Positions 1 to 64,000 of a stretch of 64,000 nt of DNA are shown piece by piece (within the stretch, counting starts at the first letter, position 1; each line of letters opens with the position of its first letter). This stretch comes from Deroplatys truncata (taxonomy: Eukaryota; Arthropoda; Insecta; Mantodea; Mantidae). Both the position numbers and the translations under genes were made by a program. The stretch covers positions 198,680,507 through 198,744,506 of the forward strand of contig CM060975.1 of NCBI GenBank assembly GCA_030765065.1. Direction: 5' to 3'. Under the pieces are notes generated by a model, which was given only the letters and a program-made list of their open reading frames with translations, searched no databases and was not told the DNA's origin.

Positions 1-142
1 ATCTTTATGTTGGTTTTTATTCTTTTTCGTTATTACACACACACATTCATTCCCACATTCATACTTCCAGATTCTGTGAGGGGTAGGGAACGATTCTGGT
101 TAAAGAAAAATTTCCCGCCCTAGCCGGAAATCGACTAGGTTT
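1..142 (-). repeat. SINE-A fragment, tRNA-derived, minus strand
   Basis: The reverse complement matches the body of the SINE at 33201-33498: a B-box-like stretch, then a run reading GGGAA-TTTTTCTTTA, then a block ending GAATCTGGAAGTATGAATG, then a (GT)-rich stretch. The tRNA A-box half is missing. The window edge cuts the other end. Homology to the second copy is what supports the call. Confidence 0.65.
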
Positions 143-510
143 TTTTGCTTATTAATGAATAGTCTTTTAATAAAGCAACTCTCGTATTTGAATGTTGGAT
201 ATGCTTATCAGGGTGACTGAGCAGGTAACTTGTATGAAACAACTACATATGTACAGCAGGTGCTAATGACGCCATCCCTTAGTAATGATTAGCATATTAT
301 GTATGATTTTAAAGTAATAACACCTAATAATAGTATAAGGAATGCATAATCTGTTTTACAGTTAAATGTTTATCTAATTATTATCCGACTTATTCTCTTA
401 TCAGAAAGTAAATTGCGTAACACCAGAAGTCAACAGTTTCCACACTGAAGCCTTAAACATCAGTACGATAAATTTGGATCCTTATTGCAGTGCGTATTTT
501 CAATAACTGA
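143..510. other. Unassigned AT-rich stretch
   Basis: I see no protein-like frame, RNA gene or repeat shared with the rest of the window here. Confidence 0.4.
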
Positions 511-1028
511 ATACCGAGCGGGATGGACGTAACTCAGGCAGTTACGTATGTGGCCTGCATTCGGGAGGTACCGGGATCGATCCCCGGCGACAGCCCACTC
601 CGGCTAATTGGTTTTTCGTGGTTTCCCCGGGTCGTCAGGCGAATGCTGGTTCATCTTCTAGCACGACTCTCCTTCCTCTCATTTCCTGTACCCATCATCT
701 TCCTTGTCATCTGTTTCATGGTTGTACGACCAGGCGACGGTGTTCGGTGGGTTGCGGCTGGGCGGTGGCTTGCGCTCTGTTAAAGTTTCTTCTCTGCGGT
801 CGCTCAGTTAGGTGTTTCCTCAGCGTGGGGCTACGCTCCCCTGGAGATTGGTAGCTTGTGGGCAGGGACCGCGCGGCGGCGGATAATTATATCTGGAAAT
901 GTTAGGGACCCCGTCTATGCTTGCGCCCGTCGGCATCCGGATCTGGTCACCCTTCGGTTCTCTCCCCTCATCCTTCCCTCCCTTCTCTGCCCACGTTTCG
1001 GAGGCCCCTCCGTGATATGTACCTTTTA
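511..1028 (+). repeat. SINE-C, long tRNA-derived SINE
   Basis: Starts at ACCGAGCGGGATGG. It contains a tRNA-like stretch, CCTGCATTCGGGAGGT, followed by a degenerate B box (GGATCGATCCC). A GC-rich body follows (TTTTCGTGGTTTCC, then AGGCGAATGCTGG). The distal part (TATCTGGAAATGTTAGGGAC, then CATCCGGATCTGGTC) recurs in diverged form at 49120-49180. Short open frames in it are side effects of high GC. The CpG content is unlike the flanks. Confidence 0.6.
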
Positions 1029-1770
1029 TCTTTACCTCAATAGTTCACTAAATTACCGACAGCATAAGTAAACAGTTTCAAGTGCTAGAAGTACTCTCAT
1101 TAACTACTGGATGAAATCTCTTGAAACTTTTACAACTTATGAATAACATTTAGCAAACATTTTAGCTTTCTGTTTATGCTTCTACTCAATTTGGTTGATT
1201 TAGTACAAAATATCAAATTTGGAAAAACGTATTAAATGTTTGTTAAAACCGTGGGTGAAATTTAGATACATTTTACTTTGAAACATTTTGCACTATAAAA
1301 TCACAATTTTGGTGCATGCTTTAACCATGCTTGAGTATATGTTACACTAAAAATCAACGAGTTAAATGTATTTGTTCACTTAAAAACAATTATTTTCGTT
1401 TCAAATTTTAAGAACCTTTGTTTTCTAGGGTTCTTCCACACTTTATGGCTCTAAAATCTACTCTTTTCATTATAACTTTATGAAAGTAGCGAGTAATGTT
1501 TATTAATGTGTTTAATATGAGCGTGTAAAAGTTCAGCTTGAAAAATTTGTAAAAAATGGTACCTAATTATCTAAAAATGTACTTATAGGAAATGAGAGTT
1601 TAAGAATTCATTTCATTATTTTAACCTACTTAGACGAACCTCAATTTAGGTTATTCCAGGATCATAATCACCTGGATCTTCATTCTTGGACCCCTCCTGA
1701 ATTGTGCAATCCTTCTTTTAGTCCTGTTATACTTCTGTTTAAAAAGCCAGTGTAACTACTTAATTTTAAA

Positions 1771-1795
1771 GTAGGAGGAGGAGGAGGAGGAGGAG
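1771..1795. repeat. (GGA)n microsatellite
   Basis: About eight uninterrupted GGA units, followed by purine-rich GAAAGAAAGAAGAGG. Confidence 0.9.
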
Positions 1796-2585
1796 AAAGA
1801 AAGAAGAGGAAGGTTTAACATCCCACAAAGCAGTCTTCACTTTCCTTGCCTTTTTCTATGCATCTGATTCCATACACTAATCTAACATGTATGTCATAGT
1901 CCTCTATCATAAATTAAAATTTATCTGACGTTACTATCATTTCAGACAGAAAATAAATTTCGAAAATCAAAAGTGGGCGTGTCACAGGGCGATTAAAAGG
2001 GCGCTGGGAAAACACTTCATGTTTAAAACACAGTTTAAATTCCTTACTATGGCCATAACGCACAAAATGTGTATAGTTTCTTAAACTACAAACGTCAAGG
2101 ATTTTTTTAATAACAAGTACAAAAGAATTAATTGCTGGACATTCCAGAGTATCATGTTCCTTTAAACAGAACTTCCCCTTTAAGATATGCTGTGTATCAA
2201 GTCTATCCTCAATACGGGCTCTAAACTTAAATCTTATAATATATTTTCATTCTGATTTAACAAAACGGTTTATTGCAAATATTTGTTATGGTTTGTAAAT
2301 GAAATTATGAACGCAACTTTTGGAACATAGGATTTGTAATACTCGTTATGAAAATCTTGCCACTCGTAAAAACATCCCACTACAACTACAAGTTGCTTAG
2401 GTAAATAAGTATTACGAGACAATTAAATAGGTAATATTTACTGACCAGTTCTTTGGATTCCGTTATTTTATTTATAATTATTCAAGTGTTTGTAACTAAC
2501 TGGCTTACTCGACGTTGCGCCGATGTTTCTTTTTTAAATTGAAATGCCGATTTAATTAACTTCAAATACCTCTCCACGAATTCTT

Positions 2586-2628
2586 TATTAATTATTATTA
2601 TTAATATTATTATTATTATTATTATTAC
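2586..2628. repeat. (ATT)n microsatellite
   Basis: Runs of ATT/TTA units with one interruption near 2603. Confidence 0.9.
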
Positions 2629-2969
2629 TCTATTTATTTTACGTCACTTTAACTACAGCGTCATATCGCGACAGATCTGTTAGTGGTATCTTTTTCATTT
2701 TAATTGTAATTTCTTGAAGTAATCGCAATTAGCTAATAACGGACGAACAAATCCCAATATTCAATGAAATGGATATGGAAGATCAGCGGATATTTTATTT
2801 CTAATTTCAATAATATCTTCCCAATAATATTCCAAGTTCTGAAAATGTTGTGAGTCCATCAGCAGTGAAGGAATTTTAGGAATAGTTGAGTATTGAGTAA
2901 TTTGCTAAGAATTGAGTAATAGAAATTAATCAGGTCATTAGATAGTAGTATATATATAAATTATTTAAC

Positions 2970-3812
2970 AAAAAGTCTGGTCTGATACATTCACATGACT
3001 TCTCCACCCTCTTCATTGGTGGGTATACAAACTATTCTTACTAAAGCTTATCTTTGTATCTACATGTTTTAGTCCAAATAAACGTTTGCAGAAACACACG
3101 TTTCGTTATAAATACAAAGAGAACGACGATAGTCAAATGTTTAAGAATTGGTCGCTATATGCTGGCCTTAAAATTCCATACTTTTTCCATCCAATCGGAG
3201 AAACAACTGAAAATCGATGGGACAATCTAATTGTATTCAATTTTATTGAACAATTCGAATCATTAATATCGGATATCTCATAAATGGCTTATGCCACAAA
3301 AAAACTTATTTGAAGCAAACTATGTGTTTTAAAGAGATCCACATTTTTTGTGTATCGACTAACATTTGCCACTTAGACAAGATTATGCAAAATTCCTTCC
3401 GGATGAAGAGGCCTTCACAGGCTATTCCCAGAATATTCAAGTTATTAATTTTATTTCTCAGGGATGTATCTTTAATACATGGTATTTTAATCAAAATCGT
3501 TTGAACCGTCTTTTAGAAAATCGAAACTTTTGAAAAATGTCCATGTAAAGGGTAGCTGGGGTGAGGGGAGTTTTGTTTTAAATCTTTGTAGGTTACATTG
3601 AACTTAAATACGAAGTTTGGTACTTATCCAAATTTTCGTTTTTGAGATAGACAGGCACATACACACACACCTTTTTCTAAAAATGCTTTTGTTAGGGGTG
3701 GATTGATGAATCTCAAACAGTATTTCCAGTGATATCTCGGTATCGAACTTTTTGGTGGAATGCAATACCTTTTCTACCTACTATATGCTTACGAAGTAGT
3801 AGAGAAAGAGAA
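2970..3812 (-). repeat. HINE-like dispersed repeat, old copy, minus
   Basis: Read on the minus strand, it starts with the head (TCTCTACTACTTCGT at about 3795-3810), passes a (GT)n block near 3658-3670 and ends in the tail near 2970-3100, where ATTCACATGACTT resembles the terminal hairpin side. Divergence from the 5-7 kb copies is high, so this is an old insertion. Confidence 0.7.
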
Positions 3813-3879
3813 AAGACCTGGAAGAAAGAAGTGCCTCAGGTATAGTACAGATTAATAGAAATGCATTTTTAAATGCCCT

Positions 3880-4450
3880 CACTGATAACATTCTATTACA
3901 CAAAGGAATGAAAATGGTTTGCAGAGATGGATATACAAACTAAATGAATTGGAAAAACAATATTATAATTTGAATATGTCTGTTCAGAAAACTAAAATAA
4001 TGACTCACCGAGGGAACTATCATATACGATAATGACAGATAATAAACCCCATTCAGCAGGTGCTTAATTTTAATTTTCTGGGATGCAATGTAAATATTGA
4101 TGGAGACATAAATAAATTAAATAAATTCCGGATGATTTAAGGGACAACTTGTCGGACACTGAAAAGCAAAACAAGAAAAAATACCCAATATTTTATAAAA
4201 CTATGTCATTCCAATTTTAATGCTTGGATATGAATCTCAGATTATTAGAGAAAAGGATAAAAGGAGGCTGTAGAGTGAGATTTCTCTGAAGGCTAAACAA
4301 GAGTAAATAAAATAAGGAACGAAGATGCAGACAAGAATTTTAAATATATAATCTAAATGATGAAATAGAATAACAAAAACAGAACCGGAAAAGCGAATTA
4401 AATGTAACGAGCGAAATATTATTCATTAATACCAACAGATAAGAAAAAAA
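3880..4450 (+). pseudogene. LINE reverse transcriptase C-terminal remnant
   Basis: Translation with several frame changes gives, in order, LNELEKQYYNLNMSVQKTKI, then NFLGCNVNIDGD, NKLNKFR, GTTCRTLKSKTRKNTQYF and KLCHSNFNAWI. This is the region after the catalytic core in RTE/CR1-like non-LTR retrotransposons (usual forms: KTKVM, F-YLG, KTRKET--KFYK, LLYG-E-W). In-frame stops and indels show it is dead. No 5' end or catalytic YADD box is visible here. Clade assignment is inference. Confidence 0.65.
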
Positions 4451-4510
4451 ATATGTTGTGCTTCCTGGAAAGATGTGGAGTGGAATAGAGTTAAATTAAA
4501 TTGAATAGAG

Positions 4511-4771
4511 TTTTATTTACGGGCGCTCTTTAGCTGTTGTGGTCGTTAGCGTCCCATTCTATATTGAACGTGAAAGACCGATAATTTTGCTCAGATGCCT
4601 CTTTATCAGACTTGAGGTTCTTTTACGTGCCGTAAATCTACGACACGGAACAATTACTACCCTTCGGAAGGAATGATTTTTACGCCCTAAAAAATCCATC
4701 ATCCTCCGCCGGTTTGAACCCGCGACCTCGGTAACTAGAGGCTAGTATGGTAACCACAAAACCAAGAAGAC
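4511..4771 (-). repeat. SINE-B, tRNA-derived, minus strand
   Basis: On the minus strand the tRNA-like head reads TGTGGTTACCATACTAGCC, then GAGGTCGCGGGTTCAAACC, a good B box. The rest of the ~260-bp unit follows and ends in AGAGCGCCCGTAAATAAAA. Three further copies occur at 45772, 59727 and 62056. Confidence 0.7.
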
Positions 4772-5010
4772 GAGTGTGAAGGCAGAACAGCCTTCCCTGA
4801 AGTGAAGGCGAATTCGAGTAACTTAAATCGGAATACTCAATTGCATAAAACACAATTTTCACATAATACAGAAACACCTGGCATTAATATTCAAACAAAT
4901 AGGAGCAAAACTATCTAACTTGAAGATTCCTCACCACCAAAGAGAAGTAATTTAGAAATGCTGGAAATGGTACAGTCTGCAACCACAGAGAAAAATAATC
5001 TTCTCATTTT
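4772..5010. other. Unassigned spacer between SINE-B and HINE-like array
   Basis: AT-rich; nothing recognised. Confidence 0.4.
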
Positions 5011-5637
5011 TAATTTCTCTACTACGTACAGTAAGTAGGGGAAGTATTGCATTCCACCCAAAAATTCGATACCGAGATTTCACCGGAAATACATGTTTTG
5101 AGACCCCCTGAATCCAAAAAAAGCATTTTTGGAAACATATCCGTGTGTTTGTCTGTGTGTTTGTGTGTGTCAGTCTGTGTCTGTGAACAGCATAACTCAG
5201 AAACAACAGTTGGATAAACACCAAACTTGGTATTTAGTATCTTCCAGAGATGTGACGCAAAGGTTTTCAAGAAAATCCCCCCACGCCAGTTTACTCTTTA
5301 CATGAACATTTTTCGAAAATTTTAATTTTCTCAAAAATGGCTCTAACGATTTTGATTAATATATCATATATTTAAGATACTTTCATGACAAATAAAATGT
5401 ATATCTTGAATTTTCTGGGAATGTCTCCAAAAGTATTCTTCAGTGTGAACGACTTTTGCATAGCTGGTAAACCATAAGAGAAAGACAAAAGTTAACTACA
5501 CAAAAAATGTAGATCGCGTTAAAATACACAATTTATGTCATATACATTTTTTTTGAGCGAACATTTTCGAGATATTGTTTGTTATTCCCTTAAATTTTCC
5601 AATACTTATACTTTTTCTCAAATTCTTTATTCATTTT
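5011..5637 (+). repeat. HINE-like repeat, head unit 1 of a composite
   Basis: Begins TTTCTCTACTACGTACAG. A (GT)n-like block lies at 5142-5182, followed by AACAGCATAACTCAGAAAC and the body. It stops at the T-run TTCATTTTT, exactly where the next head begins, so its own tail is separated from it. Confidence 0.85.
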
Positions 5638-5638
5638 T

Positions 5639-7205
5639 ACTTTCTCTACTACGTATAGTAAGTAGGGGAAGTATTGCATTCCACCCAAAAATTCGATACC
5701 GAGATTTCACCGGAAATACATGTTTTGAGACCTCCTGAATCCAAAAAAAGCATTTTTGGAAACATGTACGTGTGTGTGTCTGTGTGTGTGTGTGTGTGTC
5801 TGTGTGTCTGTGTGTCTGTGAACAGCATAACTCAAAAACGAACAGTCGGATAAACACCAAACTTGGTATTTAGGTTCAGTATCTTCCAGAGATGCGACAC
5901 GAAGGTTTTCAAGAAAATACCCCCACCCCAGACTACCCTTTACATGGAACATTTTTCGAAAATTTTAATTTTCTCAAAAATGGCTCTAACGATTTTGATG
6001 AAAATATCATATGTTTAAGATAATGTCATGAGAAATGAAATGTATATCTCGAATTTTCTGGGAATGTCTCCAAAAGTATTCTTTATTGTGAACAACTTTT
6101 GCATAACTGGTAAACCATAAGAGATACACAAAATGTTACTACACAAAAAGTGTAGATCGCGTTAAAATACACAACTTATGTCATATACATTTCTTTTGTT
6201 GAGTGAACCGTTTTGGAGATATTGCTTGTTATTTCCTTAAATTTTCCAATACTTATACTTTTTCTCAAATTCGTTATTCATTTTTTTTATGTCCTGGACA
6301 TGCAAAGAGAATGGAATGCACCACATAGCAACCAGCGTTAAAATATTTGACTATCGCTTAAAAGCTACCATATTCCCCTTGCATCTACAAGAAAATTACC
6401 AATAAGATTGACATATCGATATCTCGATTAACATGAAGCATATGGAGAATAGGCGTTTTTTAAAAATAGTGTGTACAAGAGTAGAGAAAGTCATGTGAGT
6501 GTAACACATCAGATTTTTTTTATGTCCTGGACATGCAAAGAGAATGGAATGCGCCACATAGCAACCATCGTTAAAATATTTGACTATCGCTTAAAACCTA
6601 CCATATTCCCCTTGCATCTACAAGAAAATTACCAATAAGATTGACATCTCGATATCTCGATTAACATGAAGCATATGGAGAATAGGCGTTTGTAAAAATA
6701 GTGTGTACAAGAGTAGAGAAAGTCATGTGAGTGTAACACATCAGATTTTTTTATGTCCTGGACATGCAAAGAGAATGGAATGCGCCACATAGCAACCAGC
6801 GTTAAAATATTTGACTATCGCTTAAAAGCTACCATATTTCCCTTGCATCTACAAGAAAAATACCAATAAGATTGACATCTCGATATCTCGATTAACATGA
6901 AGCATATGGAGAATAGGCGTTTGTAAAATTAGATTGTACAAGAGTAGAGAAAGTCATGTGAGTGTAACACATCAGATTTTTTTATGTCCTGGACATGCAA
7001 AGAGAATGGAATGCGCCACATAGCAACCAGCGCTTAAAATATCTGACTATCGCTTAAAACCTACCATATTCCCCTTGCATCTACAAGAAAATTACAAATA
7101 AGATTGACATCCCGATTAACGTGAAGGATATGGAGAATAAGCCTTTGTAAAAATAGTTTGTACAAAAGTAGAGAAAGTCATGTGAGTGTGACACATCAGA
7201 TTTTT
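5639..7205 (+). repeat. HINE-like repeat, head unit 2 plus four tandem tails
   Basis: Head 5639-6280 starts ACTTTCTCTACTACGTATAG. Four tail units then follow, with ATGTCCTGGACATGC at 6289, 6522, 6753 and 6984, a period of 231-233 bp. Each tail carries GAGTAGAGAAAGTCATGTG or a near copy (inverted copy of the head start) and the hairpin ATGTG-loop-CACAT before CAGATTTTT. The last unit lacks one of the doubled CGATATCTCGAT blocks. No protein is encoded; short frames come from the (GT)n tract. Confidence 0.9.
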
Positions 7206-7784
7206 AATTATACATTCTGGTTTGATTTTTGCGGGGTGGTTCATATGTGAAGCTATAAATTGTTATTCGCCAGTTTGGGGCTTCAAAGCAGCAAACATGT
7301 GGTTTTATTAACAATAATTACATAAGCCAGAGTCTGACCCAGTCTTTTGTGTCCAAGAAAATTTCTATGTACAGTTACTCAGTTTTATGTATGTACAATG
7401 ATCTGCAACAATAATAGTCTCTTTCTGCTTTCATCATTAGTGCTGTTAAAGTAAGTTTGCAAGGAGCATATTATGTAACAGTGATAAGAGTACCTTATAA
7501 CTTTCGAATATTTTGAAATGATTTTAGCTAAGCATTATCAGAATGAGTTAATTGTTTGACACATAAGCAATGGTTTTTGTTCATTTAAAATCATTATTTT
7601 TAGACTATGTATCATATAAGAAAATAAAATGAGTTTGTAAAACTTAATGTACTACGGTAAGAATTGTTTTAAAGAGGCAACGGTAAAGAAAGAAAGGAAG
7701 GAAGCCTTCCTTTAGCATCCTTAGTACATGCGGATCCTTCCATCTAAATACCTCTGCCCATTAGTTTCACTTTTTCAACAAATT
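7206..7784. other. Unassigned AT-rich stretch
   Basis: No shared repeat or protein-like frame seen. Confidence 0.4.
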
Positions 7785-7830
7785 AGAAAAGGATCTGGGT
7801 GTGTGTTTGTGTTTGTGTGTGTCTGGATGT

Positions 7831-7894
<64 letters not shown>

Positions 7895-8160
7895 TGTGAG
7901 CAGCACAACCCTAAAACAAAAAGTCAGATGAACACCAAACTTGGTATTTAGGTTCAGCAGTACCTTCCAAAGATGCGTCACGAACATTTTCAATAATATC
8001 CCCCACCCAAACTGTCCTTTACATGCAACATTTCTTCATAGTTTTTTATTTTCTAAAAGTGACTGTAACGATTTCGCTTAAAATACCTTATATTAAATAT
8101 ATTTACATGACAAATAAAATGTGTATCTTGAATTTTCTGGGAGTAACCTGTGAAGTCTGA
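7785..8160 (+). repeat. HINE-like repeat, internal head fragment
   Basis: Contains a greatly expanded (GT)n, then GTGAGCAGCACAACCC and ACACCAAACTTGGTATTTAGG, with homology running to GAATTTTCTGGGAG. Both ends are missing. It is followed directly (8161-8180) by a minus-strand tip of SINE-C (TACCGAGCGGGATGGC in reverse). Confidence 0.8.
7831..7893. repeat. (GT)n microsatellite inside HINE-like copy
   Basis: Over 30 uninterrupted GT units, the longest in the window. Every head copy carries a shorter or interrupted version at the same position. Confidence 0.95.
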
Positions 8161-8375
8161 AGCCATCCCGCTCGGTAATTAGTGTTCTCTTAGATTTCCC
8201 AGTTATATAAAATGCAATAAGAATAAAAAGAATTTTAGAGACCATTCACGGAAATATAATATAAATATATTTTACTCATCATGAAAATATCTCAAACTTA
8301 TTTCGTGAAAAGGGAACTCTATTACATCCTCAATCACAGGGATTTGGTGTTATCTTTACCAGGGTTCAGGAGTGA

Positions 8376-8416
<41 letters not shown>

Positions 8417-8440
8417 CGAAAGCATAAATATGTAATCGAA
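8161..8440. other. Unassigned stretch with (ATT)n
   Basis: Holds an (ATT)n tract at 8376-8414 that ends shortly before the next HINE-like copy. Nothing else recognised. Confidence 0.5.
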
Positions 8441-9151
8441 TGTTAAAAAATCTGATGTGTTACATTCACATGACTTTTCTACTCTTGTACCAACTATTTT
8501 TTACAAACGCTTATTCTCCATCTACTTCGCGTTAATCCTATTGATAATTTTCTTGTAGGTGCAAGGGGAATATGGTAGGCTTTAAGCGATAGTCAAATCC
8601 TTTAAGAGCTTGTTGCTATGTAGAACATTCCATTCTCTTTGCATTCACATTTAAGAAAAAGTATACGTGTTGAAAAATTCAAACACATAACAAGGAATAT
8701 CTCGGAAAAAGCTCTGTTCACAAAAAAATTGTATATGACATAAATTGTGTGTTTTAACGAGCTATTCATTTCTTGTGTTGAAAAATTTTGTCTATCTGTT
8801 ACGGTTTACAAGTTTTGCAAAAGTCATTCAGAAAGAAGAGCCATTTTTTATAAAATCAAAAGTTTCGAAAAAAGTTGCATGTAAAAATAGTCTGGGGTGG
8901 GGAGATTTTCTTGAAAATCATTGTGTCGCTCTTTGAAAGATGCTGAATCTAAATACCAAGTTTGATATTTATACGACTTTTCGTTTGAGTTATACTGTAC
9001 ACAGGCACACAGACATACACACGGACCTTTTTCAAAACTGCTTTTTTTATTCGGCGCCTCAAAACATGTATTTTCCGTGAGATCTTGGTATCGAATTTTT
9101 GGGTGAAATGCAATACTTACCCTACGTACTATACGTAGTAGATAAAGTAAA
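8441..9151 (-). repeat. HINE-like repeat, single copy, minus
   Basis: On the plus strand it starts AAAAAATCTGATGTGTTACA (inverse of the tail end) and ends CTATACGTAGTAGATAAAGT (inverse of the head start). Head and tail are each present once. The microsatellite has decayed to CACAGACATACACACGG on the plus strand. Confidence 0.85.
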
Positions 9152-9928
9152 ATGCTAAATGTAGCAGTTATCATTATGCGAATTCGATGAGAATGGAAAA
9201 GTCTTTTTAACAAAACTAAGTTTAAGGTTTTATATTAGTAAAAGTTGACAGCACCTCAATTATTTGTCCATAGTAAGATATGATGGATGCTTAAATGTTT
9301 CTGAAAATTATGGAATGATAACAAAGAAAAGAATATATAAATATCTAACATTGGAGAAATTGTTTAAGCCGTCAATCTTTGAGAGCAAAAGGACTTGTTC
9401 ATCAACGTAGCTGTTGCCAGGCAATTTACCTAATTGCTTTGGAGTGACGCTCATGATTAGTGATTGTGTTTATGAGCTTTGATGTATGGATGTACATATG
9501 TTAGATGTGATTCCAGCAGCAATCCTGCCTGCCTCACAGCGCTAAGATTTGCGGCTTCAAAGAGAGCCCTGCTGTGCTTTATCCACGCCATTCTCTAATT
9601 GGATGACTCTAGGAGACAGCTCTGCAGATTTGTCCAATGTACTTCACACGCAGATTGAGACTGCTGCGTATTCTTACTTCTTTCATTTAAATAAATTTGG
9701 TTGCACTTTCATATAGAGTAGAAGGAACACAGATATAACATAGTTTAGTTGTTCAAGCATTTACTAAGTTCGTGCAGTGAACATGATTTACTAAGATTTG
9801 CAAACACAAACTTTATCAGTTGCAAATGCCTATTAATATAAATATAACAATAACTCCTCTAAGAGCAAATCTAGGCAAATTTAAATTTGTTAATTAAGGT
9901 TTCGAGTCTAACACAAAGAGTATTATAT
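9152..9928. other. Unassigned stretch before LTR-1 copy A
   Basis: No homology to other parts of the window and no convincing coding frame. Confidence 0.4.
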
Positions 9929-10695
9929 TGTGGCAGTAATTTGTATCATAATAATGTAAATGCCAGAGTGATTGTAGTGTAAATATGCATTATTGTATGA
10001 CATTGATTTGAAATGTTTGTTAATTATAAGCATTGTTAGGAAATAAGTTTACACGACCTCACTGAAGCTGACAATAAGAGCGGATAACAATGAGCGAGGG
10101 GGTGAGTTGAATATTAATTAGAAGAGACAAACAAATGACGTCAGATTGGCGCGCTTTTCTGTAGAAATGGAGGGAATTTCTTCCCTAGAGCATATGTTTT
10201 CGTAATTTTTGATTGGATATAAAAATAGACGCTAATGTTGGCGCGTTTTATTAACCAATAACAGCTCGGTTATAATCTTTAGGCATATCGGGGTGTGGGA
10301 GTATAAAAAGCTAAAGTAAGAGGCAGATTTCGTCAGTCCAACTGAAGCATTCGCGTGTAATACGTCGATCAGTTCAACATAAGTATTCGTGAGCTAAACG
10401 TTGCTTAGTTCATCAGAATCGTTCGCGAGTTACACGTCGCAATTCTACAGAATCTCTCGCGTCGTAAAGTTATTTATAAATGTGAAATACGTGAATTAAT
10501 AATGTGCAGTAAATAAGTGATTATAGTGATATTAGAAAATATAACAGTTTCAGTCTGGCGTGTATCAAGAGTCAGTATGTGAACTTAATTAATTGTGACG
10601 GTAATAAAAGTGTAAAAATAAAATTCTTTTATCAGTGTTATCTTTGAGTAACAAATCCTTTCCGTTTACACACCTTGTTCAAGAGATGTGCTCGA

Positions 10696-10732
<37 letters not shown>

Positions 10733-10890
10733 GCTACCGGAGGACAATGAACCCAACATTCAAAGTAGTAATACAATAACAAGCGCCCAGTAAAAGATAA
10801 CACGAAGTGACCGCGACAAATTGGCTTCCATACGTGGTGCAGATAAACATGAATCATCTTCCAACTACTAACAAATATAATTTGACTTCA
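9929..10890 (+). mobile_element. Solo LTR, family LTR-1, copy A
   Basis: Begins TGTGGCAGTAATTTG and ends TTGACTTCA, flanked by ATAT at 9925-9928 and 10891-10894, a 4-bp target duplication. Homologous along most of its length to 47045 and 54456. It has a TATA box (GGGAGTATAAAAAGC near 10307), then degenerate tandem units with CGAGTTACACGTCGC, then AATAAAAG poly(A)-like signals. No coding region follows, so it is a solo LTR. An (AAT)n tract at 10699-10732 interrupts it. An alternative is a non-autonomous element with 4-bp duplications that is not an LTR. Confidence 0.65.
10699..10732. repeat. (AAT)n microsatellite in LTR-1A
   Basis: About eleven AAT units. Copies B and C of the same LTR lack the expansion. 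Confidence 0.9.
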
Positions 10891-11259
10891 ATATTTTAAA
10901 ATTAATTTAGAACAAACTCCTCGTTGATAACACGATGGTGCTGAAGCTCATTTGATAGTTTTTGTTTAAAATTTTCATATTGAATATCTTGATTTAGTAC
11001 ATTATCTTTATATAAACTATCAATAAGAATAGTACATATTTGTACTGAAGAATCGGTATTTATTAGTTCTTAAAAGGCTTGTGCATGAATGTTAAATACC
11101 GAAAAAATATTAGAATCATTTTTTCCTGTAACCAAACGACAGGCTTACTTTCCACTGAGTTTCCCCAAAAATGAGACCATGTTTCATCAATGAGTTAAAA
11201 TAGACATAGTAAATTTACTTTATATTCTTCGTTGATTTCAAGGTTAATCATTCACAACA

Positions 11260-12268
11260 TGTACACTCGCTTCCATTTATGCCGTTCCGCAGCTTTGGGA
11301 GACATTCTACTAGCCTTCACAGCTGAGTATGTATAACAAGGAGGAGTACGCATGGTGTTTCTTTTCGCGTATGTTTTACGTGAATAATTCTAGATTATTC
11401 TCATATGAATATACAACTTTGAGCAATAGTTTTACTTGTCATCACTTACGTATAATAATCATGTTTAAATATATATCTAAATAAAACCCTTTTTTGCACA
11501 ATTACTCTATGAAAAAGCAGTTTCAATGCCAACATAATGTAAAACTGAAATACATTCCTTTTACTGTCAAAAGGATACATGTATTAGACATTATTTTAAT
11601 AATACGTCCAATCTCCATTCTTGTCTAATACCTGATTTAGCCACCTAAACACTGAATCACTCGTCGCCCTCTGGGAATACTGTCATATGAATCAGAGTTC
11701 TTCCACTACCTAAGTGACTAAATGCCTAGGCGATTAAGTCAGGTTTTGGAGAAGAATGGAGATTGGACAAATTATTAAAATAATATCTAGTAAATGTGTC
11801 CTCTTTGAGAGTAAAAAGCATAATTTACTTCAGTTATACATTATACTGTCATTAAAATTCTTTTTCATAGAGAAATTTTGCAAAACAGTGTTTTATTTGG
11901 TTGTATATTTAGATTGGACAGATAATTCCAATAATGTCTAGTAAATGTGTCTTTCAGAGTAAAAAGTATAATATATTTCAGTTTTACATATTGTTGCCAT
12001 TAAATTTTTTTTCGTGGAGATATTGTGCAAAACAGGGTTTAATTTAGTGATATATTATTTTAACTTATTGTAAGTGATGGAGAGTGAAGCTATTGCTCAA
12101 AGTGATATATCCATATGTTAATAATCTAGAATTGTGCACGTAAAACATGACGCCACTGCATGCGCGAAAAGGTAAACAGATACATGCACCTTCTCCTTAC
12201 TATACATACCCCACCTGTGAAGACCAGTAGAATGCCTCCCAAGGCTACGGGATGGGGAGTCAGTGTAC
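11260..12268. mobile_element. Foldback-like element with long inverted arms
   Basis: The left arm (about 11260-11645) is the inverse of the right arm (about 11755-12268). Matching pairs include GGGAGACATTCTACTAG with CAGTAGAATGCCTCCC, and ATACGTCCAATCTCCATTC with GAATGGAGATTGGACAAAT. The outer ends carry TGTACACT and its inverse AGTGTACA. The right arm holds a duplicated inner part (11756 and 11926, about 165 bp apart), making it longer than the left. No transposase is seen. Confidence 0.65.
11756..12060. repeat. Tandem duplication within foldback arm
   Basis: GATTGGACAAATTATT/AGTAAATGTGTC at about 11761 recurs as GATTGGACAGATAATTC/AGTAAATGTGTC at about 11914. The two ~155-165-bp units differ by substitutions and small indels. 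Confidence 0.75.
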
Positions 12269-12535
12269 AACTTACGGAGCTAAGTTTAGGCATGCTCAGA
12301 TCAATATGAACTTTCTAATTCCCGTGTTTACCTGTTTTCAAACCAAGAAATAGTTGTATTTAAAAATTATCATTACCTATAAGGTCTGGCACTTGGAGTT
12401 CTTTAGGTAAAAACTTATGTCTTATGTGCAGTGCTTCTCAGGTACGAGTTGGCTGCTCGATTATATTTATAATACCCACACACCGACCGATTACCAACTC
12501 TGCAGCGGGAACTACGATATCATTCTAAATGCCAA
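12269..12535. other. Unassigned spacer
   Basis: No recognised content. Confidence 0.4.
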
Positions 12536-13140
12536 TGTGGTATGAAATAAGGTAACTTAATATTGTAACATATGTAAAACGTGAAGGAAGGCCAGCTAGC
12601 CGTGAGAAGGGTAAGAGTACAGGTAACAAGAGGACAGAGAGAGTGTCAGAATGAGAAACTCTGCTACAGTGGTCACAGGCACTTGCAAGACATGAGTGAG
12701 AGAGATAGCGATAGGATAGAAAGCGAGATCTTGACACTTTGGGGAATTCCGAACTTGTCAGGACTTCAAATATGAGGGCAAATATTTTCATACCACGCGC
12801 AGGGAAGAGCCAATAAGAGTGAAGCGTTTAAAATAGCTAGGCAAATGTAGCGTTCACCTGTGATGGTATAAAAGGGAGCACGTGAAAAAATTTGGCGTCT
12901 TATTGCTTTGATGATTCTGGAGAGGAGGTAAAATTCACGCCATGTTTGTGGCGATGCGTGTGAAGCCAGCAGCAGGAAATAGAGTTAGCTTGGGGAGGTA
13001 AATCTCTGCAGATAGGCCCCTTATAATTGTGTATTAAACAAAACACACGGCTAGCGGCGTTGTAAAGTACTATTCTTATTATTCCTAATAAAATTAAAGT
13101 TAAATCATCAAGGAGTTTCATTTCGTCTACTGTTACCACA
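12536..13140 (+). mobile_element. Possible LTR (single copy)
   Basis: Starts TGTGGTATG and ends TGTTACCACA, giving a TGTGGTA/TACCACA terminal inverted match with TG...CA ends. Inside is GGTATAAAAGGGAGC near 12864 (TATA box) and CCTAATAAAATTAAAG near 13084 (poly(A)-like). These are LTR hallmarks. No second copy and no target duplication is evident, so the call is tentative. Confidence 0.4.
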
Positions 13141-13785
13141 ACCTGGGGAACAGTTTAACAATAGGACAACAAACAAGTTTTAACACAATCCTCTGCAAGA
13201 TAGAAACACTTGTAACGTGTTCGGATGATGCCGTAAGGCGAAATACTAATTAACAACTGATGCTATAAATTTCATAGGTTACTGGAATCTTCGATGAAAT
13301 TATAGCCCTGGAAGTATATGAAAAGGTGCATTGTGTATAATCTGAAGGTGGATCAAGAGAGAAGATAGTATTAGCATCATCCGGCGTAAAGCACAGGTAT
13401 TAGATTTGAGAGAGACCTGAAATAAGTTGACAAGTTTGACGGAGAGAAGTCCATCTATCAGCTATGTATCCCTTATCTGGACATGAAATATCATCTGCCA
13501 GTAGAAAAGCGGTCCACGTTGGTCTGCTGTTTAGGAGTAGAGGAGGCGTGCATGGAAATATTTATAGCCCAAAGTGGGCTATGTGGGGCAATGGTTGCCA
13601 TTATCAAAGGCTCCTTCAAAATACATTATAATGTATTTAATATAGGCTTGAACTATCGAACCCTCAGAGATTCTCTTTAAGTTTAAGTATATAATTTTAA
13701 TAACATGTATGATTAATTACACTCTTAGGTGTTCATTTGTTTCCTAGCTGTAGTTTAAATTAATTTATATATTTTATTTTTCTAA
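13141..13785. other. Unassigned; possibly leader of the preceding LTR element
   Basis: Directly follows the LTR-like sequence. Only short frames (about 65 codons at 13483-13680) without recognised motifs. Confidence 0.3.
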
Positions 13786-15390
13786 TTGTATTTTGAGTTT
13801 GAGGTATTACTTTTAAGTGAAGTAGATCTACCAATCGCAAATGCAGAACAGGAAGAAGTCCCACCCACACTACCAAGAGAAGTGGAACATACACTTAACG
13901 AACTAAGAAACTATAAAACGTCTAGAGAAGATAAGATCATAAATGAATGCCTAAATTGTGGGGGCTGAAACACTAGCAAAACCATTAGCTACGATATTCA
14001 ACAAAATATTACAGACGCAAGACATGCCATCCCAGTGGCGAACGATCTCAATCATACTGTTAATAAAAAATATGACAGGAATAAATTAAACAACTACAGG
14101 CCGATAAGCCTGATATCAAATCTTTATAAAGTATTTCCTAGCAATAATCACGTGCAGATTAACCAAGTTCTAGAGTAAAACAAGCCTTATGAACAATCAG
14201 GATTTCGAACAGGATACAGTATGATCCAAACCTCCAAACAGTCATTCGGGTAATAGAAAAGAGCCGAATAGAAAAGAGGAGGTGCATAACCTTCGTAGGC
14301 TACAGCAACCCTTCGACTCCGTTGACCAAAGGAAAGCCATAAAATCCTTACAAGCAATGGAACAGAAAGTAAATGATGGAGAAAATTTGCATTAATGGCT
14401 ACACTAAAGTCAAAACAGAGATCGAAGGAGACACATCCAAGCTGAAAAGAGGTATGAAGTAATGGGAACCAATCTCACTTAAGATTTTCACATGCCTGCC
14501 GGAAATTGAACTCCACCCATTAAAATGGGACAATAAGCGAAAAAGACTCAACAGAAATCGAAGGATGTTGTCCAACCTAAGCTTCGGGGACGACATGACT
14601 CTTTTTGCAAAGTCAGCAAATAAGCTAGAGACCATGCTCAAAGAACAAAACATCAGCCAAGAAGTAGAACTACGGATGAACTCAACAAAGACGAAAGTAA
14701 TGACAAATGTTGGGAAATCGCCAATAGTATTGGATGGGACAACTATGAAATGTTTGTGGGACTACACTTACTTGGGACAAAGTATTTTGATGAGGGAAAA
14801 CGGCGAGGCAGAGATCAAAAGAAGAGTCAGCGCAGCGTGGTGGCAGTTCTGGTACTTGACGGATATTCTACTAAACACACAATGTTACATGAAATTGAAA
14901 ATGCAAGTCATGGAATCATGCATAATACCACTGCTTATATTTGGATACGAGACGTGGTGCTTCACCAAATGCCAAACATAAGCCCTACAAGTGTGTCAGA
15001 GAAAGATGGAACTGAAAGTGTGAACATAAGGCTACAAAATAGAATACGAAATACCGAAATGAGAAGAATGACAGGAATGGAGGCACAGCAGTACGCGCAC
15101 GACAACTCAAGTGGAAGTGGGGAGGCCATGTAATAAGGATAGACTACGGAAGATGGGCCCGCGTGTCCATAGTTGGGACAACTGTCTCAGGAAGAAAGCA
15201 GAGGTCGCGTACGCAAGAGATGGTCAGACGAGCTGATAGAGATAGAGTAGCTAGAAGAAGATGGACTGTTCTTGCCAAGGACCACCAACTGTGGAAGGAA
15301 GTCACCGCTGAGGAGTTAAAACTCAGTCAACAATATAGTGTTAAGGACAATAGTGTTGTACTAAACTTTGATGAAAGGGATAATGTGTAA
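13786..15390 (+). pseudogene. LINE reverse transcriptase remnant
   Basis: Broken frames give the expected order of a non-LTR retrotransposon polymerase. First comes TLNELRNYKTSREDKIINE (usual form NGKAPGEDGI). Then ETLAKPLATIFNKILQTQ with WRTISIILLIKN, and NYRPISLISNLYKVF. The catalytic box is LSFGDDMTLFAKSANKLETM, with GDD in place of the usual ADD. Later come KTKVM, YTYLGQ, PLLIFGYETW and the C-terminal NRIRNTEMRRMTG. Multiple stops and frame changes, for example after 13968, 14981 and 15133. The 5' endonuclease part is absent, so it is 5'-truncated. Confidence 0.8.
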
Positions 15391-16008
15391 TGACAAGTAA
15401 CGGTTAAATTCTTTCAGTAACTGGCTCACTTTGGGAGTTTACACTGATCTCTTATCTTAATTGTATTTTATGAAACAAAATTAATGATGTTAATTATCAT
15501 TTCAGCACCCCTGAGGGAACTGATTATAAGACGACCGACGTTTTTTGATAGGATATAATGTATATTAATAATATGAGACTGCGTCACAATTTTGTTCCAA
15601 TCTGGTAAATAGTATAGTGCTGTTCTGCTTCTTATTCTTTAGTGGACTATAAGATTAATTTTGGAAAACAGTCTTTATCTATGTCCTTTCTGTTTCTTTC
15701 CGAGATTTTTTTCAGTAATAGGAAGGTTCTCTTAATTCCCTTCTTATAGGTTCATTGTTTTATTTTATCAGGTATTCTGTATCCTTTAACTGTCTTTTAA
15801 TACTTCATTTCAACGGCATTTATTTTACTCCCATATTTTTTCGTTATAGCCAAACAATTACGTACGTTTATTTTCTTGTTTTGCTTCATATACACCGTTC
15901 TGACCAGAGTTCCACATAGGTTTTGAAGCTTGCTCAAATTTATTTAAATATTCGTTTTAATGATAATTCTAATCATATAGAGGTCATGCTGTATGTCGTA
16001 AAACTATA
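15391..16008. other. Unassigned AT-rich stretch before Tigger element
   Basis: May include the 3' untranslated end of the preceding LINE; nothing diagnostic. Confidence 0.4.
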
Positions 16009-16271
16009 TAGTAGAGTCTTGCAAATTCGAGGTTCCGTTAAATCCGAGCTACTTTAAGACACAATTGATTTTTTTAACTAGAGGCTAGTCATCAGTTTAT
16101 ACGATCCTGATACGTATCTACATACTTTTGCACCTCCCTACCTCTCGTCTATAGTGTGTGTTACCTGGCAAAGATTAACTTCCTTTCAATTAGGGATCAG
16201 CCGAAAACTTGGGAAACATGAATGTACATACATTGTAGCAAACATTTCCCACGGAAATGCTTTTCAGCTGC

Positions 16272-16338
<67 letters not shown>
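16272..16338. repeat. (AAT)n microsatellite
   Basis: About 22 perfect AAT units between the Tigger left end and the Tc1 insertion. Confidence 0.95.
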
Positions 16339-16339
<1 letters not shown>

Positions 16340-16409
16340 ACTGACTAGTTTATGACTGCAAATGTTGACAGCTATTATAAAAAAGCAGCTAGCCTTAATA
16401 GTTAACATA

Positions 16410-17633
16410 CACTATGTGATCAAAAGCATCCGAACACCCCACAATCATACGTTTTTCATCTTAGGTGCATTGTGCTGCCACCTATTGCCTGGTAATCATT
16501 ATCAGTAGTCATTAGACATCGTGAACAACAGCAGAATGGGACGCTCCGTGGAACTCACGGACTTCAAACGAGCTCAGGTGATTGGGTGTCACTTGTGTCA
16601 GAAGCCTGTACGCGAGATTTCCACACTCCTAAACATCCCTAGGTTCACTGTTTCCGATGTGATAGTGAAGTGGAAACGTGAAAGAACATGTACAGAACAA
16701 AAGTGCACAGGCCGACCTCGTCTGTTGACTGACAGAGACCGCTGACGTTTGAAGAGGGTCGTAAAGAGTAATAGGCAGACATCTATCCAGACCATCACTC
16801 AGGAATTCCAAACTGCATCAGGATCCACTCCAAGTACTATGACAGTTAGGCGTGAAGTGAGAAACCTTGGATTCCATGGTCGAGCGGCTGCTCATAAGCC
16901 ACACATCACGCAGGAAAATGCAAACGACGCCTTGGTTGGTGTAAGGAGCGTCAACATTACACGATTGAACAGTGGCAAAACGCTGTGTGGAGTGACGAAT
17001 CACAGTACACAATGTGGCGATCCGATGGCAGGGTGTGGATATGGCGAATGCCCGGTGAACGTCATCTGCCAGTGTGTAGTGCCAACAGTGAAATTCGTAG
17101 GTGGTGGTGTTATGGTGTGGTAGTGTTTTTCCTGGAGGAGGCTTGCACCGCTTGTTGTTTTGCGTGACACGATCACAGCGTGGACCTACATTGATATTTT
17201 AAGCACCTTCTTGCTTCCCACTGTTGAAGAGAAATTCGGGGATGGCGATTGCATCTTTCAACGCGATCGAGCATCTGTTCATACTGCACGGGCTGTGGCG
17301 GAGTGGTTACACGACAATAACATCCATGTAATGGACTGGCCTACACAGAGTCCTGACTTGAGTCCTATAGAACACCTTTGGGATGTTTTGGAACGCCGAC
17401 TTCGTGCCAGGCCTCACCGACCTACCTCAGTTCCGCACTCCGTGAAGAATGGGCTGCCATTCCCCAAGAAACCTTCCAGCACCTGATTGAAAGTATGCCT
17501 GCGAGAGTGAACACTGTCATCAAGGCTAAGGGTGGGCCAACACCATATTGACTTCCAGCATTACGGATGGAGGGCACCACGAACTTGTACGTCATTTTCA
17601 GCTAGGTGTCTGGATACTTTTTATCACGTAGTG
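16410..17633 (+). mobile_element. Tc1-like transposon, copy 1
   Basis: Left end CACTATGTGATCAAAAGCAT and inverted right end CACTACGTGATAAAAAGTAT form terminal inverted repeats of about 30 bp. TA target duplications lie at 16408-16409 and 17634-17635. The length of 1224 bp is normal for a Tc1-like element. It lies inside the Tigger element, between the Tigger left end and its transposase, so it inserted later. Confidence 0.93.
16536..17551 (+). pseudogene. Tc1-like transposase, inactivated
   Basis: The N-terminal paired-type helix-turn-helix is readable (MGRSVELTDFKRAQVIGCHL, then GRPRLLTDRDR). The DD34E catalytic triad is visible: D in VWSDESQYT, D in FQRDRASVH and E in SPIEHLWD, with 34 residues between the last two. 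It is broken by an in-frame TGA at 16743 (fits CGA to TGA decay), a frame change near 16920 that is undone near 17085, a TAG at 17121, and another frame change near 17430. The C-terminus is recoverable to a TGA near 17551 in the shifted frame. No activity is expected. Confidence 0.9.
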
Positions 17634-17780
17634 TATGTTGAGAGGAAAAGTATCCCTTGCAACCGAAACAGCAAGCCAGGGTTGTGCCAAGTTAAAAGAG
17701 TGTTGTATTTTAGTGTGTTTGTAGTCTTCTTTCAGTACTTTAGAAGCGGTTGCACATCTTATTTTTAATCTGTTTGCACA

Positions 17781-19302
17781 ATGAGTGGTAAATGTAAGAG
17801 GAAATTTGTACCATTAAAGATGAAATCACAAACTTTAATAACACTGGATAAAGAGGTGGGAATTAGAAAGCTTGCAGCGGAATACGCTGTTGGGGAAGTA
17901 ACAGTTGGAAACTGTCGACGAAATAAAGATAAACTGGAGAAGAATTCTTCAACAAAGTGTTCAGATAACTCCTTTAAAATAAAGTGTATGAGGAGGTCAG
18001 AATACGAAAAAACTAGTGAAGCGTTGTTTCTGGTTCACTCAACAAAGGCAGAAGGGAAGTCCAATTTCCGGCACAATGTTGCAAAAAAGAAAAACATTAT
18101 TTTTTAGAAACGAGTTTAAAGAATGTGAAGAAGATTTCAGCTCGAGTGTAGGTTAGTTACAGAGATGGAAGAATAGGTATGGTGTACGACAGCTTGAGAT
18201 TTTCGGAGAAAAGCTTTCCGTTGATTCTAAAGCTACAGTGAACTTCTGTAAACATTTGAACAAATCGTAAAAATTGAAAACCTCACAAATGATCAGTTAC
18301 ATAATTGTGGCAAAACAGGGCTCAACTTTAAAATATTACCTCCTGAAACACTTGCTTCACTCGAAGAACGTCGTGCTCCTGACCACAAAAAGTAAAGAAA
18401 CAGCAACAATAATCGCTGCATCAAATGCATCAGGTACACACAAATTAAAGCCTGTTGTCATTGGAAGATCCGCGAAGCCTAGAGCTCTCAAAGACACTTC
18501 CTTGTCTGCATTGCCTATCTCTTAAAAGAACCAAAGGAATGCCTGGATGGACAGAGGAATATTTAAGAAGTGGTTTTATGAAGAATATGTGCCGGAAACT
18601 AAAAGGTTTTTGAAGAAAACTGCCTAGTAAAGCAATCTTATTTATGGACAACGCTGGATCGCATCCAAACGAAGAAGAATTGCAGTGTGACAGAATTTTG
18701 GCTTTGTTTTTGCTACCTTATGTCTAAAACTTGATACAACGACAGATCAGGGGGCTTTGGAATGATTAAAAAATTATCGACTCCACCTATTGCAGTCATT
18801 TCTATAAACATCACTAATTTTGTAAAACGGTTAACCAGACGTAGTGTATTGGTTAGCAGAGTCATGGGATGAAGTGAAGCCTAAGATACTTTTTAAATCG
18901 TGGAAGAAAGTTTTAGAGAGAAAATCGACTGGTGAGAGTGAATTCGATGATGAAGCTGATGAAGATGATATACCCCTAATCGCACAGCTTCCAGGTGGTA
19001 GTGAAAGTGAAGTTAAGGAATGGATGAAAAGTGATGGACAGTTTTAACTTACGGAAACATCAATTGTTCAGATATTGAATAAGCCGACATAAGAAAGCGA
19101 GGAGGAAGACAACGAAGAGAGAACACCAAAAATGAATCATATTGAGGATTTTGCTGTGTTGAAGTCGGCATTGCGCTATGTAGAACAACAATCAGAGGCA
19201 ACACCGTGCGACATCATGTTACTCAAAGGAGGGCGCTACATTGCCACGCAAAAGCGATTCAGTATCCTGAAGCAGAAGACGCTTAAAAACTTTTTCATAA
19301 AA
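17781..19302 (+). pseudogene. Tigger/jerky-type (pogo) transposase, inactivated
   Basis: Starts at ATG 17781. Residues 1-55 form a CENP-B-type N-terminal helix-turn-helix (IRKLAAEYAVGEVTVGNCRR). The DDE_1 domain follows in pieces: TGLNFKILPPETLASLEERR near 18320, SNASGTHKLKPVVIGRSAKP at 18420-18480, LFMDNAGSHPNEEELQ at 18645-18690 and TTDQGALE near 18745. The acidic aspartate normally before ETGLNF is glycine here (GGC, next codon AAA). The second and third aspartates remain. The acidic C-terminal tail reads FDDEADEDDIPL, and the last stretch ends LKNFFIK with TAA near 19302. Frame changes near 18110 and 18260, plus several stops, make it a pseudogene. Confidence 0.85.
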
Positions 19303-19329
19303 TAACCCCATGTATGTATGCACATATTG

Positions 19330-21170
19330 TGTTTGTTTCTATTCTTCTTCTTCTTCCATTCAAGGTTTAGGGCTTTCGACCTGTTCCGAAGCTAACTAAA
19401 CTGGTCACTTCATCTCCTCCGTTGTCGTCCAACACTTCTCCCTGAAGGTCTATAAAATAAAGCTTGTAGTGGATACCTTGAAAGGGCAACGTTTTTGGTA
19501 CCTCTGTGTTTCTTCATTAGCTGTTCTCTTATTACAGTATTCCTAATCCTATCTGTTCTACTAATTCCAAACAATGATCGTAAAAATCTCAATCTTGTTT
19601 CCACTCTTGTCCTTTCGCTAGTTCTTAGTGTCTACATTTCACAAGAGCACTTCATTGCTGATTTAGATATAATATTGTGGGGTCTTTGCCTTATTTCCTT
19701 CCTCATGGTTTTATTAAAATGTCGTTTTGTGCATCCGTTTAAGCTATTGCAAGATTCTATATTCTCTTCGAAATCTGCCTTGGTGTTCAAAATTTATATT
19801 TTTGATCCCAGATATTTAAATGTTGAAACTTTTTCTATAATTTCTCCATCAGTAACTATTTTAGCTGGTCTTTGGTTCTTCCCCTATCATAACCATGGAA
19901 TTTAGTTTTCTCACATGAGATTTTCATATTATATTTTTTTCCTATTTAGTTCAATTTAGTTACTGATCTTTGCAGTTCCATTTCGTATATTCTGCTAAAA
20001 TTATCTGGGCATCTGCAAAAACTATTGTGTTTATATTTACATTATTTTCGGTTAACCCTTTTGATTTAAATATCTCTCTCCATTTTTCTATAACTTTATA
20101 TATAGAGGATAGGCGACAGTCTACATCTCTGTCTTAGTCCTGTATTAACTTCTGTGCTTTTGTCCTTGACAATTATAATTGTTTTGGAATATAGAGACTT
20201 AATAACATTAATTAAATTGTATGGTACTTTATACTCTTCAGCCAATACTTCCCATAGCTTACCCCGTTATACTCTATCATACGCCTTAATATAATATAAA
20301 AACAAAACACAGCTTTCTAAGTTATATTCACTTTTCTTCTCTAAAACATGTTAAAATGGCATCAATGCCATTTTAAACCCATTCTGTTCTTCCCCTAATC
20401 GGTTCTTTACCATACTGGACAATTTCTTCTTTGTAATCGCTGATCTATAATTCTCACTTCATTTTTGTTTTCCTTTTTAAAAAACATTTATAATTTTTGT
20501 ATTGCACCACTCATCTAGAATCCTTCCTTCACTCCATATTAAATTAAAAAGTTGTAATAATCTATTTTTTAATTTCTTTCCTCCATATCTCCATATTTAT
20601 TAAGATGATCACTTTCTGGGGCTTTTCTATTTTTTGTTGTCTTCAAAACTTCCTCTAGCTGTTCTTTTGTTATCTGATTCTGTTAATTCAGTCTTTGTGT
20701 AGTAGCCCTCTCTTCTGCCTCTTTATATAATAATATTGTATCTATTGATCTTCATTTATTACATTTATTCTAACTCTGTTGTTTTCTTCTTCTCTTAAAC
20801 TTTTAAATGTTCTGAAACCAAAACGTTTGGCCCTGTATCATCCCTTTCTATTCTACTTACAATTGATTCCAACTTTCTCTCTTATTCTGTCTTGAAAATT
20901 TCCTTACCACGGCTCTTTGTCTTTTATACATTGTATAATCTTCTACATTTCTAGTCCTTAGCCATTTTTATATAGTCTCTTCTTCTTTTTAATTTCCTCT
21001 TCCAATTCCTCATTCCAATACTTCATTCTATTCGGTTTTCTTTTACTTTGCGCTCCCAACCTTGGCTTTTTTTACTGCTGTTATTCCTATACAAAAACTT
21101 TAAAATTTACAGTAAATAACTTCACCTTTATTTGTTATTGGTTTCATTTCGTCTTTAATGAGTCTTCCTA
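19330..21170 (-). pseudogene. LINE reverse transcriptase remnant, minus, inside Tigger
   Basis: Reading the minus strand from about 21060 downward gives RMKYWNEELEEEIKKK (linker before the polymerase). Then come KAVFCFYI with a palm motif resembling ID-EKAYDRV near 20270-20320 and GVSYGKYWLK. Later the C-terminal ETRLRFLRSLFGISRTDRIR, then NTVIREQL, is readable at 19410-19604. A (TTC)n tract at 19341-19353 lies at its 3' end, equivalent to a (GAA)n tail on the sense strand, as RTE-like LINEs often have. Many stops. It sits between the Tigger transposase and the Tigger right terminus. Confidence 0.7.
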
Positions 21171-21248
21171 TGGTGAGCCCTATAATCCGAGTTATCCGAA
21201 ATCCGAGGTAAGTTCACGCCATTACCTCGGATTAGCGAGACTGCACTG

Positions 21249-22445
21249 CACTATATTATCGGACGAGTAAACATTTTGTGGCCTTTTTTTTTTTAGTCTA
21301 AACTCTGAGGCAAACTGTTCTGGGAACATGGGAAGTAATTGTTGGGAAAATACGCCTTAGTTGTTTTTTTTCAAAGTTTTATGATTTTCTTGTACGAGTA
21401 TAAGTAAACAGAATATACACTCCTCACGCATGGCATTCATTTTAGTTACCCAAAACACACACCGGTTTGCTCTGAAGAACTATTATTATAGGTAGTTAAT
21501 ATTATTGTTATAAATTATGAAGTTTCTTTTGAAAACTACTATTTAATATTTGTTAAAATTACGTTTCCAATTAAACATTATATTATCAAATCTGTAATAT
21601 TTTTTATGTTTTAATGTATATTTTTACAATTTTTCTCATTTTCCTCAGGTATGCGACAGTAATTTCAATACTTATAAGGGTCATTCTTGTCTCAGCTTGC
21701 TTATTTGCAAGTCATTAACCCTAACATGAATTTCGAACCCTCTGCTGCAGTATAGCGCTGTATTGTGACCCAGTATGTAACAGAGTCATCATTTTGAAGC
21801 CAGAAGTCTGCTCTGTGTCGCACATTTTCTCCTTGCCTCTTTCCCTCAGATATTCCTTTTATAAATATTTTGCAGGTTGAATTTGTGAACACGTTCGCTC
21901 AAAGAGAGAGAGGAGAGAAAAGGAAATAATATCATAAAGTGACCCCGCCGCGGCGCTTTCAAGTTGCTCTCCCTCGAGGGCATGTGACGTAGGTATCATG
22001 TAGGTATTGCAAGGACGCTGAATATTACACTGTACGTGTCCATCACGCAATCGAACCTTAAGGCTCCCTCACACTGCACCGCTTCTGCCATTTACAGATA
22101 ATCAACTATTTTATGACGAATTTCCTTCTTGAAGCGCAGTTTTTTTATTTTTATTGCTGTAACGTAAGAATTTAGAACACGGGTGCCTTTAATGAAACTG
22201 AGTTTAGCTCAAAATGCAGCTGTACACTGGGGAAGGAATGATACAGGAAATTACAATAAGATATTTAAAATTTTACTTCCAATAATCTATGCAAGTTAAT
22301 TTGGACTTAAAAGTATGTATCAGAGTTGCTTTGTTTGCTGATGTATGCTTGAAGCCTGCCTGAAAATAATTAATAGTTACCAAACCGAAACAAACGACAT
22401 GTACGGTAAGATAAGGTAAGATATTTCTGCATTAAAGGTAATTTC
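21249..22445. other. Unassigned stretch
   Basis: No convincing gene or shared repeat. A GC-rich patch at 21940-22085 (CCCCGCCGCGGCGC, GGCTCCCTCACACTGCACC) stands out but is not identified. Confidence 0.4.
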
Positions 22446-23062
22446 GCAGCATATTTTAAAAGGTGACCGGCGATTGCGTCCCGCGATCAGTTTTATACGC
22501 CAGTTGCGTCTTTGGGTTTTTTGTCATATGTCAGTTGCGTCCCCGGATTTCTTGGTTAATAAGGCAGTTGTGTCTCAAAAAGGTTTGAATTGTTAGTCCC
22601 AGTATTTTCAATTCCTAGCACAAACAACATTTCCCTTCTCATTCTTCATTTTTAACATTTAACTTTATGAAACACTTACAAGATTTCATGCCCAACGCGA
22701 AATATTCTTCTGCAGATCCTTGTGATATCTAAATTTGTAACCATCGATCGCAAATATAAGCTTCCCCTTCTCACTTGTCATCGGCTCCATGACTCGTGCA
22801 AATTGAGAATGAGAACTATTACGTATGTCCAGTTTGACTTTATGCTGCATATGACGTAGCATAAAGCGTTCTAAACAGTGCTCTCGTCACAGAACGCGTT
22901 GTTTGGCTGTCTTATCGAATAACCTAAACCTATCTAATCTACCTAAGCAGGTAGTTATGGACGCAACTGATGTATACTTTTTAAAAACCCAGACGCAACT
23001 GACGTACTGATATTAAACAACCCGGACGCAATTGACATAGCTCCGTTTTAAGAGCATGCTGC
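22446..23062. mobile_element. Small inverted-repeat element with phased GACGCAACTG boxes
   Basis: The outer ends GCAGCATATTTTAAAA (22447-22462) and TTTTAAGAGCATGCTGC (23046-23062) are imperfect inverted repeats. Inside, the box CAGTTGCGTC or a near copy occurs at 22471, 22501, 22532 and 22565. Its inverse, GACGCAACTG or a near copy, occurs at 22960, 22992 and 23025. Spacing is 30-33 bp on both sides. The centre has no coding capacity. This fits a MITE with iterated subterminal transposase-binding sites; the superfamily is not recognised. Confidence 0.6.
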
Positions 23063-23105
23063 AAACTTGCCTATTGCTCTAAGGTTTCACAGTTTTGTTA
23101 GATAG

Positions 23106-23252
23106 AATCACATCCTCCCTACAAATTGGTCCGCATTTCCATACCCTCGCGGTCAAGGAAATGCAGAGACCAAACCATTTAGTGTCGAGTTTGCTGGTGA
23201 AAATGGTGTTGAATGCCTACTCAGTTTTAAATTTAGTTTCAAGCCAATTGAA
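23106..23252 (+). other. Candidate orphan exon or ORF piece with 5' splice site
   Basis: A 49-codon frame opens after a TAG (23103-23105), includes the residues FPYPRGQGNAETKPFSVEF and AGENGVECLLSF, and ends exactly at GAA followed by GTAAGT, a consensus donor. Composition is protein-like and more GC-balanced than the flanks. No family recognised. It could be chance, a captured exon, or an exon of the pogo-like element starting at 23669. Confidence 0.25.
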
Positions 23253-23668
23253 GTAAGTTACGCACGTTTTATTAACACGGAATAGATGTAGGTGGTGTAA
23301 GTGTTGTATAATCGATTTGGTGAATTTATTTTGTGATGCATAAGCATACCTTAAGAAATAAGCGTATTTTGTTATGAAAATGTATCTGCATTCCATTTTT
23401 GAGCTGTTTGAGTTGCTTTCACATTATTTCTACATATTACTGCACAACAGTTGTCATATATATTACAGAGGTAGGTATTCTACATATATAATCATAAAAA
23501 CTCATTAATTTTAGACTCTTGCCAAATTACCTTACCTAATGCAATGTCATGTTACCAATTTGCTATCGATCACAGGAAAAGAGTATTTATTTATTAATCA
23601 ATATGTTTGGGGTTATAAACTTAATATTTAATTTGATTTGTTATTATTTTTGCGGAATTTCGCTCAAT

Positions 23669-24032
23669 ATGGCCCCTAAGAAGACAAAGACTAATAAAAA
23701 GTCAAGTGAAAAAGTGTACAGAAATTATCAGACTTCAGATCTTTTTGAGTGAAGCTAGGAAACTGAAATTCGAAAGTATGACAATATACAAAACAGCAAA
23801 ATTGTGTAGGGTTCCTTACAATACAATTAAAAATGTGCTCGAAAATAAAGACCTGAAACATCCACAAATACAAAAAATTCCATCAGCCATTTGCATTACC
23901 ATTGACATCGAACAACGCGTCATCATGACAAATGCCAAACACAGCAAACAGATGACGCTCTTTACATGTGTGATAGAAGTTGTAAAGGTTCAGGTTCTGA
24001 AGATGAGGACTATGTACTCTAGGCGCAGATGA
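23669..24032 (+). pseudogene. Pogo-like transposase N-terminal fragment (psq-type HTH)
   Basis: Starts ATG 23669 with a basic stretch (MAPKKTKTNKKSS), then VYRNYQTSDLF. A frame change near 23750 leads to MTIYKTAKLCRVPYNTIKNV, then LENKDLKHPQ. The IYKAAK--GVPY-TI pattern is the pipsqueak-type helix-turn-helix found at the start of pogo/Tigger-like transposases. No DDE domain follows, so this is a truncated remnant. The assignment rests on the motif alone. Confidence 0.55.
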
Positions 24033-25690
24033 TATGGTGTAGCAAAATTATCTTATCAGTACTGCAAATTTGACTCACCAATTGCGAACTTACCTTGGTT
24101 ATGTGATTACCAAACAAAATTGTTTAAAAGTGTATCTTAGCTTAATATAATAAAGCATCCCGTGCTGTAAAAATGAAACAAAATTGCCTTACCTTACCTT
24201 ATAACACTGGAGGCGCTTTGAGCTTCGAAGTGCGACAAAGGATTTTTGAAGATGGGATTTGTTCCAAATTCCAAAAACATGGAGGTTAGCGAAAAATTTA
24301 CGAATAATTCCGAATTTTTAATTCATTTAGCAAACTCTGTCATTGACAATCAATCACTACGAGCTCATGAAAACATTTATTTGTAATTTTTACTAGAATC
24401 TATGTATAACAAAGAATTGTGTTTATACAGGCTTATTTTGAGCCTCCTTTGAAATAGCTTCCTAAAAATAAATGCACTTCCAAATACTAAACTAAGACGT
24501 TAATTTGGACTGGCTTCCATATGTGACTTTTTGATTTTCTTTCTTCTTATTGTTATTTATATTATTATTGTTGTTGTTGGTTGGTTGGATACAAGAATTT
24601 CGAGTTGGAATAGGCTGATAGCTTAAATCGTCTTACATGACGATGATGATTCATTGGTAGTGGTAAAAAATGTGAATTCTATTTGCTGCATGAAGGTCCT
24701 TATAGTTTGCCCACAATTACATGACTAACGCTCTGCCAATCCTGGATGGCTGTAGCAAATTCCTTATAATAAAATTGTCTTCTACTCCTTGCTACCATTT
24801 AGACGTGTTCCTTTCTTATCCTTCGTCCTATCCGGCGGAGGAGTTTTTAGTGGGTATGGCCACACTCTGTCTCAGACTCCTATCGGGGATACTATAGTGC
24901 CTAACAGCATTTTCTCCTCCACCCCCCCAAAAAAAAACTCTTTCCCTCCTCTCATGCAATGTACCTTTTTTCAAAACCGATAATAATTATTATGTTTTCT
25001 GGAATATTCGCAAACAATAAAGCATATAATTGTATATGGTGATGATTAAGTGTATAAAATAAAACCAAATAAAAACACAAAGTACATTTCATAAAACACA
25101 GAATATTTTGAAATGTAATTTCTAGAATATAACTATGTAAACCGTTGCTGAAATAAAATCACAACCCTTCTTTTTTTCAAATCTACATATTGAAATTTTA
25201 TGTATAACTGATAAGAGTTTTTCATTCAATTTTAACTAGAAGAAACAAAGTACTATCCCTATTCTGCGTTGATTGACAAAAATAGTGATCTGCACCGTAA
25301 TAATGTGTAACATAATTGTTAAAGTGTTTCGAAAATTTATAAATACTAAAATTGGGGTTTGACTCGTAATAGAGAGGGAGTTTTATAGAAAATGTTCCGT
25401 TCTTCTTGATTATTAATATAATCTGTATATGTATATGCATATTGTACCTATATAAACAAAACGCATTGACACACACATGTCCGCTCCCCACGGACATACA
25501 GGGTTCATAGTTCGACGGATTGAGGGAAGAAATCTGAAAAAGCACGGCAATTACTTTAAGGATCTAGAATAAGTAAAAAGGAAGTTATTCCCGAAAGTTT
25601 GTTTTTAATTTCTTTATTGTCGCTTCACCTTAAAGTTATATCGCAACTACTTTGGAATACAAAACATTATTACAATGAAGAACGCAATAT
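24033..25690. other. Unassigned AT-rich stretch
   Basis: No identifiable gene. A pyrimidine-rich block lies at 24770-24970, and a 107-codon minus frame at 25222-25545 shows no recognised motif and AT-driven composition. Confidence 0.4.
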
Positions 25691-25703
25691 TGTAAAACAA
25701 GTC

Positions 25704-25723
25704 TATGAAACAAGGGAATATAT
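25704..25723 (-). pseudogene. LINE fragment, distal side of a solo LTR insertion
   Basis: TATGAAACAAGGGAATATAT is identical to the sequence at 28594-28613 inside the related LINE copy. The match continues on the other side of the LTR at 26419. How far the LINE extends below 25704 is unclear. Confidence 0.6.
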
Positions 25724-26418
25724 TGTCACAACCCACCACTGGGTGTGATCGGGAAGCGTAGGTGGACAGGATCAGAAGGCAAAGACACTCGCTTAAGCTA
25801 CTGACTGCATGAATATATTTTGAAGGGAAACCCTGAGATGGTGATGTACAATGCTTAGGCAATGACTTTGTAACTACATGACTCAGTATTATCAATTACT
25901 AATAATACCCTTCTGGGCTTACCTTGGAGATATGTTCGTTGCGCAGGAAGGAGCTGCAAGTTGATATTAATCGTGACCAGCGGTACACGATTCCCATCCG
26001 TACTAAGAAGAGCAAGAAGACCGAGCGAGCCTCGCTCGCTTGCTTATATAGAAGCCCGGCTTCTATCGGGGTCTCCATATTGTCCGAGCGGATATTACCG
26101 TATATGGTTCGAAGCCGCCCTAGAGTTACGCAAGAGCGCATGACTTTCCAGGATACACATATTCATTTCTGGAACATTGTTCCATGAGTTTCCATGGGGA
26201 AGTTGACGTCACTGTAAATCTCAAGAAACACTCCTAGGAAATAAGCAACCGCTAGCGTCCGGTCACGTACACAAGATTAACAGAAATGTCATAAACTAAG
26301 AAATAAGTAGAATAAGATTCTACATAAATTTAGAAGAATGTGACCGAATATTAAGATATCACCAATTGGTGTGTAGTAATAAATTCAAGACCCAGCTCCT
26401 TACCGGTATAACGTGACA
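25724..26418 (-). mobile_element. Solo LTR (family LTR-3), inserted in a LINE
   Basis: Ends TGTCACAACCC and AACGTGACA (TGTCAC/GTGACA), 695 bp. ATAT occurs on both sides (25720-25723 and 26419-26422). The uninterrupted version of the target, GGGAATATATTAGGCAG, is present at 28603-28619, which proves both the boundaries and the 4-bp duplication. On the minus strand a TATA box (CTATATAAGCAAGCG near 26045-26055) suggests minus orientation. Open frames crossing it are not protein-like. Confidence 0.88.
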
Positions 26419-26422
26419 ATAT

Positions 26423-26740
26423 TAGGCAGAGTAATGTCAAATTGCTTGAGGTAGGTTGAGAGACGAGCTGTAAGATTGAAGATCGTGCTGATTCTGTGAT
26501 ATTTCCCGTATTGTTGAAATATGTAATAGTGGACTAAGCATGATATGGTCTCTTGCAGTACGTGTTGCATGTGATAAACTTGAGAGTTTCCTTCTAATTT
26601 GCAGCGGAGGTACGTTAGCTTCAATTTGTAGGCTCTCTATGGAGCTGGTATGAAAGGCTCCTAAAGCAATTCTTAATGTTGGAGACGGCATAATGCCGAA
26701 CTCTTGCTGTTGATGTACATACAACATTAAATTCTCTAGA
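26423..26740 (-). pseudogene. LINE polymerase thumb fragment, minus
   Basis: The minus frame reads TLRIALGAFHTSSIESLQIE, then ANVPPLQIRRKLSSL, the post-catalytic segment of I/R1/LOA/Jockey-type LINEs (usual form ALRI--GAFRTSP-ESL--EA--PPLELRR). It is clearly related to 28620-28900. Truncated at about 26740, where an LTR begins. Confidence 0.75.
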
Positions 26741-26745
26741 TAATT

Positions 26746-27606
26746 TGAGGCAGTATTTTTAACACTTAAATCATTTCAGTCTAATTATAATATATAAATT
26801 CAATAACAGCCGGCCTTAAAGCAATATGTGTATGTAACAATATATAATAAGTGTATATTACAGTCATTGTGTTTATAATATTGTATACGTGTAATAATGT
26901 TATGTGAATGTATTACGTAATTTAATAATGTAGGAGCTGCGAGAATAATAGGTTAAAAGTTGCTAACAATGAGGTAACCTTGAGGCAATAATGAGTAAGA
27001 AAGTGTAATTATGGCACTATTCATTCTTGGAGTAACAATAATGTAGTTTTTGTGACAGTTTATAAAATAGCCAATCAACAACCAGAAAAAGCTTTAGTTA
27101 AACAAAAGTATTCTATTGAATAAGGAATAGCCAATCAGAAACTGAAATATAGCAAAATTTACAAATCTAGAAGTCAGTTACTTGTAGACAGTGCTCATAA
27201 CTGGACGCGTTGCTTGAAGACAGTGTTCCTGCCGCGAGATGTGTCCTCGAGAAATTTAAGCTGTATTTTGTATGAGACAAAAATAGCTTACGTGTTAAAA
27301 AGTGCAAGTATTTAATAAAAGAATCTCACAGCTCTCTATATCAGCGAAGTGTTATTTAAACCGTGTCAAGCATTAATAAAAGGAGTGAAGTAAAATTATA
27401 ATCTGTGTAAGCCTACATTCTCCAGTCGCACCACAACCCTGCAAAGAGAAACATGTCTCTAACAATAATACTGACGCAGCCGAGGCAAACATAAATATAT
27501 AACATTTAAGGAAACAGTCAAATTACAAAGTTAATATTTTTTAAACATTCTTTGGGGCGAAGGCTACCGGAAACTTTTTACCTTACGTGCGGTTGCATCT
27601 ACTTCA
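26746..27606 (+). mobile_element. Solo LTR, family LTR-2, copy A
   Basis: Begins TGAGGCAGTATTTTTAACAC, matching 41002 onward for most of its length (for example TGTGAATGTATTACGTAATT and ACTGACGCAGCCGAGGCAAA in both). The right end near CTACTTCA is placed by analogy with copy B. AATT precedes it and ATTT follows, so the duplication is imperfect or the end is off by a base. Confidence 0.6.
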
Positions 27607-28995
27607 ATTTCGGCTCCCCAACATAAGAACTATAATACAACTAATACTTCAAAATGGCTTTCAATACAATACAAACCATCTTCTCAAAGTGTGCTATACA
27701 ATGTTATACAATTTTGTAGTTTTCATGGAATTTAAAGTTCTTTGTTGTGCTGAATTTAGGGCGTCAGTAGGATGTTGAGATGCCACGTCTTCCTCTGTGT
27801 TGTACATTGCGACGGCAGGCTGTAACGAAATGATGAATTGTGAGGTTGGATCTGCAGACACAGGAGGAGGGTCACGGTTGAGGAGATGTTTGTGTGTTAT
27901 AGAAATATGTCCAGTACGTGTTAATACAATTTGATCTTTGTGGTTGAAATGATAGTGTTGAAGTTTGGACTCTGAAATGTAGACGTCGTATAACTTGCTT
28001 AGATGTGGCTTTCCATGTTTGTCTCCATTGATTAATGCAAGTCTTTTTGATGAAGTTGGTGAAGTCCGTGTGTGGGATCTTAATGTCCTGAGGGGGATAT
28101 TTGTTGGCTTCTTTGGCTGCCTGATCAGCTAATTCATTTCCCAGAATTCCGACGTTTGAGAGAGTCCAGGCGAATGATACTGATTTACCAAATATTAGTA
28201 TTTGATTGTACAGTTTCTGAAGTTAATTTTACAATAGTTTTAGGGATTGAGGTTTGTTGAATGGCTGTTAAAATACTCAGCAAGTCAGAAAATATTATGT
28301 AATTATGTAGGCTATCTTTTTTAAGTATATATTCCAATGAGAGTTGAATTGCGAACAATTCACAAGAATAGAGAGAAAGGTAGTTGGGAAGACTATATTG
28401 TATTGTAATCAAGGAATATCGCTGCACATCCATTATACCATCAAGTCTGGTTCCATCAGTGAAGATATGAGTGTATGTTGAATAAAGTTTACAAAATTTT
28501 ATAAGAAACACTATCTGTAGAAGATTTTCTTTGTCTAGCCAGTGATCCATCAATAAAGGGGTATGTGAGTCTCCATGGCATATAATCTGAGTGTATGAAA
28601 CAAGGGAATATATTAGGCAGAGAATGTTAAATTCTGAGGTACGTTGAGTCACCGGTTGGAAGATTTGAAGGTTGTGCTGATTCTGTGACATTTCCTATAT
28701 TGTTGGTGGGAAATATGTAAGAGTGGACTAGAGATGATATGATCTCTTGTAGTACGTGTTGCTTATGGTAAACTTGAGATTTTCCTTCTAATTTGCAGCG
28801 GAGATACGTTAGTTTCAATCTGTACGTTCTCTGTGGGGCTGGTGTGAAAAGCTCCTAAAACAATTCTTAATGTGGAGGACTGGATTGAATCTAGAATTTT
28901 AAGAGTTGTGGAGCTTGCTGAGTTGTAAGCTGTAATCCAGTTTGGGTTGTATGGTAGATTTATAAGTGCGTAGTTACATAATGAAGTCGGCTCCC
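27607..28995 (-). pseudogene. LINE 3' half: polymerase thumb, RNase H and C-terminus
   Basis: Minus strand, in order. Thumb: YNSASSTTLKILDSIQ with SSTLRI, and RIVLGAFHTSP. RNase H domain at 28185-28500: IFTDGTRLDG, SCELFAIQLSLEYI and the third acidic site in IIFSDLLSILTA, so the D-E-D core is visible. Then WTLSNVGILGNELADQAAKE at about 28100-28165, the usual H-G--GNE-AD helix with the histidine changed. The frame runs to a stop at about 27694 (TKLYNIV). Order and presence of RNase H point to the I/R1/LOA/Jockey group. The 5' part is missing and the frame is broken at several points, one near 28180. Confidence 0.85.
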
Positions 28996-30090
28996 CATAG
29001 TTGTGGAAGACGAAATGTTGCGAAATTTAGCACCTATACAAAGAAACAGCGGTGTGTGAGGGTCATTCAGCCAAGCAGCGAGGAACTAGAGAGTATATTA
29101 TAAATAACACTGCTTTTGTGCTTAAAGGTATAAGCTTCAGAGTAGTGTTATTTTCGTCTAAAACCGCTGGTTTAGCACTAGACTTCAGATTTCAAGATAA
29201 ATGTCTATTTATTTTCTTTAGAGTGGCATAGATAATGGATAATAATCCTAGACGCCTACGGGGCATGAAAAATTAAGTTTATCGAGTGCAAATTAAATTG
29301 TATAAAATTTCCTAAAAGTAATTTGGCACGCATTCTTTTTCTATAACTGCTAAAGACGTATTTTCTGAAAATTATTATTTAACTTTAAATTTGTATCTCA
29401 AGCACACCCTTCTGCAAACTACTCTTACAAATGGTTATTCTTCTATCTACTTCACGTTAACCCTTAAATAGGCAATGTATTCTCTAAGATATATACACTT
29501 TTGAATTGCCCACCAAGGAAAATATGCACGGTAACTGGTAGTTAGCATAATCCCTGGCTTGGTGGCACTCCAAAACTACTGTCTAGTATTTGTTACCCTC
29601 CCTGTATGTGAGTCTTAATTGCACAGTGAAGAATATGGCCCAACAAGACATCAAAATGGCTATTCAACTATATCAACCATGTGCTTCCCAAGTAAATAAT
29701 CATATTTTTTGGAATAAATATGTCTGAACTGCTTATATAGATGTGGAATTACGTTTCAATGTTCATTCTTTCATATCATACATTTGTATGTTGCTTTTAT
29801 AAGCATACAATAATTATGTTGGTCATAAAATAGTGTATCCCTGAAGATACATTGCTAGGACCTCGGATGAAGATGAAGACAACTTCAAATTCTTTCTTTT
29901 CACAATATATGCAGGACCTGGGCATTTATTACCGTTATGCTTTGCTTACAGTCCTTTAGAGTCATAAATTTGTTTTAAAATTAACATTTTTCAGAAAAAG
30001 TTCATGTCAAGGGCAGAAAATATTGTGTCATTGGCATTGCTGGCGCGGAAAGCGATATTGAAGTCGATGACAGTGAGGGCATAGCCTTTT
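28996..30090. other. Unassigned stretch
   Basis: No coding frame or shared repeat recognised. 29400-29470 includes CTACTTCACGTTAACCC, possibly a trace of a HINE-like tail. Confidence 0.4.
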
Positions 30091-30675
30091 TGCTTTCTCT
30101 ACTACGTATAGTAAGTAGGGGAAGTATTGTTTTCCACCCAAAAATTCGATACCGAGATTTCACCGGAAATACATGTTTTGAGACCCCCTGAATCCAAAAA
30201 AAGCATTTTTGGAAACATATCCGTGTGTGTGTGTGTGTGTGTCTGTCTGTGAACAGCATAACTCAGAAACGAACAGTCGAATAAGCACCAAACTTGGTAT
30301 TTAGGTTCAGTATCATCCAGAGATGCGACACGAAGGTTTTCATGAAAATTCCCCCACCCCAGATTACCCTTTACATGGAACATTTTTCGAAAATTTTAAT
30401 TTTCTCAAAAATGGCTCTAACGATTTTGATTAAAATATCATATGTTTAAGATATTTTTATGACAAGTAAAATGTATATCTTGAATTTTCTGGGAATGTCT
30501 CCAAAAGTATTCTTCATTGTGAACGACTTTTGCATAACTGGTAAACCATAAGAGATAGACAAAATTTTACTACACAAAAAATGTAGATCGCGTTAAAATA
30601 CACAATTTATGTCATATACATTTGTTTTGTTGAGTGAACCATTTTCGAGATATTGCTTGTTATTCCCTTAATTTT
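30091..30675 (+). repeat. HINE-like repeat, head unit 1 of a composite
   Basis: Starts GCTTTCTCTACTACGTATAG, has a (GT)n at 30223-30243, and ends in CCCTTAATTTT where the next head starts. As at 5.0 kb, the head is cut at its own T-run and lacks an adjacent tail. Confidence 0.88.
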
Positions 30676-30676
30676 T

Positions 30677-31578
30677 ACTTTCTCTACTACGTATAGTAAG
30701 TAGGGGAAGTATTGCATTCCACCCAAAAATTCGATACCGAGATTTCACCGGAAATACATGTTTTGAGACCTCCTGAATCCAAAAAAAGCATTTTTGGAAA
30801 CATGTCCGTGTGTGTGTCTGTGTGTGTGTGTGTGTCTGTGTGTGTGTGTGTGTCTGTGTGTGTGTGTGTGTGTGTGTCTGTGAACAGCATAACTCAAAAA
30901 CGAACAGTCGGAGACGCACCAAACTTGGTATTTAGGTTCAGTATCTTCCAGAGATGCGACACGAAGGTTTTCAAGAAAAACACCCCACCCCAGACTACCC
31001 TTTACATGGAAGATTTTTCGAAAATTTTAATTTTCTCAAAAATGGCTCTAACGATTTTGATGAAAATATCATATGTTTAAGATAATGTCATGAGAAATGA
31101 AATGTATATCTCCAATTTTCTGGGAATGTCTCCAAAAGTATTCTTCATTGTGAACGACTTTTGCATAACTGGTAAACCATAAGAGATAGACAAAATTTTA
31201 CTACACAAAAAATGTAGATCGCGTTAAAATACACAACTTATGTCATATACATTTCTTTTGTTGAGTGAACCGTTTTCGAGATATTGCTTGTTATTTCCTT
31301 AAATTTTCCAATACTTATTTTTTCTCAAATTCGTTATTCATTTTTTTTATGTCCTGGACATGCAAAGAGAATGGAATGCGCCACATAGCAACCAGCGTTA
31401 AAATATTTGACTATCGCTTAAAAGCTAGCATATTCCCCTTGCATCTACAAGAAAATTAGCAATAAGTTTGACATCTCGATATGTCGTTTAACATGAAGCA
31501 TATGGAGAATAGGCGTTTGTAAAATTAGATTGTACAAGAGTAGAGAAAGTCATGTGAGTGTAACACATCAGATTTTTT
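30677..31578 (+). repeat. HINE-like repeat, head unit 2 plus tail
   Basis: Head 30677-31340 with (GT)n 30808-30880, then a single tail (ATGTCCTGGACATGC at 31349) ending GTAACACATCAGATTTTTT. The inverted dodecamer AGTAGAGAAAGT is near 31542. The 122-codon plus frame at 30712 is repeat-derived. Confidence 0.9.
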
Positions 31579-31904
31579 CAATACTATTTTCTCAAATGGG
31601 AATTCGTTATTCATTTTTTTTTGTCTTGGATATGCAAAGAGTATTAATCTGTGGGAAAGGGAATGGTGCTGCACCTAGCAACTAGCTATTAAGAGATATG
31701 TATGTGCTTAAAGGCTACTGTATTTCTATATTGCCCTTGTAAATATATATTCCCTTTACATCTACAAGAAAGTTAGCAATAAGATAGAGTCTGCAAATGT
31801 TTATCTCGATTAACATGAAGTAGGTGGAGAATAAGTGTTTGTAAACATAATTTGTACAAGAGTAGAGAAAGTCATGTGAGTGTAACACTCAGATTTTTTT
31901 TAAT
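31579..31904 (+). repeat. HINE-like tail, diverged second copy
   Basis: Carries GGGAATTCGTTATTCATTTT, then TATGCAAAGAG and ends AGTAGAGAAAGTCATGTGAG, TGTAACACTCAGATTTTT. It is longer and more diverged than the preceding tail, consistent with being the tail of the older, interrupted element. Confidence 0.75.
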
Positions 31905-32319
31905 TCCTTGGTGAGTTATGTTTGAAACTGACTGTTGTTGAAGCTGCCACAGAAGAGATGGGCAACTAGGACAAGAGGACAAATAAGTGTTGCGTGTAGA
32001 AAGTGGGATATAAGAGTGTGCTTTGCAGTTAATCCCAATTGTCTACTATCATACCACAATAAATGAATAAATAAATAAATACGTAATATCAATAAGTATT
32101 TTCTCAATAAGTATGAATTTAGATGATCTTTTTCACGTTTTTTACACATATGTTGATACAATGTATTGTTTATATTGGTTTATTCATTGCTCTATTCTTG
32201 GCAATGTATCTTTTAGGATACAATAAACAATTAGTAAACAAAAATGACTTTTTTTTGCATTTATGAGTCCTTTATCATATTTTCCTTTGGTTTTATACTA
32301 CTTTTTTGTTATTACTATA
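31905..32319. other. Unassigned AT-rich stretch
   Basis: Nothing recognised apart from short (AAAT)n at 32060-32080. Confidence 0.4.
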
Positions 32320-33028
32320 GTTTTACCAAGGTAAGGGTTAACCGAGATAAACTTTCATTATGCATTTTACATTTCGTTGTAGGTATAAGAAGGCTAAAGC
32401 GATGATCAGATTTTTTAAAAAGCAAATCACTGTATGATGGCTTTGACATTCCGTGCCCTTTACCAGAAAAAACGAATAGCGACTTACTACTTGAACAAAA
32501 TGTAAGTAATAAAATTCAAACCAATAAAAAATAATATCTCAGAAATGGTTAACCGCACAAAAATTTATTTAACATAAATTGTGTGTTTTAACATCTCCAT
32601 TTTTTTGTCTACCTCTTATGGTTTAGTAATTATAAAAAGGTCATTCAGAATAAAGAGAGCTCCCGCAAATTCAAGATATACAATTTATTTTGTCATTTAA
32701 ATATATTAAATGTGGGTATTTCAACCAAAATGTTAGATCCATTTTAGGATATATAGTTCGAAAAATCCTCCTAGTAAAGGGTAGTTTGGGAGGGGTGTTT
32801 TCTTGAAAATCTACGTGTCACATGTTTGTAAGATACTGAACTGAAATACCAGTTTTTTATTTATTGGACTTCTCGTTTTTTATTTATGCCGTTCACACAC
32901 ATACATGCTCAAGACCCTTTTTAAAAATATTTTTTATGGATTCAGGGGGCTTTAAAACACTATTTTCGGTGAAATCTCGATGTATAATTTTTGAGTGAAA
33001 CACTTAGGTACGTAGTAGAGAAAGTAAA
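32320..33028 (-). repeat. HINE-like repeat, old copy, minus
   Basis: Ends TACGTAGTAGAGAAAGT on the plus strand (inverse of the head start). TTTTAGGATATATAGTTCG and TTCACACACATACATGC mark the body and decayed microsatellite. The tail side is degraded. Confidence 0.75.
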
Positions 33029-33200
33029 GAAAGAGACAACAATGCAAAACAATCTATTAGAGATGGCTGCCAAAAATTAAAACCCCTGTATTCAACGTTT
33101 AACTATAACAACGGTAATCCCCACAACTTACTTTCAGTTTTGCTTTCTGTGTAGAGTTTTCTTATTGTATTTAGCTGCTTTACACAATACTGTAAAAGGC

Positions 33201-33498
33201 TGCCCCGTAGCTCAGTTGGTAGAGTACCTGCCTACTAGGGGTCCCGGGTTCAATTCCCGGTTGGGGGTGGGAATTTTTCTTTAGCCAAGATTATTCCCTG
33301 TCCTCCTCAGATTCTGGAAGTATGAATGAGAGTGTGAGTGTGTGTGTATGTGTGTGATCTAATGATTAAAAACCAAAAGTGCAAGAAAGCCAACGACAAA
33401 CGAATTCGAGATAACAGCATTGCCAATAGGCAGCAAGTCCCAAAAGAAATGCCGCCGATAAGACCAATGTAGTTAAAGGCGGTGTATAAACCGAACTA
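33201..33498 (+). repeat. SINE-A, tRNA-derived SINE with intact A and B boxes
   Basis: The head is strikingly tRNA-like: GCCCCGTAGCTCAGTTGGTA then GAGTACCTGCC, with A box TAGCTCAGTTGG and B box GGTTCAATTCC in GGGTTCAATTCCCGG. A ~230-bp unrelated body follows with a (GT)n block and an A-rich end. The body proves it is a SINE and not a functional tRNA gene. A second, truncated copy opens the window on the minus strand. It lies between two minus-strand HINE-like copies. Confidence 0.85.
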
Positions 33499-33504
33499 AA
33501 AAAA

Positions 33505-34434
33505 ATCTAATGTGTTATATACATGGCTTTCTCTACTCTCGTTCAAATTATTCTTACAAACGCTTATTCTCCATCTACTTCATATTAATCGAGATAAACG
33601 TTTACAGAAACTATTTATTGCTTAATTTTCTTGTAGGTGCAAGGGGAATATGGAAGTTTTAAGCGATAGTCAAATCTTTTAAGAACTGGTTGCTATGTGG
33701 AGCATTCCATTCTCTTTGTATGTCCAGAACATAAAAAGGAATAACGAATTCCCATTTAAGAAAAAGTATAAAGTATTGGAAAAGTCAAGCAAATAACAAG
33801 GAAGATCTCGGAAATGGTTCAGTCCACAAAAAACAATTTATAGACATAAATTGTTGTTTTAACGAACTCTACATTTTTTGTGTAGAAAAATTTTGTCCAT
33901 CTATTACGGTTTACCTGTTATGCAAAAGCCATTCAGAAAGAAGAGTAGTTTTGGGGAAATTCCCAGAAAATTCAAGTTATACACTTTATTTGTCATACAA
34001 AATTTTAAATACATTGTATTCTAATCAAAATCGCTATAGCCATTTTTGAGAAAATAAAAAAAATTAAAAGTATTACATGTAAAATGTAGTCTGGGCTGGG
34101 GAGATTTTCTAGGAAATCTTCGGTAGCATCTTTGACAGATACTGAACGTAAATACCAAATTTGATGTTTATCCGATCTTTTTCTCTTAAATATTGGTACT
34201 ATAATTGTTGTCCTCTATCCTTTGGGAACCTTATCCTCTTCAAATATCATATCGTTTTTTGAGTTATGCTGTTCACAGACACACACACACACAGACACAC
34301 GGACATTTTTCTAAAATTACTTTTTTTGGTTTCAACGGGCCTCACATGTCTTTCCGGTGAAATCTTGGTATCCAATTTGTGGGTGGAATGCAATATTTCC
34401 GCTATTTAGTATAAATAGGTAGTAGAGAAAGTAA
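33505..34434 (-). repeat. HINE-like repeat, single copy, minus, with small insertion
   Basis: Plus-strand start AAAAATCTAATGTGTTATA and end AGGTAGTAGAGAAAGTAAA. All landmarks of the family are present in inverse order. It is interrupted near 34192-34253 by unrelated sequence that translates as a LINE polymerase segment. Confidence 0.85.
34192..34253 (-). pseudogene. 62-bp LINE reverse transcriptase fragment in a HINE-like copy
   Basis: The minus strand translates as FEEDKVPKG*RTTIIVPIFK, the well-known stretch before NYRPISL in LINE polymerases (usual form VPEDW---IIVPIYK). No other copy of the dispersed repeat has these bases at this place. Confidence 0.65.
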
Positions 34435-34910
34435 ACCCCCCCAAAAAAAATTCGAAAGCTTCTCTAAGTAGTTTCTAACTGTTGGATTATAAATGCATTA
34501 TTTCAAGAGAGGAAAGACTGTTTATGTCGTTTATGAAACCAATAAAACATAAACATTCTATTCGTTATGAGTGCGGTAATTAACTTTAAAGCTACTCATA
34601 CAAAAATTAGGTGGTATAGGGTATACAACGGATGGGGACACCTCGCGCACTACGAGCTACGTGAGACTATTGCGGCTACCACCCCCAGGAGGAAGGGGTA
34701 ACCACAGAGGCGTGCGGAAGCCCCTAACAGTTCCTAGGTCGAAAACCCGTCAACATTTCAGGCTTCAACTGTTAATTCAACTTGTGATAACGCGTCAAGA
34801 GAGGCCAATTTCGACATCTCTTGGTAACTGAACGGTTAAAGCGTTTGTGTATTTAGCAAGGCGTAGCATTCGTATCATTCATTGTTTCAGAGCATAGACT
34901 GCATTTTATC
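34435..34910. other. Unassigned block with GC-rich part
   Basis: 34620-34760 is GC-rich (GGCTACCACCCCCAGGAGG, AGAGGCGTGCGGAAGCCCC) and unlike the flanks. It could be an unrecognised SINE or LTR part. Confidence 0.35.
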
Positions 34911-35158
34911 GTTAAAAAATCTTATGTGTTACATTCACATGACTTTCTCTACTCTTATACAAACTATTTTTACAAAAGCTTATTCTCCATATGCTTCATG
35001 TTAATCGAGATGTTAATCTTATTGCTAATTTTCTTGTAGGTGCAAGGGGAATATGGTAGGCTTTAAGCGAAAGTCAAATCTTTTAAGAGCTGGTTGCTAT
35101 GTGGAGCATTTCATTCTCTTTGTATGTCCAGGACCTAAAAAAATGAATAACAAATTCC
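34911..35158 (-). repeat. HINE-like tail, minus
   Basis: Begins AAAAAATCTTATGTGTTACA and runs to CCAGGACCTAAAAAAATGA, so only the tail is present in inverse orientation. A plus-strand head follows at once. Confidence 0.85.
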
Positions 35159-35159
35159 C

Positions 35160-35925
35160 ATTTCAGAAAAACTCGATATCGATATTTCATCGCAAATACA
35201 GGTTTTGAGACCTCCTGAATAAAAATTAAGCGTTTTTAGAAAAAGGTTCATGTATGTGTGTGTGTGTGTGTCTGTGAACAACATAACCCCAAAAAATGCC
35301 CAATAAACACCAAATTTGCCTTTTAGCATCAGGATTTTCTAGAAAGGAGACACGAAGATTTTGAACAAAATTCACCACATAAAAAAACTTCCCTTTTCAT
35401 GGAACATTTAAATTTTTTTTTGATATTCCCAAACAATACTCAGTTTTGACTAAAATATCATATGTTTATGATATTTACAATTCAAGTAAAACATGTATCT
35501 TGAGTTTTCCGTGAATAGCTGTGAAGCCATCTTCATTCGGAAGGAATTTTGTATATCTTTTTATAAATGGTAAACAACAAGAGATAGACGAAAACGTACT
35601 ACATAAAAAATGTAGATATATTTAAAACATAAAATTTATTTCAACATCCGAGATATCTGGTGTTATTGGTATGAATTTTTTAATAGGTTGTCATTTTTTA
35701 AGTGCTGCGTTATTCAACTCTTCCTCGCGATGTAATGGAAAGAGTATGAAATTTCTAGGGCAGCCTATAGCGACCGGATATTTAAACATCTGACTGTCGA
35801 TTCGATTTCCTTTATTCCCTTAGTACCTTCAACGAAAGAAACTTTCTGCAAAGGTTCACTTTAATTACTTGAAGTAGATAGAAAAATAAGCTTGCTTAGA
35901 AACAGTTTGAAGAATCTATGTCGAA
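35160..35925 (+). repeat. HINE-like repeat, diverged head and partial tail, plus
   Basis: Enters about 60 bases inside the head (CGATATCGATATTTCATCGC), with (GT)n at 35254-35272. Divergence throughout; the tail is recognisable to about 35925 without the terminal hairpin. Confidence 0.7.
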
Positions 35926-36873
35926 AAAGTAATAGAAATTTATGCATTAAGTTTTTTCCAAAAGTAGCCAATTTCTGAGTAATTTAATAACATTTTTGCT
36001 GTTAGTGTAGATTCAAACAGAAACTTAAAAATAAAATTTGAATTTGCTATGGGAAGTTGCAACATTTCAAGTGTAGTAACTCTTCCTGTCTGTGAATTGA
36101 GTCTTGGATATCGATGCTGTCTGTGTGAGGAGGCCTTAACTTTAGTGGAGAGGGGGAAGCCATCGGACATAAAAGTCAGTTTGAAACTTTAGATGCCGAA
36201 ATACGTCCTCTCTGGAGTCACTTTACTGACAGACACCGGCGACGGTTGTTTCCGATGTGACTTTTGGCGTTATTCGTTAGGGAATCGGTTTTATCTTCAC
36301 CCCCCTACCAATGCCGGACCATAAAGAATATTTGATACGTAGAGTGGAACCAACAGGAGAGAAAGAAGAAAAAAACTATGCATAAAATGCAATCTAAAGT
36401 TCATCTAGGTTGAAATATGAGTCAGGCGAAGTTGCATAAAGCACGCGACTGTTTTTATATGGGCAGTATTTCAAGAACGGGACAGCCTCGGTTTTTCGTA
36501 TTCCTCCGTGTGATCACTGCCAGAGGCTAAAGATTCCACAACATAACGCCGTTTTGGCTTCAAGGGAAATAACGGAAGCCTTACACAAAACTGGAAAACA
36601 GAAATTTTATAGTATAAAATACATATACAAATGCTTATTTACTCCAATAGTTCAAACTGTAATTCAATGGAAATTCCAATGAATCAAAATTACAATCTAT
36701 GTCAATTCCTTTTGCAGACGGCAAATAATAATAACAATAATAATAGCGGAAGATATCGAGGACGTTTAATACGTGATAAGAAAATTAATTATTTGAAGAA
36801 CATAAAATATGGGGACTTAGTATTAACTATAACAAAACAGGATATTTAATACCATCAACATGAACAGGGGTGA
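35926..36873. other. Unassigned stretch
   Basis: A 76-codon minus frame (35940-36170) and a 72-codon plus frame (36631-36849, with an AAT-coded Asn run) show no recognised motif. I see nothing else to assign. Confidence 0.4.
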
Positions 36874-37394
36874 AAAAATCTGATATGTTACACTCACATG
36901 ACTTTCTCTACTCTTGTACAAACTGTTTTTGCAAACGCTTATTCTCCATATGCTTCATGTTAACCGAGATGTTAATATTATTGCTAATTTTCTTGTAGGT
37001 GCAAGGGGAATTGGTAAGCTTTAAGCGATAGTCAAATCTTTTAAGAGCTGGTTGCTATGTGGCACATTCCATTCTCTTTGTATGTCCAAAACATAAAAAA
37101 ATGAATAGCGAATTCCCATTTGAGAAAAATTATTGGAAAATTTAAGGGAATAACAAGCAATATCTCGAAAATGGTTCACTCAAGAAAAAAAAAACGTATA
37201 TGACATACATTGGTGTTTATCAGACTGAGTTATGCTGTTCACAGACACACACACAGACACACACGGACATGTTTCCAAAAATGCTTTTTTGGATTCAGGG
37301 GTCTCAAAACATGTATTTCCGGTGAAATCTCGGTATCGAATTTTTGGGTGGAATGCAATGCTTCCCGTACATACTATACGTTGTACAGAAAGTA
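36874..37394 (-). repeat. HINE-like repeat, internally deleted copy, minus
   Basis: Tail end AAAAAATCTGATATGTTACA at the left, head end ACGTTGTACAGAAAGTAAA at the right. The middle of the head is missing: the join is near 37205, where CATACATTGG runs into TGTTTATCAGACTGAG. Confidence 0.85.
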
Positions 37395-37614
37395 AAAAGG
37401 AATAATTAAACGCAGAAAATTTACTGGAATGTTAAGCTCGATATTATGAAACAGTAACATCATCCTCTATTACTCCACGGATTAGGTTCAATAGCCTGTT
37501 CCGGCATAACTATCTCATTCTTGGGCGTTTATACTTCTTTTCTCTCGAGGATTATAATTTGTGGCCAACTTTGGTATTCTGCTATTATCCATTCTGTTAA
37601 CATGTTGTCTTTTT
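37395..37614. other. Unassigned spacer between opposed HINE-like copies
   Basis: No recognised content. Confidence 0.4.
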
Positions 37615-37615
37615 T

Positions 37616-38252
37616 ACTTTCTCTAATACGTATAGTAAGTAGGGGAAGTATTGTACTCCATCCATAAATTCGATACCGAGATTTCACCGGAAATATATGT
37701 TTTGAGAGCCCCTGAATACAAAATAAAGCATTTTTGGAAACATCTCCGTGTGTGTGTCTGCGTGTGTGTGTCTGTGTGTGTGTCTGTGAACAGTATAACC
37801 CAGAAACGAACAGTCGGATAAACACCAAACCTGGTATTTAAGTTCAGTATCTTCCAGAGATGCGACACGAAGGTTTTCAAGAAAATCCCCCCACCCCAGA
37901 TTACTCTTTATATGGAACATTTTTCGAAAATTTTAATTTTCTCAAAAATGTCTCTAACGATTTTGATTAAAATATCATATGTTTAAGATATTTTCATGAC
38001 AAATGAAATGTATATCTCGAATTTTCTGGGAATGTCTCCAAAAGTATTCTTCATTGTGAACGACTGTTGCGTAACTGGTAAACCATAAGAGATAGACAAA
38101 CGTTTACTACACAAAAAATGCAGATCGCGTTAAAATACACAATTTATGTCATATACATTTTTTTTGTTGAGTGAACCGTTTTCGAGATATTGCTTGTTAT
38201 TCCCTCAAATTTTCCAATACTTATACTTTTTCTCAAATTCGTTATTCATTTT
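37616..38252 (+). repeat. HINE-like repeat, head unit 1 of a composite
   Basis: Starts ACTTTCTCTAATACGTATAG, with (GT)n 37748-37789. Ends in GTTATTCATTTTT at the next head, as in the 5-kb and 30-kb composites. Confidence 0.88.
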
Positions 38253-38253
38253 T

Positions 38254-39333
38254 ACTTTCTCTACTACGTATAGTAAGTAGGGGAAGTATTGCATTCCACC
38301 CAAAAATTCGATACCGAGATTTCACCGGAAATACATGTTTTGAGACCTCCTGAATCCAAAAAAAGCATTTTTGGAAACATGTCCGTGTGTGTGTGTGTGT
38401 GTGTGTGTGTCTGTGAACAGCATAACTCAAAAACTAACAGTCGGATAAACACCAAACTTGGTATTTACGTTCAGTATCTTCCAGAGATGCGACACGAAGA
38501 TTTTCAAGAAAATCCCCCCACCCCAGACTACCCTTTACATGGAACATTTTTCGAAAATTTTAATTTTCTCAAAAATGGCTCTAACGATTTTGATGAAAAT
38601 ATCATATGTTTAAGATAATGTCATGAGAAATGAAATGTATATCTCGAAATTTCTGGGAATGTCTTCAAAAGTATTCTTCATTATGAACGACTTTTGCATA
38701 ACTGGTAAACCATAAGAGATAGACAAAATTTTACTACACAAAAATGTAGATCTCGTTAAAATACACAACTTATATCATATACATTTTTTTTGTTGAGTGA
38801 ACCGTTTTCGAGATATTGCTTGTTATTTCCTTAAATTTTCCAATACTTATACTTTTACTCAAATTCGTTATTCATTTTTTTATGTCCTGGACATGCAAAC
38901 AGAATGGAATGCGCCACATAGCAACCAGCGTTAAAATATTTGACTATCGCTTAAAAGCTACCATATTCCCCTTGCATCTACAAGAAAATTACAAATAAGA
39001 TTGATATCTCGATATCTCGATTAATATGAAGCATATGGAGAATAGGCGTTTGTAAAAATAGATTGTACAAGAGTAGGGAAAGTCATGTGAGTGTAACACA
39101 TCAGATTTTTTTTATGTCCTGGACATGCAAAGAGAATGGAATGCGCCACATAGCAACCAGCGTTAAAATATTTGACTATCACTTAAAACCTACCATATTC
39201 CCCTTGCATCTACAAGAAAATTACCAATAAGATTGACATCTCGATTAACATGAACCATATGGAGAATAAGCGTTTGTAAAAATAGTTAGTACAAGAGTAG
39301 AGAAGTTATATGAGTGTAACACATCATATTTTT
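38254..39333 (+). repeat. HINE-like repeat, head unit 2 plus two tandem tails
   Basis: Head 38254-38877, then tails with ATGTCCTGGACATGC at 38882 and 39114 (232-bp period). Overall order is head-head-tail-tail, exactly what a nested insertion at the head/tail T-run would produce. Confidence 0.9.
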
Positions 39334-39360
39334 ACTATTGTTTTAGACTTAAGGTGGAAC

Positions 39361-39497
39361 TTTGGGTCGTGGTATTAAATATCTAATCCGGCATTTGTCT
39401 TAGCGGCTGAGGGAAATCACAAAAAAAAAACCCTCACACAGATTGGTCGACCCACGGGATTTGAACCCTGGACCTCCCGAATGCGGGCCATTTCGCT
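39361..39497 (-). repeat. SINE-C-related fragment, minus
   Basis: The minus strand reads GCATTCGGGAGGTCCAGGG, then B box GGTTCAAATCC, then GTCGACCAATCTGTGTGAGG and TGATTTCCCTCAGCCGC. This matches the layout of the SINE at 511 (GCATTCGGGAGGT, TTTCGTGGTTTCC). Confidence 0.65.
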
Positions 39498-39529
39498 TGT
39501 CTTGTATCACAAACTTATTGAGTTCTTCT

Positions 39530-40115
39530 CATATGGTATAATTTCGTATGTGTTCCATTTTACTACATCCTTTCACTCCCCTCAGAAATTTCATTTCAGC
39601 ATTTTCCTTCTATCCTCCTGTCGTATTGTCCATGATTTACAGCCATATGTTAAACTAGGCACCGCCATAACTTTATAAAATTTTAATTGGGTGTCTTTTC
39701 TACAATAATGTAATGTTCTATGCATCGTATGCAATATCCATGAATATATATTAATTTTATTATTTATATCGTGACCATAGACATAAGATATATTACAGCC
39801 TAAATATTTTGTTAAAGGACTTTATGATTTTTGCATGCTTTTTATCTTAGAGTTTTATTGGCTTTGAAAACCATACTTTTAGTTTTCTCTGTAGATATTT
39901 TAAGTTATGCTCTTTAACCATGTTTCCGGAATATACATTAATTTCTGAAGGTTATCCTCTGTTGTGGCGATGATGGCTTAATCGTCGATAAAAGTAAAGT
40001 GTTTATAGCTAAATTTTGTTCTAAGTAAGTTCTTGGGAGGAGGTTTAAGTTCCTCTTATTGATTAAGTTATCCATATAAATATTAAAAGCTAGAGATGAG
40101 GCAACATCCTTGTCT
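39530..40115 (-). pseudogene. LINE polymerase remnant, minus
   Basis: Minus translation gives DKDVASSLAFNIYMDNL near 40100 (usual form QGCPLSPLLFNIYID), then FIDD*AIIATTEDNLQKLM near 39960, a decayed YADD catalytic box, and VPSLTYGCKSWTIRQEDRR near 39640. All pieces occur in the right order for the end of a non-LTR polymerase. Several stops. Confidence 0.7.
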
Positions 40116-40199
40116 TACTTCTAGGAGAAGAAACATTTCAAATAAAACTAAAAAGCTCGTTTAATTTAATAGTACAAAGAAATGTGAACAATGAATAGA

Positions 40200-40935
40200 C
40201 AAAAGAAAGAAAATTATTAACAACAGAGATGGATTTTTTGTGGGGGGCTTCTCGAATAAAACCAGAAAGGACACACAATTAAAGTTTTATAAAACGATGG
40301 CTCTGTAATCATTATTATATGGCAGTAAATGTTGGGTGCTGAATGAAAGGGGTGAAAACAGAATAAATGCATCAGAAATGAAATTTTTAAGAGCTGTTCA
40401 GGAAGCACATTAAAAGATCATATTAGAAATAAAGACATACGTAAAGCATTGCAAATTACAGCCTTCTTAGAAAAAAGTTAAAACTTATAGAACAAAATGG
40501 ATTCGCCATCTAGATAGAATGGAAGGGAGCCGAATACTCAAAATAGTCTAAAAATTTGCACCTGAGGGATGAGATACCAAGGAAAACCAAGAAGGCGGTG
40601 GAATCAAAAACAGGAACAGGCCAGAAGGTCCATACCATGAAGTCGATGATGACATGATGATGATGCTTCTCGAAACTCAAGAAGGGATAAAATTAGAAAT
40701 ACAAAAATCCGGGAAATAATGGATGTAAGAAATAATATATTGGAAATAATAAGAGAGAAGATTAAAATGCTTCGCCCATGTGAAAAGAATGGAAAGCGAT
40801 AGAATAGTAAGGGTGGTGCTAGAATGGGAAACTGAAGGAAACAGAGGACAGGGAAGGCCACAGATGAAGATTTAGAGAACGGGGATTTATGAAGAAATAA
40901 AATTATGAATGGATCGAAGGAAAACTACTGTATGG
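40200..40935 (+). pseudogene. LINE polymerase C-terminal remnant, plus
   Basis: Plus translation: RIKPERTQLKFYKTMAL, LLYGSKCWVLNERGENRINA, SEMKFLRAV, WIRHLDRMEGSRILKI, and near the end EIKL*MDRRKTTVWCYI. Same family type as the fragment at 3880-4450. It points away from the neighbouring minus-strand LINE, so two LINE 3' parts lie back to back. Confidence 0.7.
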
Positions 40936-41001
40936 TGCTACATAAAAATATTATTAGTGATTGGGACGATACCACTATTTCTCGATACTCGATAACGATA
41001 C

Positions 41002-41798
41002 TGAGGCAGCATTTTTAACACTTAAATGATTTCAGTAAAATTATATAGTATAAAATATAATAACAGCCCGCCTTAAAGCAATATGTGTGTAACATATAAA
41101 ATGTATGTAACAGTAATTGTAATAATGTTTAAAATATTATGTACATGTTCAATAATGTTATGTGAATGTATTACGTAATTTAATAATGTAGTAGCTGCGA
41201 GAATAATAGGTTAAAAGTGCTAACAATGAGGTAATAATGACGTAACCTTGAGGCAATAATGAATTAGAAAGTTTAATAATGGTACTAGTCAGTCTTGGAA
41301 ACAATAATGTAAACATTTTAAAACAGTTTATAAATAGCCAATCAACAACCAAAAAAGCTTAAATTAAATAAAAGTATTCTATTGGAGTAGGTTTAGCCGA
41401 TCAGAAACCGAAATGGAGCAAAATTTACAAATTCAGAGTTAGTTGCTAGCAGACAGCGTTCCTAACCGGACGCGAGACTCGTCCTCAAGAAGCTTAATAC
41501 GTATTCAGTGTGAGACAAAAATAGTTTACGTGTTAAAAAGTGCAAGTGATTAATAAATCTCACGGCTCTCTATATCAGTGAAGTGTTATTTAAATCGTGT
41601 AAAGAATTAATAAAAGGAGTGAAGTAAAAAATTATAATCTGTGCAAGTCTACATTCTTAGCTGCACCACTCTCTGCAAAGAAATTCATGTATTTAACAAT
41701 AATACTGACGCAGCCGAGGCAAACGTAAATATATAATATTTAAAAAAAATTTAGCTTACCATACGTGGGGCAAATAACAAATAACAAACCCTTTCTCA
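41002..41798 (+). mobile_element. Solo LTR, family LTR-2, copy B, inside the hAT-like element
   Basis: TGAGGCAGCATTTTTAACAC to CCCTTTCTCA, 797 bp, flanked by ATAC at 40998-41001 and 41799-41802. Homologous to 26746-27606. The insertion splits the TATCGA-rich left terminus of the hAT-like element, so it is younger than that element. Confidence 0.75.
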
Positions 41799-42190
41799 AT
41801 ACTGACTTTTGAGCACCGATACTCGATACTCGATACTTTATAAAAAAACTTCTAAAGCCGATAGCTTATTTTATGAATTATGTTATTAGCAGTTTTCTGT
41901 GGATAAACGCATATAACCAATTTTGTATTGTATGCTAATTCCGAAATTGTTCTTGTTTGACATTCCCAAAATGGCAGCAAGTTTTTTATCTTGATAATGC
42001 CACAGGCTATTTGCTATTGTTAAGCAAGTTTAATAGTAATAATAATTATAATTATAATAATAATATAATGTCTTTGTTTCCATTTATATAACTATACTTT
42101 GTGCTGAAAACTTTATTTTAAAGGATTTTCTATCCACCGGAAAACAAATACTACCAATTATTGTTCATTCTGCAATCTTGAAAATATAAA

Positions 42191-42192
<2 letters not shown>

Positions 42193-42231
<39 letters not shown>
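42193..42231. repeat. (TA)n microsatellite
   Basis: About 19 TA units. Confidence 0.95.
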
Positions 42232-42971
42232 CATTATATGAAACTCAAAAAACTAAACATAATGTGTGTGTTGCACCATTTACCACTATTCACAATTACC
42301 GTATAACGTTTGTATTTTTCATCTGGTAATACTAAATTAGCCATATAGCACTGGGAAACATAGTAAGTTTGTGCATTAAGCCCCTTTACTATCCACCCTC
42401 ATACATTAGCATATACATGTTTAATACAAAGGTTTTACTTGCGTATACACAAACTAACAGAAGAAGGAAAGAACAAATATATTTCCATGCGTTGTATTAT
42501 TTCGCGTCTTAACTTCTGCTTTGTTTCTGCTGAATTCACAGATCTTGCTCACCGGAGCAGGTAAATGTAATGACTGAGAGTGACCAAACCAGGCTTTTGC
42601 GGAAACATGATTTAGTGGGCCAGTTAAATCAGCTTCATCCACGACTCAGATAGCGCTGCATGTTACTTCAGTACCTCTACTCCTTCCCCCATTGTTTTTT
42701 ATGTTTTCATTTAAACACAAGAGTGTATGGAATATTGCATCGATTCACCCACAGGAAACGCAGTCAAGTCAATCAAGAGGTATAGTCCAGCAACTCTTTG
42801 GGGACATGTGAGACAATAACGTAAAGTCTCGGCTCCGTTTATTCCTTATCTAGCATAAAGTTAAACACAACTTTTCCATAATGTAAAACTTAAAAATTTT
42901 AAAGTATCGAACTTACTTCGATACCACCGAGTATCGAGGTATCGAAGGTATCGAGGTTCCTTCCTGAATAG

Positions 42972-43589
42972 TATTATTATTATTATTATAACTATTATTA
43001 TTATCATCATCATCTACCACTGTACATAGATTACAATTGTAGAAATAAATGCATTCCATATATGGTATGTGTAGTCGAGTGCATGAAATCGTGCCCTTAT
43101 AATGCGCAGTGGTTTATGTCGACCAGGAAATACTAAACCGCCTCTGCCGTGCCTCTATACTCTTCCCGAAATAAGAAACACATTTGAGGTAAAGAAAACC
43201 AAGAGGCAGCCCCAAGCACGTTGCCGCAGTAAATGCTCTCATTGGCCCCTGTCACAACACTCAGCCTAAGAATAGAGAATAGAGCTCTGCTTTTACTATG
43301 TTATTACTTTTAAAATGCACTAATCAATAAGTTTAATTATTTCATTGGAATATGCTGCATTTTCACGGTTATTTGAAAATATAAATCAATCAGTTTACTG
43401 AAACTGAACAGTTATCGCATATCGGTCCCATATGCGTCCATGTGTTACGTGGAGTAATATAGAAGTGTGTTTCTCACAATTAGAGCGGATCTAGTGTAGT
43501 ACTTCATTCAGAGTTGCCAACTAGTACTCGTGTAAACGTGAAATATGAAATATTTGAAAATCGACCAATGCTATGAAAAGTTTGAAAAA
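42972..43589. other. Unassigned stretch
   Basis: Short ATT/ATC repeats at 42972-43012, then no recognised content. Confidence 0.4.
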
Positions 43590-44476
43590 TTTTGTATTTT
43601 AATGAACTCTGTTTTTCTTGTAGAAAATCTTTCCCTGTCTCTTACAAGTCTCAGATACGCAAATTTATAAAACATTCACTCAGTTTGAAGAAATTTTAGC
43701 TTTCTCAAAAGTCCAAGATAGAAATTTAATTTTGACATTAATTTTCAAATATATTGTAACAAATGAGAACACCACTTATGCGAAACACACCTTATTTATC
43801 CATAGCACAAGCCTTACACTTGAGTAATACAACACAACTGATTCGTCGAATCACAGCTCACAACTGAGCTGAACTGTACTAGCACTGTCCACTTTCACTG
43901 TACACTCATCACTTTGTAACCTCTTAACTAACAGAACTGACTGTCCGGCAAGAGCAGCATCTTATATTGGCCTCACATACAAAGCGGAATGTTCTAGGAA
44001 GGGAGGCTACTAGAAAATAACGAAAGAAATTTTCTGGAATAGGGAAGCGACACATAGGTAATCGATATTGTTCCGCACAGGCAACTGTTCCGACGGCCGG
44101 TCGAAATCCCCACCCAGGTGCCAGGGGCTTACCGACGGCCCGCAGGAAGCTTTGCGCGCGCGGTTACACTATTTCAATCTAAGTTAGAGCCATTTTAGAT
44201 ACAATGAAAAAAACTGAAAATTTCTCCACATAAAGTGTAACTTGGAGTGGCGGAATTTTCTTGGGTGGAGTGCTGAACATTATCGAATACAAAATGAAAT
44301 TTAGTACTTATCCGAGTTTTGGTTTATGAGTTAGCGCCCCCCTCCACAGGGATCTTTATCTGGAAATACTCTTCTTGATTTCTGACACCTCAAATCATTT
44401 CAAGTGAGATCTTGATATAGAATTTTTAAATGGAACAAGATAAATTCTGCGTATGTAAGTGATAGAGATAGTAAAA
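43590..44476 (-). repeat. HINE-like repeat, old minus copy split by an LTR
   Basis: Left part carries TTTTAATGAACTCTGTTTTT and CTTGTAGAAAATCTTTCCC. Right part carries TTAGAGCCATTTTAGA and ends GTGATAGAGATAGTAAAA. The gap between them is filled exactly by the LTR at 43755-44168. Confidence 0.65.
43755..44168 (-). mobile_element. Solo LTR, family LTR-4, copy A
   Basis: TGTAACAAATGAG to GCGCGCGGTTACA, 414 bp with TGTAAC/GTTACA ends. Homologous to 56533-56921. Flanks ATAT and CTAT fit a 4-bp duplication with one change. The minus strand has a TATA-like stretch (CCAATATAAGATGC) near 43965, suggesting minus orientation. Confidence 0.75.
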
Positions 44477-44540
44477 CTAACCAAAGTTGTCTTCATAAAT
44501 TATTATTTGGATTGGGGACGTCCATATAACGGGTTATTAC

Positions 44541-45412
44541 TAGGATAGTAAGTAGGGAGAGTATTGTATTCTACCCAAAATTCGATACCGAGATTTCACC
44601 GGAAATACATCTTTTGAGGCATTGATTACAAAAAAGCATTGTTAGAAAAAGATCCTGTGTATTTATGCGTGTATGTCTATGAGCAACACAACTTAAAAAC
44701 AAAATAAACACCAAACTTGGTGTTTAGGTTTATTACCTTCTAAAGATGTAACACGAAGATTTTGACGAAAATTCTCCACCTTCCAAACTACACTTTAAAT
44801 GCCACATTTTTCGGAAATTTTTGGTTTCATAAAAAATGATCTAACCATTTTGATTAAGATACCATATATTAAAAGTATTTACTTGAAAAATAAAGTGCAT
44901 ATCTTGAAATTTCTGAAAATAGCCTGTGAAGTCCTCTTCATTCTGAGTTATTTATACAAGGAGGTTTGTGTTATCTTGTGTAACTGGGAAACGTTAATCG
45001 ATAGGCAAAAACGTTCCACACAAAAAATGCAGATCTCTTAAAACACACAATTTATTTCAATAACTTGTTGTGTCATCAGCATTTCGAGATATCGATATCC
45101 TTAATTAATGTTTCAAATTGCTCAATACTTGGCCATTATTTTAATGTCCTGTCGATTTAAAGTTGTTTCTCGCGATATCATGGAAAGAGTGTGGAATTTT
45201 AAGGCTAGCAAATAGCGTCCAGTTCTAAAATATCTGACTATCGCTATTTCCTTCGTATCTATAAGAAATGCATAATGCAGCTATTTACGGAAAGTGTTAT
45301 CTCGATTAAAATGAAGTAGATAGAAAAACAAGCTTTCGCAGGAATAGATTATATACCCACTAATAAGCGATAGAGGGTAGATAAAGTCATGTGAATGTAA
45401 CAAACGAGACTT
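44541..45412 (+). repeat. HINE-like repeat, diverged single copy, plus
   Basis: Head from GGATAGTAAGTAGGGAGAG, microsatellite decayed to GTGTATTTATGCGTGTATG. Tail ends AAGTCATGTGAATGTAAC. Lies head-to-head with the minus copy ending at 44476. Confidence 0.75.
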
Positions 45413-45771
45413 TTCCCTGTGTTTCTGTTGTTTTTCGTTTTCCTGACACACATAAACACCAGGTTCGAGGCGAAACTCGGATCCGCAATCCCCTGCGTCA
45501 CAAAAATCCAAAGCGTCTACAGCTTAGCGAGCGGGGCTATGGGAATTAGCTTTTCTTAAACTACTCTCACTGCTACTGTTACTACTTTCTCTTAAAAATG
45601 CTGTATGCAGTACAAAACTTTGCGCCAATTTTGACACCATAGCATGTTGCTTGGAATTTCTTTTTGAATGCAACGGCGCTTCTGTGCTTCGGATGCTGAA
45701 CTTAATACTAGCTTACTCTGTAATTATCAGACATTCTTACATACGATGGCAGTTAAAAATAAATTAAACTG
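45413..45771. other. Unassigned stretch
   Basis: Nothing recognised. Confidence 0.4.
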
Positions 45772-45969
45772 AGTTTTATTTATGAAGCTCTTTTACTGCT
45801 GTGGTCCTTAACGTCCCATTTTATACTGGGCGTGAAAGACCGGTAATTTTGCTCAGAGGCCTCTTTATCAGGCTTGAGGTTTTTTTACGTGCCGTAAATC
45901 TACAACACGGGACCACCGGCTTTACTTGCCTTCCTAAGGAAGCCTAAGGATTTTTACGCTGCGACCTCG
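45772..45969 (-). repeat. SINE-B, truncated at its tRNA head
   Basis: Matches the SINE-B copies at 4511 and 59727 from the distal end (GTTTTATTTATGAAGCTC) up to GCGACCTCGG, then stops abruptly inside the tRNA-related region, where HINE-like sequence takes over. Confidence 0.75.
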
Positions 45970-46728
45970 GGGACCCCCTGAAGAAAAACAAAAACATTTT
46001 TAGAAAAAGGTCCGTGTGTGTGGCTGTGTGTCTGTGAACAGCATAACTCAAAAACAAAAAGTCGGATAAATAACAAACTTGGTATATAGGTTCACTATCT
46101 TTCAAAAATGTGGTACGAAGATTTTCAAAAAGAATTCCTGCACCCCAGACTAACCTTTACATGGAAAATTTTTCTAAAATTTTGATTTTTTAAAAAATGG
46201 CTAACGATTTTGATTAAAATATCATATGTTTAAAATATTTTCATGAAGAATGAAATGTATATCTTGAATTTTCTGGGAATGTTCCCAGAAGTCCATTTCA
46301 TTGTGAACGGCTTTTCAATCATTGTAAACCATAATAAATAGATAAAATGCTTGTACACAAAAATGTAGACCTTGTTAAAGCACACAATTTGTCATATACA
46401 TTTTTTTGTCCAGTGGACTATTTTTGAGATATTCCTAGTTATTTGTGTCAATTATCCAATACTTATACTTTTTCTCAAATGGGAATTTCTTATTCGCTTT
46501 TTATGTCCTTGGCATGCAAAGAGAATGGAATGCTCCACATACCAACCAGCTCTTAAATATTTGACTATTGCTTAAAGTCTGCCAATTCCACTTGCATCTA
46601 CAAGAAAATTAGTAATAAGATTAACAGCTCGATATCTCGATTAACATGAAGTAGATGGAGAATAAGCGTTTGTAAAAATAGTTTGTACAAGAGTGAGAAA
46701 GTCATGTGAGTGCAACACATCAGATTTT
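45970..46728 (+). repeat. HINE-like repeat lacking its first ~110 bp, plus
   Basis: Begins within the head at GGACCCCCTGAAGAAAAAC and continues through a short (GT)n, head body and one tail ending GCAACACATCAGATTTTT. The 5' dodecamer is absent; the tail version, GAGTGAGAAAGTC, has lost one base pair of the repeat. Confidence 0.8.
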
Positions 46729-47044
46729 TAGGACTTACACTTCCAAGGATTTAAAAGCCATTCAATGCCTTGGGTCAGTAGCCTGTCGAGGAGCAAGCAA
46801 ACTCTAGATCATAACATAACCAGGGTGGATGATGCTTGGTATGGCTGTGAAGAAGAAGGAAATGAAATGTGGTGATGAAAGGGTTGATAGTAAAATTTGC
46901 AGATCAAATTATCCATCCCAGCATTCACCTAGCGACCGAAGAAAAACCCTTTCTTACATAATGGACAATATTCCACAATTCTATCCCTATGTTGCTCAAT
47001 ACTCCCAATCATGAATGTAATTTTAACCACTAATTTTGGAAACT
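46729..47044. other. Unassigned spacer
   Basis: A 61-codon frame at 46829-47014 is not recognised. Confidence 0.4.
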
Positions 47045-47821
47045 TGAGGCAATATTTTATATCATAACATCCTGTGAATCCCAGAGTGATTGTAGTGTAA
47101 ATTAATATTTTTGTATGTACAGGATTTTAGATGTTTGTTAGCCATAAGTATTGTTAGGAAATAGGTTTACACGGCCTCACTGAAACTGACAATAGAAGTG
47201 GGTAACAATAAACCGAGGGGGTGAGTTATTTATCACTAAGAAGACACAAACAAATGATGTCAGGTTAGCGTGCCTTTTTTTAGAAATGGAGGGAATATTT
47301 TCCCTAGAGTATATATGTTAGTAGTAGTGATTGGCTGACCAAAACAGATGCTAAAGTGGGCGCGATTTGGTAACCAATAGCAGCTCTATTATAATGTTTA
47401 TGCAATTCGGAGTGAAGGAGTATATATTCTCCAGCCATAAGCAAGTGTCGTTCAGTTTGGAAGAATCTCTCACGAGGTGTACGTCGCACAGTTAGTTACA
47501 AAAAGTACGCGAAGTATTTGGTACGCGGCAACTAAAACGACTGTAGTTACATTCGGAAATATTACAGTTTCAGTTAGGCGTGTATAAATATTAAATATGT
47601 AAATTATTAATTAAGTGTGACGGCAATAAAAGTGTAGAAACAAATTTTTTTTTATCAGTGTTATCTTTTAGCAACAACTCCTTTCCGTTTACACGCCCTG
47701 CTTAGATATACTTGCTCGACTGAGTTATAATAGCTAGCCGGAGGACAATGAACCCAAATTTAAAATAATAAAACAAGAGGCACCCAGTAAATAAGATAAC
47801 ACGAGTCATGAAACTGCGACA
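47045..47821 (+). mobile_element. Solo LTR, family LTR-1, copy B (shorter 3' end)
   Basis: TGAGGCAATATTTTATATC to AACTGCGACA, flanked by AACT at 47041-47044 and 47822-47825. Homologous to copies A and C but stops about 70-120 bp before their ends. Internal features shared: GGAGTATATATTC, CGGCAATAAAAGTG, CTAGCCGGAGGACAATGAAC. Confidence 0.65.
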
Positions 47822-47825
47822 AACT

Positions 47826-48023
47826 TCAAAATCCACGATTGGTGTTTTCTTGTTTCTTTAACAAGTTCCTTAACAAGGATTCTAGTTCCTTCGTGACATT
47901 GTCACATATCAATAACTATTGAAGGAATTACTTTGCCAAGTAAAGAATTATACTACATGAGGGAATGTCTACGTTATAGAAACTGTGTCGATCCACAAAA
48001 CTCCTACCTTAGTTTGACTTACT
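47826..48023. other. Unassigned spacer
   Basis: Nothing recognised. Confidence 0.4.
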
Positions 48024-48024
48024 T

Positions 48025-48157
48025 TTGCTTTCTCTACTGCGATCACAGTAGACAGACAAGGTATTGCATTTTACTCAAAATTTTTGTACCAAGATTTGAA
48101 GGGAATTACATGTTTTGAGGCACCTTGAATAAAAAACATCATTTCTAGAAAAAGGCC

Positions 48158-48192
<35 letters not shown>

Positions 48193-48633
48193 CAGCATAA
48201 CTCAAAAACGAAAACTTGTATGAATACAAAACTTGGTGTTTAAATGTATAGGTAGTTTCTTCCAAGGATGCAACACGAAGATTTTCAAGAAAATCCCCTT
48301 ACCACAAACTACAATTTACATGGAATATTTTTCGAAATTTTTGATTTTGTAATAATTATTAACGATTTTTATTAAAATACCATATATTAAATATATTTAC
48401 ATGAAAACTGAAGTGTATGTCTTGAATTTTCAGGGAATACCGTATGAACATTTAACTATTGCTGTTTCCGTTGTATCTATAATGAAATGTGTAGGAATAT
48501 AGCTATTTCTGCAAAGGTTTATTTGGATTAAAATAAATTAGATGGAAAAACAAGCTTAGCATAACTTTTATACTCACTAATAAACGATTGAATGTAGAAA
48601 AAGTCAAGTGAATGTATCACATTAGATTTTTTC
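48025..48633 (+). repeat. HINE-like repeat, diverged, internally shortened, plus
   Basis: Starts GCTTTCTCTACTGCGATCAC, with (GT)n 48162-48189. The head/tail junction is deleted: GGGAATACCGTATGAACAT leads straight to TTAACTATTGCTGTTTCC. Ends GTATCACATTAGATTTTT. Confidence 0.78.
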
Positions 48634-48799
48634 ATCAACTGATTGTGCTGGAAAACTTAAATGATGTCCATCAGTTTTCTTCTTTCTTGAAATATGTTTA
48701 AAAATCAGTAGAGCTTCCGAAATTTTGCAAGAATACACACCTACACGGCAAGGCGTAAACAGCCGAAACCTTTATAATTTTACTCAAGAAAGGCATTAT

Positions 48800-49228
48800 G
48801 AGTTCCCATGGCTCCGCAGTAACGTGTGATGTTCACTCTCTGGGGGTCCCGGGTTGGATTCTCATTGGATCGGTCACTCTGATCTTCCGCGGTTTTCCAT
48901 GGTTGGTTGGCTAATGCTGCGGTGGATTATATAATGCCGCGAATATTCCCGACTCCCATTTCTTTTCCTGCCATCTTCAGGGTCTACGGATCAGGCGAGT
49001 GGATGTCGGGCGAGGCGTATGGAAATGTCTGCCTGCCTGATTTGCCCTGGCATTCGGTGGGGGAAGGGAGTTCAAGAAGACCTCTCCTTGGAGAAAGTGC
49101 GCCTGTGGATGGGTCAGGATGTAATATCTGGAGACGTTAGGGACACCGTCTGTCTCCGATACTGCCGCCACGGATCTAGTCTCCCTCTGCATCCTTTGCT
49201 TCAACCCTTTCTCCTGGAGGCTTCTAGA
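48800..49228 (+). repeat. SINE-C copy 2
   Basis: tRNA-like start (GGCTCCGCAGTAACG, then GTCCCGGGTTGGATTCTCA). The body CGCGGTTTTCCATGGTTGG and the distal block TATCTGGAGACGTTAGGGAC match 511-1028. GC-rich, which explains overlapping spurious frames on both strands. Confidence 0.6.
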
Positions 49229-50838
49229 AGCACAATAGGTGACTGTGCGCTTAAGTATTGAAATCCTCCGCTTCCTGATAACCATAGTGAGTTTATTCAG
49301 TTTAAAGCTCGAACTTAAGGCGTTTATATGCGAGTCAACACCAAATAATGAATTTGACTTCAGTGGAACTCAGCAACGAAATTTACGGTTTATTATCTAC
49401 CCAACACAGGACGTAGAAGAATAGATAAGGTATCTTTATTGGTGTCAAATTATGTACTACCTCCTACTCCCTTCATTGTCAGTCGGCTAATGGAAATTAG
49501 AACATCTTATACAACACTCGGCATGGAATATTCGTGAGATAGCCCACCGGAGAAGTGCGCTGAATGTCTACTGCGCCGATGACATCACTCGACAGCAGGG
49601 TCATTTTTACCAATGAAGAAGACGGCAGGCACCTCCCGGGGCCAGCAAAACAACGGCAAACATACTTCGACAGCCGCTGAGACAAGCATGGAGTTAACGT
49701 AGTGACACGTCCTACATCGTGTAGCGAGGGTAGGCAAAATTCAACATTTCGGAATAATCTAAACTCTTGCTATTATACTCAAAATTCTCCTTTCATGTTC
49801 TGCGCTATTGAATATTAGTATGAGGCATACATTTTTAAGTATGTCACGAGTATTAAATTTGTACCATTCAAAGTGTGGTACAGAAAGCAAAGAACTTTTA
49901 ATGGTTAGCTTTTTTAAAATCTTTACTGTTATAGCTGACAAGTGAAAACGAGAAATGTACTAAGTCAAATCAAAGTTTTAGACTTATTTGAATTATATTC
50001 AAAATGCCAATATATGTTTATTACGAAAGTTTAAAATATTGTAATAAAGTAACATATTATTGACTTTTCTTTGTAGCGTTTGCCTAAACATTCCTTCATA
50101 GTATACCTTTACTTCGCACTTAGGATACTACACCGTCTGGGCAGACAATAAAGGTCAAACTTCGGCACTGTTATTTAAGCTTACTATAATTATTGTGAAT
50201 TCAACATTATAAAAATTATAGTGGATAATGTGGGTTATGTGGGATTTTCTCTCGCTTTAGTGCAAATATGGTAGCAGTTGCGTAAAGTATAATATAAATC
50301 TCTCTATCCTTACAATTATTAACGTTATTGCACAAATACTTAGCCCATGGTTCACTGATCGTACCTGCTGTTTAAGATACAAGATAAAGGCGAGAAAAGA
50401 AATAAAAGAGAGAGAAAAAGATACAAATCAAATGCCTCTGACAACTGAATAAATTTTATCTGTCTCCGCGCACTTTAGCTAAGTAATTGCCCATCTTTTA
50501 CCAGGTTCTCTGGTCAGCCAGTAGATCCCAACATACCAATCTCCATCTAGCAGAATTAGAGAATTTTTCTTCTAGTACAATTGTTGGCTGTTTTACCCAT
50601 TGTGCGCATTCTGCCAAAATGAATTCCCAGTCTTCATCCAAAACACAGATTGGTGAAGGGAATTAATATGGGTTGGAGTGTCAACTTGAAGTAAAATAAG
50701 GATTGGAGTGGGTTAATGTTGTAGATGTCGCAGCTGGCTCCTGGTGGATGCTCTCGAAGATCTTGTAGATACAGAGGCTGTTAAATTAGTATTGAAATTT
50801 ATTTCTAATGCGGTAGAATTTAGTTTTAGTGAATGATT
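49229..50838. other. Unassigned stretch
   Basis: No shared repeat or protein-like frame that I can support in this 1.6 kb. Confidence 0.45.
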
Positions 50839-51655
50839 TTTACTTCCTGTACTATGCATAGTAAGTAGGGGAAGTATTGCATTCCACCCAAAAATCTGAT
50901 ATCGGGATTTCACCTGAAATACATGTTTCAAGGTGCCCTGAATCCAAATAAAGCATTTTGGAAACATGTCCGTGTGTGTATTTGTCTGTCTGTGAACAGC
51001 ACATCAAAAATGAAAGGTCGGATAAATAGCAAACTTGGTATTTGAGATTAGTATATTCCAAGGATGCGACACGAAGATTTTCAAGAAAATCCCCCCAACC
51101 CAGACTACCCTTTACATGGAACAGTTTTCGAAAATTTTGATTTTCTCACAAATGGCTCCAACAATTTTGATTAAAATATCATGCATTTAAGATACTCTTA
51201 TGACAAATGGAATGTATATCTTGAATTTTCTGAGAAAGTCTCCAAAAGTCCTCTTCATTCTGAATGACTTTCACATAACTGATAAACCGTAAGACGGAGA
51301 CAAAAGTTTACTAAAGAAAAAATGTAGATCTCGTTAAAACACACAGTTTGTCATATGCAGTTATTATTTTAAATTTCCCAACATATTTTTTGTCAAACTG
51401 GAATTCGTTTGTTTTTTGGTGTGTCCTGAACATTCAAAGAGAATGGAATGCTCCATATAGCAAACAGCTCTTAAAAGATTTGAGTATTGCTTAAAGCCTA
51501 CCATAGTCCCCTTGCACATACAAGAAAATTAGCAGCAAGATAACTTCTGCAAATGTTTATCTCCACTAATATTAAGTAGATGGAGAATAAGCGTTTGTAA
51601 AATGGCTTGTACAAGAGCAGAGAAGGTTATGTGAGTACAACACATCGGAATTTTA
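50839..51655 (+). repeat. HINE-like repeat, moderately diverged single copy, plus
   Basis: Starts TACTTCCTGTACTATGCATA, short (GT)n at 50971-50990, head and one tail. Ends GAGCAGAGAAGGTTATGTGA, ACACATCGGAATTTTATT. Confidence 0.85.
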
Positions 51656-51818
51656 TTCATTAGTTACTGTGAATGCTATTCTGTGTGCAACGCGTAGCAT
51701 AATGTTTGTTTCTGTCCGTTATATTTTAAGAAATATTTAAAATATTTCTAGCTCTTATTTGAGACAATATCGGCTCTTATCTCAAGCTTACCGTGTTTGT
51801 AAGGCAAGATATTTATTA

Positions 51819-53220
51819 CACTGCCGTTTGTGAAAATTGCAACACCAAGAAAATTCTCCGAATAACTCCAAACTTAGTGGAAGTGTAGAAGTGTGTGCGA
51901 GGAATAGGTGATTAGGTTTGCAGAGAGATGGGGTACATTTAGCTCCAGCAGAGCCCTCTTGTGTCGGTCCGACAAGGTCAGTGTTGCGCCCAGTGTAGTC
52001 AGTGCAGAGCTGTCAAACATGGTGGAAACAATAAAGTGAGAGTCAGTATGCCTCGTCGACGTCAAAGGGAGCCACATCGGCATGTGAGTGAGTTCGAACG
52101 GGGCAGAATGATCGGTCTCCGGGAAGCGGGTTTGTTATACCGTGGCATTTCGGCTCATACAGGGCATGCTGCTACGGCAGTGATGCGTGTGTGGAAGCAG
52201 TGGATAGATGAAGGTCTACGCAGCGAAGAGCGGGTACTGGACCACGGAACATGACCACAGCGCGGGATGACCGTCATCTTCTCCGCATGGTCATAACGGA
52301 GCGTACAGCTTCATCCACAATGTTGGCTCGACGCTGGAGTACTGCAATAGTTGAGAAGCTGTCTGCATCAACGGTTCGTCGCCATCTGCTGCAGGTAGGA
52401 CTGGTTGCATGCATGCCATTACGTCGGCTTCCATTGTCCAGAAACTACAAGCTCATCCGACTGTAATGGGCACGTGAACACCGTCACTGGGGGGCTGAGT
52501 GGAAAAATATGGTCTTTTCGGACGAGTCCCGCTTCAACGTGTCCTACAGTGATGGCCGCATACGTGTCCAGCGGTACCGTGGTGAGCGCAACCTGGAGGG
52601 ATATGTTGAGCGGCATAGTGGACAAACACCAGGTGTGATGGTTTGGGGCGCCATTGGTTACAACAACCGATCTCACCTCCTACGAATTGAGGGCACTTTG
52701 AACAGCAACCAGTACCTAACGGTAGTTGTAGAGCCTGATGTACTGTCCCTGCTTCAGGCATCTCCACAGGCCACATTTCAACAGGACAACGCCCGGTCAC
52801 ACATTGCGAGGAATGTACAAACCTTCTTCGAAGAGCGACGGGTACTATTGCTTCCCTGGCCTGCACGTTCGCCTGATATGTCGCCCATTGACCATGTCTT
52901 TGATATGGTTGGTCGGCACCTGGTGCGTCACGGTCCTCCAGTAACCAGTGTCACGGATTTGTGGGCTCGAATACAAACTGCGTGGAGGGAAATCCCTCAG
53001 GAATTTATTCAGAACCTTTCTGATTCAATACCTTGGCGTATAGCAGCTCTAATTGCAGCGCATGGAGGGCACACCTAATACTGAATATTAGGGCTCAAAG
53101 GTCATGTATACATTTGAAAAGTTTATCATTTGTTACGTGTCATATACCTAACCTGTGGTATTAAATTTATTGAATTCATGCGTTTCCTTCTTGGAGTTGC
53201 AATTTCCACAAACGGTAGTG
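51819..53220 (+). mobile_element. Tc1-like transposon, copy 2 (different family)
   Basis: Left end CACTGCCGTTTGTGAAAATT and inverted right end CACTACCGTTTGTGGAAATT, then GCAAC(A/T)CCAAGAA on both. TA duplications at 51817-51818 and 53221-53222. 1402 bp. Terminal sequence is unlike copy 1, so it is a separate lineage. Confidence 0.93.
52048..53078 (+). pseudogene. Tc1-like transposase with DD34D, inactivated
   Basis: Starts at ATG 52048 (MPRRRQREPHRHVSEFERG). The N-terminal helix-turn-helix (RGRMIGLREAGLLYRGISAH) is followed by a frame change near 52235-52250. It continues with TTARDDRHLLRMVITERTAS and an in-frame TAA at 52464-52466 (RL*WAREHRHW). The catalytic part from 52509 is open for 189 codons: VFSDESRFN, TFQQDNARSH, and SPDMSPIDHVFD. 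The last acidic residue is D (GAC) instead of E, 34 residues after the second D, and the following W is F. Ends TAA at 53076-53078. One frameshift and one stop are enough to kill it. Confidence 0.92.
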
Positions 53221-53222
53221 TA

Positions 53223-54104
53223 TTTAAATAATTATTTCAATAGGTAAATTTTCATTATAGTGTGTTTTATTTTACTTTTCAATATGCTTTAATGACGAAC
53301 AGGATATGATATTTGAATTAAATATTTACTTACATTTATGCCTTACTTTCTTGTGGACTTTCTTTGTGTTATAATAATCAATGCTCTGTTATTTACTGTG
53401 AGAATACTTGGTTATTCGTGTAGCGAATTATTACACTTCTTTCGCTTTCCCTATAAGCGTCTCCTTCCTGAGTGAAAATCTTTCTATCAATCCTAATAGT
53501 TGAATGCTGTTTATTTAAGTGATCGTAAAACAAATTCATACGATACATTCTTGTATAGAATAAATAATACATTGATAAAAATAACGTGTTTACAATCATA
53601 TTATATATAAAGCATATTTCTACGTAAATTCTTGCTTTTTGTCACACATTTTGTATTATCAAAATAATATTTTATTGCGAAGTAAATCTTTCTCGCTCAC
53701 TTTATTATCGTATTTTCAACGTTATTCCATTCCCTTATCTCTTCTGTTAGCAATAAATAAAATTGCAACCGATAATTCAAAATACACAAATGTTCATCGC
53801 AAAGTTTATAACATAAATGGTGTTTAAAAACAATAATACAGTAATACTTGTGATACACAGTGCATACATAAATATACAATACACGAAACTCCTTATCCAT
53901 TCCAGCGGATTTCCGTTTTAGCATCCCTTAGCAAGTTTTAGCAATTTGGACCATTTAAGTTGATACTGTACAATATCTCCAAACGTAAGCGTTAAAGAAA
54001 GAAATGTCTTGAATAAAAGTTATTTCCATTAGTCGTGTTTTGTTTGGAGGACTTGTGATGGTCATTTTAGTGTCAATTTAAATTGAACCTAATTGTAGGA
54101 TCCC
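53223..54104. other. Unassigned AT-rich stretch
   Basis: No recognised content. Confidence 0.45.
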
Positions 54105-54106
54105 AT

Positions 54107-55711
54107 TTAAAAAAAATCTGATGTGTTACACTCACATGACATTCTCTACTCTGCACAAACTATTTTTACAAACGCTTATTCTCCATATGCTTCATTTTAA
54201 TCGAGATGTAAATCTTATTACTAATTTTCTTGTAGGTGCAAGGGGAATATGGTAGTATTCAAGCGATAGCCAAATCTTTTAAGAGCTGGTTGCTATGTGG
54301 CGCATTCCTTTCTCTTTGTATGTCCAGGACATAAACAAAATGAATAAGGAATTCCCATTTGAGAAAAAGTATTGGAAAATTTAAGGGAATAACAAGCAAT
54401 ATCTCGAAAATGGTTCACTCAACAGCAAAAATGCGTATGACATAAATTGCGTATTTGACGCAGTAATTTGTATCACAAATTATGTAAATGTAAAGAGTGA
54501 TTATAGTGTGAATGTGCATTATTGTTTGACATTGATTTGAGATGTTTGTTGATTGTAATTATTGTTGCGAAGTGGGTTTATACGGCCTTACTGAAACTGA
54601 CAATAATAGCGTGCAATAATGTAGCGAGGGGGTGAGCTGTTTATCATTATTAGAGACGAGCAAATGACGTAATATTGGCGCGTTTTTCTTAGGAATTTGC
54701 TGGAACATTTTCCCTAGAGCATATGTTTTCGTAATTTTCATTGGATATAAAAATAGACGCTAATGTTGGCGCGTTTTATTAACCAATAGCAGCTCGGTTA
54801 TAATCTTTAGGCATATCGGGGTGTGGGAGTATAAAAAGAGCTAAGTCAGAGGTAGATCCCTACAGTCCATCGGAAACATTTGTACATTACACGTCGTCTC
54901 CAGTCCATCGGAAACATTTGCGCATTACACGTCGCTGAATTCAACGAAAGCAGTCATGGTGAATACAGAGCATAGTTTATCGATTTCGCAGGTTACGCGT
55001 AGCAAAGTTCTGAAAAATCTCAAGTGTCGTAAAGTTCATTACACAAAAAGTTGAAGTTTGCGAATTAATAATGTGCAGTAAAGAAGTTATTATAACAGTT
55101 TCAGTTTGGCGAGTGTCACGATTAATAGGTGACAGTGAATAATGTGTTAAGTAAATAAAAAGTGTAAAACAAATCCTTTCATCAGTGTTATCTTTGGATA
55201 AAAGCTCCTTTCCGTTTACACGCCTGTATAAGATAAGTGCTCGACCAAAAAAGATCATAGCTAGCCGGAGGACAGTGAACCCAAAATTAAATACAATAAT
55301 AGGCGCTCATTAAAAGATAACACGAAGTGACCGTGACAAATTGTCTTTTATACGTGCGGCAAATAAACAGTAGCATTCTTTAAAAGAAACACTAATACCG
55401 CCACAAATTGGCTACCACAACGTGGAGCTTTCAAACTTAACAAAGACATACCCTCACATATTTTAACGCGATCTTCATTTTTTGTGCAGTATCTTCTTCG
55501 TGTCGTATCTCTGGAGCATACTGAACCTAAATACCAAGTTTGGTGTTTATCCGACTGTTCGTTTCTAGGTTATGCTGTTCACAGACACCACATGTTTGCC
55601 TTTTTTGGATTCAGGGTGTCTCAAAATATATATTTCCGGTGAAATCTCGGTATCGAATTTTTGGGTGGAATGCAATATTTCCCCTGCTTCCTATACGTAG
55701 TAGAGAAAGTA
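54107..55711 (-). repeat. HINE-like repeat, minus, split by LTR-1 copy C
   Basis: Left part 54107-54455 (AAAAAATCTGATGTGTTACA to AAATTGCGTATT), right part 55459-55711 (TATTTTAACGCGATC to CGTAGTAGAGAAAGTAAA). Joining them through the shared TATT restores the family sequence at this place. The right part also has an internal deletion near 55490. Confidence 0.85.
54456..55458 (+). mobile_element. Solo LTR, family LTR-1, copy C
   Basis: TGACGCAGTAATTTG to ACCCTCACA, 1003 bp, flanked by TATT (54452-54455 and 55459-55462). The target is known because the host repeat is known: the HINE-like sequence reads through without it in other copies. TATA box GGGAGTATAAAAAGAGC near 54826. Downstream a ~38-bp unit (CAGTCCATCGGAAACATTTG) is repeated. 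Confidence 0.82.
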
Positions 55712-56214
55712 AAAATTAAACCGACCTAAAATGACCATCATAAAGATTCTCCAAACAAAACACAACTAGTGGCACTTACTTTCCCCCATAAAATCAAGCA
55801 ACTTTTATTCAAGACATTTCTTTCTACAACGCTTAATTTTGGAGATATTGTACGATTTCAATTTAAATGGTCCACTCTATGCATGCCTCCTTATCCTATG
55901 CCATGCTGACAAATTATATGCTGGGTAAATGTTTTGTGTTTAACGTCAATATCCTTTAAAGAGACAAGGACATGGATTTACGTTATATGGGCGGCGTTGG
56001 AACGTATTTTATATTTGGTTGTCTTATATATTATGACGTACAAACTATTCCAATTTTGCGTGGAATGTTATCATGTCATAGTTACTGAGTAAACAACAGT
56101 CTCACACCATAAAGATCAGTACTTAGAGGCTCGTTTATATCTAACAAGTAGTACGAGTGGAGTGATATTACAACTCGTAACTTAGGTTCGTCATCAATAA
56201 CTTAGTTTTTATCT
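55712..56214. other. Unassigned stretch
   Basis: Nothing recognised. Confidence 0.4.
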
Positions 56215-57195
56215 TGCTTTTCTAAGGCAGGTATAAAACTTCATTATTAGGGTATCACCAAAAACATACATTTAGAGGTTTCCGGAAAAAAAAACTTTTT
56301 AGAAAAATGTATGTTGGTTGTTTTCTTTTTTGCATCTCTCTCATTATTTCTTTCTTTCTTCCTTCCCTCTTTTATCAGTTTATTATTTTTTGTATGTACC
56401 GTCTGTGAGCAGTATAAATCAGAAATAAGAGTCTGATAAACGGTAAACTTCGTGCTTAATCAAACATCTTTGGACGTAAGGTAAAGTTTTATAATGAACT
56501 TCCGCCATTACAAGTAACCCTTGCCTTATTACTGTAACCAATGTTACACTTAGTTACTTTTAGCGCACACTCGGGACACAACACAATTGATCCGTCGAAT
56601 CACAATTCACAGCTGAGCTGCTGGGTCACAACTGAACTGCACTTTCGCTGTCCACTTTTCACTTCGACACTTCTTAATTGACTGAACTCCAATTCGGGCA
56701 AGAGCAGTCCCTTATATACTCCCTAAATTCAAAGCAGAAGGTTCTAGAGTGAGAGGATACTAGAACATGCCGAAAGGAATATTCTCGGACAGGTAAGTGG
56801 CACACAATGGCTAATGTTCCACACTAGCTATTGTTCCGACAGCCGGTCGAAGGCCTCGCCCAGGTGGCGGCCGAGTAGCATTTATAGACGGCCAACAGCT
56901 AGCCTTGCGCGCGCGTTCGCATTATTTATTTTGTCATATTCTAAGCATTTAAATTTAAGCTTCATAAGTTTGAAATATTAGCAAGGTAAAATATAGCTAG
57001 TAAATTTTCTGTAAATAGCCGGTGAAAAAATCTTCCTACTTTTACAATGATCTGTAATTGGGTAACTAGTAGAGATAGATCAACACTTACTAAGGAAATG
57101 AATAAGATATTCTTAAACTTTAGAAATAATTTCAAATAGAAGCATTTCTGATATTAGACATTTACGAAATATTCACTGGTTGTTATGTATTGTTC
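56215..57195 (+). repeat. HINE-like repeat, very old plus copy split by an LTR
   Basis: Weak but ordered landmarks: ACATACATTTAGAGG, GTCTGTGAGCAGTATAAATC, GATAAACGGTAAACTTCGTG, then after the LTR TTTTGTCATATTCTAAGC, TTCTGTAAATAGCCGGTG and AGTAGAGATAGATCAACAC. Boundaries are approximate. Confidence 0.5.
56533..56921 (-). mobile_element. Solo LTR, family LTR-4, copy B
   Basis: TGTAACCAATGTTACAC to GCGCGCGTTCGCA, homologous to 43755-44168 (ATCCGTCGAATCACA, CTGTTGTTCC-like, GTTCCGACAGCCGGTCGA). TTAC precedes and TTAT follows. The minus strand has GGGAGTATATAAGGGAC near 56710 as a TATA box. Confidence 0.72.
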
Positions 57196-58647
57196 TACTA
57201 TTTTAAATTGCAAGCTTTATAGTGTTAAAGTGGTTACCCTTTAGTTTTTCACGAGTTTCATACAAAGAGAAGGCAATATCAAAGCTAGCACATACAGTTG
57301 TGTCTCAATTTCCTCTATGCCGCTGTGTGCCCAATTTTTTTTTCATGGTTTTCTCAAATGGAGAGATGGAGTGGCTGGAGGGCATGCTTCCCAAGGCGGT
57401 TCCAGCCCCTGGGTGAGTCCGTCTTTTTGATTTGATGCCAAATGTCTGGCACTCCAACATTAGCCTATGAACACAGGTCGTTTTCACGCTCAGAAACGAA
57501 GGAAAAGGGATGAAAAAGACACATTAAGTAGAGTGCTAAAACCAGATAAGACGCATGGCAAAGGGGGTTTATTATTTTCTTACCAACCACTGTGCATTAT
57601 ATCAGCATGATTCCATGCACTCGACTGTAATGTTTTCTATAAATTCTTTTCAGAATTAGAGATTAAAACCTGATCACCAGCAAACATAAATGTGAGAGTA
57701 AACTCGTATCCCCAAAAGATTATATAACTAGATACATAAATACACCATTTATTGTAACAGTGCCAATTATTGTGAATGTATGAAAAGCGGGTAGTGCTAC
57801 CTGAGATAGGCGATGTCATATCTCAGCAGCATATCTTTCCCAGCGCAGCAAGCCACTGCTCCCAGCGGAGATTTCGTCGAGTTGGCCGTAAGCTCCAGGG
57901 ACATTCTGGAGAAGACTGGACCCTGGAACAGGGGCTGGGGGAGCGAGACTACCACTATAAATATGAAATGTCGTAATTTTCCTAATGGAAGTTTACATAT
58001 TCAAAGTGAAGGCGCAAAGAGGACGCCATTTCTTTTTCTCTCGGAAAGGTGTGTATAAAAACGAACAAGGGGGAGGAGAAAGATTTTTTTTCTCTACCTG
58101 ATGCGAGGGTTTAAAGCTAAATGGAGGTGTCATTTGTTTTTCTCTAAATCGCAATGTCAGAAGCCGTTTCTCACTTGTACGAAGCAACGTGTAACATGGA
58201 TTGTAGAAGTTCAAAGAGACACGACCCAATCCCTATGGCAGCGTCATTCATTACTTGAAGCTGAACAAAAAATATAAACCTGGGGCTCCTTAACATCAAA
58301 TGGTCGATTTTCCTAATTGCCCTACTGGAGAAAAGTAAAATGTGAAGAGTGGAGGCATGTATGAAATTTTCTTTGAGGCTTTACAGGGCTGTAAAAATTA
58401 TAGGCTCTGACTCGAACTTTGGGCTGAAGAATGAGATGATCTTATAGTTTGCACAAAAACCATTAGCTTAATTGGCATTTCTTGCATACGATAGGTTCTT
58501 GCTTTCTGTTTCAGGCTTCTAGGCTATAGAAAATTATGCACTGTAGCCAAGATGTCGATATTAGGTTTTCACTGGAAAGGCATGCTTAATGGCATTCTAA
58601 AACATCATTTTGTGAGGTCAAAAAGCTGTCGTGTGTGGGCGGGTATG

Positions 58648-58681
<34 letters not shown>

Positions 58682-58858
58682 TGTATGTATGTATGTATAC
58701 TTCAAAACTTTAATTAAATGTTATAAACTGTTAACACTTATATAACACATAAGATATGTTTCTTGCATTTTCGATAAAATGCATATGAAGACCAAATAGA
58801 AAGAACAAGCCAATTAATGCTTTCGATAAAAATTAGATATCCATACCCTCTGTTTTTT
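57196..58858. other. Unassigned stretch with a GC-rich block and (ATGT)n
   Basis: 57775-57950 is GC-rich (TCCCAGCGCAGCAAGCCACT, GGGGCTGGGGGAGCGAGAC) and unlike its flanks. It may be an unrecognised LTR or SINE. No gene is supportable. Confidence 0.4.
58643..58698. repeat. (ATGT)n microsatellite
   Basis: About 13 TATG/ATGT units. Confidence 0.95.
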
Positions 58859-58859
58859 T

Positions 58860-59727
58860 ACTTTCTCTACTACGTATAGTAAGTAGGGGAAGTATTGTAT
58901 TCCACCCAAAATTTCGATACCGAGATTTCACCGGAAATACATGTTTTGAGACTTACTGAATCCACAAAAAGCATTTTTGGAAACATATCCGTGTGTGTGT
59001 CTGTCTGTGTGTCTGTGTGTCTGTGTGTCTGTGTGTCTGTGAACAGCATAACTCAAAAACGAAGAGTCGGATAAACACCAAACTTGGTATTTAGGTTCAG
59101 TATCTTTCAGAGATGCGACACGAAGGTTTTCAAGAAAATCCCCCCACCCCAGACTACCCTTTACATGGAACATTTTTCGAAAATTTTAATTTTCTCAAAA
59201 ACGGCTCTAACGATTTTGATTAAAATATCATATGTTTAAGATATTGTCATGACAAATAAAATGTATATCTCGAATTTTCTGGGAATGTCTCCAAAAGTAT
59301 TCTTCGTGACTTTTTCATAACTGGTAAACCATAAGAGATAGACAAAATTTTACTACACGAAAAATGTAGATCGCGTTAAAATACACAATTTATGTCATAT
59401 ACATTTCTTTTGTTGAGTGAACCGTTTGCGAGATATTGCTTGTTATTCCCTTAAATTTTCCAATACTTATACTTTTTCTCAAATTCGTTATTCATTTTTT
59501 TATGTCCTGGACATGCAAAGAGAATGGAATGCGCCACATAGCAACCAGCGTTAAAATATTTGACTATCGCTTAAAACCTACCATATTCCCGTTGCATCTA
59601 CAAGAAAATTAGCAATAATATTGACATCTCGATATCTCGATTAACATGAAGCATATGGAGAATAAGCGTTTGTAAAAATAGTTTGTACAAGAGTAGAGAA
59701 AGTCATGTGAGTGTAACACATCAGATG
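58860..59727 (+). repeat. HINE-like repeat, best single-unit copy
   Basis: Reference copy for the family: one head and one tail, 868 bp. ACTTTCTCTACTACGTATAG at the start. (GT/CT)n at 58991-59040. Head/tail T-run at 59492-59500, ATGTCCTGGACATGC at 59502. AGTAGAGAAAGT at 59691-59702, then hairpin ATGTG(AGTGTAA)CACAT and CAGAT. Little decay relative to the composites, so relatively young. Confidence 0.92.
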
Positions 59728-60003
59728 TTTTATTTATAGACGCTCCTTAACCACTGTGATCCTTAACATCCCGTCCTATATTGGGCCTCAAAGACAGGCA
59801 TTTTTGCTCAGAGGCCTCTTTATGGGCTTGAGGTTCTTTTACGTAAATCTACGACACGGGGACACTGGCTTTACTTCCCTTCCGAAGGAAGCCATTCTAA
59901 GGATTTTTACGTTCAAAAAAATCCATTTCCCTCCGCTGGGTTTGAACCCGCTCCTCGGAAACAAGAGGCTCTAGCATGGTAACCACTACACCAAGGAGGA
60001 CGC
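59727..60003 (-). repeat. SINE-B, near full length, minus
   Basis: Minus strand: CCTTGGTGTAGTGGTTACCA, then GCTAGAGCC, then B box GGTTCAAACCC, body, ending TCTATAAATAAAAC. It abuts the HINE-like copy to the base. Confidence 0.78.
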
Positions 60004-62055
60004 CATGCCATCTGGTGGTATTGTAACTGAACCTCATTGTTAGTGAATAACATGCAAACGCAGACAAAATTAAGTCATAGAAGTTATGACATTCTTAGTA
60101 AGATCATTCTATCTACATGTTTACAGCGAAAAAGAATTTCAACTTCGTGACTGAAGTGTTTTGGGGTTATGTCTCTACTCTCACAACTAATAATATGTAT
60201 TATAGACGTTAACTAAGCATATACATGTTAAACATACACCAACTTTCAAATTATGATGTTTTCTACTTTTATGATGAAACTGTTGCAAGAAAGGGTAGCA
60301 ATCCTACAACATTACTGTGATAACTTTCTTAGTGAAAGTGTCACACACCTGGATGTTTTCATGAAAACTGGTATAGGACAAAATGAAAACTTCACTGTAA
60401 TTCGTTTTCTTCATTACCTCTGCAATGTAAAACAAAGATTCAGTTCAAACTGTTCATTATCCTGTAAGAGGATGTAATCCGATAAAGATATGTGCAACAT
60501 AAACTAGAAGGTTACACTAGAACTACCAAATGACTGAATTAGCCATGTAAAAAGTCTTTCAAGTCGTCTCCTTTAAAAATTGTTAAATGCGACCAATCAA
60601 CGTTCCACAACTGGGGGAATATTTCCCAAAAATTGGATTATAAAAAATAGGCTCACTTTGAAACCAGGCCTAATAAGGAAAAGAAGTTCACTTCTCAAAA
60701 TACGCAGAGTTCCAGTCTCGAGAATATTACAATGGTGCTTGGATATCCCCCTTTCCTACTCAATAGGAATACCAGATTACTTCAGAAGGTAGTGAAATGA
60801 GTTTATATTCATTAGTTTTACCAATAACTGCTACAAAGTATGAAGATTTACAGGTTCTCAAGAAACTTCGTGCATCTGAAGCTCAAAAATTATTTTCAAA
60901 CCTTCCACACATGTAAGAACTATTCAAAGTGCAAACAGTGCATAACAAGAAGAATATTCATGCACTGTTATGATACAAAATGTTTTGTTGTCGTGAACAT
61001 TTCCATTTGAAATTCATACTTTGCTTTGTTTTTGACGTTATAGCATAATATTATATTCAGTGTATAAAATTTAATTTGGTTATACATTTTAAAATGGTAA
61101 TATCTCAGAAGTAAGTTTTATGACTTAGAATGAACTTTCTTTGTGGTCTTCATATATCGTTTCATTCTTACGAAATATGTATAACTGGGGGAAACAATAA
61201 CATATAAGATTTCTGATGTGTTAAGGTTACATGACATTCGCTATCCATCATCGTGCATTTTGGTGACTATTCATAAAGGATTTAATTATTTCTCTGTTTA
61301 TGTTAATCATGATTAATATTTCTCCAAACATTATTGGACTAGAACATGTTACAATAACACACTTTTTGTTGTATGTATAGAAAAGGCTAAAAGATACCAA
61401 CTTCTTACAAAGCAAACCCATATGTTAGCGATAAACAAATCCTTGTTCGAGTAGAGGAAAAACAAATAAACGACCACTTAACAATTCAAAGCTGAAGGAT
61501 GTGGGAAGAGTTTTACGAACAGCAGCGAATATTTTGGAATGGTTAGAGTCACAAATGATTAGTTATGTTTCCGTCGATAGAGCGTGGATCTCGACTAGGG
61601 AGCTCACAATGGAACTTGGGATTATTCTTCAGTGTGTGGTTTTTTTCACAAAGTATAAACATTTTTAGTAGGCTTCTTTATTTCTGACCAGTTTGTTTCA
61701 GTGTAGTTTAAAGTATGCATGTACGAGGATTATTATTCAAGTTCACATTAGAGTAATAGCGACACTTGTGTGAAAAATAACTCATGTCGAGTAGGCAATA
61801 TTTTCACAGAGATTTCCTGGCTTTTAAGTTTCAAATGGAGATATCTACAGTTAGGCGACTTTGTTCTTGGATTTAGAGAAATTGGTTAAATAAACGCTAG
61901 AATTCGTAAGCGAAAAATAAAGTATTTTAGGAAGAAATTAGAGCAGTTTGAAATGCTCTCCATGAAAACTCCTACGTGGTCTGTCTCAAGGACTTCCTTT
62001 AAAAGGATTAGCCCATGCGGTAACAAATGTTAAAGTTGAAAAAAAAATGAAATCG
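60004..62055. other. Unassigned stretch
   Basis: Two modest plus frames (60253-60477, 74 codons; 60580-60792, 70 codons) have no recognised motif. 61205-61340 weakly resembles an inverted HINE-like tail (TTTCTGATGTGTTAAGG, ACATGACATTCGCTA). Nothing stronger. Confidence 0.4.
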
Positions 62056-62323
62056 CGTTTTATTTATGGACGCTCTTTAACTGCTATGGTCCTTAGCGTC
62101 CTATTCCATATTGGGCATGAAAGACCAGACATTTAGCTCAGAGGCCTCTTTATCAGACTTGAGGTTCTTTTATGTGCCGTAAATCTACGACATGGGACCA
62201 CAGACTTTATTTGCCTTCCGAAGGAAGCCATGCTAAGGATTTTTAAGCCCGAAAAAACCCATCGACCTCCCCGCGACCTCTGGAACTAGAGGCTAGCTTA
62301 ATAACCATACACCACGGAGGACG
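62056..62323 (-). repeat. SINE-B copy 4, minus
   Basis: Same family as 4511 and 59727; the B-box region is damaged (ACCTCCCCGCGACCTCTGG), so it is older. Confidence 0.72.
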
Positions 62324-63529
62324 ACTATTAAAGTTGATACCTTACTGTGTGAGTGTAATACAGGAATTACAAAAAGAAGAAAAGTTGCGTAGTTAGATTA
62401 GTGCTTAGCATGGCAACACATTAAGTTGTTTACATACAACTAAAAATCCTATGTACATTACATTCCCTGCCAATTGTAAACTCAGATATAGATATTATTT
62501 ATACTTATTTTATCCTCGCTGCATTACTCATGATATAGAATTGTTCCAAAGTAGGCATGAACCGTTTACATCCCCCATCTTCAATGAGAAGACAAGATAA
62601 GGACATAACAAGCGAAAGGAAGCATAGAATTCTGCCGTCCTAGTTCTGAGAGCACGGTGGAACGACGTCGTGGTCGTTCATGCGTTCAAATTGGTTGAGA
62701 GTAAACCACATCAACGACAGCAGCGTGATGTAGCAGACAAGGAGGAAGTCGCCCGGATCGAGAGAGGAGGCTGGGCAACGAACCAGTGAAGTGACAAGAC
62801 AGTCAGCGGGAATCGTACTCCAGGTCGGTTTGGGCGAGCTTCCGGCAAGGTTATCCTGAGAAATGTTTTTAGACCTTTACAAAATTTATTCAAACTTGTT
62901 TCGGAAGTCATTTCACAAAATCAGTATTTCATTACTCTTCTATTGTTACAGTGAATACCTCACGGGAATAGGAGTTTTGCAGAATAAATAATGAACAGTT
63001 AATTGAATTCAAGGCGACGTACGTAGAGAAGGGAAGTGAAACACAAATATTTTAAATGCTATAAAGCTTCAAGAGTATGTGAAAGAAGAAAAATTTTAAC
63101 TGAGTGGTTTTCCAATGCAGTAAGAATGCAAAACGTAACAAACATCTTAAATCAATATGCAATTTAACTGCTATAATGGTTAATGATACACTCAGTTGCA
63201 AATTTGAAAAGAAGTAATAAAACTAAATGACTGAATTTCTATGTGTTACAATTTCGATTTATATTTCCTTTATTTGTACCATTAAGCATCGTAATAACAA
63301 TCCGCTCCTCTAGGCAATATTATTTATTATACTTATTGGTTAGTCTTTTGGCGCTTTCACGAATATTGAACGGATCATTGCATTTCGTTAGTATAATACA
63401 ATTCAAGCAAGAAAGTTTTAAGGTGCTGAAATGGTATTCAAATATTTATTCCTAGTAACAAGTTCTTGCCATGGAAATAAAAGAAGGGGAAGGGAAAAAT
63501 CATAAAATTTCAAGCATGCCCATTAGATG
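62324..63529. other. Unassigned stretch with a CpG-rich block
   Basis: 62630-62850 is GC- and CpG-rich (GGAACGACGTCGTGGTCG, AGTCGCCCGGATCGAGAG) and distinct from its AT-rich flanks. No family recognised. Confidence 0.35.
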
Positions 63530-64000
63530 ATACTTAGGAAGGGTCAACATTTCGACTTGGAATAAATTCGAAAAAAATTACTTGACACAAATTGTGCATT
63601 TTAATGAACACTATTTTTTTTCTGTAGTACGCCTTTACCTAGATTTTAAGATTCCTTCTTATGCAAAACTATATAAAATTGAACGAAATAAAGGTAAGCG
63701 CATAGGATACTCACAGATAATTTAAGATGACGTTGTTTTTCTCGGGTACATATGGAATTTTAATCAAAATCGTTAGCGCCACCTTTGGGAAAATAAATGA
63801 ACGAATGTTTTTCATCGTTTAATGGAACAATGTGATGGAGGGGTTCTGTTGAAAATCTTCGTGTCGCACCCTTGGAAAATGCTCAACTTAAGTACCAATA
63901 TTCGTATTTCACCGACTTTTCGTTTTTGAGTTATGCAACTTTACGCCATAAATCAAACAGATAGACAGACAAACGCACGTGTGCTCCCAGGGGATTCTAG
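63530..64000 (-). repeat. HINE-like repeat, old minus copy cut by window end
   Basis: Landmarks in inverse order: TGCATTTTAATGAACAC, TTTTAATCAAAATCGTTAGC, GAAAATCTTCGTGTCGCACC, then CGACTTTTCGTTTTTGAGTT and a decayed CA-rich block at the edge. Confidence 0.7.

Follow-up and report, generated by a model that had tools for sequence, protein, structure and literature searches.

What kind of element is the dispersed repeat that recurs along a 64,000-nucleotide stretch of the Deroplatys truncata genome (the window), and by what enzyme is it moved? The original prediction, made from the letters of this stretch, assigned the family to the Helentron-associated (HINE/DINE-1-like) elements. Its termini, its insertion at T runs and an autonomous partner with the same ends all support that assignment. 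The reading reached here, at a probability of about 95%, classes the family as a HINE: a Helentron derivative of ~866 bp, non-coding and non-autonomous, that would be moved in trans, in a rolling-circle-type process, by a Helentron Rep-PIF1-endonuclease encoded elsewhere in the genome. Within the open-access literature covered, the family and its Helentron are new members of a kind already known, and a description may exist in a subscription paper. What makes the system valuable is the T accounting at its junctions, its self-nesting and the large number of long, open frames of its partner.

Anatomy and abundance of the family

The focal copy was delimited at both ends and carries the following features.

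58860..59725, + strand: complete HINE copy, differing by 1.3% from the consensus built on 46 full copies
58853..58859, + strand: T run at the 5' junction, T7 in the focal copy and exactly T5 in 54 of 92 junctions
58860..58871, + strand: 5' subterminal inverted repeat (subTIR) ACTTTCTCTACT, exact in 41 of 46 full copies
58882..58893, + strand: 3' arm of the 5' hairpin, AGTAGGGGAAGT, pairing with the 5' repeat; a DINE-1-type inverted repeat
58966..58970, − strand: T run, second internal landing site; T7 at consensus 105, broken by one substitution in the focal copy
58991..59041, + strand: internal GT-rich microsatellite GTGTGTCT
59495..59501, + strand: T7 run at consensus 631, the internal site where self-insertions in the same orientation mostly land
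59692..59703, + strand: 3' subTIR AGTAGAGAAAGT, the exact inverse of ACTTTCTCTACT
59705..59721, + strand: 3' hairpin ATGTG-AGTGTAA-CACAT, which also ends the autonomous copies
59722..59730, + strand: 3' terminus CAGA (59722–59725), then the T-rich junction, TGTTT in the focal copy

The 12-mer at one end and its inverse inside the other, on which the original prediction was built, are both present and exact, and at 12 bp the pair falls within the 12–15 bp of HINE subterminal inverted repeats. With up to one mismatch allowed, the window holds ACTTTCTCTACT 25 times where 0.53 occurrences would be expected, and none of 100 shuffles reached 25. The start of the element folds into a long hairpin through pairing of ACTTTCTCTACT with AGTAGGGGAAGT, which lies 10 bases downstream and is kept exactly in 42 of 46 full copies. 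The original prediction lacked this strong feature, whose fold energy none of 200 shuffles equalled (z = −3.93). The hairpin noted between the inverse and the end is in place and conserved, although its free energy is unexceptional (z = −0.34); its support comes from the whole 24-mer, which is kept in 35 of 46 full copies, and from its presence in the autonomous partner. The element thus combines an inverted repeat at the 5' subTIR with a 3' stem-loop, as HINEs do. The 3' repeat ends 22 nt short of the CAGA end, leaving the termini asymmetric. The predicted internal (GT)n corresponds to the GT-rich microsatellite, whose tract is 14–74 nt long in the 31 of 46 copies measured. Variable tandem units were found only in part, since TRF reported no tandem units other than the microsatellite in the focal copy; longer units, of 231 bp, lie at 6282–7205 of the window.

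No coding capacity was detected, the consensus frames being at most 81 aa long. Across the five frames of at least 50 aa, substitutions by codon position were 130/97/90, 77/66/79, 53/51/70, 96/83/85 and 43/76/72. There is no consistent third-position excess, and therefore no protein is indicated. A minus-strand frame of 82–97 codons in several window copies was considered as a gene and rejected on the same ground (96/83/85 across 46 copies).

A profile built from seven copies identified 38 family fragments in the window, covering 16,944 bases (26.5%), none of them between 9149 and 29406. Within the 4.29-Gb assembly, the family made up 12.1% (SE 3.3) of 40 sampled 1-kb stretches, placed nonrandomly at round-number positions on 13 chosen contigs, and some family sequence was present in 14 of the 40; the first 20 of those kilobases gave 18.9% (SE 5.7), and reversed sequences, used as a control, gave one match. 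The family would then amount to roughly half a billion bases, an estimate with broad error limits. Such a load is not unprecedented, since the total Helitron load in morabine grasshoppers is put at 17–22% in the available text of one study (PMC7754599). A genome search returned at least 3,323 first-look candidates, and the 46-copy consensus was built from the best-scored 40, their neighbours and four window copies. Because only these best 40 were scored, the collected copies represent the young end of the family: 33 of the 46 full copies are 0.8–2.8% from the consensus, and two are at about 25–27%. An IMG/VR scan with the 30-base 5' end gave no matches, and a literature scan for both 12-mers returned unrelated papers only, as judged from titles and the beginnings of abstracts.

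The window also contains two Tc1/mariner-type transposase remnants (HTH_Tnp_Tc3_2, DDE_3; 16746–17483 and 52467–53075) and a weak reverse-transcriptase remnant, under the Pfam cut-off, at 14463–14978. A (GTAT)14 microsatellite at 58643–58698, ~160 bases upstream of the focal copy, sits within an old family fragment (58531–58708).

An autonomous Helentron with the same ends

The original prediction placed the mobilizing helicase outside the window. A genome search with the Pfam Helitron_like_N model gave 152 matches, with 150 of 291 candidates scored, and among the matches listed were at least 18 Rep-bearing frames of at least 2,000 codons. Seven of these 18 long-frame copies were chosen for analysis of their ends, and one of them, C9, was fetched whole (L089/L088) and scanned for domains. 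Counted from the earliest start listed, its frame is 2,303 codons long and contains the following domains.

C9 residues 46–191 (L088 192–900): Herpes_teg_N, a tegument-type deubiquitinase domain, N-terminal
C9 frame: DUF6570
C9 residues 938–1129: Helitron_like_N with QMRGSPHEHM, E = 1.2e-27
C9 residues 1593–1815: PIF1 helicase, E = 1.8e-28
C9 C-terminus, scanned alone: AP-type endonuclease Exo_endo_phos_2 (PF14529), E = 1.9e-6

The endonuclease assignment is narrow, at 28.2 bits against a cut-off of 27.4, with the domain unlisted at E 0.01 in the whole-protein scan; a search of solved structures with this domain gave no good match (best E = 0.42). The tegument-type domain in L088 holds QCTSNS and DPH, presumably where catalytic residues might be expected. 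In the one copy scanned, Rep and PIF1 thus share a single frame, and the Rep motif VEFQMRGSPHEH holds the serine of the RGS signature that Thomas et al. give as a Helentron mark in the portion of their text available (PMC4067079). A second, higher-scoring group of Helitron_like_N matches, in which six members score 163–196 bits (C1:38116489, C13:170325206, C4:128870265, C16:246487701, C2:18813252 and C16:491171456) and five of these six carry stops, is perhaps an older or canonical Helitron lineage. When 324 kb of fetched sequence (L001–L008 skipped) was scanned for the Rep motif with a regular expression, none was found.

The ends of the autonomous unit, which is ~10.4 kb long, are those of the HINE. 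Alignment of C9 with a second copy on another contig was continuous at 98.7% identity and started at T5-ACTTTCTCTACT. The 3' end TGTAGAGAAAGTTATGTGAATGTAACACATCAGA-T6 to T9 was present in all seven copies and the 5' end in six, the start of the seventh lying beyond the fetched stretch. Compared with the HINE consensus, C9 matches at 58 (outer 5' end) or 59 (inner 5' end) of the first 60 bases and at 36 of the last 39, and consensus 1–634 is 94.2% identical to C9. The 5' subTIR is identical in the two elements and the 3' subTIR agrees at 11 of 12 positions, 11 of them contiguous, which places HINE and Helentron in one family by the rule of at least 11 bp of identical subTIR. For a subfamily, the available text of Thomas et al. 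(PMC4067079) asks for identity of 80% or more across the final 60 bp; HINE and C9 agree there at 42 of 60 positions, ungapped, and by this rule do not form one subfamily. The genome may hold a further Helentron subfamily with a closer match to the HINE. An apparently intact autonomous relative of the type foreseen, with Rep, helicase and endonuclease, therefore occurs in the same genome, and what the shared ends enclose is Rep/PIF1/Exo_endo_phos_2 and not the DDE transposase that the original prediction had named as contrary evidence.

A double 5' end in tandem was found in all five autonomous copies with enough 5' sequence (L089 2622–4035; also L090, L094, L096 and L098). The outer end corresponds to HINE 1–637, and the inner one restarts at position 1 and runs to 748 where fetched. 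This is the composite that would be expected if a Helentron had inserted at a HINE T7 run and then moved from the outer 5' end; self-insertion composites have been proposed for Fusarium in the sections available of a study of that genus (PMC5148889). Five of the seven autonomous copies lie inside HINE copies and the other two in other DNA. Three of these insertions are at the 631 site, including that of C8, for which the 3' side was covered; one is at 105 and one near consensus 120, these last two in opposite orientation to the host HINE. With at least 18 long open Helentron-type frames and very many non-autonomous relatives, the genome offers a good system for a mechanism that, in the literature covered, has been studied mainly on a reconstructed canonical Helitron (PMC5876387).

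T counts at the junctions, self-nesting and 3'-end arrays

Across all collected ends, the 5' junction carried five Ts in 54 of 92 cases, six in 13, none to four in 18 and seven to nine in 7, and the base preceding the run was A in 56 of the 92. On the 3' side 5–11 Ts were counted in 93 of 107 junctions and 0–4 in 14, the distribution dropping off sharply below five. The T7 runs within family copies allowed these counts to be compared with empty sites, the unfilled runs serving as empty and self-insertions as filled. At the consensus-631 site the uninterrupted run was T7 in 29, T8 in 15 and T9 in 2 copies (n = 46). When filled, the left side was T5 in 14 of 17 and T6 in 3 of 17 (22 pattern matches minus 5 that proved to be unrelated sequence), and the right side T6 in 1, T7 in 9, T8 in 4 and T9 in 1 (n = 15). 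The consensus-105 site was T7 in 50, T6 in 2 and T8 in 2 uninterrupted copies (n = 54), plus one T5 variant, and when filled gave T5 on the left in 4 of 4 and T7 on the right in 5 of 5. As a rule at these two T7 sites, N-T(n) becomes N-T5-body-T(n) and nothing else is duplicated; the element's own T7 runs thus yield a definite count, with five extra Ts on the 5' side and the target run left whole on the 3' side. Insertion in T-rich sequence without other modification of the target is characteristic of HINEs. The T-run flanks of the original prediction, with insertion between T and T, were likewise borne out: the focal copy has T7 on its 5' side and T-rich sequence on its 3' side, and alignment with flanks of the nested copies showed no consistent duplication beyond Ts, a duplication of Ts alone being possible.

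Some junctions depart from this count. At a third nested site, near 597, the filled run was T6 on the right in two cases (L025 and window 31577) and T5 on the left, and uninterrupted copies had T4 in 43, T5 in 6 and T3 in 1 (n = 50); in the host variant closer to these cases, 5 of 6 had T5. These counts do not fit a gain of five, so the gain here was six or more unless the hosts had longer runs. The autonomous copy C4 at the 105 site has T6 and T6, an equal total differently split. The 25 full copies that touch no other copy follow a looser version of the pattern, with left counts of five in 11, six in 6, seven in 2 and fewer than five in 6, and right counts of 5–11 in 21 and fewer than five in 4. 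The five additional Ts could be read in three ways that would look alike within T runs: the element may carry T5 at its 5' end and enter at the left edge of the run, it may carry the Ts at its 3' end and enter after the fifth T, or five Ts may be duplicated. What stands firm in this accounting is the near-fixed left count. Thomas et al. (PMC4067079), in the passages available, propose indiscriminate cutting within the T run for Helentrons and leave the sharing-out of the terminal Ts open because the targets are themselves T runs. The near-fixed left count differs from such indiscriminate cutting; as the element's own T7 runs provide replicate empty sites of definite count, cutting looks near-fixed at the left edge. 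This fits insertion after the second base of WTTTT at 8 of 10 D. yakuba sites, as given in the available portion of Yang and Barbash (PMC2374699).

Eighteen two-sided collinear nests were identified in 39 fetched genome stretches and the window. Fourteen are at the consensus-631 T7 run, two at the minus-strand 105 T7 run, one near 597 and one near 503, and in all 18 the orientation of the inserted copy matches the strand of the T run. One stretch, L047, holds a three-level +(-(+)-)+ nest at the 105 site. The nests in the window are as follows.

5014..7205, + strand: outer copy 5014–5638, inner full copy 5639–6518, 231-bp units 6515–7205
30093..31898, + strand: full copy 30677–31577 within 30093–30676/31574–31898, at the T run near consensus 592
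37616..39333, + strand: full copy 38254–39110 within 37616–38253/39106–39333, at the 631 T7 run

A rate of nesting was taken over L009–L044, the 36 stretches with a full focal copy (L045–L047, whose focal copies are interrupted, were excluded). By hand tally, the focal copy lies inside a family copy in 14 of the 36 (L011, L013, L014, L015, L020, L021, L022, L028, L030, L031, L032, L033, L035 and L038), L020, L031 and L032 being counted through insertion in another copy's 3' T run; three more touch a family copy on one side only. In the forty sampled kilobases, 40 of 252 T runs of at least five lie within family sequence, which compared with 14 of 36 gives p = 0.002 (Fisher), or p = 0.0001 (Fisher) when autonomous copies are included (19 of 43). 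A pooled binomial test with a base rate of 0.25 gives 0.005. A preference of the family for its own sequence is likely but not proven, because the base rate comes from a small sample and the statistics ignore clustering. It is possible, though on balance unlikely, that the element homes to itself, with T7 landing pads on opposite strands used by the autonomous Helentron as well, under one cutting rule beside T5 at the left edge. If true, self-homing would spare genes from a very abundant element, and bypass of the inner 3' end would build composites and 231-bp arrays, satellite seeds, without local duplication.

The 231-bp tandem units of the window recur as extra units in L028, L030, L033 and L035, and each spans the element from its T7 run to the 3' end. 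Altogether 33 matches start at model 596–656 and run to or near the 3' end. Among the 28 units starting at 628–640, 27 directly adjoin an upstream CACATCAGA-type 3' end, the exception (L013 1085) being a diverged piece ~20 bases past such an end; of the other five starts, two at 596 also follow a 3' end and those at 611, 651 and 656 do not. A free 231-bp B element with a cryptic 5' end was rejected on the position of these 27 units. Local tandem duplication is also unlikely as the source of B arrays: neighbouring pairs, picked by start spacing, shared no rare variants in 15 of 15 cases, and sharing within loci (0.03) was lower than between loci (0.06), so simple local duplication is unlikely unless it occurred right after insertion. 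The spacing filter leaves out plus-strand full-copy/B neighbours, and one such pair, at window 5639/6515, has one shared rare variant, a hint of duplication there. One-sided composites were found in L010 (2001–3150), L016 (1989–3623) and L025 (2001–3184), each with a same-orientation internal fragment on the 3' side of the insert only; that of L010 runs no further than model 599 and so does not reach the 3' end, and L039 has an opposite-orientation one-sided piece. The mirror arrangement, with the internal fragment confined to the 5' side, was found in none of the copies examined, tandem near-full copies aside. Composites one-sided towards 3' are what end bypass following self-insertion should produce. 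Such bypass also predicts a full copy plus B at fresh sites lacking an outer A, and no case of this was seen for the 631 T7 run among the copies listed. The B arrays may have arisen by repeated nesting with loss of 5' parts, by end bypass or by conversion.

Could the nests descend from a small number of composites by copying, or have arisen by local tandem duplication, rather than by independent insertions? The double 5' end shared by 5 of 5 autonomous copies and the one-sided composites at L010, L016 and L025 would suit such an origin. Yet in 15 of 18 nests divergence is greater for the outer copy than for the inner one (Wilcoxon p = 0.004), the window's two site-631 nests have different outer flanks, and the 15 tested neighbouring pairs of 3'-end units have no rare variant in common, all of which makes it improbable.

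Alternatives, mechanism and related systems

Three other classes of element were weighed against a Helentron-derived HINE. If the family were a MITE with subterminal repeats that a DDE transposase mobilized by cut-and-paste, duplicating a 5-bp TTTTT target, it would be equally expected to add five Ts and rarely to leave fewer than five on the right, and Tc1-type DDE frames occur in the window. A staggered cut in T7 should, however, give several registers, whereas left T5 dominates (14 of 17); the ends are asymmetric, the 3' repeat lying 22 nt before the CAGA end; and these ends also belong to Rep-PIF1-endonuclease elements. With repeats both subterminal and asymmetric and any duplication limited to Ts, the family does not have the form of a TIR-MITE, and this origin is very unlikely. 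A non-autonomous canonical Helitron, with 5' TC, 3' CTRR and insertion between A and T, is scarcely credible given ends of ACTTT and CAGA-T that lack CTRR, and a partner with the Helentron serine in Rep and a C-terminal endonuclease, even if A precedes the 5' T run in 56 of 92 junctions and no duplication goes beyond Ts. Next to no weight can be given to a T-tailed retroposon, whether a SINE or of another kind: the T-rich 3' junction, high copy number and non-coding sequence would be in keeping with one, but the plus strand of the consensus has no pol III box A or B and the minus strand has two box-A and no box-B matches. The absence from the window of tRNAs and of Rfam matches at gathering level argues against a SINE too, as do the near-fixed 5' T5, the precise 3' end, a duplication of Ts at most and the Helentron ends.

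For the HINE reading, the mechanism suggested by these sequences is that the Helentron Rep-PIF1-endonuclease would move the HINE in trans, most likely by single-strand, rolling-circle-type copying. The enzyme would cut next to T5 at the donor 5' junction, at the 3' end and at the target, and the 5' and 3' hairpins could signal where copying starts and stops. In support are the predominance of insertions at T runs of at least five, the many young copies and the recurrent hits in the family's own T7 runs.

The closest comparison is with HINE/DINE-1 elements and Helentrons of mite, Culex and Drosophila, as described in the available parts of two reports (PMC4067079, PMC2374699). Shared features are subTIRs of 12–13 bp, a 3' stem-loop, a 5' inverted repeat partly nested in the 5' subTIR, a GTCY-type microsatellite, a T-rich target without other duplication, and a Rep/helicase/endonuclease partner with the same ends. 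An inverted repeat beside the 5' subTIR of DINE-1 is described by both Yang and Barbash (PMC2374699) and Thomas et al. (PMC4067079), and the 5' hairpin found here probably corresponds to it, as matched by description. In contrast, the 3' subTIR ends 22 nt before the T run here and 38–60 bp from the end in mite, and the 5' T5 is near-fixed here whereas T numbers vary in mite and Culex (PMC4067079, text available). The heavy self-nesting at two T7 runs is also unlike the HINE/DINE-1 elements described in the available portions of these reports (PMC4067079, PMC2374699).

Cg_HINE of the Pacific oyster, from the available account (PMC7492417), is likewise a group of non-autonomous Helentrons with tandem repeats, T-rich targets and no duplication; its tandem repeats are central, whereas the 231-bp unit here is the element's own 3' part. 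FoHeli/Helitron2 of Fusarium oxysporum (PMC5148889, sections available) resembles the present family in its asymmetric inverted repeats, 5' hairpin, 3' end ATTTT and self-insertion composites in which several 5' ends go with a single 3' end. It differs in having a TNAT/A target in two subgroups and 559 predicted copies, and variation in 3' T number is unreported in those sections. At the level of domains, the partner, with Herpes_teg_N at its N-terminus, resembles the VTD-bearing Helentrons of zebrafish, insects and others, in which a tegument-like deubiquitinase domain has already been published (PMC9741609, text available).
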